Below, in pieces: positions 1 to 64,000 of a DNA stretch of 64,000 nucleotides (within the stretch, counting starts at the first letter, position 1; the number at the start of each line of letters is the position of its first letter). The DNA is from Glycine soja (taxonomy: Eukaryota; Streptophyta; Magnoliopsida; Fabales; Fabaceae). The notes beneath the pieces are model-generated. The model was not told the DNA's origin. It saw only the letters and a program-made list of their open reading frames with translations, and did no database searches. Made by a program: the position numbers and the translations under genes. The stretch lies in the NCBI RefSeq assembly GCF_004193775.1, contig NC_041004.1, positions 36,914,411 through 36,978,410 on the forward strand, read 5' to 3'.

Positions 1-2780
1 TATTTTTTAGTACAATCAATTTAAAAGGTGTTTCTATCAATTTTCCTAATTGGTGGAGTACTTTCTACATACCGTTAAGAAAGAGAAATGTTAAATACAC
101 TTCTTTAACACATTTTTTAGTTGATTAAAATTTATTTAAAAACTACATATTCAAAAGAGAAAACATTAAATATCTTGTAAAATCCACAAAATTTTATTAT
201 TATTTTTAATAATTTTATATTTTTTTAATAAATTATAACTAATAATAAAAATAGTATTAAAAAGATTATTAGAGAAAGTGTTACTAATAGTCTAATACTA
301 CTAGTGATACTTATTAGGCCTATTGGGTTTTACACAGTCCACAGATTATTTACACTCATTTTAAACAAATTTAATTTTAAAGATTTTTTTAATTAATGTA
401 TTAATAGAAAAAAATTGTTACATTTAACAAATAAATGCTAAAAAATAATATTTAAATGTAAATAAACTTAAAAATTAGGATAGTCGATCGTGACATTTTT
501 TGGTTGAGTTGGGCGTACGTGTGTTAAGATGGGGGCGAATCAGTTAGCAAAGTTGGGCCAGAAATTTGTTTAATTTTTAGGCTTTGGTTAAACACACCTC
601 TTATATTTACTTGTACACCTCCTTACACTCATTACTTTTCCAACTATATCCTTTTTTATTTTTCCAGATGTTAGTGTACCCCTTTCTCTGTCCCCTTTAT
701 TCTTTCTTTCGTTCCATATTATCTCATTGTCATGATCACCGAAATAAAAACATGCAAACAAACCCATTCAAGTAAATGAGTAACACTAAAACTCCAAACC
801 CTTATCAAGTGAGTTCAAATCAAACTGAAACAACACGTTCTAGGGCTTGGGTGCTGCACAATCCAAATGATAAATTGAGAGTAAAATTGTGCCAATTAAT
901 TTGTTGTAAGGCTAGTTTGAGTTTGATTTAGGTGATTATAGAGATTGGGGGGGGGGGGGGGGGGAGTGGAAGGGGGTATAAAAGTAAAGACAGAAGGTGT
1001 ATTTAACAACAACCGATTTTTATTAACTTAATTTAGACATTTTATTGGGTTATTTAAGCTACTTCATTAAATTGGGGATGGAAATAAGTAACAAGGAAGG
1101 GGGTAGTATAAATTTTTCAGGGTCAAGCTAATTAAATAAGGTGCAGTCAATTTTTGGAAAAGAAAATTTCAATAACTATAGAAAAAGTAACTCAAATAAA
1201 TCTTGGTACCCAATAATATAGCTTGAATTGATAAGAGTTTGTTGACGTTTTACAAGTATTCATTTATTAATTCACAAATTTACCAAACATGATGATGACC
1301 CACCCGTGTGCCGTGTGTGGAACCCAATCCATCAAACATCTTGCGGAAATAAACCACAGGTTTGCAAGAGCTTTATTTGTTATCAATTGCATGCGGGATT
1401 TGATGAACATAGATGAAAGATGGCCATCAATTTTATTTTTTTCGATTGAATAATTTTAGCCATAATTTTTTAACTCGTTACCTAAATCTAAAAATAAGTC
1501 AACAGTGAAAGTATAATATTCTAAGTATATTCCTTACAAGAGAAAGAAGAGGTTTGAGCTTGTAGACAAAGGTAGACTCTATTTTGGGCTTAGACTTTAG
1601 AGAGATAAAAAAAGAAAGAAAGAAAATGATAAATGTGATGAAAAAGAATAAAAAGCTAGAAATAAAATTAAATTAAAAAAGAGATGAAAGATAAAGTAAA
1701 TATATAGGAGTAGTTAAAATTAGGAAAGTAATCAATGAATACCTAATAGCATATGGCATTTAAAGAGGCAAAAAAAATGTAAATATAATATTCTCTCCAA
1801 CTTAAAATAAGATTTGTCCTCTAAGTTATTTTATACAAACAAAAAAATTAATAAATAAATAATAAAAATTTTACAAAATTAATCTTAATATTAATATTAC
1901 ATTAAAAAATTAAACTAACACTTATTAGAAATATTAGTAGAAAAGTCAACTAATATTACAACAAAAGACTAACATGACACTAATTTGGAAATGTTTTTTC
2001 TTCTAAACACGACACTACTTTAGAACAAGAAAAGTAATTGATATAATGTCATAGAAAAAAATTAATGAACTATTTGATGGAGCTGTCTAACTTAAGTAAA
2101 ATGAGATTAAAGAACTTCTTCACATTTGATTGGTTGTAAATATTCATTGCACCAATCACACGTGATAAGGTTATTTAACCTTTTTACTTGAGGTAAGTTA
2201 GAAAATTTTATTGTTTGATATACATGAACTACTAGGAATGCATCCTCTTAAGTGACATTACTACCACAGAATATCCTTATCTTTCATTAAAATTTATTAA
2301 TTATGAGGTAATATTTTATTATAAAATAAAAGTTTTAAAAAATTAATGGTAAGACTATATTTCTGGTGTGGCAATGGCAAGACTATGACGCTGCAGTGTC
2401 ATTTTTCCCCACTATTGAAGATATGCTCCCACGAATTATTATATAAGTGACAATAAAAATTGATCCAATTAAAAAATAATAAACTCATATGTTAAAAGGA
2501 CGCAAATTTGATTATTATTGTTGATGTAAAAATCTTATTTGATAAATAATATATCACGTTTTTTAAACCTTAAAGTCTGTTATAAGCCTAATCAACCTCC
2601 AGAATCCAACTTATGTTTTTTTTAGGAAAGAAAACACAGACTCTTAATTTTATTATTTGGGACAATGTTGGCAATATTGGTACGGTAGGAAATATTATAA
2701 TCCATAGGTTTGGTGGTCAAGTTTGCAATTTGGACTGAATAATAGTATAATAGTGATCAATTGGTAATGGCTGGCTGGAT
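1..2780. other. AT-rich intergenic spacer, no gene seen
   Basis: No reading frame here has coding character or family similarity that I recognise. The short open frame near 584-775 is low-complexity and has no partner exon. The stretch is AT-rich with short inverted repeats, for example around 2090-2215, which look like decayed MITE arms. An 18-base G run sits at 947-964. The last few hundred bases, from about 2780, probably hold the promoter and leader of the DDA1-like gene. Confidence 0.6.
947..964. repeat. 18-base homopolymer G tract
   Basis: Uninterrupted run of 18 G in otherwise AT-rich DNA. Runs like this are prone to length error in sequencing and can form G-quadruplexes. No functional claim is made. 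Confidence 0.9.
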
Positions 2781-3502
2781 TTTTCAGCTTTTCATTTTGC
2801 CCCACCTTCTCCTTTCATCTCACAATCATAACTTGAGTTGAGCACGTTCCCGAGACATCTCAAATTTCCTCTGCTGAGAATTTCACAAGGTAATGTCTCA
2901 CACTCACACCAATTTTTTGCACCCAACTTTTTGTGCTGTGTTTAGATTCTGATTATTTCTCACGCTTCCACATATGCCCCCATTGCTGTTTTCCAATTGG
3001 CTTCTCCTACCAGTACCAGGTGGTTTATTCAACCAATAGTGGATCTTCAATTTATTGGTTTCAGTGTTCTTGTATGTGTGTGTCTGTTTTCATTTTGATG
3101 AATTCATGGTAAGCCTAATAATATGTATTCTTTATTAATTGATAATTAAAGTTCAGATTTTTGGTGAATTTTCATACATTGGGAAGATAGTTTTAGGTAA
3201 TTTTCTCATTGTTTTTAAAGGGTGTTCACTTGTCCCTTTTCCATGAATTGCAGTTTATGAGCCACAAGTGCAAATGGGAATGAAATGAAGAATGGGGTTT
3301 AGAGTTAGTCAAGACAAGTGGTGTGGTGTCCTATGTTATGACTGCACACATGTGAAGTGAAGTAGAGACTATTCAGTCCATAGCAGCTGTTTCTAGTGTG
3401 TGTGTCATTGCATTCCTCATCCTTTTCCTCTTTTTTCACGCCTTAATTTCTCTCTCTTTGTCCCTCTTCCTCTCTGGAATTTGGAGCATCAGCCAGCACT
3501 CT

Positions 3503-5918
3503 ATGGATTCTCTGATTGGTAATTGGCCATCCTACGATCCTCACAACTTCAGTCAGCTTCGACCTTCCGATCCTTCTAGTTCTTCTGTAAGTTGCTGTTG
3601 TTGTTGTCTATGAAATTGATAATCCTGGTAATAATTACTCATTCCAAGTATGCAAATGTATGCTTTGTCAGAGCATGTTTGGTTTTCTGTTGCAAAAGTA
3701 TCGTTTGAGGCAAAATTAATTTTGTTAACGAACCAAGACCCTTGCTTTTGCGTTGAATTTGCATTGGAATGTGTGTCAACATTTCCAACTGAAAACCAAA
3801 CATGCACTCCATTGTTGAAAAATCTGATTGTTTATGATTCTGAGTTTTTGGTTTACTACTATCTATTTGCATTGATCCCGGTTGAAAGATTAGTGAAGGA
3901 AGGGATATTAGCCTCTTTTTCTTAATTTCCCAACCCCCTTGAGGACAAAATTTGGTTGTTGTCCATAAATATAAGAACTTCTTCTACTTGCAACTTTGAA
4001 TCCCACTATTCAAATTTGAGAATATTTGTTAAATTTTTAAGATGGTACATGGTAGAGTCAGACATTAGAGATGTGTAGATTAGAAAACCTGTATTTGCAA
4101 TCTTTAGAATTTTATGTTTGCTTCTTTTTTGTCAAAAGGTAGAGTATTTGTTGACATTCTAACTGTTATTACTACTTGGATGGTCATAATTCACAATAGA
4201 GTAACAGCATTGTGCAATTTGTTGTGTTGAAGTCTTCACCATTGATTTTATATGCAGCATTGTCTGTGGGAACATGTCCATTTAATCTCAATAACTATAC
4301 TGTTTTTCTTTTTTCGCTATTCTGCAAAGTTTCTGTAAAGGATTTTAAAGTTTGAAACTTTTCCAGCATGGGATGATTTTCTTTTTCCTTTTTTGTTTCT
4401 TGTCATTTTTTACTCTGAAAGTAGTACTGTATAACTTGGCTTTCTGTTCAATATTGTAACAACAATTATCTTCAGTGACAAAAGTGTTTTACTTTTATTT
4501 CTAATTAGTTGAAAAAACTAGAGTTATATGTAATTTGTCCTTTACAGCATATCAGTTTCCATGATAGCCTGACACAAATTTAGTTGTTTTCACAGTACCT
4601 TCTGATGAATGTAGTCGTTCTTGTCTTTACAATAGATTTTCTAATTTACTCTATTATTGCTAATCTATAAAACTACAAGCAAATACATATTGCCCATGAA
4701 ATTTAACTTTTGAAATTTGAAAATGAAGGAGAGCATTGGATTCATTTGATACCTTTGCTGGAGCGTACAAGTATGTTTACACCATACATACAAATTCTGG
4801 TTTTATGTTTTTTAACAATAGATAACGTGTTTCTTCTCTAGTTGATTACATTTGATAAGAAGGAAGCTCAAGTATGAGTATGACAGATTTGATCTTGGAG
4901 ATAAACATACTGAATGGGTCACTGTTATTCCTTACCTTCTTGCTAACCAAGTCATGAATAAACCAAGCATATTTAAGGCCAACTTCTTTTTATGAAACTT
5001 GCTACTCATTTTGTTCTAAAATGTATTAAGGATCACCTAATGATATATTTTCATTCACACTTTGAAGATGAAATTTTTATTTTAACACAGAAAATGATGC
5101 CGGCCACTTACCATCCTACTCACAACAGGACTCTTCCAGCACCTGATCAAGGTAGTCAGGATAACTTTCTTCTACTAATGCTTTGCTCTGTATTTATTTG
5201 ATTGATAATCTGTTGAAAAACTGTATTATTCCTTTGGATTATTCCCTTCATCATGTTTTTGGAGGAGTATCCAAACTGGATGCATTAAATCTATTAATTT
5301 TTTGTTTGCCACACACAAGTTTATAGTAGAGCTTCTCCAATGTATATGAACTCAAATTGGGTTCTTAACTCTCACATAGTGGGTGCCTGTTGCCACATAG
5401 GATTTAAGAACACTCACTATTTTCACTCCGAAGTTAAAACTCAACTTGAGTTCTTAACTTATTTTTTAGTCTCATCTTATCTCTCTGTTTACACATGGAC
5501 CCCATTTTGACTTGGAAAGTTATTATTTTAATGGTTAAGCAACCTTTTTGTAGAAGGGTTCTTCTATAATAACTCTAGTTCATTTTCTCCAATGTTATTT
5601 TTCAAGTTGCTTAACTTTTGTTTTTTTAATTTCGGTAGACTCAATGGTGTTTTCTAATTCAAAGTTTGCTAACCTGTTGAAGTTCCAACAGTGATAAGTA
5701 CTGAAGCCAAAAATATCCTCATGAGACATATTTATCAGCATGCTGAGCAGAAGGTTAGTGACTTGATGGTTAAAGAGCATGTGTTTTGGTGCAGTTAGGT
5801 ATGCATATGCTTGATGCTCGTAACCTTTTGTGTTTTTCAGTTGAATCCAAAAAGAGCTGCATCTGATAACCTTCTTTTACCAGAGCATGGATGCAAGCAA
5901 CCTAGGGTTTCCAGCTGA
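3503..5918 (+). CDS. DDA1: DET1- and DDB1-associated protein 1 (DDA1)-like, 4 exons
   Basis: Small adaptor of the CUL4-DDB1 E3 ligase. In plants, DDA1 joins the COP10-DET1-DDB1 complex and helps it recognise substrates such as ABA receptors (family knowledge). Coding exons are 3503-3586, 5091-5151, 5692-5753 and 5841-5918; all junctions are GT-AG, the phases fit, and the total is 285 nt, or 94 aa plus TGA. The N-terminus reads LIGNWPSYDPHNFSQLRPSD, the middle YHPTHNRTLPAPDQVISTEA, and the helical part KNILMRHIYQHAEQKLNPKR. These match the family's LG-LPS/NFS start, the THNRTLP-PDQ segment and the helix. The ATG at 3503 starts the conserved block directly. A leader intron from about 2890 is possible. 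Introns 1 and 2 are long (1504 and 540 nt); intron 1 contains a MITE-like repeat. The C-terminus ends in a short, poorly conserved tail. Confidence 0.88.
3672..3808. mobile_element. MITE-like inverted-repeat element in DDA1 intron 1
   Basis: The left arm starts AGCATGTTTGGTTTTCTGTT and the right arm, reverse-complemented, starts AGTGCATGTTTGGTTTTCAG. This gives about 20 bp of near-perfect terminal inverted repeat around a 137-bp element. No clear target-site duplication was found and the superfamily is not assigned. It lies wholly inside the intron and leaves the splice sites intact. Confidence 0.6.
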
Positions 5919-6675
5919 CACTTGCCCGTTTCCATTGACCTTTGTGATCGTGAGCAAGTTTCCAAAAGATCAGAACTTACAAGAGTGAACTTACAAGAGT
6001 TTGGTGCTTGTTTGGAACTCTGAACTATTTTGGCAGCTATATAGACTTGGGAGCGTGTGAAAATAAACCCTGTTAATGCCCATCAAAGTTTACCATGAAT
6101 GAAATAATGATATGCTTTTGTTGTTTATTTTTGTGTCATGCTTGTTGTACTCTACCCACAACTGATTGTCCACAATAGTTGGGAAGAGATAAGTGCTTGA
6201 TTGAGGATTTTCAAAATCTATCTATCTTTTGGACTCAGGAGCATATTCTGGGGCCATAATGTTCTCCATCTAACTACAATTATTTATATGGCGCTTTTAT
6301 CAGCATTCCTAACCTTCCAAGGTTCATCATATTTCAATTCATTATTTATACAAATGACTTTCTTCTTTATAATACAAATAAAATGGCTACGAATATAGTT
6401 TGAAAATCAAGTGGCTTTCTTCTCTATAATACAAATCAATGGTTATGATTATAGTTTGATGACTTTGCTTGTTTGTTTAAGCTTATTTTAAAGAGAACAT
6501 TTTTTTTTAATAAAATTAGATGTTTTATGTTTTTTTTTTCTCGTTTAAACTGTTTTTTAATATAAAAAATAATTTTCTATTTTTTTTAAAGTAAATCTTA
6601 TTTGTTTTAAAAAAAATGTTTTTTAGTTCAAATAAACTAATCCATTTAGAGAAGAGAGTTGATACATATCTAATT
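5919..6675. other. DDA1 3' flank and spacer
   Basis: About the first 220 bases after the stop are less AT-rich and contain AATGAAATAATGA near 6097, a plausible plant poly(A) region. Nothing coding follows before the TIR element that begins at 6676. Confidence 0.5.
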
Positions 6676-8245
6676 GGGTAAATAATCACTTTTGTCCCTA
6701 AATGTATAATTTTATAATAAATACGTCCCTAAAAGATGAATTAGTCCCCGAGAGTGTAAAAAATATAACAAATATATCTAACCGTTAACTTTCATCTGTC
6801 GTCGTTAATAAAATAGTCTATGTGGCACAGAGGGACGAATTTGTCACTGAAATGATTATCAATGTGGTCATCTCTAGTTATTAGCATAAGGACATATTTG
6901 TTATATAATATTTTTTTTTTACTTTTCGTCTTCTGTGACTAATTATTATAATTTGAAAAAATTTATAATGATTGCGACCAAATTTTGGAAGAGTTATCAC
7001 ACTAGTAAGTGTCTGTTTTCTTTATATACAATTTTTAAACTTCATCAATGGTTGAGACATGCATAAAATATTATCAATGGAAGTGAATTTTTATTACTTT
7101 GACGGATTCTTTTTACTTTTCTTCAACTACAAAAAAAATCAATCTTTTGATTGTTAACTCTTGAATAAATGCTATCAACACATAAAAAAAGAAATTTTAC
7201 TCAAATAATAAGAAAATCATTGTTTCTGGTTAATCAAACACTATTTATTTTAATTTTTTTATAATAAAATATGAATGTCTATTATTATTTACAATGACAT
7301 CAAATTACAAATTATAATAAAAGTTTGTTGATTTTTAAATTATTTTTTTAAATCATACACAATTATTTTTTATTGACCGATCATTTACAAAATCACAACC
7401 TTAAAAAAATCATTCCAAAGGAGATGAGTGTTTTTTACAAATTAAAAGTGTCAATGTAATTACAATTTTTTCTAGAGATTATTTATGGATCTAATTTAAC
7501 TATAATATTTTACAATAAATATTTTTTTTACTTGAACATTTCATCAAGCATGAGAGTATAAAAAAATTATTTACGAGTTTATAAAATGAGTATTTTTTTC
7601 TTTTAAACTCAATTTAATTTACATGTTTTTATCATTAATTTAAAGTTAATAAAGTAAATACAAAAATAATTATTATTATATTTTTTCTTATTTAAATTTT
7701 GTTTACTTTCACCTCTTTAACCTTAATTCCATGATCTGTTAACAACCAAATTAAAATTTTAAATGTACACTAACTTTTGTTTGTTATTTGATATGAGTTA
7801 AGTTAAAAAAAATTAAATTACTAATTCGATCCTTTTGTTGCAATTATTATAAATTTTTTCAGATTATAATAATTAATCAGAATATGCTATTAACGTCTGG
7901 ATATATTTTGTTACACTTTCTATATTTTTAGAAACTAAATTTTGTATTTTCATCTTTTAGGAACGCATTTGTTAGCGGGTTGAAAATATGAAAAGTCAAA
8001 AATATTATATGACAAATATACTCTTATGCTGACAATTAGAGATGACCACGTTGACAATCATTTCAGTGATAAATTCGTCCTTTTGTGTCACATAGACTAT
8101 TTTATTAACAGTGACGAACGAAAGTTAACGGTCAGATATATTTGTCGCACTTTTTATACTTTCGGAAACTAATTTTATATTTTTATCTTTCGGGTACACA
8201 TTTGTCAGTGAATTACATATTTAAAGACAAAAATAATTATTATCG
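6676..8245. mobile_element. 1.57-kb non-autonomous TIR element (Mutator-like MITE type)
   Basis: The terminal arms, about 235 bp each (6676-6910 and 8010-8245), are diverged inverted repeats. Both contain matching blocks such as ATAAAATAGTCTATGTG and ACTGAAATGATT. The element is bounded by a direct repeat TATCTAATT at 6667-6675 and 8246-8254. A 9-bp duplication is typical of Mutator-like elements. The interior is AT-rich with no transposase frame. A second, partial copy of the right arm lies internally at about 7890-7985, so the right end is duplicated. The superfamily call rests on duplication length and arm length, not on a transposase. Confidence 0.75.
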
Positions 8246-10052
8246 TATCTAATTTATTATATACCAATAAATGGTTTTCTATAGAGAATATCTTAAAATA
8301 TATTAATGGTGTAGCTTGTTAATACAAGCGTACTAAAAAAACATGAATGTGTGCATTAACAAATTCTTTTAAATAATTGTGTAAAAAAGTTTTAGTCTCT
8401 AATATATTTTTGCATCCATCTCATCTTGTTTTAAAGGAGATAAACATATTCAAGATGTCATCCGTAGTAATTAAATTTGAGCTTCGACTAAAAAAAATTA
8501 TTAAAAATGACTAGTTAGATTTTTAAGTAGCAATTAATCATAAACAAAGATCATAAATACCCTAGATTAATGTTTGTCATGCTATGTATACTTCACATCA
8601 CACCGATCTCATCATCATGTGACTTTGAACAAGATTTTTTTTTCTCATAAAGAAGCTACTTGCAGTGTCTTAAAAAGAGAGAGAAACACAAATTAATTAT
8701 GCTATGATAAAAGGGAAATGCATGTTGCATTGTTGTTTCTACTTTCAACGACAAATTGTGTTGAAGTCAAAACAATGGGAGAAAGAGTAGGCGAAGGGAC
8801 GCCGCCATCATCGCCTCTCGTCTTCAACATTTTGCCGCTTCGTGAGCGGTGGCATGTTATATAGTAATACTCATGCATATATATGCACACAGTTTGGTTC
8901 CGCATTATGATTCATCTTATCTTCGTTTGCTCTATTTTTCAGTAAAAAAAACTTCAGAATAATTTTGGTTCTAATCGAGGACATTTCGATTTTAAACAAT
9001 GGCAATTGATTGCTTTTATTATCCCTGAGGAAAGAAATTAAAACAAAGCTCGATAGTGCATAGAAGAAATATAGGATGAGTTTGTTTAAATTTAAAATAA
9101 TAAACTTTTTTATATAATTTTTTTAAACAAGTATAAGTATTTTTTTTAAGAAATAGATAAAATTTACTTCTTAAAATATATAAAGAATTATTTTTTTAAA
9201 TATAAATAATTTAGATCAACACACTAAAAACATAAAATAATTACATGTTTTATTAAATAAAAACTTATTGAATTGAAATAAGTTTAAACAAACTAACTTC
9301 TAACATATTAGTATTAGTACATCATCCGTATAATGCACTGTAAAGTTCAATCAAACATAAATATATTAAGATTTATTTTTAAGATTTAATGGAGAAGATA
9401 TTAGTGTGAAAAATATCTAATGAAACTGAAAATGAAAATACTTATAATGAAAAAAGTAATTCATCTATAAATAAATATAAAATGTTAAGAGAAAGCAAGT
9501 ATAAGAATAATAGTAGTTAAAACATAATTAATTGTTTATGCAGATATTCGACTAATCGATAGTTAAAACGACCAATTACTAACGCGATCATGGTTATTTT
9601 AAGGTGGGGATGACTTGAGGAATAAATTATTTTTCTCAATTGAGTTCCTAGTTCACTCCACCAAAGAATTTTCTAACTGTCATAAAAATAAAGTTGGCTT
9701 CGTTATACTATTTTTATGAGATTGCAGTAAAGAAAGTGTTGTAAATGGTTGAAAGTGATAAATAAATCTATAAATGCAATGCATAAAAAAATCTATAAAT
9801 GCAAGATAAAAATGTTTTTTCAAAGAATGAAAAGTGAAAAATAAAAATGCTGGAAATAATAAGTTTGATTGAGTTGGTCAAAGCACTAAATTACATTGTG
9901 AAAAATCTTATTTATATAAGCTTGCACTTATTAGCCCTTATATATATATATAAACTAAAAATTGAAAATTTGAAATGCAAAAAGTAATTAAAGGTACGTG
10001 GAGCATAGACAGAGACCATGATCCTCATAATTCCATGAAAACGTGGGGGAGT

Positions 10053-10054
<2 letters not shown>

Positions 10055-10138
<84 letters not shown>
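10055..10138. repeat. (AT)42 microsatellite
   Basis: 84 bases of perfect AT/TA dinucleotide repeat. The overlapping open frame is simply repeating Tyr-Ile and is not a gene. Confidence 0.97.
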
Positions 10139-10142
<4 letters not shown>

Positions 10143-11577
10143 CTCCCCATATACGAGATTAATCTTTCTTAAAATATAAAAAATATTAAAATAAATTTTA
10201 TTTTTTAATCCCTCTCTTTACATAATTAACTTAAAATACTTATATTGAATAAGAGCATTTTTAGTTGTTATTCTTTAATTAAAATATTTTTACCTTCTTT
10301 TTTATGAGAACATTTTTAAATATATTTTTGAAACATTTTATCTCTTTTAATATTAATTTTATATGTTTTAATAATAATAAAATTTTTATATTTAAGAATA
10401 TTACATATTTTATTTATATGAAATAAAGATTCATCTTGTTGAATGCATAGACTAAAATATTAGATAAAGTATTAATCGTATATAATTATTTTATTTTTCT
10501 GTTATAATAACATATATGAACGGAGGTTTTTCTATGGTCAAGTCAAGCACATATTTTCCTCTAGTTGGGATTTGAACACTGCTTGATGTAGAACTATCAA
10601 TAGAATTTCCTAGAGCTCAAAGAAACACGGACATTTTATTTTATTGAATAAAAGGGCTTGAACATTAATATTAGGAGAAAGGTATGACTCAATATTTTTT
10701 TTGGACCATCATATTGATATAAAATAATTCACTGAATATAATATCAAAAAAATTATTATTAAGTGATATGAATAAATAATTTAATTAATTTGATAAATCA
10801 CTTAAATTTCTTTAATTAATCAATAGTTCTAAATTTTCTTGTAATATATTTTTACTTATTGTTTTTACTCGTTATTAAATAAAAATGAAACGCATTTTAT
10901 ATATTAAGATTTTAAATATATTTACCTTTTATTGAATACTTATTTTAAAAATATTAAAAAAAATACTGAAAAGATATTAGAATAAAAAAGATATAGAAAT
11001 AATTCCTAAAAGTTTAGACTTTTGATATAAGAATAAAGTTTGCGACGAAAAGAAAAGAATGGTATTATCGATCTATTATCCCGTAGTCACCGCATTTCAT
11101 ATATCCGGGCATCAATACCTCAATTAGCGTGTCCTTTACTTTGCTTTTGAAGTTTGAACAATTTATGAGGTTTCCCAAATTTATGGGATTTTTTTTAGCC
11201 TTTTCAAACAGAGATTTAAACTTTAATTTGTTATGGTATGTAGAATTAATCTCTTTTATTAGACCTAACTTGTGTTGATCTAGTGATTAAAGATTTCATA
11301 TCAACCAGTGATATGATAAAAAAAAAACAATGTATATAAGTAAAACATAACTCTTATTTTATAAGTTGTAAGATTAAATTAATCTTATAATTCACATTCT
11401 AAGAATAATCCTCAAATTCATAATTTTTTTAAAAAATAATTCAATATTAAAAATATAAGGTTTTCAATAAAATAGACAATAATTATGAGGCATTTTAATC
11501 ATTCAATTTATATTTTTTAGAGATTATTAAATCATTAATACTTTCAGAAATTAAATTAGCATACATATAATTTTTTT

Positions 11578-11615
<38 letters not shown>

Positions 11616-12099
11616 AAATATAGGGTAATTAAAAGACTAAAATATCACAAATTTATAACTCTGAGAAACTATTTAATGAACATTTTGGAAATTAAATTGA
11701 ATCAAATATTTTTTTTATGGAAATCAAATTTCGTGTTTATTCTTAAATTATCTATTTTTTAAATAATTAAATTTATCTGTTTACAGGTATTGTTTTGCAG
11801 GCTCTTTCTATGTTTTATTTTATTTTATGTACTAATTAATTTAATTGCCACCCTTTTAATGGCTGTTCTCTGGTCACTTTAATCGCTGTACATGTTCTAC
11901 TTATGTTAGGTATAGTGAAGGAAACGTGAAGAACGGGAGAAGTTTTTAAATAAAAAAGAAAATAAATTAAATATTTAATTTTTTAAAATTATTGTTTGTC
12001 TTTCTTTTTTCTCTATAATTAAATAAGAAAAATATATTATTATCCATTTTCTTGCATCCATAGATAGCATAATCAGTTGTTTTCACATATTATTAATTA

Positions 12100-12328
12100 C
12101 TCCATCAATTCTAAAATAATAATCATTTTAGTTGTTTTATACATTAAAAAATAGTAATTATACAAAATTAATTTTATATTATTATTAATTTATTTATAAA
12201 TTTTATTATTCATCATTGATATTATAAGAGATATAAATAAAAATATAACTAATATTATATTCAAAAATTAAAATAATAATTATTTTAAGATATTTTTTTT
12301 ATAGGATAATAATTATAATGGGATGAGA
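12100..12328. mobile_element. Stowaway-like MITE (candidate)
   Basis: The left end CTCCATCAATTCTAAAATAA and the reverse-complemented right end CTCATCCCATTATAATTATT form a degenerate terminal inverted repeat starting CTC, next to a TA on the left. The interior is AT-rich, as is usual for plant Stowaway copies. The right TA is displaced by one base, so the boundary is approximate. Confidence 0.5.
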
Positions 12329-14102
12329 TAAGATCCATAGATAGCACAATCAATTGTTTTGACAGAACTGAGAGTGTTTATAATATTTGATGGATGCTGG
12401 TTTTAGAAACAGTCTCCGTGTTGGCCAGTAGTTGCTATCAGCCGCGGTTGCTCCTTCTGGTGACGGCTCTAACTTTCCTATTACCATTATTTTATCTTCT
12501 TTCTTACTCTCTTTTATTATGTTTGATAGCAGTATATTTTTCTTAGCATATTTAATGTATCTTTATATTTCATCATTAACTATTAAGTGTTTATGTGTGT
12601 ATTATTTTCACTGTATTCACCTTTTTCTAGGTGTACTGTGTACATTGAAAATGATAATATTAAAAAAATGAACACAGTAATGTATTCATATATAAAATAT
12701 TATCATTATATATGTGACCATCGTATTTTCTTTTTATAAAAAAAAGACTATTGTATTTTCTATGATAATAGTATTAGAATTTTTTTTATGTATATCTACA
12801 AATTTTCTTTTTCAAATGTAATCCTTGGGGTGCTAATACCAATTTACCCCTTTTCTAAGATTTATTTTTTAACAAGATTCACTAGATACTCCTCATTAAT
12901 TTGAGAACATCCTTAAATATTCTCATCTTGCAAATTAGTTTAGTGATCACTAGACCATCCTCTTTGGTTGAATATAATTTTTATTTAGTATATAATATTT
13001 TGCTCAGACCAATTTAAAAAAAACACACGGCCATATATTTTATTGGATAAATGATAAATCATTGAACAGTGAAAAGATAAAAAAAATAAAACAAATGAAA
13101 CTAAATGAGATTATTTTTTATAAAAGATAGTGCATGAATTAATTTTAACTTAGAGGAGAAACTCAGTTTTTTTATCTTCTTATTTTTTCTCTTATGAATA
13201 TTTATAAAAAAAAAATTCAAAAATGGGTTAAATATATTGTATGAGTACGAATAGAGTTAGATATTATAATACCAATACACATAATTATAACTGAAAATTT
13301 TTATAATTAGTTATCTGTATCTCATTTGCTAGGTAAAATTCTTACACTCATTATAGATAATTCTTATAGTAGCCATTAAATTTCAATACAGTCGCTATCC
13401 AAACTTTCTCCTCTCAACAAAATACTTTAGAAGAACCATAACATCTCCGGACAAATTTGAAAAATGGACTAACAAAACCCGAAGACCAAAATACAACTAA
13501 AAACAATTTACACGAGGTATATGGAGCCCCACAAATCTCCCAAACAAGTTAAACTTCGTTGTTATGATCTAAACCCGTTTATCTTCTTATTTTCATTTTT
13601 TTGTATTGATTGCAAGCCATATATGTTAATGAAAAGATATATCTCAAGTCATAAAAATAAAGTAAACAATAACTAGCAGGTACTTGAAGATAATACGGGC
13701 ATGTGCTTAGTCAAGGTTGGAAAGCTTAAAAATCTAAATTAAAAAAAAATAGTTACTATTTTTTAATATAATCTGTGACCCTTTGAATTCACCATGGAAG
13801 CAAATCAAACTATTTGATAAGATGGAAAAAGTAATCATGTTTGGATTGACAACAAATTAACGTAGAAAATAAATTATTGATTATAAATTTGACCTACCTT
13901 CAATCTTGAACTAACAAGAGAAAAATGACATGGATATTGATTTGCTGCTCACGCCCGTAAAGGCGCGTTTAATAATGTTCCATATGCGAAACGCAAAGAA
14001 AAGAAATGATGTTCACGAAGAAAAGAATTTGAGAATCCCACTGGGCAAGAACAAGAAGGTTCGAACTATAATAAATAATATAATATACTTATGCCCTTAA
14101 AC

Positions 14103-14483
14103 TAGGGGTGTTTAAGAAATGTACTTCGGATTGAAGTGATTCTAACCCAACTTAAATCAAATTGGTTTTTTTTTTATCTAAAATAATTTAAGAAAAAATA
14201 AATGTATTATTTTATAAAATCAATTTGGTTAATCAAAATTTTTCTATAAAATCAGTTTAGTTAATTAAACTGTTTTTTATTTAAATATTTTTTTATTTAA
14301 AAAAATAGTTCAAAAACAAGTTCAAAACTTATTTAACTCTCAGAACTAGTTTAAAATTAACTAAAAATTAATTCGGTTCAAAATCAATTTTCAAATCAGT
14401 TTGATTATTTAGATATAAAATTAAATTAGTTCAAAACTAATTCAGTTCGATTTTTTAATCAAATTAGTTTTTACACACCCTTA
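14103..14483. mobile_element. hAT-type MITE, 381 bp
   Basis: The element starts TAGGGGTGTTTAA and its right end reverse-complements to TAAGGGTGTGTAAA. It is flanked by the perfect 8-bp direct repeat CCTTAAAC (14095-14102 and 14484-14491), the duplication length of hAT transposons. There is no coding capacity. Confidence 0.82.
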
Positions 14484-14491
14484 CCTTAAAC

Positions 14492-16430
14492 AAATAAAAT
14501 ACAATATCTATGGAATATGCTCAACGTGTTTATTTTTGTCCTCTTCTTTTTCCAGGATTTTCTCTTATTATTTATTATTTAACAAGAAGAAACAAGTCCT
14601 CGAATGAAAATAAATATTTTGTTTCATCTTATTCGACGTGTGTTACTTGACGTATAATATAAGGTACGTAAAGGTTTTTTATTTATCGAGAAAAAAATTC
14701 TGTATAATAAATTTCGTTGATACTTACAAATTGGATTATTTAGTGTATCCACAATGTACCGTTGCTCGAATAGGTTATTTATTTTAATTTTGTAAGTTCT
14801 GAAATATCACAAAATTGCTTATACTGTTATTGCAAGTGTGGTGCTACGTCTTATGCCGAGGACACAACTCATATGTACTGTAAGCATACTATTTTCGAAT
14901 TGTAAAAATAAATTAAAAGCCCACCCAAATTGGGGTGGAGGAAAAATAAGAATAAGAAGGAAAAGAAAAAAAAGAAAAAAAATGATGGATCATCAATTAA
15001 AATATACAATTCAACATCTAACTAAAAACATATGCTCGAATCTTAAAACATTGTTTAAGGTCATTCAGTTCAGTTTCACTTAAATTAATAACTCATTAGT
15101 ATGTAAGTCATATTTTGATAGACACCGAATAAATATTTTATCTTTGTTTTTTTTTTTTAAATCACATACTTTTTTCTAAAGAAAAAGAAAGAGACTGTCC
15201 TAAAATAAAAGAAGTTTTTTTTTTTTTCAATCTAACTGCGTAAGAGATTGAACATTCTACAGAGTTTTTTTTTTTTTTTTTTTTGTAATGGGACTTAATG
15301 CCCTCATTTACTTTAGAGGATTTCTTCATTCTCCCATCCTATAAGTTTTCTTGGTTTTTCCTTCTTTTTGTCTTCCATGGGCTTGATGTCCTCTCATGAT
15401 TCCTTGAATTTGACCTTTTTGATTAATACATTATTGGTGTGCTGTAGACAATTGAGTGTAAGAGCCTAAGAGATGCTGCTTTAGATAAGATTCATTTTAC
15501 TATGGTGGTGTCTTTGCATGTTTTTTTATTATTTTAAAGATTGAACATACCTTAAATAAGTTTGTTTTTAGTTCATATGACCAACTCATAATCTTGTTGG
15601 CTGACCAGGTTAAGGTGCTTGATAAAATTTTCTTGAAACTAAAACTTATTCATTAACTTGTGATTTATAAGTTACTTAAGTGAATTTGTAACTCTTTTAT
15701 GTTTTTTTTTTATAAACTACGTATATTTTCCATAGAGTCAAAACTCTCCTTCAAATATTTAGTATAAATACATGTTAGTATTCAAACTTTCGAGATTTTT
15801 TATTAAACTGAAATAAGCTCTTGTCAGTTATAACATGTTAAGTGATTATCTTTATTATGTTAATATAATTTAAGTCTTTACTTTCTCTATTTTAATAAAT
15901 AAGGTAAATTATTTTAATTATATCTTTTCTTTTTACTATTTTTGAGCTTACAGTTTTCATGTAATACTATTATGTTAATTATTACACTATATATTTATAA
16001 TTTTAATAAATTTCAACTGATAATTTGCAAGTTTTAAACTAAGTGATCAACTTTATAAACTTTTAAAACCTTAAGATTATTTAACAAGAAGTTATCAAGT
16101 AGTATCAATAAATATCTACAGTTTCAACTAATATTTATATAGCACAAGTATATTTTATAATTTATAAGAAAAATGTAATTATACTTAATGACATATCATC
16201 TAAAAATTAAACCAGTAAGATTGATTTGTGAGAAAACGATCTATTTAATGAGAAAACTCATGTTTAATTTTTTCGTGTATAAAATTCTCTTTGACCATCA
16301 ATAATCACAAATTGTGAAATTAATCTTTAACTTAAAGAATTAAAAAATACTCCTAATATCTGATTCAGATAAAAATATCATATAAAAATTAATGGAAATT
16401 ATGATGGTTGAAGAGTATGCATAATATGTA
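14492..16430. other. Intergenic spacer upstream of the GT61 gene
   Basis: AT-rich, with several poly-T tracts (for example about 15264-15284). The frame at 14838-15083 is low-complexity and not supported. No RNA gene or coding exon recognised. Confidence 0.55.
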
Positions 16431-16718
16431 TTCTCTCCATTTTTATATAAGATTAAATTACTTAATTCATGAATATTAAAGAAAGTGGTTAATATAGTTT
16501 ATAATAATAAATTTGTCTTAAATTGATAACTTTTTCTAAAATTATTATTATTATTAATACTTCTCTTTTTTCTAATGATTTATCAATCTATTTTTTTTCT
16601 TTTAATCAAAAGCATTTATAGTATAAAAATAATTAATAAAAAATAGCGTAGATTATAAATTAAATCTTATAAAAATAAATAAATACCATTTGTAACTTTC
16701 TTATAAATAAGAAGGGAC
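16431..16718. mobile_element. Stowaway-like MITE (candidate) upstream of the GT61 gene
   Basis: The left end TTCTCTCCATTTTTATATAA and the reverse-complemented right end GGTCCCTTCTTATTTATAAG are similar inverted arms around about 288 bp of AT-rich DNA, with a TA on the left. Arms are diverged and the right boundary is approximate. It lies about 600 bp before the GT61 start codon, so it may overlap the promoter. Confidence 0.45.
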
Positions 16719-16810
16719 CCAGCAATATATTTGTATTTGTAGAGAGCTTAGCTTAGGCTGGTTAACCGCGTGGTAGTCATTTATTCAACCGCGGGTGACG
16801 AAGTTGACTG

Positions 16811-17331
16811 TTGCTCTGTTTCCTGTTGGCATTGCCAATAACACACAACACAGAAAGAAATAAACCAACCCTGTTAGTTCCCTCACCAAATCAAATACTA
16901 CTACCTCTTCTCTTCTCTTTTCTACTCGTCTTGCCAGCCAGCCACTTCAACTTTAAGAAACCAAAGCCTCCTTTTCACGCATCCTTTTCTCTCTTCTTCT
17001 TCCTCATTTCCTTTATTCCTTCCTTACATTCCCTCTCTCTCTCTTCCTTAACCCATAACAAATAAATACACAAACTACTGAAAACCATCACAAAGTAAAC
17101 CACTTTCTTCTACCTTCTTCTCTCTCAACAAGCAAAAAAAAAAAAAAAAAAAACACCCTTTAGCTCTCTAGATAGAGGCAAACACCCTTTGAGTAAACAG
17201 AGTTTTCGCTTTACACATCTTCCCAGTTCTTGTGGTGCAACCCTTTTGTACTACTTTTCATAAGTTTTCCCTCTCTCTCTTTCAACCTGACATCGTGAAA
17301 ACTGACAAATATTGCAACTTTGGACACCATC
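16811..17331 (+). promoter_or_regulatory. Pyrimidine-rich promoter/leader of the GT61 gene
   Basis: A long CT-rich stretch (about 16895-17130) followed by an A run (about 17136-17154) precedes the ATG at 17332. CT-rich leaders of this kind are common near plant transcription starts. The exact start cannot be placed. The open frames crossing it are pyrimidine-driven and not genes. Confidence 0.45.
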
Positions 17332-19365
17332 ATGGTCCACTATCACCGCTCCCATCAACCCAGAAAGGCCAACAACACAGACTCCATCATCAAAGACGAA
17401 GAGTCACAGAACAACATCACGTTGGATTGTTCATCCTCTGCTTACTACAAGAGAACAAGGCCCAAGTTGTTGTCTTTTCTCTTCCTCATCACCTTCCTCT
17501 CTTGCTGCTATGTTTTTGCTCCTCTTTTCCTTGGCCCTTCTTTCCCTCTATCTCTCTTGTGTAAGCACCTAATTCCATGTTCCTTCTTTTTTCTTTCTCT
17601 CTTTCTCTTTGTTACTATTTGTGCTGATTTTCTTTTCTTGCTTTTCAGACTCTCCCGCAACTGAAAATGATTTGAAACAAGATGGGGTTGGTGCTAATGA
17701 TTCTCCATGCTCTTCTGTTTCTACTGGTAAGTATTATTCCTGTTCCTTTTCCTTCTACAATTTTTTTTTCTTTGCTTGTGTTGTTTGTTTTTTACGTGGA
17801 TTACCCAACATAATAATTGATAAAGGGTAATCATATCCATTTTCCTTGGTTTAGTTTATAGCTAACAAAATTAACTTGGCAAAGTAATGGAATTGGTGTG
17901 TTTGACTAAAGTTGTTGTTTTTTATTGATTGGCTTTAACTTTTAATATTTGACTTATTTTTTAATAATAAATTTTAGAAATTTAAGTTTGTTTTGTTGTT
18001 TGACTTGTTTCCGTGTTATTTGCTCCTAATAATGTTTTGTGCTTCTTTGATGTTTCAGGAACTATATGTTGTGATAGAAGTGGTTATCGTTCTGATGTCT
18101 GTGTGATGAAAGGTGATATAAGAACACACTCTGCTTCCTCTTCGGTCTTCCTCTACAATTCAAGGAGCAACAACAATGTTTCGAGAAATTTTGAAGAAGA
18201 ACTCCAACATGAAAAGATCAAGCCGTATACTAGAAAATGGGAGACAAGTGTTATGGACACCATTGATGAATTAAACCTCATCTCGAAGAAAGTGAATTCA
18301 GGTAGTGTTGGAGGTTGTGATGTCCAACATGATGTTCCAGCAGTGTTCTTCTCAAATGGGGGCTACACTGGCAATGTTTATCACGAATTCAATGATGGAA
18401 TCGTACCCTTATACATTACTTCTCAGCATTTCAAGAAGAAGGTTGTGTTTGTGATTCTTGAGTATCATAATTGGTGGATCATGAAGTATGGAGATATCCT
18501 TTCTCGCCTATCGGATTTTCCGCCAATCAATTTTCAAGGAGACAATAGAACTCATTGCTTCACAGAAGCAATAGTTGGTCTCAGAATCCATGATGAGCTA
18601 ACTGTGGATTCTTCATTGATGAGGGGTAACAAGAGCATTGCTGATTTTAGAAACCTTTTGGATAAAGCTTATTGGCCAAGGATCAAGGGGCTGATTCGAG
18701 ACGAAGAAAGGAAAGCACAAGAGAAATTGAGAGAACAAGTCTCTTCATCTGAATCATCAGAAGCCTCACAACAACAGTATATAACTATTAGGCAACAAGT
18801 GCAAGAAAATCCAATGAAGAAGCCTAAGTTGGTTATTCTTTCTAGAAGTGGTTCAAGAGCTATAACTAATGAGAATTTGCTTGTGAAGATGGCAAAGGAA
18901 ATTGGGTTTTTGGTGCAAGTTTTGAAGCCCGACAGAACAACAGAAATGGCAAAGATTTATAGGACTCTCAATGCAAGTGATGTCATGATTGGTGTTCATG
19001 GAGCAGCTATGACACATTTTCTGTTCCTGAGACCTGGTTCTGTGTTTATTCAAGTGGTTCCTCTTGGTACCACATGGGCTGCAGAAACTTATTATGGGGA
19101 ACCAGCAAGGAAGCTTGGATTGAAATACATTGGCTATCAAATTTTGCCTAGAGAGAGCACTTTGTATGAGAAATATGATAAAAATGATCCTATTCTGAGA
19201 GACCCTACAAGCATTAACAAGAAGGGGTGGGAATACACAAAGAAGATCTATCTTGACAGCCAAAATGTCATGTTAGACCTCAGAAGATTCAGAAAAAGGT
19301 TGCATCGAGCGTATGAGTATACACTCTCCAAATCAAAACTGAGTCTCCAACATCAACCAATGTGA
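17332..19365 (+). CDS. Glycosyltransferase family 61 (DUF563) type II membrane protein, 3 exons
   Basis: Probable Golgi enzyme that adds a pentose or similar sugar to cell-wall xylan or N-glycans; GT61 members include xylan arabinosyl-, xylosyl- and beta-1,2-xylosyltransferases. Exons are 17332-17560, 17649-17726 and 18059-19365 (GT-AG, phase 1 at both junctions), 537 aa. A basic cytosolic tail (residues 1-45) precedes one hydrophobic anchor (about 46-76) and a short lumenal stem. The catalytic part contains DVPAVFFSNGGYTGNVYHEF, KLVILSRSGSRAI and the family hallmark GVHGAAMTHFLFLRPGSVFI, then a QVVPLG segment. Length and layout are normal for plant GT61. A Ser/Gln-rich insert (about residues 320-345) lies before the second Rossmann half. 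ATG 17332 is chosen because it is the first ATG in this frame and gives the expected short cytosolic tail. The donor sugar and acceptor cannot be read from sequence. Confidence 0.88.
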
Positions 19366-21801
19366 ATTTCAATGGTTTCTTTTGGTTCTCCGTATTCATT
19401 GATGTGAAAAAAAATTAAAATTTTCTTAAAATCTTGAACATTCTTATATGCATATAAAGGCACCTGAAAAGTTCTTAGTGCGATATGTTGTGTATAGCAC
19501 GGGTATAGAAATGTATACTAGGATGTGTAAGTAAAAGCTACAACTTGTGATTCTCTCTCTCTCTCTTTTTTTTTTTTTTTTGTGTGTGAAAAAAAGAAAT
19601 CGTGTTACACTTTTCTCTTCAGATTCAATCCTCCTTCAATGTAAGTAGTTTCAAATTTTATTGAGCGGTTAAATTTTGATAATGCAGTTTGCCAAACTAC
19701 TAGAGTGGTATTGAAATTCTTGACAACTATGATTGAAAAGAGCAAGTCTTTTTTTTTTTTCGTTCTAAATTCAACCAATTTATGTGAGCTATATCTTTGT
19801 ACATTTTTTTTTGTTACAAACTTAGGATGCTTCATTATTTAGAATCTGTTCTTGAAGGTGTTTTCTTGGGTAGGCCTAAATGCATGCTCCTTTCGGACCT
19901 AAATAGTAAATATGCTATTGAAGCTTTGACCTACATGTTCCTTTTTTCGGATTCATGTGTTACTAGGCTATGACCAAAAATATTGAAGATCAAGAGTGAT
20001 TTCTCTAATTAAATTATTTCCATTTCTAATTATTTTTTTTAGAAGGGCACAGGGGAATCCGAGAAAGCTCTTAAAACAACAGTGCAAAGCTGCTACCTAT
20101 ATGATATATATGTAGTTAAAATCTGACCCTGCCCATGTACGTTAAGTAATAAGTGGGTCGAGCCTAAATCTGTGCCTGAAGAGGCATATGATTTCAAGAG
20201 TTGGACCTATAGTGAATTTTTAAAAAATTCCCACACTAGTTATCTGACACTTTCATTTATGATGAGGAGAATATGAAGTAATTTTTATGAAGGTGCTTCA
20301 CTTCATGAGTTTAAGAAGTGCATCATATCAATGAGTAGTTGAATTCGATGATATTGGATATAATTTTCTTAAATAAATATTGAATTCAAATCTTATAAAT
20401 AAAAATAATATTATTGAAAAGGAAATTTTTTATTAAAAATAATAATATAAAAGAAAAAGTGCACCAGAACTACTATTCTGTACCAACAAGCAACTAAGTT
20501 TCAGGAACCCATATGACACTTGTGTATGGTGCCAACGTTATCCTCGAGGATTGTGTACTTGCGTTTGTATCCATGTGATGATTCTTCTGTTGCAGCCATT
20601 ATTGGGTCTCAGTATGGCAATTCCATTGTGGACACATGTGACATGTTAAGCAGATTCAGTGGGGACCACTAATGGTAATAAACTATGAAGGGATGGCACG
20701 CTACATGCATGGTCGCTACACTACATTAGCTTAGATGTCATAATACCGTACCATATCCTAATTTTATTGTTTTAAAATTAATTCAAGATTTTGTACTATG
20801 ATTTAAATCAAAGCAAAACATTATCCAGATTAGCGAGTTTGTTAACTATGTCGTTTACGCAGGTGCTTTGTAACAAACTGTGAACAATATATCCTATTGA
20901 TCTTTATTGAATGTTTTTAGTGTTACTACAAATGGGTTTTGCACTCTCATTCTCTCAACATTTATCAAACAAAGAGAGGAGTATCTTAAACACAAATTGT
21001 AGGGTTTTTTCAAGATAAATTATCATATGCTAATGTAGTGATACGAAGTATAAAGAAAAATAATTTACTCAATAAACACAACAGTTCCACGTTGTTTTAT
21101 GTAATATCTATCAGTTTAACTTAATGAATTACAGTGATGACATGGTTTATAGCAAATAAAACCATCGTTAAAATTAGGTTGTTAATGGTCCATTTTTATT
21201 TTAGTTCAGAGTTCAGACTCTCACTATTCACGAGGGAAAATGACTCAGCTTCGAACCATCATGTGATTTGGTTGGATGGGAATGGGGAACGACCTCTAGT
21301 GCAAGACTCAAGCATGTGGGCAACTGGAATTGGGCTCCAAACTACGTACAAAACTTGCCCACCATACATGATACATGGTTAAATAACTATGATGTTATAA
21401 ATTTAATTATCACTTACATTGATAAATATTGTTTGAATCCATGATATAGTTAGTTATCACCACTTGTTGGTAAAACAAACTTGGAATTTTTTTAATTTGA
21501 TTTAATGTATTTAGGATCTTGAATTTTTAATTACTAGAATGCCCCTTTGGAAAAGATTGTTTGAGTCCATGATATAGTTAAGTTATCACCACTTGTTGTT
21601 GGTAAAACAACCTTGCAAGTTGCTAGAGTATAAAACTTAAGCTGCATGCATGAACTTGAAATTTTTTTAATTTGATTTTATGTTTATGTACATTGTTGCT
21701 TGATCCAAAAACCAAAAACTCTCCGACTGACATGGAGCTTGTCCTAAACTAAGTCAGAGCAATGTTGGCGTGCTTCAAGTCGAAGCACCACTGACAATGA
21801 T
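19366..21801. other. Spacer between convergent GT61 and kinesin genes
   Basis: Both neighbours end towards this spacer, so it holds two 3' ends and no promoter is required. No coding exon recognised; the frames at 21134-21382 and 21770-21967 are shadows or chance. A diverged direct repeat of about 60 bp occurs at about 21428-21490 and 21556-21615. Confidence 0.6.
21428..21615. repeat. Direct repeat, about 60 bp, two diverged copies
   Basis: Both copies share CATGATATAGTTA and GTTATCACCACTTGTTG, followed by GGTAAAACAA. The offset is about 129 bp. A similar AATTTTTTTAATTTGATTT block follows each copy, so the duplicated unit may be longer than 60 bp. Confidence 0.7.
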
Positions 21802-24800
21802 CTACAGCCACCGTTTCACAGTCTTGCTGTCTGATTGGGAAGGAGGAGGAGTTCTAGCATTTCTGTCCTTGTCATCTTCAGATATCACACAAAACTATGG
21901 ACTTAGTATATTGAATAACACAGCATTGTGGATACATATCTTGAGAAATGGGAAATCGCAGTTCTAGGTTTAACTTACATGCTACTACTGGCTTCCCTCC
22001 AAGTGAAGTTCTACGGGAGTTGTTTGGCAGTGGTGGTTGAATCCCCGTTAGAGATTGCCTCCTTTTAGTCTTCTCAACAGCTGAAATTGGTGATTTTACA
22101 AGATGATTTGTATAGCCAGTGCCCTTGACGGGTGACTTGACTTCAACCATATTTTGTTGGCTCCTGCATATTTTTCACAGTGGAAAAAGATTGAGTAAAA
22201 CACAACCATCAAAATGAAACTTAAAACACTACGGTTAATGCCATGTTTGGATAAATATCTTCATAATATAGGAGGAGGAAATAAAGAAGGTAAAATGAAT
22301 CAAGTTTCTCCCATAAACTAAATCAACTTATGCACATAACTGTTATAGAAGATTCATTTAACTAATTAACTTCTTCATTGTTTTGCCTTTTTATTTTCTT
22401 CCTCTACAGGTACTAATGGAGTAATTTGTCTAAAGAGTAATAAAGTTAAAACACACACCTCTTATCAGGGCCATTTATCAGTTTCCCAATTGTTCTCAAG
22501 GATCTTCTTATCTGCGATCCTTTTCCATTTGTGCTACCCATCACCTTAGTACCATGTGCATCGCCTCCATCCACCACTGGTGGTTCAGGTGTTTTGGGCA
22601 GTTTAAGAGGATGAACTTGCATCCCACCATTTACTTTTATCAATCTCGTTTGATAGGAAATGCTTGTTGGACTTTGAGGGGTTCTGGCATGCAACTCTGA
22701 CCTGGAATTGCCACTGCTGAAATGGCCATTTAGTTTTGACACTGATTCTGGATCTTGCATTGGGTGATATTTCTGCTGAGACACTCGCTCGTACTGTAAA
22801 GCTTTGCTTACAGCATTATCTGATACTTTTGGTAGTAGACTATCTCTCTTGATAGTTTTTGAACCTTCCAAACTTAATCTTCTCAAGCGAGGTAACAAAA
22901 GTGGTGATTTGACTCCACCTCTATCCTCACGATTCACGGGTTTGTCAGTCTTTACAGCGCTGCAGTTCTCAATGCTAAGTCTTCGTGGGCGCAATGGAGT
23001 TTTCTCAGACACCAGTGTTGACTTCTCTGATGGAGTGTGTGGTTCTTTAATTCTTTGGAACGTTACCCTCTGAGCTTCCTTGGCTGCCAATGCAATCTTA
23101 AGGTTCTCAACCTAATATTCATATATAAAAAAAAGGAAAACTGAATCAGTTTAACTCCATTTGAGTTTAGAACACATACTCTCAAAATTTCAATTCTTAC
23201 GTATGGCTATGATACTGAATGACTGTCCAATTCTCAGGCCTAAGAAAAGTTAAGTCAGCATGCATTGAAGTAAAAAAAATGTTGTGGCTTTAACTAGACA
23301 TTCTAACCTGTTCTTTAAGATGCATAACCTCGCTGCTTTCTTTGTTCATACGGGCTGCCCCCAGTTCCACAGTGGAAACCCGCTGAGCAAACTTTAGAGT
23401 ACTCATTGTTTCACCAAATGAATCTGATTCCGGACTCACATGAGCAAACATCAATGTTTTAGCATGCCCACCTAATTCAGAAATTTCCAAGAGAAAACAC
23501 ATTTATTAACCACATACTGTCATGTGAAAAAAAAATCAAGGCAGAGTTAAGCCTTTCCTTTCTCTGACATAAAGCTCATAGCCAAAAAAAATATGGAAAT
23601 TTGAATTCCACAATAGAAAAGAAACTGGAATAGAGAATGAAAATGATAGAATACTAGTGTGCACCTAAGGAGTCCTGCAAAAGAAGTGTGAGTTTGCTGT
23701 TCCTATAAGGGATGTGAGAATTCTTTTGAGCCAGGGCTGTGATCACATCTCCCAAACAGGAAAGAGACTTGTTAATAAACTGTGCTTCCTTTAGTCTTTC
23801 CCCTGTAACCTCGGACTTGTCTACCCGTTCACTTCCAGCAAGGTCTACTAAGTGCAAGCAGCTGCGAATGGAGCTCCCAGATGTATCTTTGCCATTAACA
23901 TGCACAGTAAGCACACTGAAACACGTTGAACAGCCATATCAGTGCCTAAAATAAACTCAACTACCTTGTATAACAAAATTCAGTTACCAGAACTCCTGAA
24001 AAGCAAAACTTCACCTGTGGGAACGACTACTCCTATTGTTCATTGCAGTCGAACTGACGGCACGATTAACCTCACCAAGTTTCATGAGGGTCATAACATC
24101 AGTTGGAGACTTCACTGAATGCAATATGGCGTCAGGAAGGCTCAACCCGTCATCATTGCAGCTCCGAATTTCTAATTTGAGGTTAGTTAAGGAGATAAAT
24201 TATTCGCAAATAGCAGGATCAACAGACTAGAAATAAAGTTTTTTCTTCCTAATCTCTTCGGAGAAGTGTGAAAATGTTGGACCCTATGGAATAATGAATA
24301 TGAAAAGGATATTTGTTGTCTGTTTTGTCCTCTGCAAGTAGGTCTCTAACTTGTTCATTGTAAATCTCAACCATTTGAACATAAATGTCATAGCTTATGA
24401 TGTCCTTCCTTTCATTAGACATTTGAAACAGATCATTAAGTGCCAGATAATTGATTCCCATATCCTTTGATGTCCCTCCACCTGAAGGACCACTCTGCAT
24501 CAAGAAAGAAATATTAGATGGAAACATCCTGGCTTTCAGTTTGCAAATATAATACAAAGTCATCACTGTTTCTTGCATTGGCCAACAGCCAAGATAATAG
24601 TGCAATAATAGTATCTTTGCTATCTGAAATGCAATTTCACACTTGATTTTTCTTCTTTTAAAATCAATTTAAACAAAACATCTATTGTGCAACTGAAGCA
24701 GAATGAATAATGATATTCAATATCTTACCATGGTGTAAGTCTTCCCCGATCCAGTTTGACCATAAGCAAAAATACAAACATTGTACCCATCCATCACAGA

Positions 24801-27800
24801 TCTAATTAATGGTTGAGTATCCTTATAAACATCATCTGAGTACAAAACAGTAAATTTCAACAAAGAGATGGAAAGAAAGAGAAAAAGGTAGTCAAATTGG
24901 TCCAAAAATTCAGTAATATTAGTTTGTGGAACTCTACCTTGGCCAGCTATTGGACCAAAAACCTGATTAAACTGAAAAAGTTTCCTTCCATCTTTTAGTG
25001 TTTTTGTTGGATCTAAAATGAATAGAGAACCATCTTCCCCAATGAAATCAACAACATTCTTGGATTCAGCCCGGAATGAGGGCCTGATTCTGCAGTAAAC
25101 TCGAATATTACCTGAGTTTTGAATTTGAAAAGTTTGACGAAGTTAACTCATGATCAAGAATACTCAAAAAGAAAATGACCCTTTAAATTAAACATACTCA
25201 AAACTAAAAGTACACCAACCTTTCAAATCTTGGACCATGTTGTATAGTTTCCTATTCTCTTCTACTACTTTGTGATATCCAAGAGCTTTAGTTGACATCT
25301 CCTGTATTTGACTCCCTGAATTCATGAAGCAACACAACTCCAGACTATCAATATCAACATAGTTTTCTGAGGAAAATATTGTTTTATAGAAACAGATACA
25401 CAAAAGAAATCCATCTTTTAAAACACCAATGCATTTCTTTAACTTAATTATAATCTTGTTAATATTTATCTTCTAGGGAGACATCCCAAAAGCTCAATAA
25501 CAGAAAAATGAAATTTAAAATCATGGGATATACAGTGGTTGAATGCCTGTCTCATTAACTTAAGCATGGCATCCCCTTTAAAAGTGATGAGATATAACCA
25601 TTCAAATTAAGTAAAGAAAAACAACTATATCTTATTTTGCCAAAAATGATGTTAAAAATCAAGAAACCGGCAAAGTTAACTATTCATACCAATATCATGA
25701 AAAAAACCTTGAAACTGTGACTGTATCTCTTGAAACTCTTTCTTAATTTTCAACTTCAAAGCCTTGAGATCCTGAACATAAAAAACATGATTTTACAAAC
25801 ATTATAAATAAATGCAGTAGACCTCTGTTGCAGGCTGTGCTATGTATTTTACCAAAGATGTATATATGTATATACTTTGCTAACGAAATTATCTCAACAC
25901 TACTCTAGGTTCTACTTGGAATAGAATATCAGAAATAACCAGATTTCTACAACCTGGCATCAAAAGTACACATTTCCTTAATCATCAGGGCAATGAGTTT
26001 ATTCCATCAAATATCACTCCTATTTATTGCATATCTATTGTGCTGAATGTGAAGAATTGCATAGTAAATTATGATTGAACATAACCAACATGTATACGAT
26101 AGAAAGAAATCGAAGTTTTACTAAGTATGACCATATAAAGTAGTGAAGTACACAGTATTTTTGGATAACATTTTCTGCTATTTGTAAACTGTTTACCCCC
26201 TTCCCTAACTGAATATAGTTCTAACTTATGATTTCTAATTAAATTAAGTGTAAACAAGATGAAAAAATGCCTACCAGAAGTTCTTTTTCCTGCATGTCTA
26301 AAAGATGCACCTGATTGCACTTGCACTTTCTGAGGCAAGCTTCGCCATGCTATATGAAATGTACATTGGGAAAGTTAAAATCCAAATTTGAGATGGGGAA
26401 ATATTAGGGAAATAAATTAACATGTCAAACTATGATAAGCAATTTAATTCCTTTTTTAAAACAAAATTATTCTTTTTTACTGAAATTCTCTGTTCTAGTG
26501 TGAAATAATATTACAGAAAAAACAAAGGTACCTTAGAACTGTCAGGAGCAGATAAAGCATCTGATTGCGTAGGTGTTGAAATGGAATGAGGTGGTAAGTT
26601 ACCCTTTTCTTTTACAGAATCCCTTAGAAGCAATGGCAACTGTGATAGGTCAACAAGACATTTTGTAGAATATCATAGCAAAATCTTAGGCATAGAAAGA
26701 AAATATTGACAATACTATATCCAATCACCCTTTCCAAAATCTTCAAAATCATCATAAAAGAATAAGCAAGGCTAGCAAGACAAATAAACATAATTAAATA
26801 AGCCTGTGATCCTATATGTAAGTATAAAAGCATATTTCAGTCATCTATTCAAATAGTTAAATAAGCCAGTGATCCTATATGTAAGTATAAAAGCATATTT
26901 CAGTCATCTATTTACATAGTTGTCAGGTTGGCTATAACAATGGCAGCAACAGGTGATAAGTTTGTTGAGTTAGGAAAAATTCATTCTGACCACAATACTG
27001 GCTTGGCTCTAGGGATAATAAACCGAGTATGATTGTTTGCAATTATTTATCTTAATCCCACATGATTTGCAGCAAGAAAGCTGGACAACAATATGACTCC
27101 TTAGGAATTAAGAATCAGCATACATTTGATATACTCAAACTAACCTCGTTGAAATTTGTAGGTGGCTGTTCCCCATTACAACATGCCATTATCTGATTAA
27201 ATACCTTTATTGGATCCTACAGTGAAGACAAAAAAATGGGTCGGAGATAAAACACTTTACAAGCAATCAATAAATTTCTTATTTCAACATGTTAATGTTG
27301 TTTAAGACAAGTGCTAACTAGTGCACCAGCTAAGGATTCAAAAATAGGAAATATTACATGAAAAGTTAAAATCCTTTAAATTTTTTATGTATTAAATTAA
27401 ATGATATATTTTCATTAAATATTATTCATTTTTTGATTCCTTAACAAGTGTGGTTTAGGCATCCATTTGCAGGATCCTAATTTTAATTAAATTTCTTTGT
27501 TTGTATGATGATTGCAACTTACCGCTACCAGGTGTTCTTTATGGAGAGAAGCAATGATGTTTCCATCGATATTTTCTTTGGCATCAAACATAAGGTCAAC
27601 CAGTTGCTTGGCAAGTAATTCCACAATCTCTGCTGGATCCAGCAAAGGTAGTAGCAAGAAAAATGCAATTATACAAGTGCACATGAGAATACAAGGACAG
27701 TTTATCAAAGTCTAAATGGACAAACTAATAACAATTGACAGATCACATGCAATCAAAACAAAATATATGTTCCTTTTGTCATCAGGTATAATAGCATTTT

Positions 27801-29372
27801 CTTTCTTTTCTAATAGTAAGATACTAAGATATGAACGATGATATGTTGGACAGTTTGAGTTTTACAGTGTTTTCACTCAAGGAGTTAAAGTAAATTAGAT
27901 CAAAAGACATACACAAGAAGAAAAAACAAGCCGGCCTTTTGTTCTTTGAGTTTAAGCTTTGAAAAACTCCAGTCATATAATTAGCTTCTTTTTCAAGCAA
28001 TTTTTATGTACTTTTAACAATATGAATAATTATTTTAGAATGAAACTTAAAAAAAATATATATTAAAAGTCATCATTCCAAACTTATTCTCCTCCTAAGT
28101 GATGGCTACTGGCAAACTCTGGTAGTTTACATTCCTGTGCAGCTAGCCATTAGCTCACAGATACAAACCAGATCATACAAATATATTAACAAGATCAAGG
28201 GATTAAACCTTCTCTTTTCGGAAAATTATTCTCAGCGGGAGGCATTTTTACCAATGTGGCAGACAAATCCAAGTGCCTAGAAGCATCAAAGGAGAATGCA
28301 GCTGCTCTTGAATGCATTCTCATAGGCAAAGGAGATTTTATGTGTTTGTTGTATCCATTCTGTTTGTTCATCTGCTTCAACTCTTGAAATGATTTAAGTG
28401 CCAAAATGCAATCAACGAGTTTTGCTGCCGATCCCATCTCTAGATTATCCTGAAAATAAATAACCAACATACTTGTTCACACATTCTCAATTCATCTATT
28501 ATAATCAAACGCTTGACACAAATTTACTGATGCAATCACTTCTTTTCTTTCTCTTTTAGATTACACCAATTGCACATACATAAAAAAAGCACTGTGGGCA
28601 GGTATAAAATAAATAGCATACCCTTTCAAGATCAGAAACTTCAAAAGCCGGAAGCTTTAATTCTTCCATGACAAACAGAAAATTGCGTACATTTTCAAAA
28701 TACTGATAGGCAGGCAAAGGCTGAGAATCCCAGGCAAGTGATTGTGAAGGCACTTGATTATCCACAACGACAACCTTGAAAAAAAACATCATCAGAAAGT
28801 GGTATAAGCATTTGTGGTGAGAAAAAGAGAATAAAAATTCCAAACTCAAACTTCCCAATTTAAACCTGCCATTAATTGATCAATTCAATATATAACAAGT
28901 ATACAAAATTCATTTATAGGATTGTAATGTAGTACCTTAGGCACTGCTCCTGGATGAATCTTGTTAATGGCATTGCAAAGAATCAAACCATTTCTCAAGC
29001 AAGAAATGAGTTCTGTCTCTGTAGGCTGGTTTGGTATACCAAGAGGACCCACTTGGCTTTCTAGCCACTGAGTAGCCTCATAGCGTCTCCAAGCTGCACA
29101 AGTTATTGTAACATTCTATCAGACAAATCAATGGCACAGAAACATGAAAAATTGAAAATGAAGATTCTTTTTTTAAAAAAAGTAAAAACAACTCCATCAT
29201 TAATAATCATTATTAAGCATAACAAGCACACATTTTGGACCACAAAAACAAACACAAAGGTGAACCATGACAAGAATGAATGACCAAGGAAAACAAACAC
29301 AAACTTACCAGATTCTTCAGCTTTTCTTGAAGCCATGTTGAAATGAGTCCTATTTCTTGAACCATCCTCCAT
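21802..29372 (-). CDS. Kinesin-14 with N-terminal calponin-homology domain (KCH type), 19 exons
   Basis: Predicted minus-end-directed microtubule motor that can also bind actin through its CH domain (family knowledge). Exons from 5' to 3': 29309-29372, 28936-29093, 28622-28774, 28209-28449, 27523-27629, 27145-27216, 26532-26639, 26275-26349, 25690-25771, 25220-25315, 24938-25111, 24729-24835, 24313-24494, 24015-24176, 23665-23915, 23308-23471, 22459-23111, 21979-22163, 21802-21875. They total 3108 nt, giving 1035 aa. The CH domain spans about residues 25-150; an internal neck/coil follows. The motor is about 386-715, with P-loop GQTGSGKT 469-476, switch I NNRSSRSH 586-593 and switch II DLAGSER 618-624. 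The Ser/Pro-rich tail ends [19 protein letters not shown] and [16 protein letters not shown]. The internal motor and CH domain fit plant KCH proteins. ATG 29372 gives MEDGS; a second ATG 12 codons on is an alternative. Intron 13 appears U12-type. A leader intron ending near 29411 is likely. Confidence 0.92.
24177..24312 (-). other. Putative U12-type AT-AA intron (kinesin intron 13)
   Basis: On the - strand the 136-nt intron starts ATATCCTTTT, the AT-class U12 donor consensus, and has no usable GT donor at the conserved junction. TCTCCTTAAC, a near-perfect U12 branch site, lies just before the acceptor. Joining after CTCAA restores the family-conserved reading DNKLEIR in phase and requires an AT-AA intron. 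The nearby AG, four bases further on, would shift the frame. Confidence 0.75.
26794..26919. repeat. Two-copy 63-bp tandem repeat in kinesin intron 6
   Basis: The unit starting TTAAATAAGCC runs 26794-26856 and again 26857-26919 with very few mismatches, indicating a recent duplication. It lies between the exons at 26532-26639 and 27145-27216, away from the splice sites. Confidence 0.9.
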
Positions 29373-30171
29373 GATTAATAAAAAAAGAAAACCCAAAAAC
29401 CTGGATCCTGAGGGTTGTAAAAAAATGAGAGTGAGAACCAAAATGATCACACAAAACAAGGCACAACCCAAGTTATAGCATTTTTGTTCTAGAAACCAAA
29501 ACACATACCCAATTTGAAGAACCAGAGAATAGAACCCCCCAAAAAACGATCCTTTTGTAAGAGGGTCTTCTGCAAAGGACTCAAAGAAACCCAGAAAAGT
29601 GAGAGAGTGGTGGAGTAGTTGTTTTTGCTGGAGTTAGAAAATGTTTTTTTTTTTTTGCTTTGGTTCGGATAACAGCGAATGGGGTTAGCTTTGGGCTCCG
29701 AACCTCAGCTACGGAATCGTAACGTTACCTTTGATTTTGAATTCAAAATGGTAGGCCACGTCTTTTGGTTCCGCAAAGCGGTTACGCTCCGTCCATTTTG
29801 CATACCGAGTCAACTCATCGAACGGTGAAGATTCTCTGATTGGAAATACTTGAAATCAGGTCAAAATTTTGCGAGTATATATATGGAAATAAAATCTTGC
29901 ATATTTCGGGTTAAATTGGTAAAAAACCTAATGCTTTTTTTTTTCTTAAGTGTTGCAAAGTATATCTAACTATTACTTTTGAAATAATTATAATAAGAAA
30001 ATTATTTTACATCATAGTATGATTATTAAATATTAATTTTATAATTAAATACGAATGATTAAGACTTAATATCATATACTGTTTAAAAAATTATGTGATT
30101 TTATGTCATTAAATTTCAATCCTCCATTTATGATTTAGATTTAATTTTTTTCACATTTCTACTCTCTCTCT

Positions 30172-30235
<64 letters not shown>

Positions 30236-33200
30236 AAAACAACTAAAAAAATTATCTCAAGCATTTTAAACTATTTTTTTTACTTTTATATGTATATGTA
30301 TACACAATTTTTAATCAATTATTTGTTTCATTTTAAAAATAAATTTATGTGTTTAAAATATCTGTTTATTATAAATTTTAATTATAATATAACTTATATA
30401 TTTAAAAATATTTATTTATTATTTTAATTATATTACATAATATTTATCTCATGTATTCAAATACTAAAATAATTATATGTTTTTATATAAACAAATCATG
30501 AGTCAAACTTGTTCAGTTAATTTTATTGTTGTTTAAAAAAAGTTAATTTTATTGTATTAATTCTGTATATTGTTGAACAAATATTGGGTCAAAGACTCAA
30601 AGTTGTTCAATTAGTTTTATTTTATTTTATAATATTACATGTAGGAGTATTTTGGAACATTTATTATCTCACCCCAAAATCAAGTTTGTTTACTTCTAAT
30701 CCACTTGTTACAATTAAATTGATAGTTCATATTATGAACATTAATTTTAAAAGATTTAAAATATTCAGAAAATATGTATTAAATTGATTCGCTTCTGGGG
30801 ATGCCATGGCCCATGCATGAAATTCAAATAAAAAAATCTGCAATCAAAATAGTTTGTTTTTTCTCTCTCCATATTTTCAGATGTTTTACCACGTGCAACT
30901 ATGAATGTTTCCTTTTTCTTTTTAATAAAAAAATCTACAAACTTAACCTAATATTCAAAGTACATATAGAACTTTAAATCAAATATATCATAATATTTAT
31001 TCCTGAATTTTAACCCCGTAAAAAAAGGCCTAAATTTTATCAATACACAAATATTCATTAGTATTTAACAATAACAAGTTTGCATCTTGAATTAGAAAGA
31101 AAGTGACAAAAAATAATTTGAAGAAAAAACCAAAAAAAAATTATATTAAGAATTTTTTATTGATCCATTGTAAATAAGTTTTTAATCAATTTAACTTGTT
31201 TTTTATTTATCAATTTTTGTTGATTTTCTAATTCTTTGACCATTTTTTTCAAAGCCGAATTTGTTGTTTATTTGAACCACATGCTAAATCGATTCAAAAG
31301 ATAAAAAAATTTCTATCAGATAATTCATTGGTTTCATCCAATTTTTAGAACACTTAAATGAAAATATAAAATCTTAAGAGGTTTGTTGCTTATCAAAACT
31401 TCAAAGAAAAAAAGTTTATAATTGTATGCAGTACCATGATATGTGAAGAAATGAAAAGTTAGTGAGATAATATTGTTACTCAAAACTATTAAGCAGGTAG
31501 ATCAATTGACTTGATGAATGATATTGTGTTTGAGATCTAAATATGTAATTATATTAAATAATTTTATTATTTGTATTAGTTTTATGATATGATTGTTCTC
31601 TTATGTTAGGATGAAGGTCAAATTTCAAAGCCAGCTAATAAAAAGTTATTTATTATTATGTTTCAAAGTTTATTTTAGATGTCAGCTACTGTAAAGGGAT
31701 TTTGTTTTCTGTAAATAATATATGTGGTAAAAAGAATATTATTCGATATTGAAACATATGATGAGTGTGTTAAAAAGTGTTCATTATTCAAATTATACTT
31801 TAGTTGGTTAAGTGAATGTGTTTATCTAAAAACTAACAGTGAATCAAATGTACTTTTTAAATTGCATCAAGAGACATAATATTATAATGAATTTGATGCT
31901 AAAGAAAAAGTAGTGATGACAAAAAATTGATTATTCTTTTCTTCGAGTGCATTGGTCTCTCTCATCTTGTTTAATAAGTCCTCAAAAGGAGCACTTATAT
32001 GTAAGATTGTTAAACTCGAGAGTTTACGTAGACTCATCAGAAAATTTTATAGATTCAACTCATGGACTCAACTCGTATCACTACTATATAATAACTTGCA
32101 GGTGTTATAGTAGTGATAGATCATTTTCATCGCAGATTTGATGTTATTAGAGAACAAAGATTAGGACAATAAATGAAGTTATGTTTAACATTAAACATTA
32201 AACTGACAACAAACAATTCAAAATGACTTACATTTTACTCTAATTTTTTTTTAAGTTACCGATTCGTTAACTCTCGATAGTAAATTCAAGAGTTTATCTA
32301 ATTTACTTAAAGTTTATAAAGTTTATCCAGGTCTACTAAAAAAGAATTTACTCAACAGTCAATTCATATAAGATAAGTAGATTCAGGAAGAATTAATGAA
32401 TTAACTCAATAGTTTAATAAAGTTATGTTTATGCTTATATGAGCAATTAGAATCCTTGCGTATTGCTATTGCAATTGAACCACAAACATCATGTTCAGTT
32501 AGGTGCTTGGTTGCTTCAAATCACCATTATAGGTAATATTATTCATCTTTAGTTGTAATTGCGCATTGTGGTAGGTTTGATAGTTATTAGCCCCAAAAAT
32601 GACGTTCGTGTTTAGTGTAATGCATTACAATGAGATATGCTGGTTTTGAATTTGAACCCTCTTTGAAATTGGTCGATCGTTAAATTGAAGGCATCTCACC
32701 AGTAGTTAAATGCATAACCGGAAACATTTATAGGTATACCTCAATGCCATTTAATTTATGTACTAAACACATAAGTTAAAAAGTTTGTATTAAATAGTAT
32801 TGATTAGATTTTAAGAGAATTGAATTTAACTACGATATTTAATTTATTTAAAAATATATTTTGTAACAATATTTTTAATTAAATTATAAATGTATCTTTC
32901 AAAAAATTAATTATAAGTTTTAGCTTGATTCTTTATGTAGATTAACAACAACAACAAATCATAGCCTCTGCTTCGCATGTGAATGGTTTTTTGGTAATTG
33001 TTGGATTAAGGAGATTCCTTATCAGGGGAACCAAATCATAGCAAAAGATGTATCTGCTGCTTTTTCTTTGCATCAACAAAATCCAACATTTACACTTTAA
33101 AAAATATCAATATTTATGTTTTTATTTTAAGAGAAATAAATATTTTTTTTAAAAAAATAGATGAACTTGTTAAGCCTAAAATACTTTTTGAATGACTTAA

Positions 33201-33549
33201 GATTTGACTTGATTTATTTTATGAAGAAGTCTGACATAATTTGAGCTTGATTTAAGTTAGGTTTTAGGTTTTTATTGAACAATTTGACTTATTTTCATTT
33301 TTATGTGTAATTAAGTTAAAATTAAAGTTTATTTTTGTGTAGAAGCATACTTATATTTTTCTTCCTCCGTAAAAATTAAACACGATACTAATAAATTTAT
33401 AACAGTTATCCACTCTATTTAACAATTAGATCATTTTGTTAGAAGCTACTTATATTATTTTCATGAAAGATAATCAACAATACCATGAAACTGGGTCTAT
33501 TGAAATTCATGCTCTAGCCAGAGCAACTCTTAATTCTCCTCCTTTTCGG
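29373..33549. other. Kinesin promoter/leader and spacer
   Basis: The kinesin (-) and DAR GTPase (+) genes are divergent, so this 4-kb spacer holds both promoters. Near the kinesin it is locally less AT-rich (29660-29840). A single AACGG core at about 29822 resembles the M-phase activator element, but one copy is weak evidence. The rest is AT-rich, with the compound microsatellite at 30161-30231. No further gene seen. Confidence 0.5.
30161..30231. repeat. Compound (CT)n(CA)n(TA)n microsatellite
   Basis: Three consecutive dinucleotide tracts: CT from about 30161, CA to about 30188, then perfect AT to 30231. Confidence 0.95.
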
Positions 33550-33600
33550 ACTGGGCTTGGGTCCAGCCGAAAACCCGTTGGGCCATTACTGGGCCTATGC
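33550..33600 (+). promoter_or_regulatory. Cluster of site II (TGGGCY) elements before the DAR GTPase gene
   Basis: TGGGCT at 33552-33557 and TGGGCC at 33579-33584 and 33590-33595 lie 80-125 bp before the ATG at 33676. Site II elements bind TCP factors and are enriched in plant promoters of mitochondrial and ribosome-biogenesis genes, which agrees with the downstream product. Confidence 0.6.
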
Positions 33601-33675
33601 AAAGAACATTCACCATCTCAAATTCCCGGCGACAGAAACTGCGAAGGTGACTGACTGAGAGAGAAGAGAAAAACA

Positions 33676-36600
33676 ATGTCAGGGCTGAAGGAATTGCTGA
33701 AGAAAGGGTTAGGTTTAGGCGACATGGCGTTCAACGCCGGCGGCGGAGCCATAACCTGGTTCCCCGGCCACATGGCCGCCGCTACACGTGCCATCCGCCA
33801 CCGCCTCAAACTCGCTGACCTCGTCATCGAAGTTCGCGACGCTCGCATTCCCCTCTCCTCCGCCAACGCCGACCTCCAGCCACACCTCTCCGCTAAACGA
33901 CGCGTCGTCGCACTCAATAAAAAAGACCTCGCCAACCCTAACATCATGCATGTAAAATATAATCCGTCGTCATTGTTATTGTCGTTTACCTGTTAGATTG
34001 TTTATGCAGTGTGTTATTGTTGTTGTTGCAGAAATGGACGCATTATTTTGAGACGTGTAATCAGAATTGCGTTGCGATCAACGCGCACAGCAAGAGTTCC
34101 GTGAAGAAGCTTCTGGAGGTGGTGGAGTTCAAGTTGAAGGAAGTGATTTGCAAGGAGCCGACGCTGCTTGTGATGGTGGTTGGTGTTCCCAACGTTGGCA
34201 AGTCTGCGCTGATTAACTCTATTCATCAAATTGCCAAGTCTCGCTTTCCTGGTAAGAGTTTCGCGAATTTCGCGAAAACGATTGATTTGAATGAATTGAA
34301 AAGGTTTTTTTTTTTTTGGAATTGAAGTGGTTTTGTTTGATAGTGCAGGAGAAGATGAAGCGCGCTGCTGTGGGTCCGCTACCTGGTGTTACTCAAGACA
34401 TTGCTGGATTCAAGGTCTAGTGGTTTTGTTTCAGCCTTTTGTTTTTTTTTTTTTTTTTGTGTTCGTTCTCTTCGTTACACTCACATTCGTTCACCTTGTT
34501 CGTTCGAAACATGCAATTGGCTTGAGCCTTAGAAACGTAGCAAGTTGCCTGCTAACAAACATTAATATGAGCATAAATATAAACCAAGATTCAAGTCATA
34601 ATAGGAAAAAATATGTAGTTATACTGACTGCACAGATATAGCCTCTTCAAATGAAATAAATGTTGTGTGGTGTTGGCATGTTGGCTATTTCATAAGTCCC
34701 ACATTGCCTCCATTTAAGAGTCAGATTATGCTAGAAACAATCATGCCTCTATTCTGTTTTATGTTTTACCAAACTGCATTCAGTGTGTTTTGAATATCAT
34801 ATTTTAAGATTTCTTTTCTGTTTTTTTTAGGCAGATCCTTGAGAGATAAAAAGATTATTTTTCAAAATAAACTGAAACAATCATGTCACTGAATAACAAT
34901 GGTAACATGGTTTTGTACAATATGAATGAATGAATATCAGTGACATATCCATATTTTGGATAACAACCAGTGAGTCTAATATCCATATGTTGGTTTGTGT
35001 TTTTTAGTACATATCCATATTTAGAGAAAAAATATCAGATTTGCTGTCATCCACTGTCCTGTGTTCCAATCATGCTCACTAGATTTTGGTTCTTTTGCGA
35101 TCTAGATCACTATGGTACACATTTCTAATTATTACAAGTGGTGACCTGGTTCTTGTAAGTTGTAACACTAACACAAGTGAACAGGGAACTTGGAAGAAAA
35201 TATCATGAAAGATTAGCAATTAGTTTTTACCATGGTTGAAGCTTTGAAATGTTCAATGGAAACAGACCGGAGAAAAGAGGGGGAAGATAAATAACTTCAT
35301 GATACATTGTTTTGCGACTTCATGATAAACTGATAAACAACTCAAAATATATACAATCTGTAAGTCCTGCATGGGGAGTCTAATCCCGTGGCCACCTCCC
35401 ACCAAATCAGTTCATTTCACTCTCAGCGACCGCTCTTTGTTTAGGATGGACCGTTCTTCCTTCCCCTTCAGGTCCTCCTTGACTTATCTTTCTCTGGTCG
35501 TCCCCTCCGATCATGATCTACTTACTCCTGTGATATAGCTTATGTTAAATAGGATCGAAACTACTCTAACAAACAATTGAAAATGAAAGGTTGGTTAAAA
35601 AATGAAAGAAAGTGTAATATGTGCCCTGTTTTGTTATGTCATCACAATAGGAAGAGTCCCAACTCCCAAGACTAGATGCACTAATGATTTCAATCAGTTT
35701 CAGAACACAATTAATTATTTTGACACACACATGAAGGCTAACAGAGCTTGCCATTTTAACTTACAGTTGAAAATTCTTTAAAAATGCTAGTGTATGTGAT
35801 TTGTATAATTTTTTTTTTTATGGAAATACATTCATATATTAGTGAGGTATACCATCAAAATATTAAATTCATATGAAACCCAAATATCATACCTATTAAG
35901 TGTACCCCCATGTACATTGTACTGCATATTTGGCATTGTATTGTACCACATACTGCTTATCCTTTCTGGAATTGCAAATTTGGTAACAGTTTTTATTTTT
36001 GGTTCATTAGAATTTCAGAGATTATATTCTAGTCTACTCTTAATCCTGAAAAGTTTGTAGTAATGGCTTGACTACTTATTATTTGGCTTGTAAATGAATT
36101 TTTTTTTGCAAAAAGGACGTAGAAAGAGAACAGTGCATATTCTATCCTTCTCTTACATTTTGTTTTATTATTATTGGTCTATCATTTTGTTTCTATTTTG
36201 AGTTGGTGGTTCCCATGGTTAAACTATGACTTTGACCTGATGTTTCAGATAGCACATAAACCAAGCATATATGTCCTAGATACCCCAGGGGTTCTGGTTC
36301 CAAGTATCTCAGACATAGAGACAGGGTTAAAACTGGCTCTGGCAGGTACTAATGTTCCTGGGATGACTGAATTAGATGTTCTTTGCCTGTGGCATATTTT
36401 GTCATTTTTTAAACCATCCATCTCTTTTCTCTAGCATTCTATGAAGATAGTTCTTAACTTTTGTCCGACATATTACACTATTATTAATTGTTTACCCAGA
36501 ACAGTTTGGGCAACTCAATATTTCATTGGGCATGTAACTTAACTTTAAATGGGTCTGGGTGGGGCATCTGCTCTGTTGGGTTTGGGTTTCCGAAAATGAT

Positions 36601-37774
36601 ATCCTTTGTTGCACATGTCCTGGTATATTTTGTCATGTAAACTTGGTTGTTGCATTGACAGGGTCTGTCAAAGATTCAGTAGTGGGTGAGGAGCGTATTG
36701 TTCAATACTTATTGGCAGTTTTGAATACCCGGGGGACTCCACTTCACTGGAAGCACCTAAATAATAGGAGAATAGATGGAATTGAATATGAAGCTGAGGA
36801 AAATCATGAATATAGTCTGAAAAATCTTAAGCCAAAGAGAAGAAATCTGCCAAATAGATCTGATTTGGTCTATGTTGAGGTAACAAGTAGCATTTTTCTG
36901 TAGTTTTTCCTATGTGTAATGGAATATGATGCTTTTAACTACCAATGCTGGAAATTTTCACAACTTGGTTGATAAAGTCCCAATTGTATTACACTTGGTA
37001 GTTGTTTTAAACTCATTTCATTGGAAATCTATTTGCTTTAGATGCTCTTACATATGACTGTAGCATAGGTGCTAATCTTGAGTTATTTCATCACCTTTTT
37101 TTTTTGTTGAATGGTGTTAGGTTATTACTTTGTGGATTTAAAGTCCACTGATAGGGTAAAAACAAAATGTTGCGCACCATAATGATCCATATGGGGCCAT
37201 CTATTTGAAAATCTGTTGGAAGCTTATAGAAGAGTAACAAAAAAAAACGGTGGTTACTAAAAATGGAAGCAGTCTTTGTTAAAATTAAGATGACACACTT
37301 GATTTTATCTGCAAGTACACAGAATTTGATTTGTTTTTTAGAGGACTTTCTGTCTTCGCTATTTAGTTCTACTTGGTATTGCCTCTTAAGTTACCATTAA
37401 AGCTTTATTAAACTACGTTTCTCACATTTGATGCTGCAGTTTTCGATGATGGAACCTACCCACGCTTCTCACTTTTTTTTTTATCTTTTTCTTGACATTC
37501 ATTTATTCCTCTTCTATGATAGGATCTTGTAATGCAAGTTCAGCGTGCACTCTATTCAAGTCTATCAGAATTCAATGGGAACGTAGAAGATGAGAGTGAC
37601 CTGGAGAGCCTTATTGACCTGCAATTTAGTGCACTACAGAAGGCATTGAAGATACCTCACAAGGCTTCAGAAGCGCGGTTAATGGTATCCAAGAAGTTCC
37701 TTACTCTATTCAGGACCGGTAAGCTTGGACCTTTCATTCTAGATGATGTCCCGGATGTCAAGCCTGTGTCATAA
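33676..37774 (+). CDS. SIN2: DAR GTPase 2, mitochondrial (SIN2/MTG1/YlqF type), 6 exons
   Basis: Circularly permuted GTPase of the YlqF/RbgA/MTG1 family, expected to act in assembly of the large mitochondrial ribosomal subunit; Arabidopsis SIN2 is the closest type I recognise. Exons are 33676-33951, 34032-34251, 34344-34414, 36249-36345, 36662-36879 and 37523-37774, totalling 1134 nt, or 377 aa. The permuted order is visible: WFPGHM and the DAR motif (VIEVRDARIPLSS) come first, then G4 NKKD (residues 81-84), G1 GVPNVGKS (143-150), PLPGVTQDI and G3 DTPG (200-203). Length matches the family. Exon 1 is GC-rich compared with its surroundings. The N-terminus is basic and amphipathic but short for a classic presequence. 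Intron 3 is long (1834 nt) and contains a GC-richer patch (about 35360-35540) that I could not identify. The gene lies divergent to the kinesin. Confidence 0.9.
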
Positions 37775-38525
37775 GGTAGATTGAATCATGGTTTTTCCCC
37801 CTCCTTTTTCTTGTGTATTAGATCTCCTACCTTTCCTCCTTTCCCATTTGTGCAATATGTATTTCAATCCAAATTTTGCTGTAACTTGTAAATATCGATG
37901 AATTTAAGTTAGAAAGAGAAATTTGAACTTCCTGTGGATGCGGGTGATTTGCCAGAATTTCAGTTCTAGAGTCTTTTACCTAAACATTTAAGCATATCAA
38001 CATTTAGTTCATGACCACGGAGTTCAAAGCAAGTGAAATTTGAAGGTTACCTATAGTGAAATTCTTAATTACTCGACAATGGTAGGTGGGTGGGTTGTTA
38101 CCTCAAGCAAAACTTTGTGTTTTACTAGCACTTTGAATTGATTGTCTGTTTGAGAAGTGTAATTAATTACATCATAAAAAAAAAGAGGTGTAATTAATTA
38201 GAATGACTTGAGGGTTTAGTCTTATAGTTATGATTCTGGGGATATCCTGTCAAAGGAGAAAAAAAATTCATAATTAGATTGACCTTGGTTATTTTTGATA
38301 AAGAAGTAATGAATGAGTTAAATATTATTTGTGTGGAAGAATACTTTTATTTTGGAAACATGCGCTTTTGGGGAAATTATATTGAAATAATTAAGGAATT
38401 AAAATCAAGCAAGAGTTATTGAGAAACTTATAAAATTATTATTAATTATAGTGTAGAAATAAAAATGTTAGAGCTTAATTTTTATTGAAATAATCTCTGT
38501 CGTAATATTATATATATATATACAC

Positions 38526-38589
<64 letters not shown>

Positions 38590-39980
38590 TATAAAAAATA
38601 TGTAGTTTAATATCTATTTTTAAAATTTTATAACTTATGCACCATATCTATAAATTAATTTAAGTTAATTCAGTCATTAGTTGAATTATCACTCAATCTA
38701 ATTTAGGTCTAAAAAATTATCTTAATCAATTTTTGGTTAGATTCACGTAAAGTTCCGTCGACCATGAGTACCGTTATCATCCTATTGTTCCCATGGAAAC
38801 GGAGGTTAGTAGAAAAAGGATGATAGAAATAAAAATTTAGAATTTTCTTATTTATTTGAGGAAGGAAATGAGTTTTTCCTTCTTCTTTTATTTGGGAACT
38901 CACCACCATAAACTTTACCTTTTAAATTGTTATGAAATCGTGGAAAGAAGTATTATTTCTCTATTTATTTTAAATTTTTATTTACCTTTTTTTTATTCAA
39001 TCAAATTTAAATAATTATAAATATTATTTTTCTACGTAAATAATGTATGTTTTTTATCCTTTCATTTCTTTCTTTTATACTCGTTTTAGAATGTAAAATA
39101 AATCATTTTACAATGATTGAAAAAGGCAGTTAACTTAATTTAATTTTCTCAATTTCATTTAAAAAATGAAGTTCATTATGTAAGGTGTGCTTCATGCTAT
39201 TTGATACTTCTTCCATGGTTATTTATAAGATATAGTCAATAATTTATTTATCTTTTATTATAAGACCTTATTTCATCTCTTTTATGCATTAATTATTTGT
39301 TGACTAAAATATAATAAATTATTTTTTCTCATTAAATTTTTTAATAAACTTAAATTAACCAATAATATTTTATACTTAGGGATAGAGGGAATAAAAAATT
39401 TCAACTCTATGAAAGTTTGTTTGAAATGAGGATAATTTTCTCTATTTTAAGAGTCATATGATTGATATCAAGAAAATCAAATAGGTTACTGAAAATAAAA
39501 TTTGAATTAAAAGGATTTTAGGGAAATTTTCATTAAATAAACTGAAATTAATTGAAACTTTTTATATTTTATGCTATCACAAATAAGATTTTTTTTCTTA
39601 TATTTAAAATTGGAGGAAGTATTTAATTCATAATTGAATTAATGTTATTCCAGCTTGATGTGATCTTTGGCGTAGGCCACATTGGCCATTGCCTGCTATT
39701 TTGACTGTCAATTATCCTGTATTAATAATGATGAGGTGTAGGGCTGTAGGCCATGGAGATGAAAATGATAGACAATCAGGCATGGGTCATTTTAAGGTCG
39801 AATGAATAGGTGGGGTGAGGCTTTGAGTGGCTTCTGTGATGTAAACATGACAGACTGTGTCAAATTAATGAGTGATGTTCCCAACAATTACTTGTCATGC
39901 AATTTTAAAATTCCTAAATTTTAGGTGATTCTATTATAATTTCCTAAATATGTGTTGAAGAGGGTTGCAAATGTATTTTT
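37775..39980. other. 3' flank of DAR GTPase and AT-rich spacer
   Basis: The 3' UTR probably reaches to about 37950. Beyond it the DNA is AT-rich and holds a long TA microsatellite (38508-38589). A Stowaway-like inverted-arm region at about 39197-39397 is too diverged to delimit. No gene recognised. Confidence 0.5.
38508..38589. repeat. Interrupted (TA)n microsatellite
   Basis: Two TA tracts separated by a short ACACACA interruption; the second tract is about 50 bases long. Confidence 0.93.
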
Positions 39981-40271
39981 AGGTTTAATATATCAATAAA
40001 TTCTTGAGTTATTGATAAATTTTTAATTGGATCTTTGAATTAAAAAAATTGTAATTCAATTTACTACATTTTTTGTAATTAGGTTTCTAGAATCAACAAA
40101 ATTGTCATAAACAAATTGTTAATTTTCTAGTAATTTTAAGCTATTATAAACTAATTCTCGAGACCAATTACAAAAATTGTAGAGGATGCGTGATTTAATT
40201 ACAATGTTTTGGTTGAATAACTTAATTAAAAATTCTCTAAAAAATTCAGAAATATATTGATACGTTAAACT
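39981..40271. mobile_element. MITE-like TIR element, about 290 bp
   Basis: The left end AGGTTTAATATATCAATAAA and the reverse-complemented right end GAGTTTAACGTATCAATATA are inverted repeats that continue with gaps for about 50 bp. No perfect target duplication was found. The length and GGTTTAA-type ends resemble the Mutator-like legume MITEs elsewhere in the window. Confidence 0.55.
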
Positions 40272-40593
40272 CATTATTGTCTTGGTTGTGCTATCCGAGA
40301 CCATGGAGAAATCGAAATATGAGAGCATTCATCCTAAAATTGGTTTACTACTTGAACTTTCATCATTTATTTGCTTCATATTTAGCCATTAGGGATTTAT
40401 ATTGAACTGAATTATCTCATGACATTCTAAACTCAGATCTCATATCACTTTAATGAGTGAACAGTTCAACCGTGTATTTCCCCCCTATGAGAGTGCCAAA
40501 GGAGTCACCTATATAACCTTACAAATTGTGGACTAGACTACTTTTTAGTTTTGTTTGTTGTTTGATGTTGTGGCACAAAAACTATAAAATATA

Positions 40594-41214
40594 GTCCCTC
40601 TATTCCAAGTTAACTAATATTTTTGCCTTGAAAAAAATTATATTGACTAATGTTTTTAGCTTTCAGTGAGATATGAAAATGTTTATTCAAATTTTGTCCC
40701 CTAATAAATATTATATTATTATCGTGAAAAACTTAATAATATATTTATTGAAATTAAGAGACTAAAGTTATTTTAGTAAAATTTCCCCCTATTAAATACT
40801 ACCACTGCTAGATTGAAATATAAGAAGAAAAAGCTAGATTGAAATATAAGAAGAAAAAAATCTATATGGATGAACAAAAATATAAATAAATTTTAATTAA
40901 CTCCTCCTATTTAATGATACCATCTATAAAATATCTTTCATTAGATTATAATTTTATTTCAAACGACTTTCTCTTTTTTTTCATATGCAATTAAATATAA
41001 AAGGGTATTTTAGGAAATGAATTAATTTTTCAGTAAAAAAATGAAATAATTTTTTATTGAGATTATCCAAATTAAATAATATTGACTTATTTTCTTAAAA
41101 AACGTGAATTAATTTTACTTTTTTTTTATTATATTTCAGTTTGAAATATTGTCTTTGAATACTTGTTTTCTTATGAAAGAATCTTAAACATTGATCATTT
41201 TAGAATGAAGGGAG
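40594..41214. mobile_element. Stowaway/mariner-like element, about 620 bp
   Basis: The left end GTCCCTCTATTCC and the reverse-complemented right end CTCCCTTCATTC are flanked by TA on both sides (40592-40593 and 41215-41216), as expected for Tc1/mariner-derived elements. An internal direct repeat of about 25 bp (GCTAGATTGAAATATAAGAA) occurs twice at 40808-40857. There is no transposase frame. Confidence 0.6.
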
Positions 41215-41247
41215 TAATTGATGTTCAAGTTTTCATGAAAAATATTA

Positions 41248-41509
41248 CTTCATTTGTCGTATAATAATTATTGTGTAAAAATAAAAATAAGTCATAAAAT
41301 AATTGCTATTTTAGTTTATCAATGTATTATTAATTAATATTTTTTAGTTATATTTTTTATAATATTAATGATTAACAAAAAACTATATAAATAAATTAAA
41401 GATTATAAAATTAATTTCGTAAAATTATCATTCTCTTTTATTCATTTATTAATTTTTATTGATGGGTGTTAAAAAACTTAGGGTAACAATTATTATGAGA
41501 CAAATGGAG
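41248..41509. mobile_element. Stowaway MITE, 262 bp
   Basis: The left end is CTTCATTTGTCGTATAATAA; the reverse-complemented right end is CTCCATTTGTCTCATAATAA. TA dinucleotides flank both sides (41246-41247 and 41510-41511). It lies 33 bp from the larger TA-flanked element on its left. Confidence 0.85.
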
Positions 41510-43184
41510 TAACTAATTTCGTATTGTATCCCTTATCTCACAAATTCATTGATTTCTCCCACAATGCTAAAAAAACACATTAATTATTTGTTAAGGGAAA
41601 AATTGAAAAATAAGTAAACAAGAGACACCTTTATATTTTTTCTACTTCAAAAGAGACAACTCTTTGATATTTTGTATTTTTAGATGAGTGTTACCAATAT
41701 TTTTTTATTAATTAAAATTTATTAAAAATAACAAAAGTACATGTAAAGACTCCATAAAGAATGAGACTTACACAATTGTGTAATTGTCAATAAATTTGTC
41801 AGTAATAAATAGACTCTCATATTTTTTGTTCATTTGAGTTTGACCATCGTACTTATTTTTCTTTTCAAGTTTCTCATTTTTTTTAAGATCAAGTGTCTCC
41901 ATTTATGCAATGGTGTATTATAGTGGGTATGTTATGTTTCTATTAATATTTTTTTACCACATTTTTAATTATTTAAAAATGAAATTTTGAACATAAATAT
42001 TTTAAAAATAATTAAGAGAAAATTAAAAATATATAAATAATTTCAATTGAAAATACCTAATTACTCTTACATTTTGACCACATTTTGCAAGTGTTCTTCG
42101 CTACCCTCCAATTAGGCAATTACACGGGGAATAACATCTTGATTATTCTCTCAAAAGCAGCATCTTGATTATTGCATAATAGTGAGCGTATCCAGTGAGA
42201 GGAATATATCATATATATTAGTCATTCTATCTAACAATAAACAGCCAAGCTTAAAAGAATTAAGTTATGTGATTTTTTTTCAGTAAAATAAAAAAAATTA
42301 TGTAAATTTTTTAAAAAGATAATTTTTTAGTAGTCATATGATGCAAATTTATTTCTCTCACACTCACATAAAAATATCCCTTTTCAGTACAAAATATGTC
42401 TCCTTGCATAACAATATTGGACTAATATGTAAGATTTTTTATTTTATTTATTTTAATATTTTAATTTTTTAATTTTAATCAACGATGAAATTATTTGCTT
42501 ATTTTTATTTTTTTAATAAAAATAAAAATGAAGTAATAGTTCAGACAAAAAATTAAATAATGAACTACCAACAAAAATGTATACGCAACTGATGTGTTTT
42601 AAGAATTTTTAAGAATTTGTCAATTGTGGGGTCATCAACTGCATTCTCAAAAAACCTACTTTTTGTCTAACTCTTCATATATCACGTGAAATTTCAACGC
42701 TGGAGTTGGTGTTCAAGAGACGCTGATCCAATAACTTGCCATAGCATGTTTTAAAAAACTAAGGACCTAAACTTAACAACAAAATATGTTTTTTTTTTAG
42801 TTTTCTTAAAAAAATTTAAAGTACAATTTAGTTTCTTTTTATACTTTTTTCCATTTTTTATTTTTATAATTTTAAAATGCATCATTTTTTGTTTTAAAAT
42901 TTATTTAGGTAACATTTTATAGGAAAACAAAAATTTATTTGAATAGTACTTGAAGGACCTAAAAAAATTTATTTGAATAGTACTTGAAGGATTAAAAGTA
43001 GTATATTTTAAAATTAGAGGTAAAAAATGGATAATTTTTTTAATTAAAACTGAATTAAAAAAATTTAAAACAAAAAAAAACATATTTCCCTAAAACTAAT
43101 GAAGGACCTAAAACCAACGAAACAAACATTTATCCAAGTTCTTATGTGGCAATGGTCCTCTTCCACACCGCGGCTACCTCGAGT
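41510..43184. other. AT-rich spacer between MITEs
   Basis: No gene seen. A 34-bp-period direct repeat (ATTTATTTGAATAGTACTTG, twice) lies at about 42931-42991. Poly-A/T inverted tracts around 42790 and 43075 suggest another decayed element. Confidence 0.5.
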
Positions 43185-44224
43185 GTTGCTAGGTGCACCA
43201 GCTTTATTGCTTGAGTGTCTAATATTTTTTTGTTAATTCTAAAATTACCCTGCGTCGAAGGTATACGAGTTCGTGGTTGATCCATATGTTTAAATTAAAT
43301 TTACGTATTACTATTCGAATGACATCGACAAGTGTACCGATTCGCACAAGTAGTATATAAAACGATAAGATCGAGTATCTTATCCACAAGAAATTTGTTT
43401 CACTCAGACACTGTACATTCAGTAAGCAACCATATGTATAAACTAAAAAGCAAAGTAAATATTAAGTTGAATTCTGTACTACAGTCTATTTGAGTATAAA
43501 CTAAATATCTAGGATTATAGAAGCGAAAACAGTTAAGTAAAAAGTGTTGGGTTGTTCTACTGAGTTCCTCTTGATGTTATTATGTATTTTTCTCTATTTA
43601 ACATTATCCTAGTGTTCTTATGCTGAGAAATTACTCAAACCAAGATTCCTCTAGCGAATGAGCCTAACTCTCTTTAAACTTCGTCCTTGATCCCTCAACA
43701 AACTTAGCCTAAAAGAGTTGCATTAAGTATACAGCATAATATGAACTAGATCTCTGCATTCCATTCCTAGACATACAGATTTCTAGCTTGCACTATCAAG
43801 TTCTAAGGCTTTAAAACATTTTCCAATGCTAAAAATCCTAACTATACATACAAATGGGTGATCAAGCCACAAACATGTAAAAATAAGCATAGATAGAAGC
43901 AATGAACACATAAAAACAACATTAAATAGATAATGAAAGAATATTACATCAAGGGTTCAGCAGAACTTCCCAACCAAGAGGCTTAGCCTTCCATTATAAG
44001 AAATATACTCTCAATACAAGGAAGGAACAAAGTTTAGTGAAAGAAAATGGCAAAGAATGGTTGAGGATGTCTCATTCACCCTCTAAAATCCTAACTTCAC
44101 TCCTCTAACCTAAGCTCTATTAGCAGCTTCATTTATGTCGCTTCAGCTTCTCCTTGTGCTTTGTTTTTTGACTCTCTCCCTAAAGTTTCTGCCAACTTCG
44201 GTGTTTTAAAGGTTTCCTGGACGT

Positions 44225-44475
44225 TTCAGCTTTTGAAGGCTCGCTTAGCGAGACTGGCTCGCTAAGCGAGAGTAAGTGAATTTTGACTTAGCGAGCTGGG
44301 CGCGCTAAGTGCGGGAAGAGACAACCTACTCGTTAGGCGAGTTGACGACGCGCTGGGCGAGCACATCTCTGACTAATCCTCTTCTAGGGTTTCCCAACCC
44401 ACTAAGCGAGCTGTATGCCTTGCTTAGCAGATGTCACTCGCTAAGCAGATCTGCCTCGCTTAGCGAGACATCAGT
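44225..44475. repeat. Cluster of CGCTAAGCGAG palindromes
   Basis: About ten perfect or slightly altered copies of the palindrome core CGCTAAGCG or its variants lie within 250 bp, in GC-richer DNA than the surroundings. From memory, similar motifs recur in dispersed soybean repeats. Confidence 0.75.
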
Positions 44476-44736
44476 TACTTGAACCTTCTCTTCTTTTGGC
44501 CTGAAACTGAAGTGGTTTCAACATTAATTCATAAAATGAGAGTACCTAATATATAAAATCACACTAAACATGAAAATATATACAATTCCTACAAAAGAAC
44601 CATAAATTTGAGGTAAGGAACTAATTTTGTGCAAATATTCAATACAAAACTAAGTCGTGAATATCGACGAACAATTACATAATTCGTATAAAATATACGG
44701 ATCATGTAATCTGTAAGTATAATTTAAACATACGGA

Positions 44737-44896
44737 TCAAGTTGATCCATATGGTTCGTACGGATGAACTTGATCCATATGACTCATACGGATCATATTG
44801 ATCCATATGACTCATATGGATCAAGTACGGATCGTGTTGATCCGTATGACTCATACAGATCAAGTTCATCCGTATGACTCATACGGATCAACTTAA
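44737..44896. repeat. Array of 28-bp palindromic units
   Basis: About five to six units of the form CATACGGATCAAGTTGATCC followed by ATATGACT, each containing an internal inverted repeat (GGATCAA...TTGATCC). One unit carries an extra 11-bp insertion. Units vary between CGGATC and TGGATC. Confidence 0.85.
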
Positions 44897-44970
44897 GTGA
44901 AGGAAATTTTCGCCCATTCACTTAAAATGCTGGGTGCACCAGCAATAATGCTGGGTGCACCTAGCATCAC

Positions 44971-46289
44971 CCCTACCTGCCTCCTACAACTGAATATACA
45001 GACCAGATTTATGGACGGGCCTATTAAGCCCACGAAACCTTACAAATGAGGAATTGTTTTACTGCACCCAACATATTTCTTCATATATCTAACAATGAGA
45101 GAGAAAAATAAATTATACTTTTACGTATTGGTAATACGGATTGCCAATTCGATCATACGGATTGACAATCCGTAAGGCTCATAGGACGGATTTACAATTT
45201 GTGTGGTCCATATAAATTGCCAATCCATATAGACTATACGACAATGTTGGAATTAATAAAAATTGAATGGTGAATTTGAGATTTGAATGGTATAGGAAGA
45301 AAAACTCTATGAATGATAAATCTCTTTTTTTTTTTAATTTTTTTTTGCATAGTTATATCGAGTTTTTGAGTTCGGTTCATTAAGCCCATGGACCTAGCGG
45401 GTTTTATTTGTGGACTAGCCATGTAATTTGCCTAAGTCCAATGTGTAAATATTGTCAATTTATTATTGTTACTTTGTTATATTTAAAATGTTTTTATATT
45501 TTAGTGTGATAGATTTTAGCTAAAAAATGAAGTCAATTTTTTTCTTTTAATTTTATACATTTTTCATTTTTTAAAAATATTTTTTCTTCCATAAAAAATA
45601 TATATTTTCAAATTATTATTTGGGGCTGCAGGCTAACCCGTTTATCTATGGATTTTTACGAGTTAGTAAGGATCTTGAAAAAAGATCATTTATTTCATGG
45701 ACCAAACTTATCCAATCAGGCTAAAACACGAGCTTAGGAGTCGATCCTTAGACGGATTGGACTGATTTGTATGCCCACCCATACTGTCTCCCTACGTGAT
45801 ATGATGAATCTCATGTCAAGTTCACTTTGATGCCTTGAATAAAAGTGAATTATTATTATCCTAGTTAAATACTTAAATTAATATTTTAGTTTGTATAAAT
45901 TATACTTTTTTCAATATATGAATTACATTATACTTAAAATTATGAATAAATAAATATTTTTAACAAATAAATTATATTTTAGATTTCTAGTAAATAAATT
46001 ATATTATGATACAAAGTTAATTTTAATTACTAATAATTTTATTAAAAGAATTTAAAATTTAATTTAGAAATGAAAATGTGAGTCTTCCACTTCTAAAGGC
46101 TTCACTTTTATATAGGTTAAGTGTGGAAGGCAAGAGGAAGATCCACCCACCACGAGTCTTCCACTTGTAATAATTCTCCCATCTAAAGCTTTGATTGAGT
46201 CAAATCATATCTTTGTTCCATTCCTTCTTCTTTATCACTTCATGTTGCTTATGTTTCTTATATATAGGCCATAAGAGAATTTGACACCA
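44971..46289. other. Spacer between TIR element and copia remnant
   Basis: A second, shorter set of related inverted motifs (CGGATTGCCAATTCG, CGGATTGACAATCCG) lies at 45130-45235. Otherwise AT-rich. The frame at 45234-45422 is not supported. No gene seen. Confidence 0.5.
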
Positions 46290-46669
46290 TATCATATTGT
46301 GAGTGTTAACTGACTATGTCATAACATCTACTTAGTTGTCTTTGGTGTAAATCTTATTCATACTTTCCTCTAATACTATTTCTCGAATAAAGTGATATTA
46401 TATAAACCTATGTGTTTTGTCCTAGAATGAAAGGTTAGATTCCTTATAATGTGCAAGATTGACCATATCTATAGTTGCTTGTGCCTAAGTTCTTTGTTTA
46501 GTCATTAATTCAAATAGCTTTCTTGCATACTTGGGTAACCACCATTTATTTAGTTTCTATAATAGATAGAGCTACAACATTTTGTAATTTGGATCCAACT
46601 TACTACACCCTTATAAGTGTAAACACATATTTAATAGGAGATTTCATTTTATCAAGATGATTGCAAAAA

Positions 46670-46673
<4 letters not shown>

Positions 46674-46746
<73 letters not shown>
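46674..46746. repeat. (TA)n microsatellite, about 73 bases
   Basis: Perfect TA repeat within the decayed copia fragment; it produces a spurious Tyr-Ile open frame on the - strand. Confidence 0.95.
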
Positions 46747-46750
<4 letters not shown>

Positions 46751-46798
46751 GGCAACAAATTATTATCATTCATAACATAATGTAACACATGAGGTTCC

Positions 46799-47079
46799 TT
46801 TAATGTGTACAAAGATCCTCTTAACAATATTCCAATGCTTTCAAGACCTGGATTTTTCATGACTATACTAATCGCTCCCACTGTTTGTTCATTATAGTCT
46901 TGTACAAATAATGGCACATATAAGGCTTCCCATTGTTGAGTTTAATGTGTACAAAGATCCTCTTAACAATATTCCAATGCTTTCAAGACCTGGATTTTTC
47001 ATGACTATACTAATCGCTTCCACTGTTTGTTCACTATAGTCTTGTACAAATAATGGCACATATAAGGCTTCCCATTGTT
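46799..47079. repeat. 142-bp tandem duplication within copia remnant
   Basis: The block beginning TTTAATGTGTACAAAGATCC occurs at 46799 and again at 46941, ending CCCATTGTTG and CCCATTGTTA. Only a few substitutions separate the copies. Confidence 0.93.
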
Positions 47080-47085
47080 ATTGCA

Positions 47086-48103
47086 TAGGCTCAACAAGAT
47101 ATTTCCATCCTTTCTATTAGGGATGACAAAAAAAATCTTTACTTACGAGTATTCATAGGTAAAATCCACCACGGATAAAAACAAATATCTAAATGGGTAT
47201 CTGCAGATAATTAAAAAATGGTTAAAGTGATTATTTTCCATAATTCTTTAATTTATAAAATTATAATGATATTTGCGACGCTTGTCTGTTTGAAAGCTCA
47301 CAAAATAATTTTGTTGATTATTTTTTACTTTTTTGAAATTTTTTTAGGAGTCCATGGATTTTCTTGAATTAATATATATCCACATATATCTAAAAAATTT
47401 GGGAGTAATTTCTAAACAGGTACCTGTGAGAGTAACATGACAAGTTCTAACAGTGTTAATTGGCCTGTCTCATTGTCATTCTTACTCTTCACTTCATTTC
47501 ACTTCATTGCTAGGACTCATTCTTTAGGATAATTTATAATTGACAAGACGTATGGTAGAAATAGTTTACAATCCTGCTTATTAATGCCATTACCGATCAA
47601 TCATTGAACAAATATTTCACTCACTTAACATCCCTTGACATGTCAATAAAAGCAACCAATATAAGGTAAACTGAAAAATTTCAGAGGAATGAGAGTAAAT
47701 TGTAAAAAACAAAACTAGAAGAATGGTGGAAACGAAAGAATTGCATTTTGGCCTCTCTATATCAAAAAATTATTAATTGATCTTAAACTATCACTTAATT
47801 TATAGTCCCGATTAATCTCTAATGATACACAATCAAGTGTTTTTATTATTTTTCTTAAATTAAAAACTTAAATGTATTACATAAATATTATTTGAGACCA
47901 GAAACACCTACTGATTTACTAATAATTAATAATTATTTCTCTATAACACCATTCTCACCTTTGGAGGAGGGAATGGAGGACTTTTTTTATTATACATTTA
48001 TTTTTTTTTATTTAATTATATTTCACTGTTTTTACTTTATTTTCCATTTATCATTAATTCATTTGTCACATTTATCAATTATATCTTCTTTTCTTTTATC
48101 TAC
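47086..48103. other. AT-rich spacer left of the Helitron
   Basis: No coding or RNA feature recognised. The open frame at 47892-48110 is AT-driven. Confidence 0.5.
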
Positions 48104-48121
48104 TTACTAGTCGGTAACCCG

Positions 48122-48421
48122 AGAGGGCGAGCCCTGGTGCAGCGGTAAAGTTGTGCCTTGGTGACTTGTTGATCATGGGTTCGAATCCGGAAACAGCCTC
48201 TTTGCATATGCAAGGGTAAGGCTGCGTACAACATCCCTCCCTCATAGTTTTGGAGGGCGAGCCCTGGTGCAGCGGTAAAGTTGTGCCTTGGTGACTTGTT
48301 GGTCATGGGTTCGAATCCGGAAACAGCCTCTTTGCATATGTAAGGGTAAGGCTGCGTACAATATCCCTCCCCCATACCTTCGCATAGCGAAGAGCCTCCG
48401 GGCAATGGGGTACGAAGTTTT
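48122..48421 (+). mobile_element. Au-like tRNA-derived SINE dimer
   Basis: Two head-to-tail units (48122-48251 and 48252-48421) each carry a pol III A-box region (TGGTGCAGCGGTAAAGTTGT), a B box GGTTCGAATCC and the body segment GGTAAGGCTGCGTACAA; only the second has the full tail ending in T6. That body and the T-rich end resemble the plant Au SINE family. The pair is flanked by a perfect 18-bp duplication TTACTAGTCGGTAACCCG (48104-48121 and 48422-48439), so the dimer inserted as one unit. The first unit lacks about 40 bp of 3' end. Confidence 0.87.
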
Positions 48422-48435
48422 TTACTAGTCGGTAA

Positions 48436-48453
48436 CCCGTGCATACGCACGGG
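48436..48453. other. Helitron terminal hairpin
   Basis: CCCGTGCATACGCACGGG forms a stem of seven pairs with a four-base loop. Together with the duplicated CTAG at 48425-48428 it preserves the original Helitron 3' end inside the SINE's right-hand target duplication. Confidence 0.8.
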
Positions 48454-48564
48454 TCGTTTCGCTAAATGATTTTTAATGAAAGAATTAAAAAAAGGTATTA
48501 TAAAAAAAAGCAAAAACACTAACATTCATATATTATTATTATTATCATCATGTAGGCTTTGAGT

Positions 48565-48683
48565 TCCTTAAAAAAAGGATGCACTTTGGGACTTTATTCT
48601 TCAACTGAATCCTATTGTTGCAACCCTTGCATGGACAAAGCACCCTCACCTTCAACACCGTCGTTGTTACTGCAGGCTGTTCC
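48565..48683 (-). pseudogene. Possible heavy-metal-associated (HIPP-like) gene fragment
   Basis: The - strand frame reads PAVTTTVLKVRVLCPCKGC, which resembles the start of plant heavy-metal-associated isoprenylated proteins (VLKV...C.GC). The metal-binding spacing is changed and nothing downstream continues the domain. Held as a weak call inside the Helitron. Confidence 0.35.
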
Positions 48684-49165
48684 AAAAATCAAATCACAAA
48701 AAAACAGTCCAAAACAAGTAAACAGAATGAAGATCAGAAGAGAACTCTATCATAAACAGAAAATCCAACACACACAATACATTTCGATTTTCAAAGCAAA
48801 CTCACTGATCATTTGATATTGTGATTCTCTTGCTCCATTGCGCCCGCCAAAGATGCAACACACTTGTTGGGAACAATAACTGTGCCTATTTATTTACGAA
48901 AATAGAATTAAAATATCAAAATAACGAAAATAGAAGATGGATGAAAGTCGGAGAAAGAAAATATTAACGAAAAGAGAGAGTAATAAGGAAGAAAAAGAGA
49001 TACATGGAAGAAGAGAAGATTCAAGATTTGAGCCAGATTATTAAGCGAAATTAAATGAGAAGTTGAAATCCGCCAATTGGAGAATGACACACACCGGGAA
49101 TCTCAAAGAAAAATCTCAATGTTCACTCCGGGCATTACAACATAAAAAAGAGCCTTCAGCCAGAA

Positions 49166-49166
49166 C

Positions 49167-49257
<91 letters not shown>

Positions 49258-49258
49258 A
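49166..49258. repeat. (AAT)n(AAC)n microsatellite
   Basis: A run of AAT units turns into AAC units. It starts a block repeated at 53442-53665 within the same Helitron. Confidence 0.95.
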
Positions 49259-49379
49259 ATTAAATAGAATCATAATCCAGCTTCCTGCAACAACAACAAA
49301 TTTTATGATTTAAAATGTAAAATTGCAGTATAATATAAACAGTATAAATAACAACATACTTTTGGAGGCTCCAATAATT

Positions 49380-49416
<37 letters not shown>

Positions 49417-49545
49417 CATTTCATGTATGGGCACAACAGGTACATCTCTTTTGTTAGATAGTTTGTTGCAGGAAGCTGGATTAGGATTCTATTTAATTTT
49501 ATTGTTGTTGTTGTTATTATTATTATTATAATGATAATAATAATA
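49259..49545. repeat. Helitron internal repeat, direct and inverted copies
   Basis: The segment ATAGAATCATAATCCAGCTT...TTTGGAGGCTCCAATAATTG (49259-49380) recurs directly at 53538-53661. An inverted partial copy lies at 49465-49500, followed by GTT/ATT repeats in inverted order. The copies share the border with AAT/AAC microsatellites, suggesting rearrangement through those tracts. Confidence 0.8.
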
Positions 49546-49689
49546 ATAATTATTATATTAATTTTCATTTTATATAAAATAATTATTATTATATTAATTT
49601 TCATTTTATATAATGTACGTGTTGTGCATGAACATTTTTGTTTTTGTGATTCTGATGGTTGTGTGATTATTTGTTTAAAAGGCTGCATT

Positions 49690-49990
49690 AGGTTCTCCTG
49701 AGGACGGCATCACGACTCGCGAGCTCCGAGCCTCACCTTTTCAGAGACGGAGATGGTGAGATTCCGACAAAGCGATGAGAGAGAAAATTGAAGTTGCGCT
49801 TTTTAGAGAGAGAAGTTTTGTTTTGGTTTTAGAGAAGGAAGAACACGCTTCTGAAGAAGGAATATGTAAACGATAATACAAAAAAATGGGTTTTCGGACA
49901 TGGGAGGAAGCGTAATGGGTAGTTAAAAATCCACCAATCAAGGAGTCACATGTGGTTGGGGCAATAGGAAAAAAATGATGTAAAAAATGG
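49690..49990 (-). other. Possible captured promoter/5' leader segment
   Basis: Read on the - strand, this block is pyrimidine-rich (CTTCTCTCTCT, TTTTCTCTCTCATCG), less AT-rich than its surroundings and free of a recognisable frame. It ends in a plausible donor AAAAG|GTGAGG. It looks like a host gene leader with a first splice donor, but the gene cannot be named. Confidence 0.3.
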
Positions 49991-51647
49991 ATGTAAAACA
50001 AAGTTATTATTTATAGTATTTATTTTAGGAAAAGATATAGTATTAGAATTATAAGTTATTTTTTTATAATATTATATATATTTTAGTATTGTTATATATT
50101 TATTGTTTTTTAGTATTTAATAGTTAATATTATTAATATATATGAATAAGATAATATTAATAAATAAAACTAAGTTGTATTAGTATAAATAACTTATTTA
50201 GTAGTAATAAATATATGCCTTTCTAAAAAATTAGTCATTAATAAAATTGATTAATATTTTATACTAATGCAATGTTATGGTGACTAAAAAACTAAAAAAA
50301 ATTAAAACATCTCTATTTTTAAAATTATTGTATAAAATAGATTAAAAAAACAAAAACACAATCAAACATGTCTTGAAATTGCCTTTTTTAAAAAAATTGA
50401 TGTAAAACCATTTGAAAGTGAGGTAAAATTAATGTAACTCAATTTTGGTCAAATTTGCTTTGTTTTTAAATTTTAATTTGTAACTATTCTGAAAAATAGA
50501 TCGATAATAATTAATTGAATTTGTGAAGATTTTAAATAGAAAATTAGAATTTAGAATTCTAGATAGAAAAACACCACAAAACTAAATCTGCTTCATTTTA
50601 AAAATAAGTGAACTAAATTAGTTAAATAAATTTGAGGTTATACTTTTTCTTTAAAAAAATATTCAAGAGGTTATACTTTTCCTTTTTAAAAAAAAAACTC
50701 AAGAGGTTATACTTTTCCTTTTAAAAAAAAAACTGACGAGGTTATACTTTTATGCTGCAATATGAGCAAGGAACGTACTTAAGATAATGTACTTAACACG
50801 CTGTTGTTATTTGTGAATTATTTTAATTATTCTTATATCGATTAGATAAGTAGCTATCTCTTGTCTTGAAGGTACACGCTTAACACAATTTCAGTTGAAT
50901 ATTTTCCACAATTTATATTATTCATACAATACTGTTAAAAACACTTATTTGCCTCTCTTTTTGTTATCTTTATTGCATCGCTAATCACAAACTTTTCTTT
51001 CTTTTCTTCTCGTCTCTCTTTTCTTTTATACAGAAGTTGTACAAAAACAAACTACGGTTATCATTTCTCATTTTCAGCATATTTGTGTTACTGTGGTGCG
51101 ATGGAAATGCGGCTTACTACCTTTTCCTTTTATATAATTCATACTAATGTGAATTATTGACTTTATCTACGTGAAATCATGAAAAACATTATAACTTCCA
51201 TGAATAGTAGCTAGACTTAGCAAGACTTTTTGGTTTAGGAATGGCAGTGATGTAGTCTATATCTAACTTTCTCTAATTTAATTTTAGTCATTTCTTGATT
51301 TTTAAAAAAACTGCGGGAAACTCGTTCATTTCCTCTGCTTTGATTTTGATTTGATCACTTATGTTTCTAGATAAAGTGAGCATAGCTCAAGTTTCTTAAA
51401 GGAATATATTACTAGTAATGAATAATTAGTCCTGATTCATATGTTGTCAAGTAAAAGGTAGAGGCAGACTTTTAGAAACAATAACATAGAAACAAATACT
51501 TTTCATGCATTTTAGGAATAGAACAAACAACAATACTTCTATCCCAATTCCTGAAAATATAAAAACACGGACAAATTTCTTTGCGTGAAAATGACACTCA
51601 CACCATACACTCCCATTGAGAAATCAGAACATAATGCATCAAACATT

Positions 51648-51836
51648 TCAAGCCTTAAGAGTCTCATCATCATCATCTTCAATGTCCCAGCTCAAGTCTT
51701 CCTCTTGTTCCGTAGCGCTAAGCCGCTTCTGCAAATCAACTTTTCTTGCGCCACCACCACTCTACTGCCTTGTTTTATTTTCATCAATACTGCTAAGATC
51801 CTCAATGTCATCCCACTGAAGGTCCTCCTCCTCCTC
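51648..51836 (-). pseudogene. Captured last exon of a BSD-domain protein gene
   Basis: Starts after an acceptor AACAG and stays in one frame for 63 codons to TGA: acidic repeats, DLQWDDIEDLSSIDENK, then VDLQKRLSATEQEEDLSWDI and an Asp-rich end. This is the conserved C-terminus of plant BSD-domain proteins. One internal TAG (codon 25) breaks it, so it is a decayed capture. It lies on the same strand as the Helitron. Confidence 0.78.
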
Positions 51837-52261
51837 CTGTTATGAGAAAATAATCGCTTTGTTGTAAAATGTTTTTTCTGGATTATTAGTCTCCTAATGC
51901 AATGTTTGACAAAATGAGAAACATAACATTAAAAAATATGGTGTTTTGACCAGTATATTCACGATATTGATTCAGAAATCAGTACTTGAAAAAAAAATTA
52001 AAAACCAAGTTAGAGCATTTGATATCCTTGGTTTAATTGTCATTCACTTAAAATAATAATAATAAACAATATAAATACTAACCTGCCACAAACCCAGACA
52101 AAACTTTAATGTCCAAACTCCAAACCCCCAAATAAAAAGATTTTAGATAAATACAACAACTCCTTACAATAACTTTGAGAGATACTCAGAGAATAAATTA
52201 ATTTCATTATCTAATTTTAAAAGTAAGAGGGCTCTATAAGAAATTAACATGTTAGTTTTAC

Positions 52262-52405
52262 CTGGCCAAGCATTGCAGCTTCTGCTTTTATTCCACCAAC
52301 TCCCCATCCAGCAACACCAAGACCATCAATCATAGTTGTGTGTGAATCAGTTCCCGCCATTTGTGTTGAACACAACTCTACCAAGGTATTCTAAATTAAC
52401 TTGCA
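52262..52405 (-). pseudogene. Captured aconitase exon fragments with internal deletion
   Basis: The - strand reads [15 protein letters not shown] and then, in another frame, [20 protein letters not shown] followed by [11 protein letters not shown] and an intact donor CAG|GTAAAA. In real aconitase the two parts are separated by a short segment with the sense LYPDSVV, which is missing here, so the join is a deletion that shifts the frame. The second part includes conserved active-site residues (Ser and His of the SHTT motif). Confidence 0.88.
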
Positions 52406-52895
52406 AAATTATAATCACAAAACTTGATTCAGAAGACAAATTTGAATCACAGGATGATTTTTTTTTCATTGTATGTAAAATTAAAATTATTCTAAATATA
52501 AAAGTATCGCCAACTCTTTCACCTTCACAAATTCTTCGGCCATATTGGAAAAGGCTCGCAGAGAAAAGGAAGGTTGAATTTTTTTTTAATAAAAAAATAG
52601 ATACCAAGCTGCAGTGAAAGAAAAAGAAAAAGAAGCACGTACATCATATAAAATATCGGAAAATGCTCGCAGAGAAAAGGAAGGTTCAAAAAAATAATTT
52701 AAAATCAAATACTAAGCTGCAGTGAAAGAAAAAGAAACACGTACATCATATAAAATGAAAATTAATCCAAGACAAATTTTCATCTCTTCACATAAAAAAA
52801 TATATATTATGCAGAAAAATATTAACTTGCCAAGTCTTCACAGCACGGTCAGTGATTTCATATGAGTTGTAGAAAAAGAAAAAGAAAATAAATAC

Positions 52896-52968
52896 CTTTG
52901 GGGCGATCGAGGGTTATGACAGCGACACCATTTTGATGAACAGAGCCCTTCACAAATTCTTCGGCCAT
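52896..52968 (-). pseudogene. Captured first exon of 3-hydroxyisobutyryl-CoA hydrolase-like gene (intact copy)
   Basis: 73 nt from ATG to a good donor (CAAAG|GTA): 24 codons including [20 protein letters not shown], the start of the enoyl-CoA hydratase/HIBYL-CoA hydrolase fold in plants. No stop or frameshift. Further exons are absent, so it cannot encode an enzyme. Confidence 0.8.
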
Positions 52969-53323
52969 AGCGGAAAATGCTCGCAGACAAAAGGAAGGTC
53001 GAAAAAAAAGTTTGAAAAATTAGATACCAAGCTGCAATGAAAGAAAAAGAAAAAGAAGCATGTACATCATATAAAATAACGGAAAATGCTCACAGAGAAA
53101 AGGAAGGTTGAAAAAAAATATTTAAAAATTAGATACCAAGCTACAGTGAAAGAAAAAGAAAAAGAAGCACGTATATCATATAAAATGAAAATTAATCCAA
53201 GACAAATTTTCATCTCTTCAGATAAAAAAAATATATTATGCAGAAAAATACTAACTTGCGAAGTCTTCACAACACTGTTGATGACTTCATATGAGTCGCA
53301 GAAAAAGAAAAGAAAGAAAATAC

Positions 53324-53377
53324 CTTTGGGGCAATGCCGTTTTGATGAACAGAGCCCTTCACAAATTCTTTAGCCAT
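53324..53377 (-). pseudogene. Second, deleted copy of the hydrolase-like exon
   Basis: 54 nt with ATG and donor retained, but 19 nt shorter than the other copy: the part encoding VAVITLDR has been lost. A third trace with only the first seven codons lies at about 52523-52543. Confidence 0.78.
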
Positions 53378-53441
53378 AGCGGAAAATGCTAGCAAAGAAA
53401 AAGGAAGGTTGAAAAACAGTCATGGTCACTTGACTTGAGTA

Positions 53442-53538
<97 letters not shown>
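53442..53538. repeat. (AAT)n(AAC)n microsatellite, second copy
   Basis: Same AAT-to-AAC transition and same right-hand flank as 49166-49258. Confidence 0.95.
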
Positions 53539-53640
53539 AATTAAATAGAATCATAATCCAGCTTCCTGGAACAACAATAAACTTTATAATTTAAAAAGTA
53601 AAATTGCAGTATGAAATAAACAGTATAAATAGCATCATAC

Positions 53641-53708
53641 TTTTGGAGGCTCCAATAATTGTGTCCTCAGTTTTGCTAGTTTTGCCTTGAGCTGCCCGAG
53701 ATGATACT
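53641..53708 (-). pseudogene. Captured exon of DRG-type GTP-binding protein
   Basis: 68 nt between acceptor CTCTGCAG-type and donor AAAA|GTATGA. It reads YHLGQLKAKLAKLRTQLLEP then PK, the strongly conserved segment just before the G1 box in developmentally regulated G proteins. It is uninterrupted, but only one exon is present. The donor end is also present in the duplicated block near 49360-49380. Confidence 0.87.
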
Positions 53709-53917
53709 CTGCACAAAATTTATGATTTAAAAGAAAAAGAAAAAGATAAAGAAAGAAGGAAATACCTAAATAGGTTTATTGTTATCAAAGCAAGCATGAT
53801 GAAATTCTAGGCATTATTCTGAAAGTCATTATTCTATTATGTGCATTCACACAAATATCAAAATAAACATTTCCAACAAAATATAAAATTAAAACTTAAA
53901 AGTATACAACAACTTAC

Positions 53918-54016
53918 TCCTCCATTGGCCAAAGCAATGGCCATGATTGTTGCAGCTTCCATGACCCATGAAAGAGGATTCCACATAAATCCTAAAAACT
54001 TCAAAACCTTAATCTT
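53918..54016 (-). pseudogene. Captured exon of plasma-membrane H+-ATPase (second fragment)
   Basis: 99 nt, 33 codons, uninterrupted: [20 protein letters not shown] followed by [11 protein letters not shown], ending at donor GGA|GTAAG. This is the first transmembrane region of P-type (AHA) proton pumps. It follows the exon at 54407-54492 in the correct order. Confidence 0.9.
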
Positions 54017-54406
54017 CTGCAAAATTCATACAAAAGCTCTGCATAGAAACTAAACCTGGAAGTAGAAACCAACTTTCAATTAAGACAAGAATAACTCTCT
54101 TTCAAAGTTCTCCTTCAAAGGAAAAAAACAATTCTTTCTTATTAACCAAGAGTTCATAATATCATATCATGCCTGTGTCAGATTTTGATAACCTCCCTTT
54201 CTCTCTCTCTCAAGTCTCGCCTTCTTTTTCTGTTTTTTTTCCTTTCTATCTTTCTTTTCCTTTCACCCCTCAAAATGGCTGTACTTTACATTTTCCCATC
54301 AAATAATAGAGAAAATGGTATGTTTCACATCTGCTAATTCAAAGCATCTTTCCACACTGAAGAGTGAAAAAAGAAAAAGAAAAAGGAAAAAATTGAAGGG
54401 AAAGAC

Positions 54407-54492
54407 CTTCTTCTCCTCAAGTTTGTGGTGGCCAAAGATGATCAGCCTCTCCTCAGTAGATTCTGGAAAACTTCCTCAAGTGGCACGATTTC
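54407..54492 (-). pseudogene. Captured exon of plasma-membrane H+-ATPase (first fragment)
   Basis: Between acceptor TTTGCAG and donor AAG|GTC. Reads IVPLEEVFQN and, after a small deletion and frame change, STEERLIIFGHHKLEEKK. Both match the N-terminal cytosolic part of AHA pumps (IPIEEVFE... IFG.NKLEEKKESK). The donor joins in sequence to the next captured exon, so exon-intron-exon structure was captured as genomic DNA. Confidence 0.85.
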
Positions 54493-54499
54493 CTGCAAA

Positions 54500-55480
54500 G
54501 AGATTAAAAGGAAAAAATAATAAAAAAGAACAAAATAAAAAATAAAACCGTAATCCACACAAAAACTGAGGAAATTTGCCAAAAAACAGAACAGAACTTA
54601 AAACTTCCAACACCAGGAACATAAAAACAAAACCCAGAAACACTCATCAATCCCATGCTTACTACTCTTATTTTTCAACTGCAAAAAAAAAAAAGGTAGA
54701 CATGAATGATATGGCGGCAAGAAACACATCATTGACCAGTGAAGCAGAACGTAGTAATATCTTGGAACATAATACCTGCCGTAGCAAAAAAATAAAGTAA
54801 AAAACATTAGCTACCAAGCTGCAGTGAAAATGTTCATATCCTTTTTATTGTTATGCTAGAAAAAAACAGCAACAGTAACACTTTTTTCCTTATTGTTTTT
54901 TTACCTGCAACAACAAAAAGCAATAGAGTAGTAATGCCTTGGAACATAATACCTGTTGTAGCAAAAAATAAAATAAAAAACATTAGAAAAGCAAACATGC
55001 ATGAGAACGAAAACCAAACATCCATGAGAACATCAAAAACACCAAACAAACAACCATGAATTACCAGGAAAACATCAATAACAGGAAGCAAAAGTCAAAA
55101 CTTCTCCACTCAACAAAAAATGGACAACAACAAAGGGACCAAAAACACAGAAAAATGAGAAGTTAACATGGATGAGAACAAAAATAAAACATGCATGAGA
55201 ACAACAGGGAAAGAAAAAAAAAACTCATACTGTCAACAAATCATTTCCTTACAGCTTCAATGCAAAGGGAAAACCATCTTGGCCCTTTAACAAATGGGAA
55301 TGGAAGCTCCTAAAATTATCCTCAGAACCTGATCAAGCAAAAAAAAAAACTCGTACTGCCAACAAATCTAAAAGAACCTGAAGAAGCAGAAAAATAAAAA
55401 AAAGATTCGAAGAAGCAGAATGCTAGAAATACCTTGGCAGCTCTGGTTGTAGCTCTAGACCAACGGGAAATGGCACTTGA
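54500..55480. other. Helitron 5' portion, unidentified
   Basis: Short A-rich stretches with repeated CTTGGAACATAATACCTG motifs (about 54761 and 54939) and no protein I can name. The block 55480-55680 is similar to 48890-49090, including ATGAGAAGTTGAAATCC, so the two ends of the Helitron share a duplicated segment. Confidence 0.5.
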
Positions 55481-55839
55481 GGGAAATAAAAAACAAAACA
55501 AATATGAAATACAGTTCCGATTGAGGAAGAGAAGGAGAAGATTGAGGAAGAAAGAGTAATGTGGAGAAGATTGAGGAAGAGAAAAAGAAATGTGGCGGAC
55601 GGAGAGAGAAGATAATTCCGATTATTAAGTGAAATTAGATGAGAAGTTGAAATCCACCAGGAAACGACACATAGTTGTGACAACAAAAAAAATGGTACCA
55701 AAAAAGAGAGGGACAATATGACCAAAAAACCCAAAAAAGTGACACATATCAAAATTTTAGATAGAAACACAACAAACTTTTCGAAGTACTTCTCTTTTAT
55801 TAGTTATTAGATAAGTATATAGAAGTATATAGATATAGA

Positions 55840-57144
55840 TTCTTTTCATTCACATATACTTATTTTTTAGGCATACGTTAAGTATATATTTTTGCAAAAC
55901 CCACTTTTCATCTTCACTTTATCCTTCTAATTTTAATTTTTGTCAAATCTCATATCAATCTCTTCAATCAGATATTATAATTAGGTGCTTATATGATATG
56001 GAGTGAAGGAATCAAAACCTTGCACCCTGCATGGATTGCTGGTTGAGAGATCTTAAATAGCCTGACAACCAATAAAGACGATCCAGGTGGGCAACTGTCT
56101 TTATACATGCAAATTACAAACCCATACTGACTTATCGTACCTGGCAGCATTTACGTGTATAAATTATTGGTCCCATTACTCTTTTGTCTTGTAGCTTTTA
56201 GAAAACCACTTACTAAATTCTCTCTTCTAAATAACATAATATTTTTCAATTATCAGTATTTTAATTTACACTAGTATATTATTTTGTATAAGTAAACATA
56301 GAAAAAGAATATTATGATTTCCTAAATCTTCTTTTAATATATTATGATATCATATAAGAGAAATGTATGAAGTAATTAAGAAAATTAAATCTAAATCATA
56401 TAATTAAACGTAAATGATTAAGATTTAAAAATAATTCAAAGAATTGTTCATAAATCTGAACCATGTATAATGAAATATAAGAAAAAATATCTTATATAAA
56501 AAAATATCTTATAAAAATAAAATAATTAAATCTGAGTTGTATAATTATATATCATGAAGGGTTAATATTTAATATTAAAAAATCATATAACATTTTTAAA
56601 AATTTATCAAATTTTTGGACACCACATAATTTTAAACAATCCATCAACATCTCTCATTTTTTATTTATTTTTCTTCTAATCACATCATATAATCTATTAT
56701 ATCTATATTTTTCTATTTTTTTTAATCTCTCCCTATGTTAACTAGCTAGCAATATTTGGGGTGTCGTCCACAAATATTTTTCCACAAAATTAGTATACTC
56801 ATTGCAGTTAAATGTTAAGCTATAATTAATATGTTTGACCGTACAAAAATTATTACACTGTCAATATTTAATTATATTATTCATATAGGTACAGTTAGAT
56901 GTTACGCTATAATTAATATGTTTGACCGGATGGTGCTTTAATTTAAATTCGGACCTCTTGCCCATCGTAAAAGGAATTAAACACAATGTACAGGTAAAAA
57001 GCTTGTTATGCATAATATATAGAATACGAGAGCAGTACACAGAAGTGAGTAAGTGAGAGGGGAGAGAGAAGAAAACATATATCAACACTCTCACATATAT
57101 ATACAAGTAGTAGTAGTAGTATCGTATAGACCAATACAGAAGCT
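55840..57144. other. Spacer and promoter region of the ABCG gene
   Basis: AT-rich host sequence resumes at 55840. A short direct duplication (GTTAAATGTTAAGCTATAATT / GTTAGATGTTACGCTATAATT-like) lies at about 56808-56920. The last 100 bases, with GAGAG tracts and TAG repeats at 57106-57120, are probably the leader. No other gene. Confidence 0.5.
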
Positions 57145-60100
57145 ATGGTGATGATATGGGAAGATGTAACAGTTGAGAGGCCTGAAAGTTTTGGAGAACA
57201 CAATAACAATAAGAAGTTAATGCTGAATGGAATCACTGGTTTTGCTGAACCTGCTAGGATTATGGCTGTTATGGGTCCTTCTGGCTGCGGCAAAACTACC
57301 TTTCTTGACTCTTTCACTGGTCTCTCTCTTTGTCTCTCTCTCTCTCTGTTTATGTATGTATTAATGTATATGGTTTTGGAAATTAGTTTCATAAAATTTT
57401 GATTCTGAAAACTGAAGGCCTTTTATATATCTATTGCCTTTTACATGAATAAGACCATGTAGTTGCTGCATGTTATGCGATGGATACTGTATAGTTTATA
57501 CTAAAAATGTATATTGCCTTTTAGTTACTATATTTCGTAGTTTTTGGAAAAATTATTAAATAAGACAAGGACAGAAGTTTGCACAGTAGTGTTAATTCAC
57601 CTTGTCTCATATGTGTGAGAGAAATGGTTTAACATCACACTTTTTAATATGAAAAATTATTAAGGTAGTTCTGAATTGTCATGTGCCAACCGTCTCAGTC
57701 AATTTATGTAGTAATAGTCAAGTTTTTTAATTTATAAGAAAGAATTAATTATAACACTTTTTTTATATGCTTAATTAATAATACTTGGTTAGTTTAACTT
57801 AACCACACAAAATAGCTTGTAAGAGGTGAGTTTCTTCAAATTTAATGATTCTAGAAAATATATTAATATTATCTTAGATTTAGGTTTAGGGTGGAACTCA
57901 GTTCCACAAAATCAACTTATAAGAAAAATTCAAATTATAGAAATTTTATTTAAGTCATATCTTTAAACCATGGAAGACTAAGTCACCGCCTTGATATTAC
58001 AATAAAAACAACTCTCAAAGAAACCACAATTAAGACCGGCTAACTATTTGAAGATGGTTAAGATTAAACTTTAGTTAGTAGTCATATCACTAAATTAAAA
58101 AAGTCACATGTTATTTATTTTTATAATCTTGTCAATTTTTTTTATATTCATTATATATCCTCGTTTGTCATCATAACAAATGTTTTCAGTTCGGGATTCT
58201 TTCATTTATATAAATATAAGAAAACATAGTTTTCTTTTTCATCTTATTTTTTTCTTTCAAAGTATACAAATAGTAGTGCAACAACAGTGCTGTGTAATTA
58301 ACAAAATTAAATGATCTAGAGTACAATTCATACATTATATGCTAATTATTAATTCATTCTCTCAGTTACTAAAATAAAAAAATAGGTTTTCTAATAGTTT
58401 TAAAAAATTAAAAACCATGTAAAATATTTGCTTTACTTACGAGAGAAATGTTACTGATGTCTGATTAATTGTTTAGTGTCACTTGATAGACTTCCTTTCA
58501 CATTGATTAGTGGTGTTTACATTTTTTCTTAATTTTAAAAAACCACTTCTAACAATAGAATAATAACGTTTCTCTCTTTTCTTGTCTGTGTAAAAATCAA
58601 AATATCTTGTGAAATCGTGCATTAAAATTAGATACCAACGCTAATTAATTATGTAACCAGAGAGGATAACTTAGCACTCAACTAATGAGTTCGCATTTAA
58701 TTAACTGTTATGAACTGATAATGGTTTAATTTTTATTGAGGGTCTGATCCATTCAGCGAGTAGACAAGTGTTATAAACTGATGATAGGTGTTTGGTGTCT
58801 TTTCCTAGTGTTATTGGTGACCGGCAATAAGTGTTCACTTTTTTGTACAGGAAAACTTGCTGCAAATGTTGTAGTAACCGGCAACATTCTAATCAATGGG
58901 AAGAAGAAAAGCTTTTATTCCAAAGAAGTGGTAAGATAGCCAGATCATGCTATACCATAGTAATAGTTTTATACTTTAATTTATTCTTTCTTTTTGTTTT
59001 CTTTAAACTAGCTAAGGTGCCCGTAAATTCTCACAGATTTTCCATTGTAATACATGTTAAAAATACATCTATTCATAAAATTAGATATTTTTGTTGAAAT
59101 ACACATAATTAACTAATAAAGCTCTCCAAAATGGATTTGTTTTAATAATAATCACACATAAATTTATAATTTTATTTATAAAATTTATTTTTTATTTATG
59201 GGAAGACAATATCGGAAGGTTTACAATAACTCAGTCATCCTAATTAATTAATAGAGCTAAAAGATTTATAAAATTACATGAGAAAATTATTATGTATTCA
59301 AATTTGAAAGTGATTTAACTTTGATTAAATTTATATATTTTAAAATTTAAACTATGAAATAATAAAATACTAATTATTTTACAGTTACCTTATAAATAAA
59401 TTAAATTTATAACATTAAAATTGATAAAAAAAATATTTTAAATGTAAAAATTAATTAAATTAAATGCAAACTATTGAAATTAATATTAGAAAATAAATTA
59501 AAATTTTAATCTCAAATAGAAAATTTATATTTCATTTGGACTTTGGTAGGATGTGTTATTATAGGTGTTTAACATTACCTTTGTTCCTTAAGAAAAAAAA
59601 TGTATTAAGTTATTAATAGTAATATAGTTATAACTATATTATTATAACAATATTAATTATAGAGAAAAATGGTTATATGTCAAAAGTGTAAAATTTTTTA
59701 CGCATTCATCGAATCATATTCTATCATGTATTTTAAGTTTATTAATTTTTAAAATAATTATTTTAAAGTAATTAAAATGATAATTTATAATTAAATAATC
59801 ATATAAAAATATTTTACAATGTCAATACATAAACATTAAGCTCTTAGTTATAACTATCAAAAGACTAATATTTTTCTCCAATAATTTTTTTTATCAAATT
59901 TTCATTAAGGAATAATAATACTATATGTCTTAAGTATATTAAAAATTACAATATAAAATAAAGATAATTTCAAAATAATTTTTTTGTATATAAAATTATT
60001 AAACATAGAATCAAAATATTATTTAGTAATAATATATTAATTAATTAAATTTAAATTATTGTTTAGTATAAAATAAAATTAACGTTATTCAACACAAAAT

Positions 60101-63100
60101 GTTATTTATGATCAACCACAAAACACCAAACTTATCAATTTTTTAGCTGGTCCAATTTTGTAAGATCAACCGTCTATTCTTCGCTTAAAATAATAGTAGA
60201 ATATCCATATGACTTTTATAAAAAAAAATCCATGTGACATGGGTGGCCATCTGTATTTTTTTAAATAGTAAGATACCTGTGAATTCACTCCATTATTGAT
60301 ACATATTTGAAATATATTTGTTTTATGAAATTAAATTATTGTATTAAGTTTTTAATATTAAAAAAATGAGTGTTTAAACAAAAAAAGTATACTTAGTTAT
60401 AGTCTCACAAACATTTCTCATTTTATTTAAAATATTTACAAAATTGTATTGAAAATTGATACTTAAAAATTTAAAAGAAATTTAACTTATGTATATTTCT
60501 TGAATTTTCAGTCCTACGTGGCACAAGAGGAACTTTTCTTGGGTACTTTGACTGTAAAAGAGACCCTCACATACTCGGCAAACATAAGGCTTCCTTCTAA
60601 AATGACCAAAGAAGAGATAAACAAAGTGGTGGAAAATACCATAATGGAAATGGGTCTGGAAGATTGTGCAGATACTAGGATTGGAAATTGGCATTGTAGG
60701 GGTATTAGTAATGGTGAAAAGAAGAGACTTAGCATTGGACTTGAAATTCTGACACAACCATATGTCTTACTTCTTGATGAACCTACTACTGGACTTGATA
60801 GTGCCTCAGCTTTCTATGTGGTTCAATCTCTATGCCACATTGCTCACAGTGGAAAGATAGTTATCTGTTCTATTCACCAGCCCAGTAGTGAGATTTTTAG
60901 TCTGTTTGATGATTTGCTTTTGCTCTCAAGTGGGGAAACTGTTTATTTTGGAGAAGCAAAGATGGCTCTAAAGGTAAACAGTTTGACTTTAACTATGCAT
61001 GCAAAGTTGGATTCTAATTTTATTAGGGATAAGATATTTTAGTTGTTTATGTTTTTAATTATATTTAGTTTGGTCTTTTATCTCTTAAAAAAACTAGTTA
61101 TTTATCTTTTTAAAGTGAATCAAAACGTGCTTTTGAAATAATGATTTTTTGATTTTGGAATATGACTTTGAATTATGTTTGGACTAATTCAAGAATAAAA
61201 CTTGTCCGGTTAAATTTGCTTACATGAAAACTATGGATCCCTAGTGATGTTTGAACCAAAAAGAGAACATAAATATAATAAAAATCACCTAAAAAATGAG
61301 TTGAAAAAAAAAATCGATAATATATATTTTTTTTAATTTTTCGATTGCTTATTAGTTTCACTTTTGATGTAATTTTTGTCATGTTTATAGTCTTTTTTTA
61401 TAACGGGATATTTAATAGTTTTCATATACCTAAGTTTAATAAGACAAAATTTTCACATTTTAAATTAATAAAAAAGTGTCAAATAAATGAAGGATCATTT
61501 TGACACTGTTAAAAAATACAAAATGACTAAATTGAACTTTTTATAAGACAAAATGTCAAACTAAATATAATTGAAAACACTAAAAGTATATTTTAACCTA
61601 AAATTAGCTGAAACTTTGTCTCTAATTGAATTTTGGGAGAAGTTTTTTGCTGATGCAGGTTTCCCCTGCCCTACTAGAAGAAATCCTTCAGATCATTTCC
61701 TTATGTGTATTAATTTGGACTTTGAGTTGATTACTGAAGCACTACAGAGGACACAGTTAAATTTGGTATGTATGGGATGTTGGAACCTTTTTTTCCTTAC
61801 TTTTGTTTTTGATTAACAATGCTTTTGAATGTGAATTTTATTGTTCTCATTGACAGATACCAACAAATTCAACAATTGGAATGAGAACATCAGAGATCAG
61901 AAGGATACTCATTCAGAGTTACAAAAGTTCAAAGCTAATGATCAATGCAAGAAAAAGAATTGAACAACTGAAACCCAATGTAATAATTTGTTAGTCAGTG
62001 TTTATCATTCATACCTTAGTTATCTCGTATTTATCTGCATCTGAAAACCAGTTTACTGTTTGAGTACAAGATCACTTAATATAAAGCATAGAAAAATTTT
62101 GTTGCTTCATGAATCCTGGGTTGAGCATCCTTTTGGAGAAAAATTGAAGAACTAACCCATTTAATAAAATTCATTAATCCATTTTGAGCAACATACAATT
62201 TAAAGAAAAAAAAAACTATATTTCCCCTTTCTTATCTTGTTTTAATTAAAAAATTGTTCTATATCTTACTGATCTCAGAGATGCAAATATGTAGGAAGAA
62301 CAAGAAATTAAGCCCTACATAGGTAGCAGTACCACATGGAGGAAGCAATTATGTACATTGACTGAGAGATCTTTCCTAAACATGACTAGGGATATTGGTT
62401 ACTACTGGCTGAGGATTGTATTCTACATACTGGTAGGAATTACTATTGGCACCCTCTTTTTTCATATTGGCACAGGCAACAACTCAATCTTGGCTAGAGG
62501 AAAGTGTGTATCATTCATCTATGGGTTCATGATTTGTTTGTCATGTGGAGGATTACCATTTTTCATTGAAGAATTGAAGGTAAAAATATAATGGTTCCTT
62601 TTACTCAAAAGATATAATACAAGATTCATACTTTCCATTCTCTTTTGTATCTAATCACAATGAAAATCAGGTTTTCTATGGTGAAAGGTCCAAAGGACAT
62701 TATGGAGAGGCTGCATTTGTAGTGTCAAACATCATATCTTCATTCCCTTTCCTTGTTCTAACATCACTCTCCTCCGGAATAATCATTTACTTCATGGTGC
62801 AATTTCATCCGGGTTTATCTAATTGTGCATTTTTCTGTATCAACTTATTCTGCTGCCTATCTGTTGTTGAGTGCTGCATCATGATTGTTGCCTCAGTGGT
62901 CCCCAATGTGCTGATGGGCATAGGAACAGGAACTGGTGTAATTGTAAGCAAACCATTTTTCTCAGCTTCTGAAATAATAACATTTAGGTTAAACTATTGA
63001 TTTGGTCTCTATAATTGTTTTCACTTTAAGTCTTTAACAAGAAAACTACAAGTTTTAGTCCCTACACATGCATAAAAATTAAGTTTTGATTCTTATTGCT

Positions 63101-64000
63101 AACACCAAATAGCATTTTCTAACCATGTGAAAAATCACTACAACAACTTTTTGGCAGTGATAAATTGTCACAAAAAACTGTGTAGGGACTAAATCTTACA
63201 ACTTTCTTGTAGGTTAAATTGATCTTTAGGTCCTTGATAAAGGTGTTCGTAGAATGGATTGGATGAAGAGAAAAACCATCCTATCCAATCATTTCGATTT
63301 TGTTGATTTATCATCCAATTGATTTAATGTAAAATTTTATTATGATCCGATCCAATTTAAAGTGGTTTTTTGAATCGATTTTTTCTGTCCACAATAGATT
63401 AGATCAGTTTATGAACACCCCTAGTCCTTGAAAATGCAAATACAAATTCAGGAATCGGATTGAAAAAAATAATTCAGAAACTTAACTTAGTTAAAAATGA
63501 TCAAATATTTCAGAGACCTGTAGATTAATTTAATTTAACCTTTCTTATATAGAGACTAAAACATAAAATGAAGGCAACTATAAGGACCGAGTGAATAGTT
63601 TAACAAGTTGATGATCAATTTATTTGATTATGTTTGCAGGTCTTCATGATGATGCCCTCTCAAATATTCAGATCATTACCTGACATTCCAAAGTTCTTCT
63701 GGCGCTATCCCATGTCCTACCTCAGTTTTGCTGCTTGGGCAGTGCAGGTACAACATGTTAACTGTTTTGGGAATTAAATCAAAACTAAGGCAAAATTAAG
63801 AATACACTAGTACACATAATTAACATAACATTGTGCTTTCTACAATTAATACCTTGTCATGTTGTTTTCAACTACAGGGACAATACAAGAATGACATGCT
63901 GGGGGTTGAATTTGATCCTTTGCTGCCAGGAGATGCTAAAGTTAGTGGAGAACAAGTGCTATCATTGGTATTTGGTGTTCCATTGGATCATAACAAATGG
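57145..64000 (+). CDS. ABCG (WBC-type) half-transporter, partial: 3' end beyond window
   Basis: ATP-driven exporter of the ABCG family; the ABCG11/12/15 group, which it resembles, moves cuticular lipids. Exons are 57145-57319, 58851-58930, 60512-60973, 61640-61765, 61857-61979, 62295-62579, 62671-62943, 63640-63747 and 63878 to the edge, all in phase, with 585 codons visible. The nucleotide-binding domain comes first: Walker A GPSGCGKT (residues 44-51), signature ISNGEKKR (150-157), Walker B LLLDE (171-175) and H-loop His207. [15 protein letters not shown] links to the membrane domain, with [17 protein letters not shown] and later helices. About 70-100 residues are probably missing. The signature has Asn where most members have Gly. 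Exon 4 could also start at 61643 (tandem AG acceptors). Intron 7 contains nested MITEs. The substrate is not decidable here. Confidence 0.88.
62989..63605. mobile_element. Mutator-like MITE in ABCG intron 7 (host of a nested MITE)
   Basis: The left end AGGTTAAACTATTGATTTGG and the reverse-complemented right end CTTGTTAAACTATTCACTCG are terminal inverted repeats of about 50 bp; both continue with a GGTC(T/C) block and further shared bases. A second inverted pair (ACTACAAGTTTTAGTCCCTA at 63048 and TAGGGACTAAATCTTACAAC at 63183) lies inside. No clear target duplication. The splice sites of the intron are intact. Confidence 0.65.
63238..63423. mobile_element. hAT MITE, 186 bp, nested in the larger MITE
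   Basis: The ends TAAAGGTGTTC and (reverse-complemented right end) TAGGGGTGTTC are flanked by a perfect 8-bp duplication GTCCTTGA (63230-63237 and 63424-63431). It shares its end sequence type with the element at 14103-14483. Confidence 0.85.

Follow-up and report, generated by a model that had tools for sequence, protein, structure and literature searches.

The segment at 48107–55839 of the window (the whole stretch of 64,000 nucleotides of Glycine soja DNA that was analysed) is a minus-strand Helitron of the non-autonomous type. We hold with high confidence that the locus belongs to a Glycine family of Helitrons whose members share both ends, 5′ and 3′, and take their cargo from one stock of captured exon segments. 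Its ends are shared with other elements, its exon order recurs, a deletion in one captured exon is shared among copies, and its anatomy is composite.

Boundaries and class of the element

The features that define the ends are as follows.

48107–55839, minus strand: whole element, TC to CTAG, with host A before and host T after
55564–55839, minus strand: Helitron 5′ terminal and subterminal region
48976–49075, minus strand: further copy of the 5′ subterminal region, diverged (73%; compare 55564–55659)
48593–48685, minus strand: CPCKGCNN segment near the 3′ end, with a weak Transpos_assoc likeness under the Pfam cut-off
48425–48454, minus strand: complete Helitron 3′ terminus, hairpin (in full, 48434–48454) plus CTAG, with T next
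48122–48423, plus strand: SINE-like dimer of two tandem 130-bp units
48106–48121, minus strand: outer Helitron 3′ terminus, with CTAG and half of the hairpin; this copy is the target duplication of the SINE-like insertion

Read on the minus strand, the element begins with the 5′ TC at 55839 and its 3′ end, CGGGTTACCGACTAG, terminates at 48107; the start is ambiguous by 6 bp (TC at 55839 or at 55833, with A preceding). As is characteristic of Helitrons, the insertion lies between A and T, the outer ends (48107/55839) show neither a target duplication of 2 bp or more nor a terminal inverted repeat, and the CTRR-type 3′ end has a hairpin directly upstream, here at 48425–48454. The outer CTAG at 48107 carries only half of this hairpin because the SINE-like dimer was inserted into it. 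The 16-mer ACTAGTCGGTAACCCG stands on both sides of the dimer, at 48106–48121 and 48424–48439, forming a 16-bp target duplication, the sole one found in the element, and it is owing to this duplication that an intact 3′ end remains inside. The dimer, which may be an Au SINE, has many relatives across the genome; tRNA and Rfam scans of the stretch were empty, and the papers listed for Au SINE together with soybean hold passing mentions only. The earlier note had described a Helitron with a 5′ TC and a 3′ hairpin plus CTAG, placed between A and T. The ends, the flanks and their recurrence bear this out, with the amendments that the hairpin is split and that the 5′ start has two candidate positions.

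Neither a RepHel gene nor a long open frame was found in the element, nor a Rep/helicase in twelve fetched sibling pieces, where the longest open frame has 255 codons; the element is therefore classed as non-autonomous. A search for an empty site with the joined flanks matched only the element's own two flanks, and a 3′-end scan of viral contigs gave no match.

Sibling elements

The earlier note had made its reading depend on the existence of other elements with the same ends. Such ends occur at many other loci in the assembly, and the exon order recurs with them. CTAG is followed by T at 26 of the 29 other 3′-end loci (27/30 counting the window's own), and the CPCKGCNN segment is also present at 15 of these 29. 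The exact family start, A followed by TCTATATACTATC, occurs at 15 of the 29 other 5′-end loci; a clean terminus is missing at 14, among them the sibling on contig C17 (L043), in which the TC stretch is replaced by the CTAG end of another Helitron. Nine siblings have paired ends or carry the gene block described below: all nine start with TC after A, six end in CTAG and one in CTAA, each followed by T, and no 3′ end was found within the fetched span for two. The 3′ ends of the siblings on C1, C17 and C19 were not seen. In 23 clusters that combine an end with a gene module (compiled from hand-typed rows) the strands agree throughout, and the order is as expected in 22; in cluster C20:5355848 the 5′ end is on the wrong side.

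Captured gene fragments and their recurrence

The interior contains the following features.

49167–49381, minus strand: 215-bp direct repeat, left-hand copy; it contains (TAA)n(CAA)n and the DRG exon's 3′ end
49710–53511, minus strand: block colinear with contig C1 (L079 1608–5463), 94.4% identity
51650–51836, minus strand: C-terminal fragment of a BSD-domain protein, with an in-frame TAG
52262–52377, minus strand: aconitase exon with a 23-bp internal deletion, native donor and intron ends on both sides
52522–53416, minus strand: exon of 3-hydroxyisobutyryl-CoA hydrolase (HIBCH)-like protein 3, repeated three times in tandem at a spacing of about 423 bp
53448–53662, minus strand: 215-bp direct repeat, right-hand copy (94%)
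about 53641–53709, minus strand: DRG GTPase exon with an acceptor AG; the donor has been lost
53918–54017, minus strand: plasma-membrane H+-ATPase exon 2
54405–54493, minus strand: plasma-membrane H+-ATPase exon 1, with an internal deletion

All fragments of the five donors lie within 51.6–54.5 kb on the element's own strand. The claim of a dense set of exon fragments from at least five unrelated genes, all in the orientation of the element, is upheld by protein and DNA matches. The BSD fragment, whose capture starts within an exon and extends into the 3′ UTR, is 85% identical to a Glycine soja BSD protein (E 6.6e-21). The aconitase fragment matches PDB 3sn2 (E 3.2e-13) and Pfam PF00330 (E 1.8e-12), and it alone among the ten peptides of the first Pfam scan exceeded its cut-off. 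The middle HIBCH-like copy is identical to the model GLYMA_08G040000v4 over 30/30 residues; the exon alone had no true PDB relative. The DRG exon matches yeast Rbg1 (E 0.0045), and its DNA is 99% identical to two loci. H+-ATPase exon 2 gave E 1.5e-11 alone and, joined to exon 1, E 1.1e-22 to Arabidopsis AHA2; exon 1 alone had no PDB match. Pentatricopeptide matches of the aconitase fragment and a k-cTRP5 match of the HIBCH-like exon, both in PDB, were set aside as repeat-driven. The peptide ELCSTQM, considered as filler, is instead the aconitase exon out of frame downstream of the 23-bp deletion, and for the peptide SSAISRWSRATTRAAK, near 55446–55493, two protein searches gave no match assignable to it. 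Native splice sites had also been claimed; this holds for the aconitase donor but not for the BSD acceptor, and the native acceptor of the aconitase exon carries a one-base change.

The HIBCH–aconitase–BSD order is found again on C1, C17 and C19, and the captured exons also form tandem arrays. The block on C1 has different flanks from the window copy, in which the 215-bp direct repeats lie around the shared part. The 23-bp aconitase deletion is present in 7/7 readable element copies versus 0/3 native-like loci; there was thus one capture, followed by spread.

Alternative readings

It might be argued that the ends at 55839 and 48107 did not transpose together and belong to two different Helitrons, nested or head to tail. 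The diverged 5′ subterminal copy at 48976–49075, the 215-bp repeats around the shared block and the extra TCTATA units in the 5′ terminus would all suit such an arrangement, and an account of maize describes nesting of Helitrons in which several termini occur (PMC3288121). However, the interior of the element has no further clean terminus, whether 5′ or 3′, and in siblings these two kinds of ends are found as a pair 4–15 kb apart; we consider two separate Helitrons very unlikely. That the locus is instead a TIR transposon with gene cargo, a CACTA or Pack-MULE element comparable to Tgm-Express1, is exceedingly improbable: a soybean CACTA element with five fragments is on record (PMC1947982) and the segment 48593–48685 weakly resembles a CACTA-associated domain, but the outer ends have neither the inverted repeat nor the duplication of those classes, and the ends that recur in the family are those of Helitrons.

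Among the annotated G. max proteins, two match the chimeras. The joining of captured exons, which had been thought possible, is present in these protein models, themselves predictions. P0170 (125 aa) reads HIBCH, aconitase and BSD in one frame, and 122/124 residues of P0175 (124 aa) equal the window's own spliced frame. It is tempting to see in these matches, in the GT/AG at the exon joins and in the C1 and C19 copies, which read through at the window's stop position, a functional gene whose HIBCH, aconitase and BSD exons are spliced into a selected protein. However, the two models use different frames for the BSD part, the window frame continuing into BSD ends after 87 aa, and no full domain is present, so a functional chimera in the window is highly improbable. 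Very unlikely, too, is the broader proposal that the family is an exon-shuffling machine, in which a small stock of donor exons is multiplied in tandem and recombined between elements, and that at least one product, the in-frame 125-aa HIBCH–aconitase–BSD chimera of contig C1, is expressed and selected. Most likely, the window element is cargo, which we infer to be neutral, taken for genes by gene predictors. Helitron cargo is also the better explanation for some soybean "genes", including one that bears the name Aconitate hydratase A.

Proposed history

We propose that RepHel from an autonomous relative outside our data would copy one strand, from TC to hairpin–CTAG, and insert it between A and T. 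Stepwise addition of gene pieces is probable, since family members carry different subsets of them, and the recurring exon pool makes it possible to reconstruct the order of captures. Local tandem duplication would have increased the number of captured pieces, and recombination or nesting between elements would have rearranged them. The window copy joins the 3.8-kb HIBCH–aconitase–BSD block to a DRG/H+-ATPase segment and to the 3′ portion of an older Helitron. The SINE-like dimer split the 3′ hairpin later.

Comparison with known systems

Maize gene-capturing Helitrons, as described in PMC3288121, have TC/CTAG ends and carry several unrelated gene fragments each (0–12 in helA); capture is stepwise, elements share fragments in different combinations, and nested elements have extra termini. 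The Glycine family is like them in all these respects. It differs in its host and terminal sequences, in that captured exons often stand in tandem arrays, and in that most of what recurs in the cargo traces back to about five donors. Helraiser/Helibat1 also has TC/CTAG ends and a hairpin near the 3′ end, as does the window element, and flanking DNA is captured when the hairpin is bypassed (PMC4778049); according to that source, Helraiser is a reconstructed autonomous bat element with RepHel whose mechanism was tested, whereas ours is deduced. Tgm-Express1, the soybean CACTA element at wp, shares with the window element the genus, five captured gene fragments and captured splice sites (PMC1947982). 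It is, by that account, a TIR transposon with other donors and demonstrated chimeric transcripts, whereas the window chimeras are known from sequence and predicted models. The mechanism is already known from maize, and the earlier note's remark that such capture is notable in a legume is weakened by this five-fragment soybean element. The shared ends and the diagnostic deletion show that multi-gene Helitron capture with re-amplification, best described in maize, occurred in a legume too.

Boundaries and Termini of the Element

The window corresponds to contig C3:36914411-36978410, and the element in question occupies the following interval:

48107 (CTAG) to 55839 (TC), minus strand: Helitron, with a host A preceding it and a host T following it

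These termini bear out the earlier note, which had recognized Helitron signatures at both ends. No terminal inverted repeat was found at the outer ends (48107/55839), nor any target duplication reaching 2 bp, and no empty site was found, as a joined-flank search of the assembly returned the element's two own flanks and nothing else. Neighbouring frames at 18004-19365 and 60467-61042 carry glycosyltransferase 61 and ABC transporter domains.

The 3' end was claimed to consist of a hairpin plus CTAG. The CTAG is at 48107, as claimed, but the hairpin does not adjoin it; the full hairpin, together with TACCGACTAG, has its end at 48425, and T is the next base. Two 16-bp copies of the Helitron 3' end, at 48106-48121 and 48424-48439, enclose two 130-bp units in tandem, the second with a T-rich tail, and relatives of this unit are numerous in the genome (at least 50 among the matches listed). 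The 48106-48439 segment thus reads as a SINE-like dimer that landed in the 3' hairpin of the Helitron and duplicated its 16-bp target, which leaves the inner Helitron end complete and the outer one with half a hairpin. The dimer may be an Au SINE.

At the other terminus the window reads TCTATATCTATATACTTCTATATACTTATC, and A precedes both 55839 and 55833, so that the element may begin at either position. All nine siblings, picked for having either both ends or the cargo block already located, begin with TCTATATACTATC preceded by A, and so does the copy on C19. The exact TCTATATACTATC start is present in 15 of the 29 other 5'-end loci and absent from 14 (best 40 of 104 candidates scored).

Other elements with the same ends, whose existence the earlier note had made a check of its reading, proved to be many. 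Among 30 fetched 3'-end loci, the window's own included (best 40 of 116 candidates scored), 27 end in CTAG, in every case followed by T, and the remaining three have CTAA or lack a recognizable end; CTAG followed by T is thus found in 26 of the 29 others, 15 of which also carry a CPCKGC segment near the 3' end. The nine siblings have CTAG followed by T (six), CTAA followed by T (one), or no end in the fetched span (two). An autonomous partner was not found, there being no frame longer than 255 codons in the element or in twelve sibling pieces.

Captured Exons

Each of the five unrelated donor genes that had been proposed is confirmed as a source of fragments. In the direction of the element, the cargo comprises two exons of a plasma-membrane H+-ATPase, a DRG GTPase exon, three tandem 3-hydroxyisobutyryl-CoA hydrolase-like (HIBCH) exons, one aconitase exon that retains intron ends, and the C-terminus of a BSD-domain protein.

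The proposal that native splice sites were retained holds in part. Three aconitase-like loci served as the native reference: two of them have the donor CAG/GTAAAAC, and the acceptor of the captured exon is one base off the native one. The AG of the BSD fragment, which starts within an exon, is therefore no native acceptor. For HIBCH, DRG and H+-ATPase, what is stated of the splice sites is their presence. The BSD fragment matches the C10 gene at 92% and the C2 gene at 87%; its greater similarity to the former suggests capture after these two copies had diverged.

Relatives and Composite Structure

The shared block, 49710-53511, is colinear with a copy on C1 (3431 of 3635 aligned bases identical, 94.4%), and beyond it the two match in short pieces only. 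The order HIBCH-aconitase-BSD recurs on C17, where the BSD match is partial, and on C19, whose sequence was read. The captured aconitase exon has a 23-bp internal deletion, which is present in seven of seven element copies, those in which a pattern could locate the stretch, and absent from all three native-like loci. This distribution supports a single capture followed by spread. A promoter- and 5'UTR-like stretch lies at 49660-50010 (minus strand) and also in the C1 copy, and a long imperfect palindrome (1370-1600 of L079, the fetched C1 locus) lies immediately outside the shared block on C1.

The same exons occur elsewhere in other arrangements. DRG and H+-ATPase exon 2 adjoin at many other loci in reversed order, and loci near the family's 3' ends hold several DRG copies, a partial H+-ATPase segment and at times aconitase arrays. 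In 23 clusters with an end and a gene module, strands agree in all 23 and the expected order is kept in 22, the exception being C20:5355848. The numbers of such loci and the array counts below are lower bounds, since the best 40 candidates per search were scored and clusters were built from part of the matches.

Captured exons amplified in tandem, outside the window
C10:13314354-13318441: aconitase exon array, eight copies
C15:21102619-21105655: aconitase exon array, four copies
C10:30366092-30368587; C9:27487511-27489551; further loci: HIBCH exon arrays

Within the element, 215-bp direct repeats (94%; 49167-49381 and 53448-53662) lie on either side of most of the shared block, and a diverged second copy of the 5' subterminal region (73%) is present at 48976-49075. 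In the C17 sibling (L043, near 1694), a different Helitron's hairpin-CTAG end takes the place of the 5' TC stretch, directly before the 5' region. The simplest reading, we infer, is that recombination or hairpin bypass would have joined pieces of related Helitrons; the age and order of the captures we likewise infer. Hairpin bypass has been demonstrated for Helraiser (PMC4778049), and multi-terminus Helitrons are on record in maize (PMC3288121).

Chimeric Protein Models

All captured exons, joined in element order as one query, matched 1222 proteins. Among the best 120 of these are predicted G. max proteins that combine the donors: P0170 (125 aa) has HIBCH, aconitase and BSD in a single frame, P0175 (124 aa), which bears the name Aconitate hydratase A, links HIBCH to aconitase, and P0279 and P0289 link DRG to H+-ATPase exon 2. 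By eye, the last two also contain a phosphatase-like stretch; they, too, are products of the shared exon pool.

In the window, a 124-aa frame results when 52968-52896 is joined to 52377-52262 and then to the sequence from 51877 on. This frame shares 122 of 124 residues with P0175, which is therefore probably the G. max counterpart of the element locus. If acceptor 51836 is used instead, the frame runs into BSD and meets a TAG stop after 87 aa, a position at which the C1 and C19 copies have Q.

Comparison with Known Elements

Searches of open-licence papers turned up no description of this Helitron family. SoyTEdb counts 82 Helitrons and leaves captured genes for later work (PMC2830986), a common bean library holds 39 (PMC4093653), and a 2026 gene-capture review names Helitron capture for maize and Brassica (PMC13317346). 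A soybean CACTA element with five gene fragments and chimeric transcripts is already on record (PMC1947982). The window Helitron is thus a well-supported case of a type of gene-capturing element that is already known.
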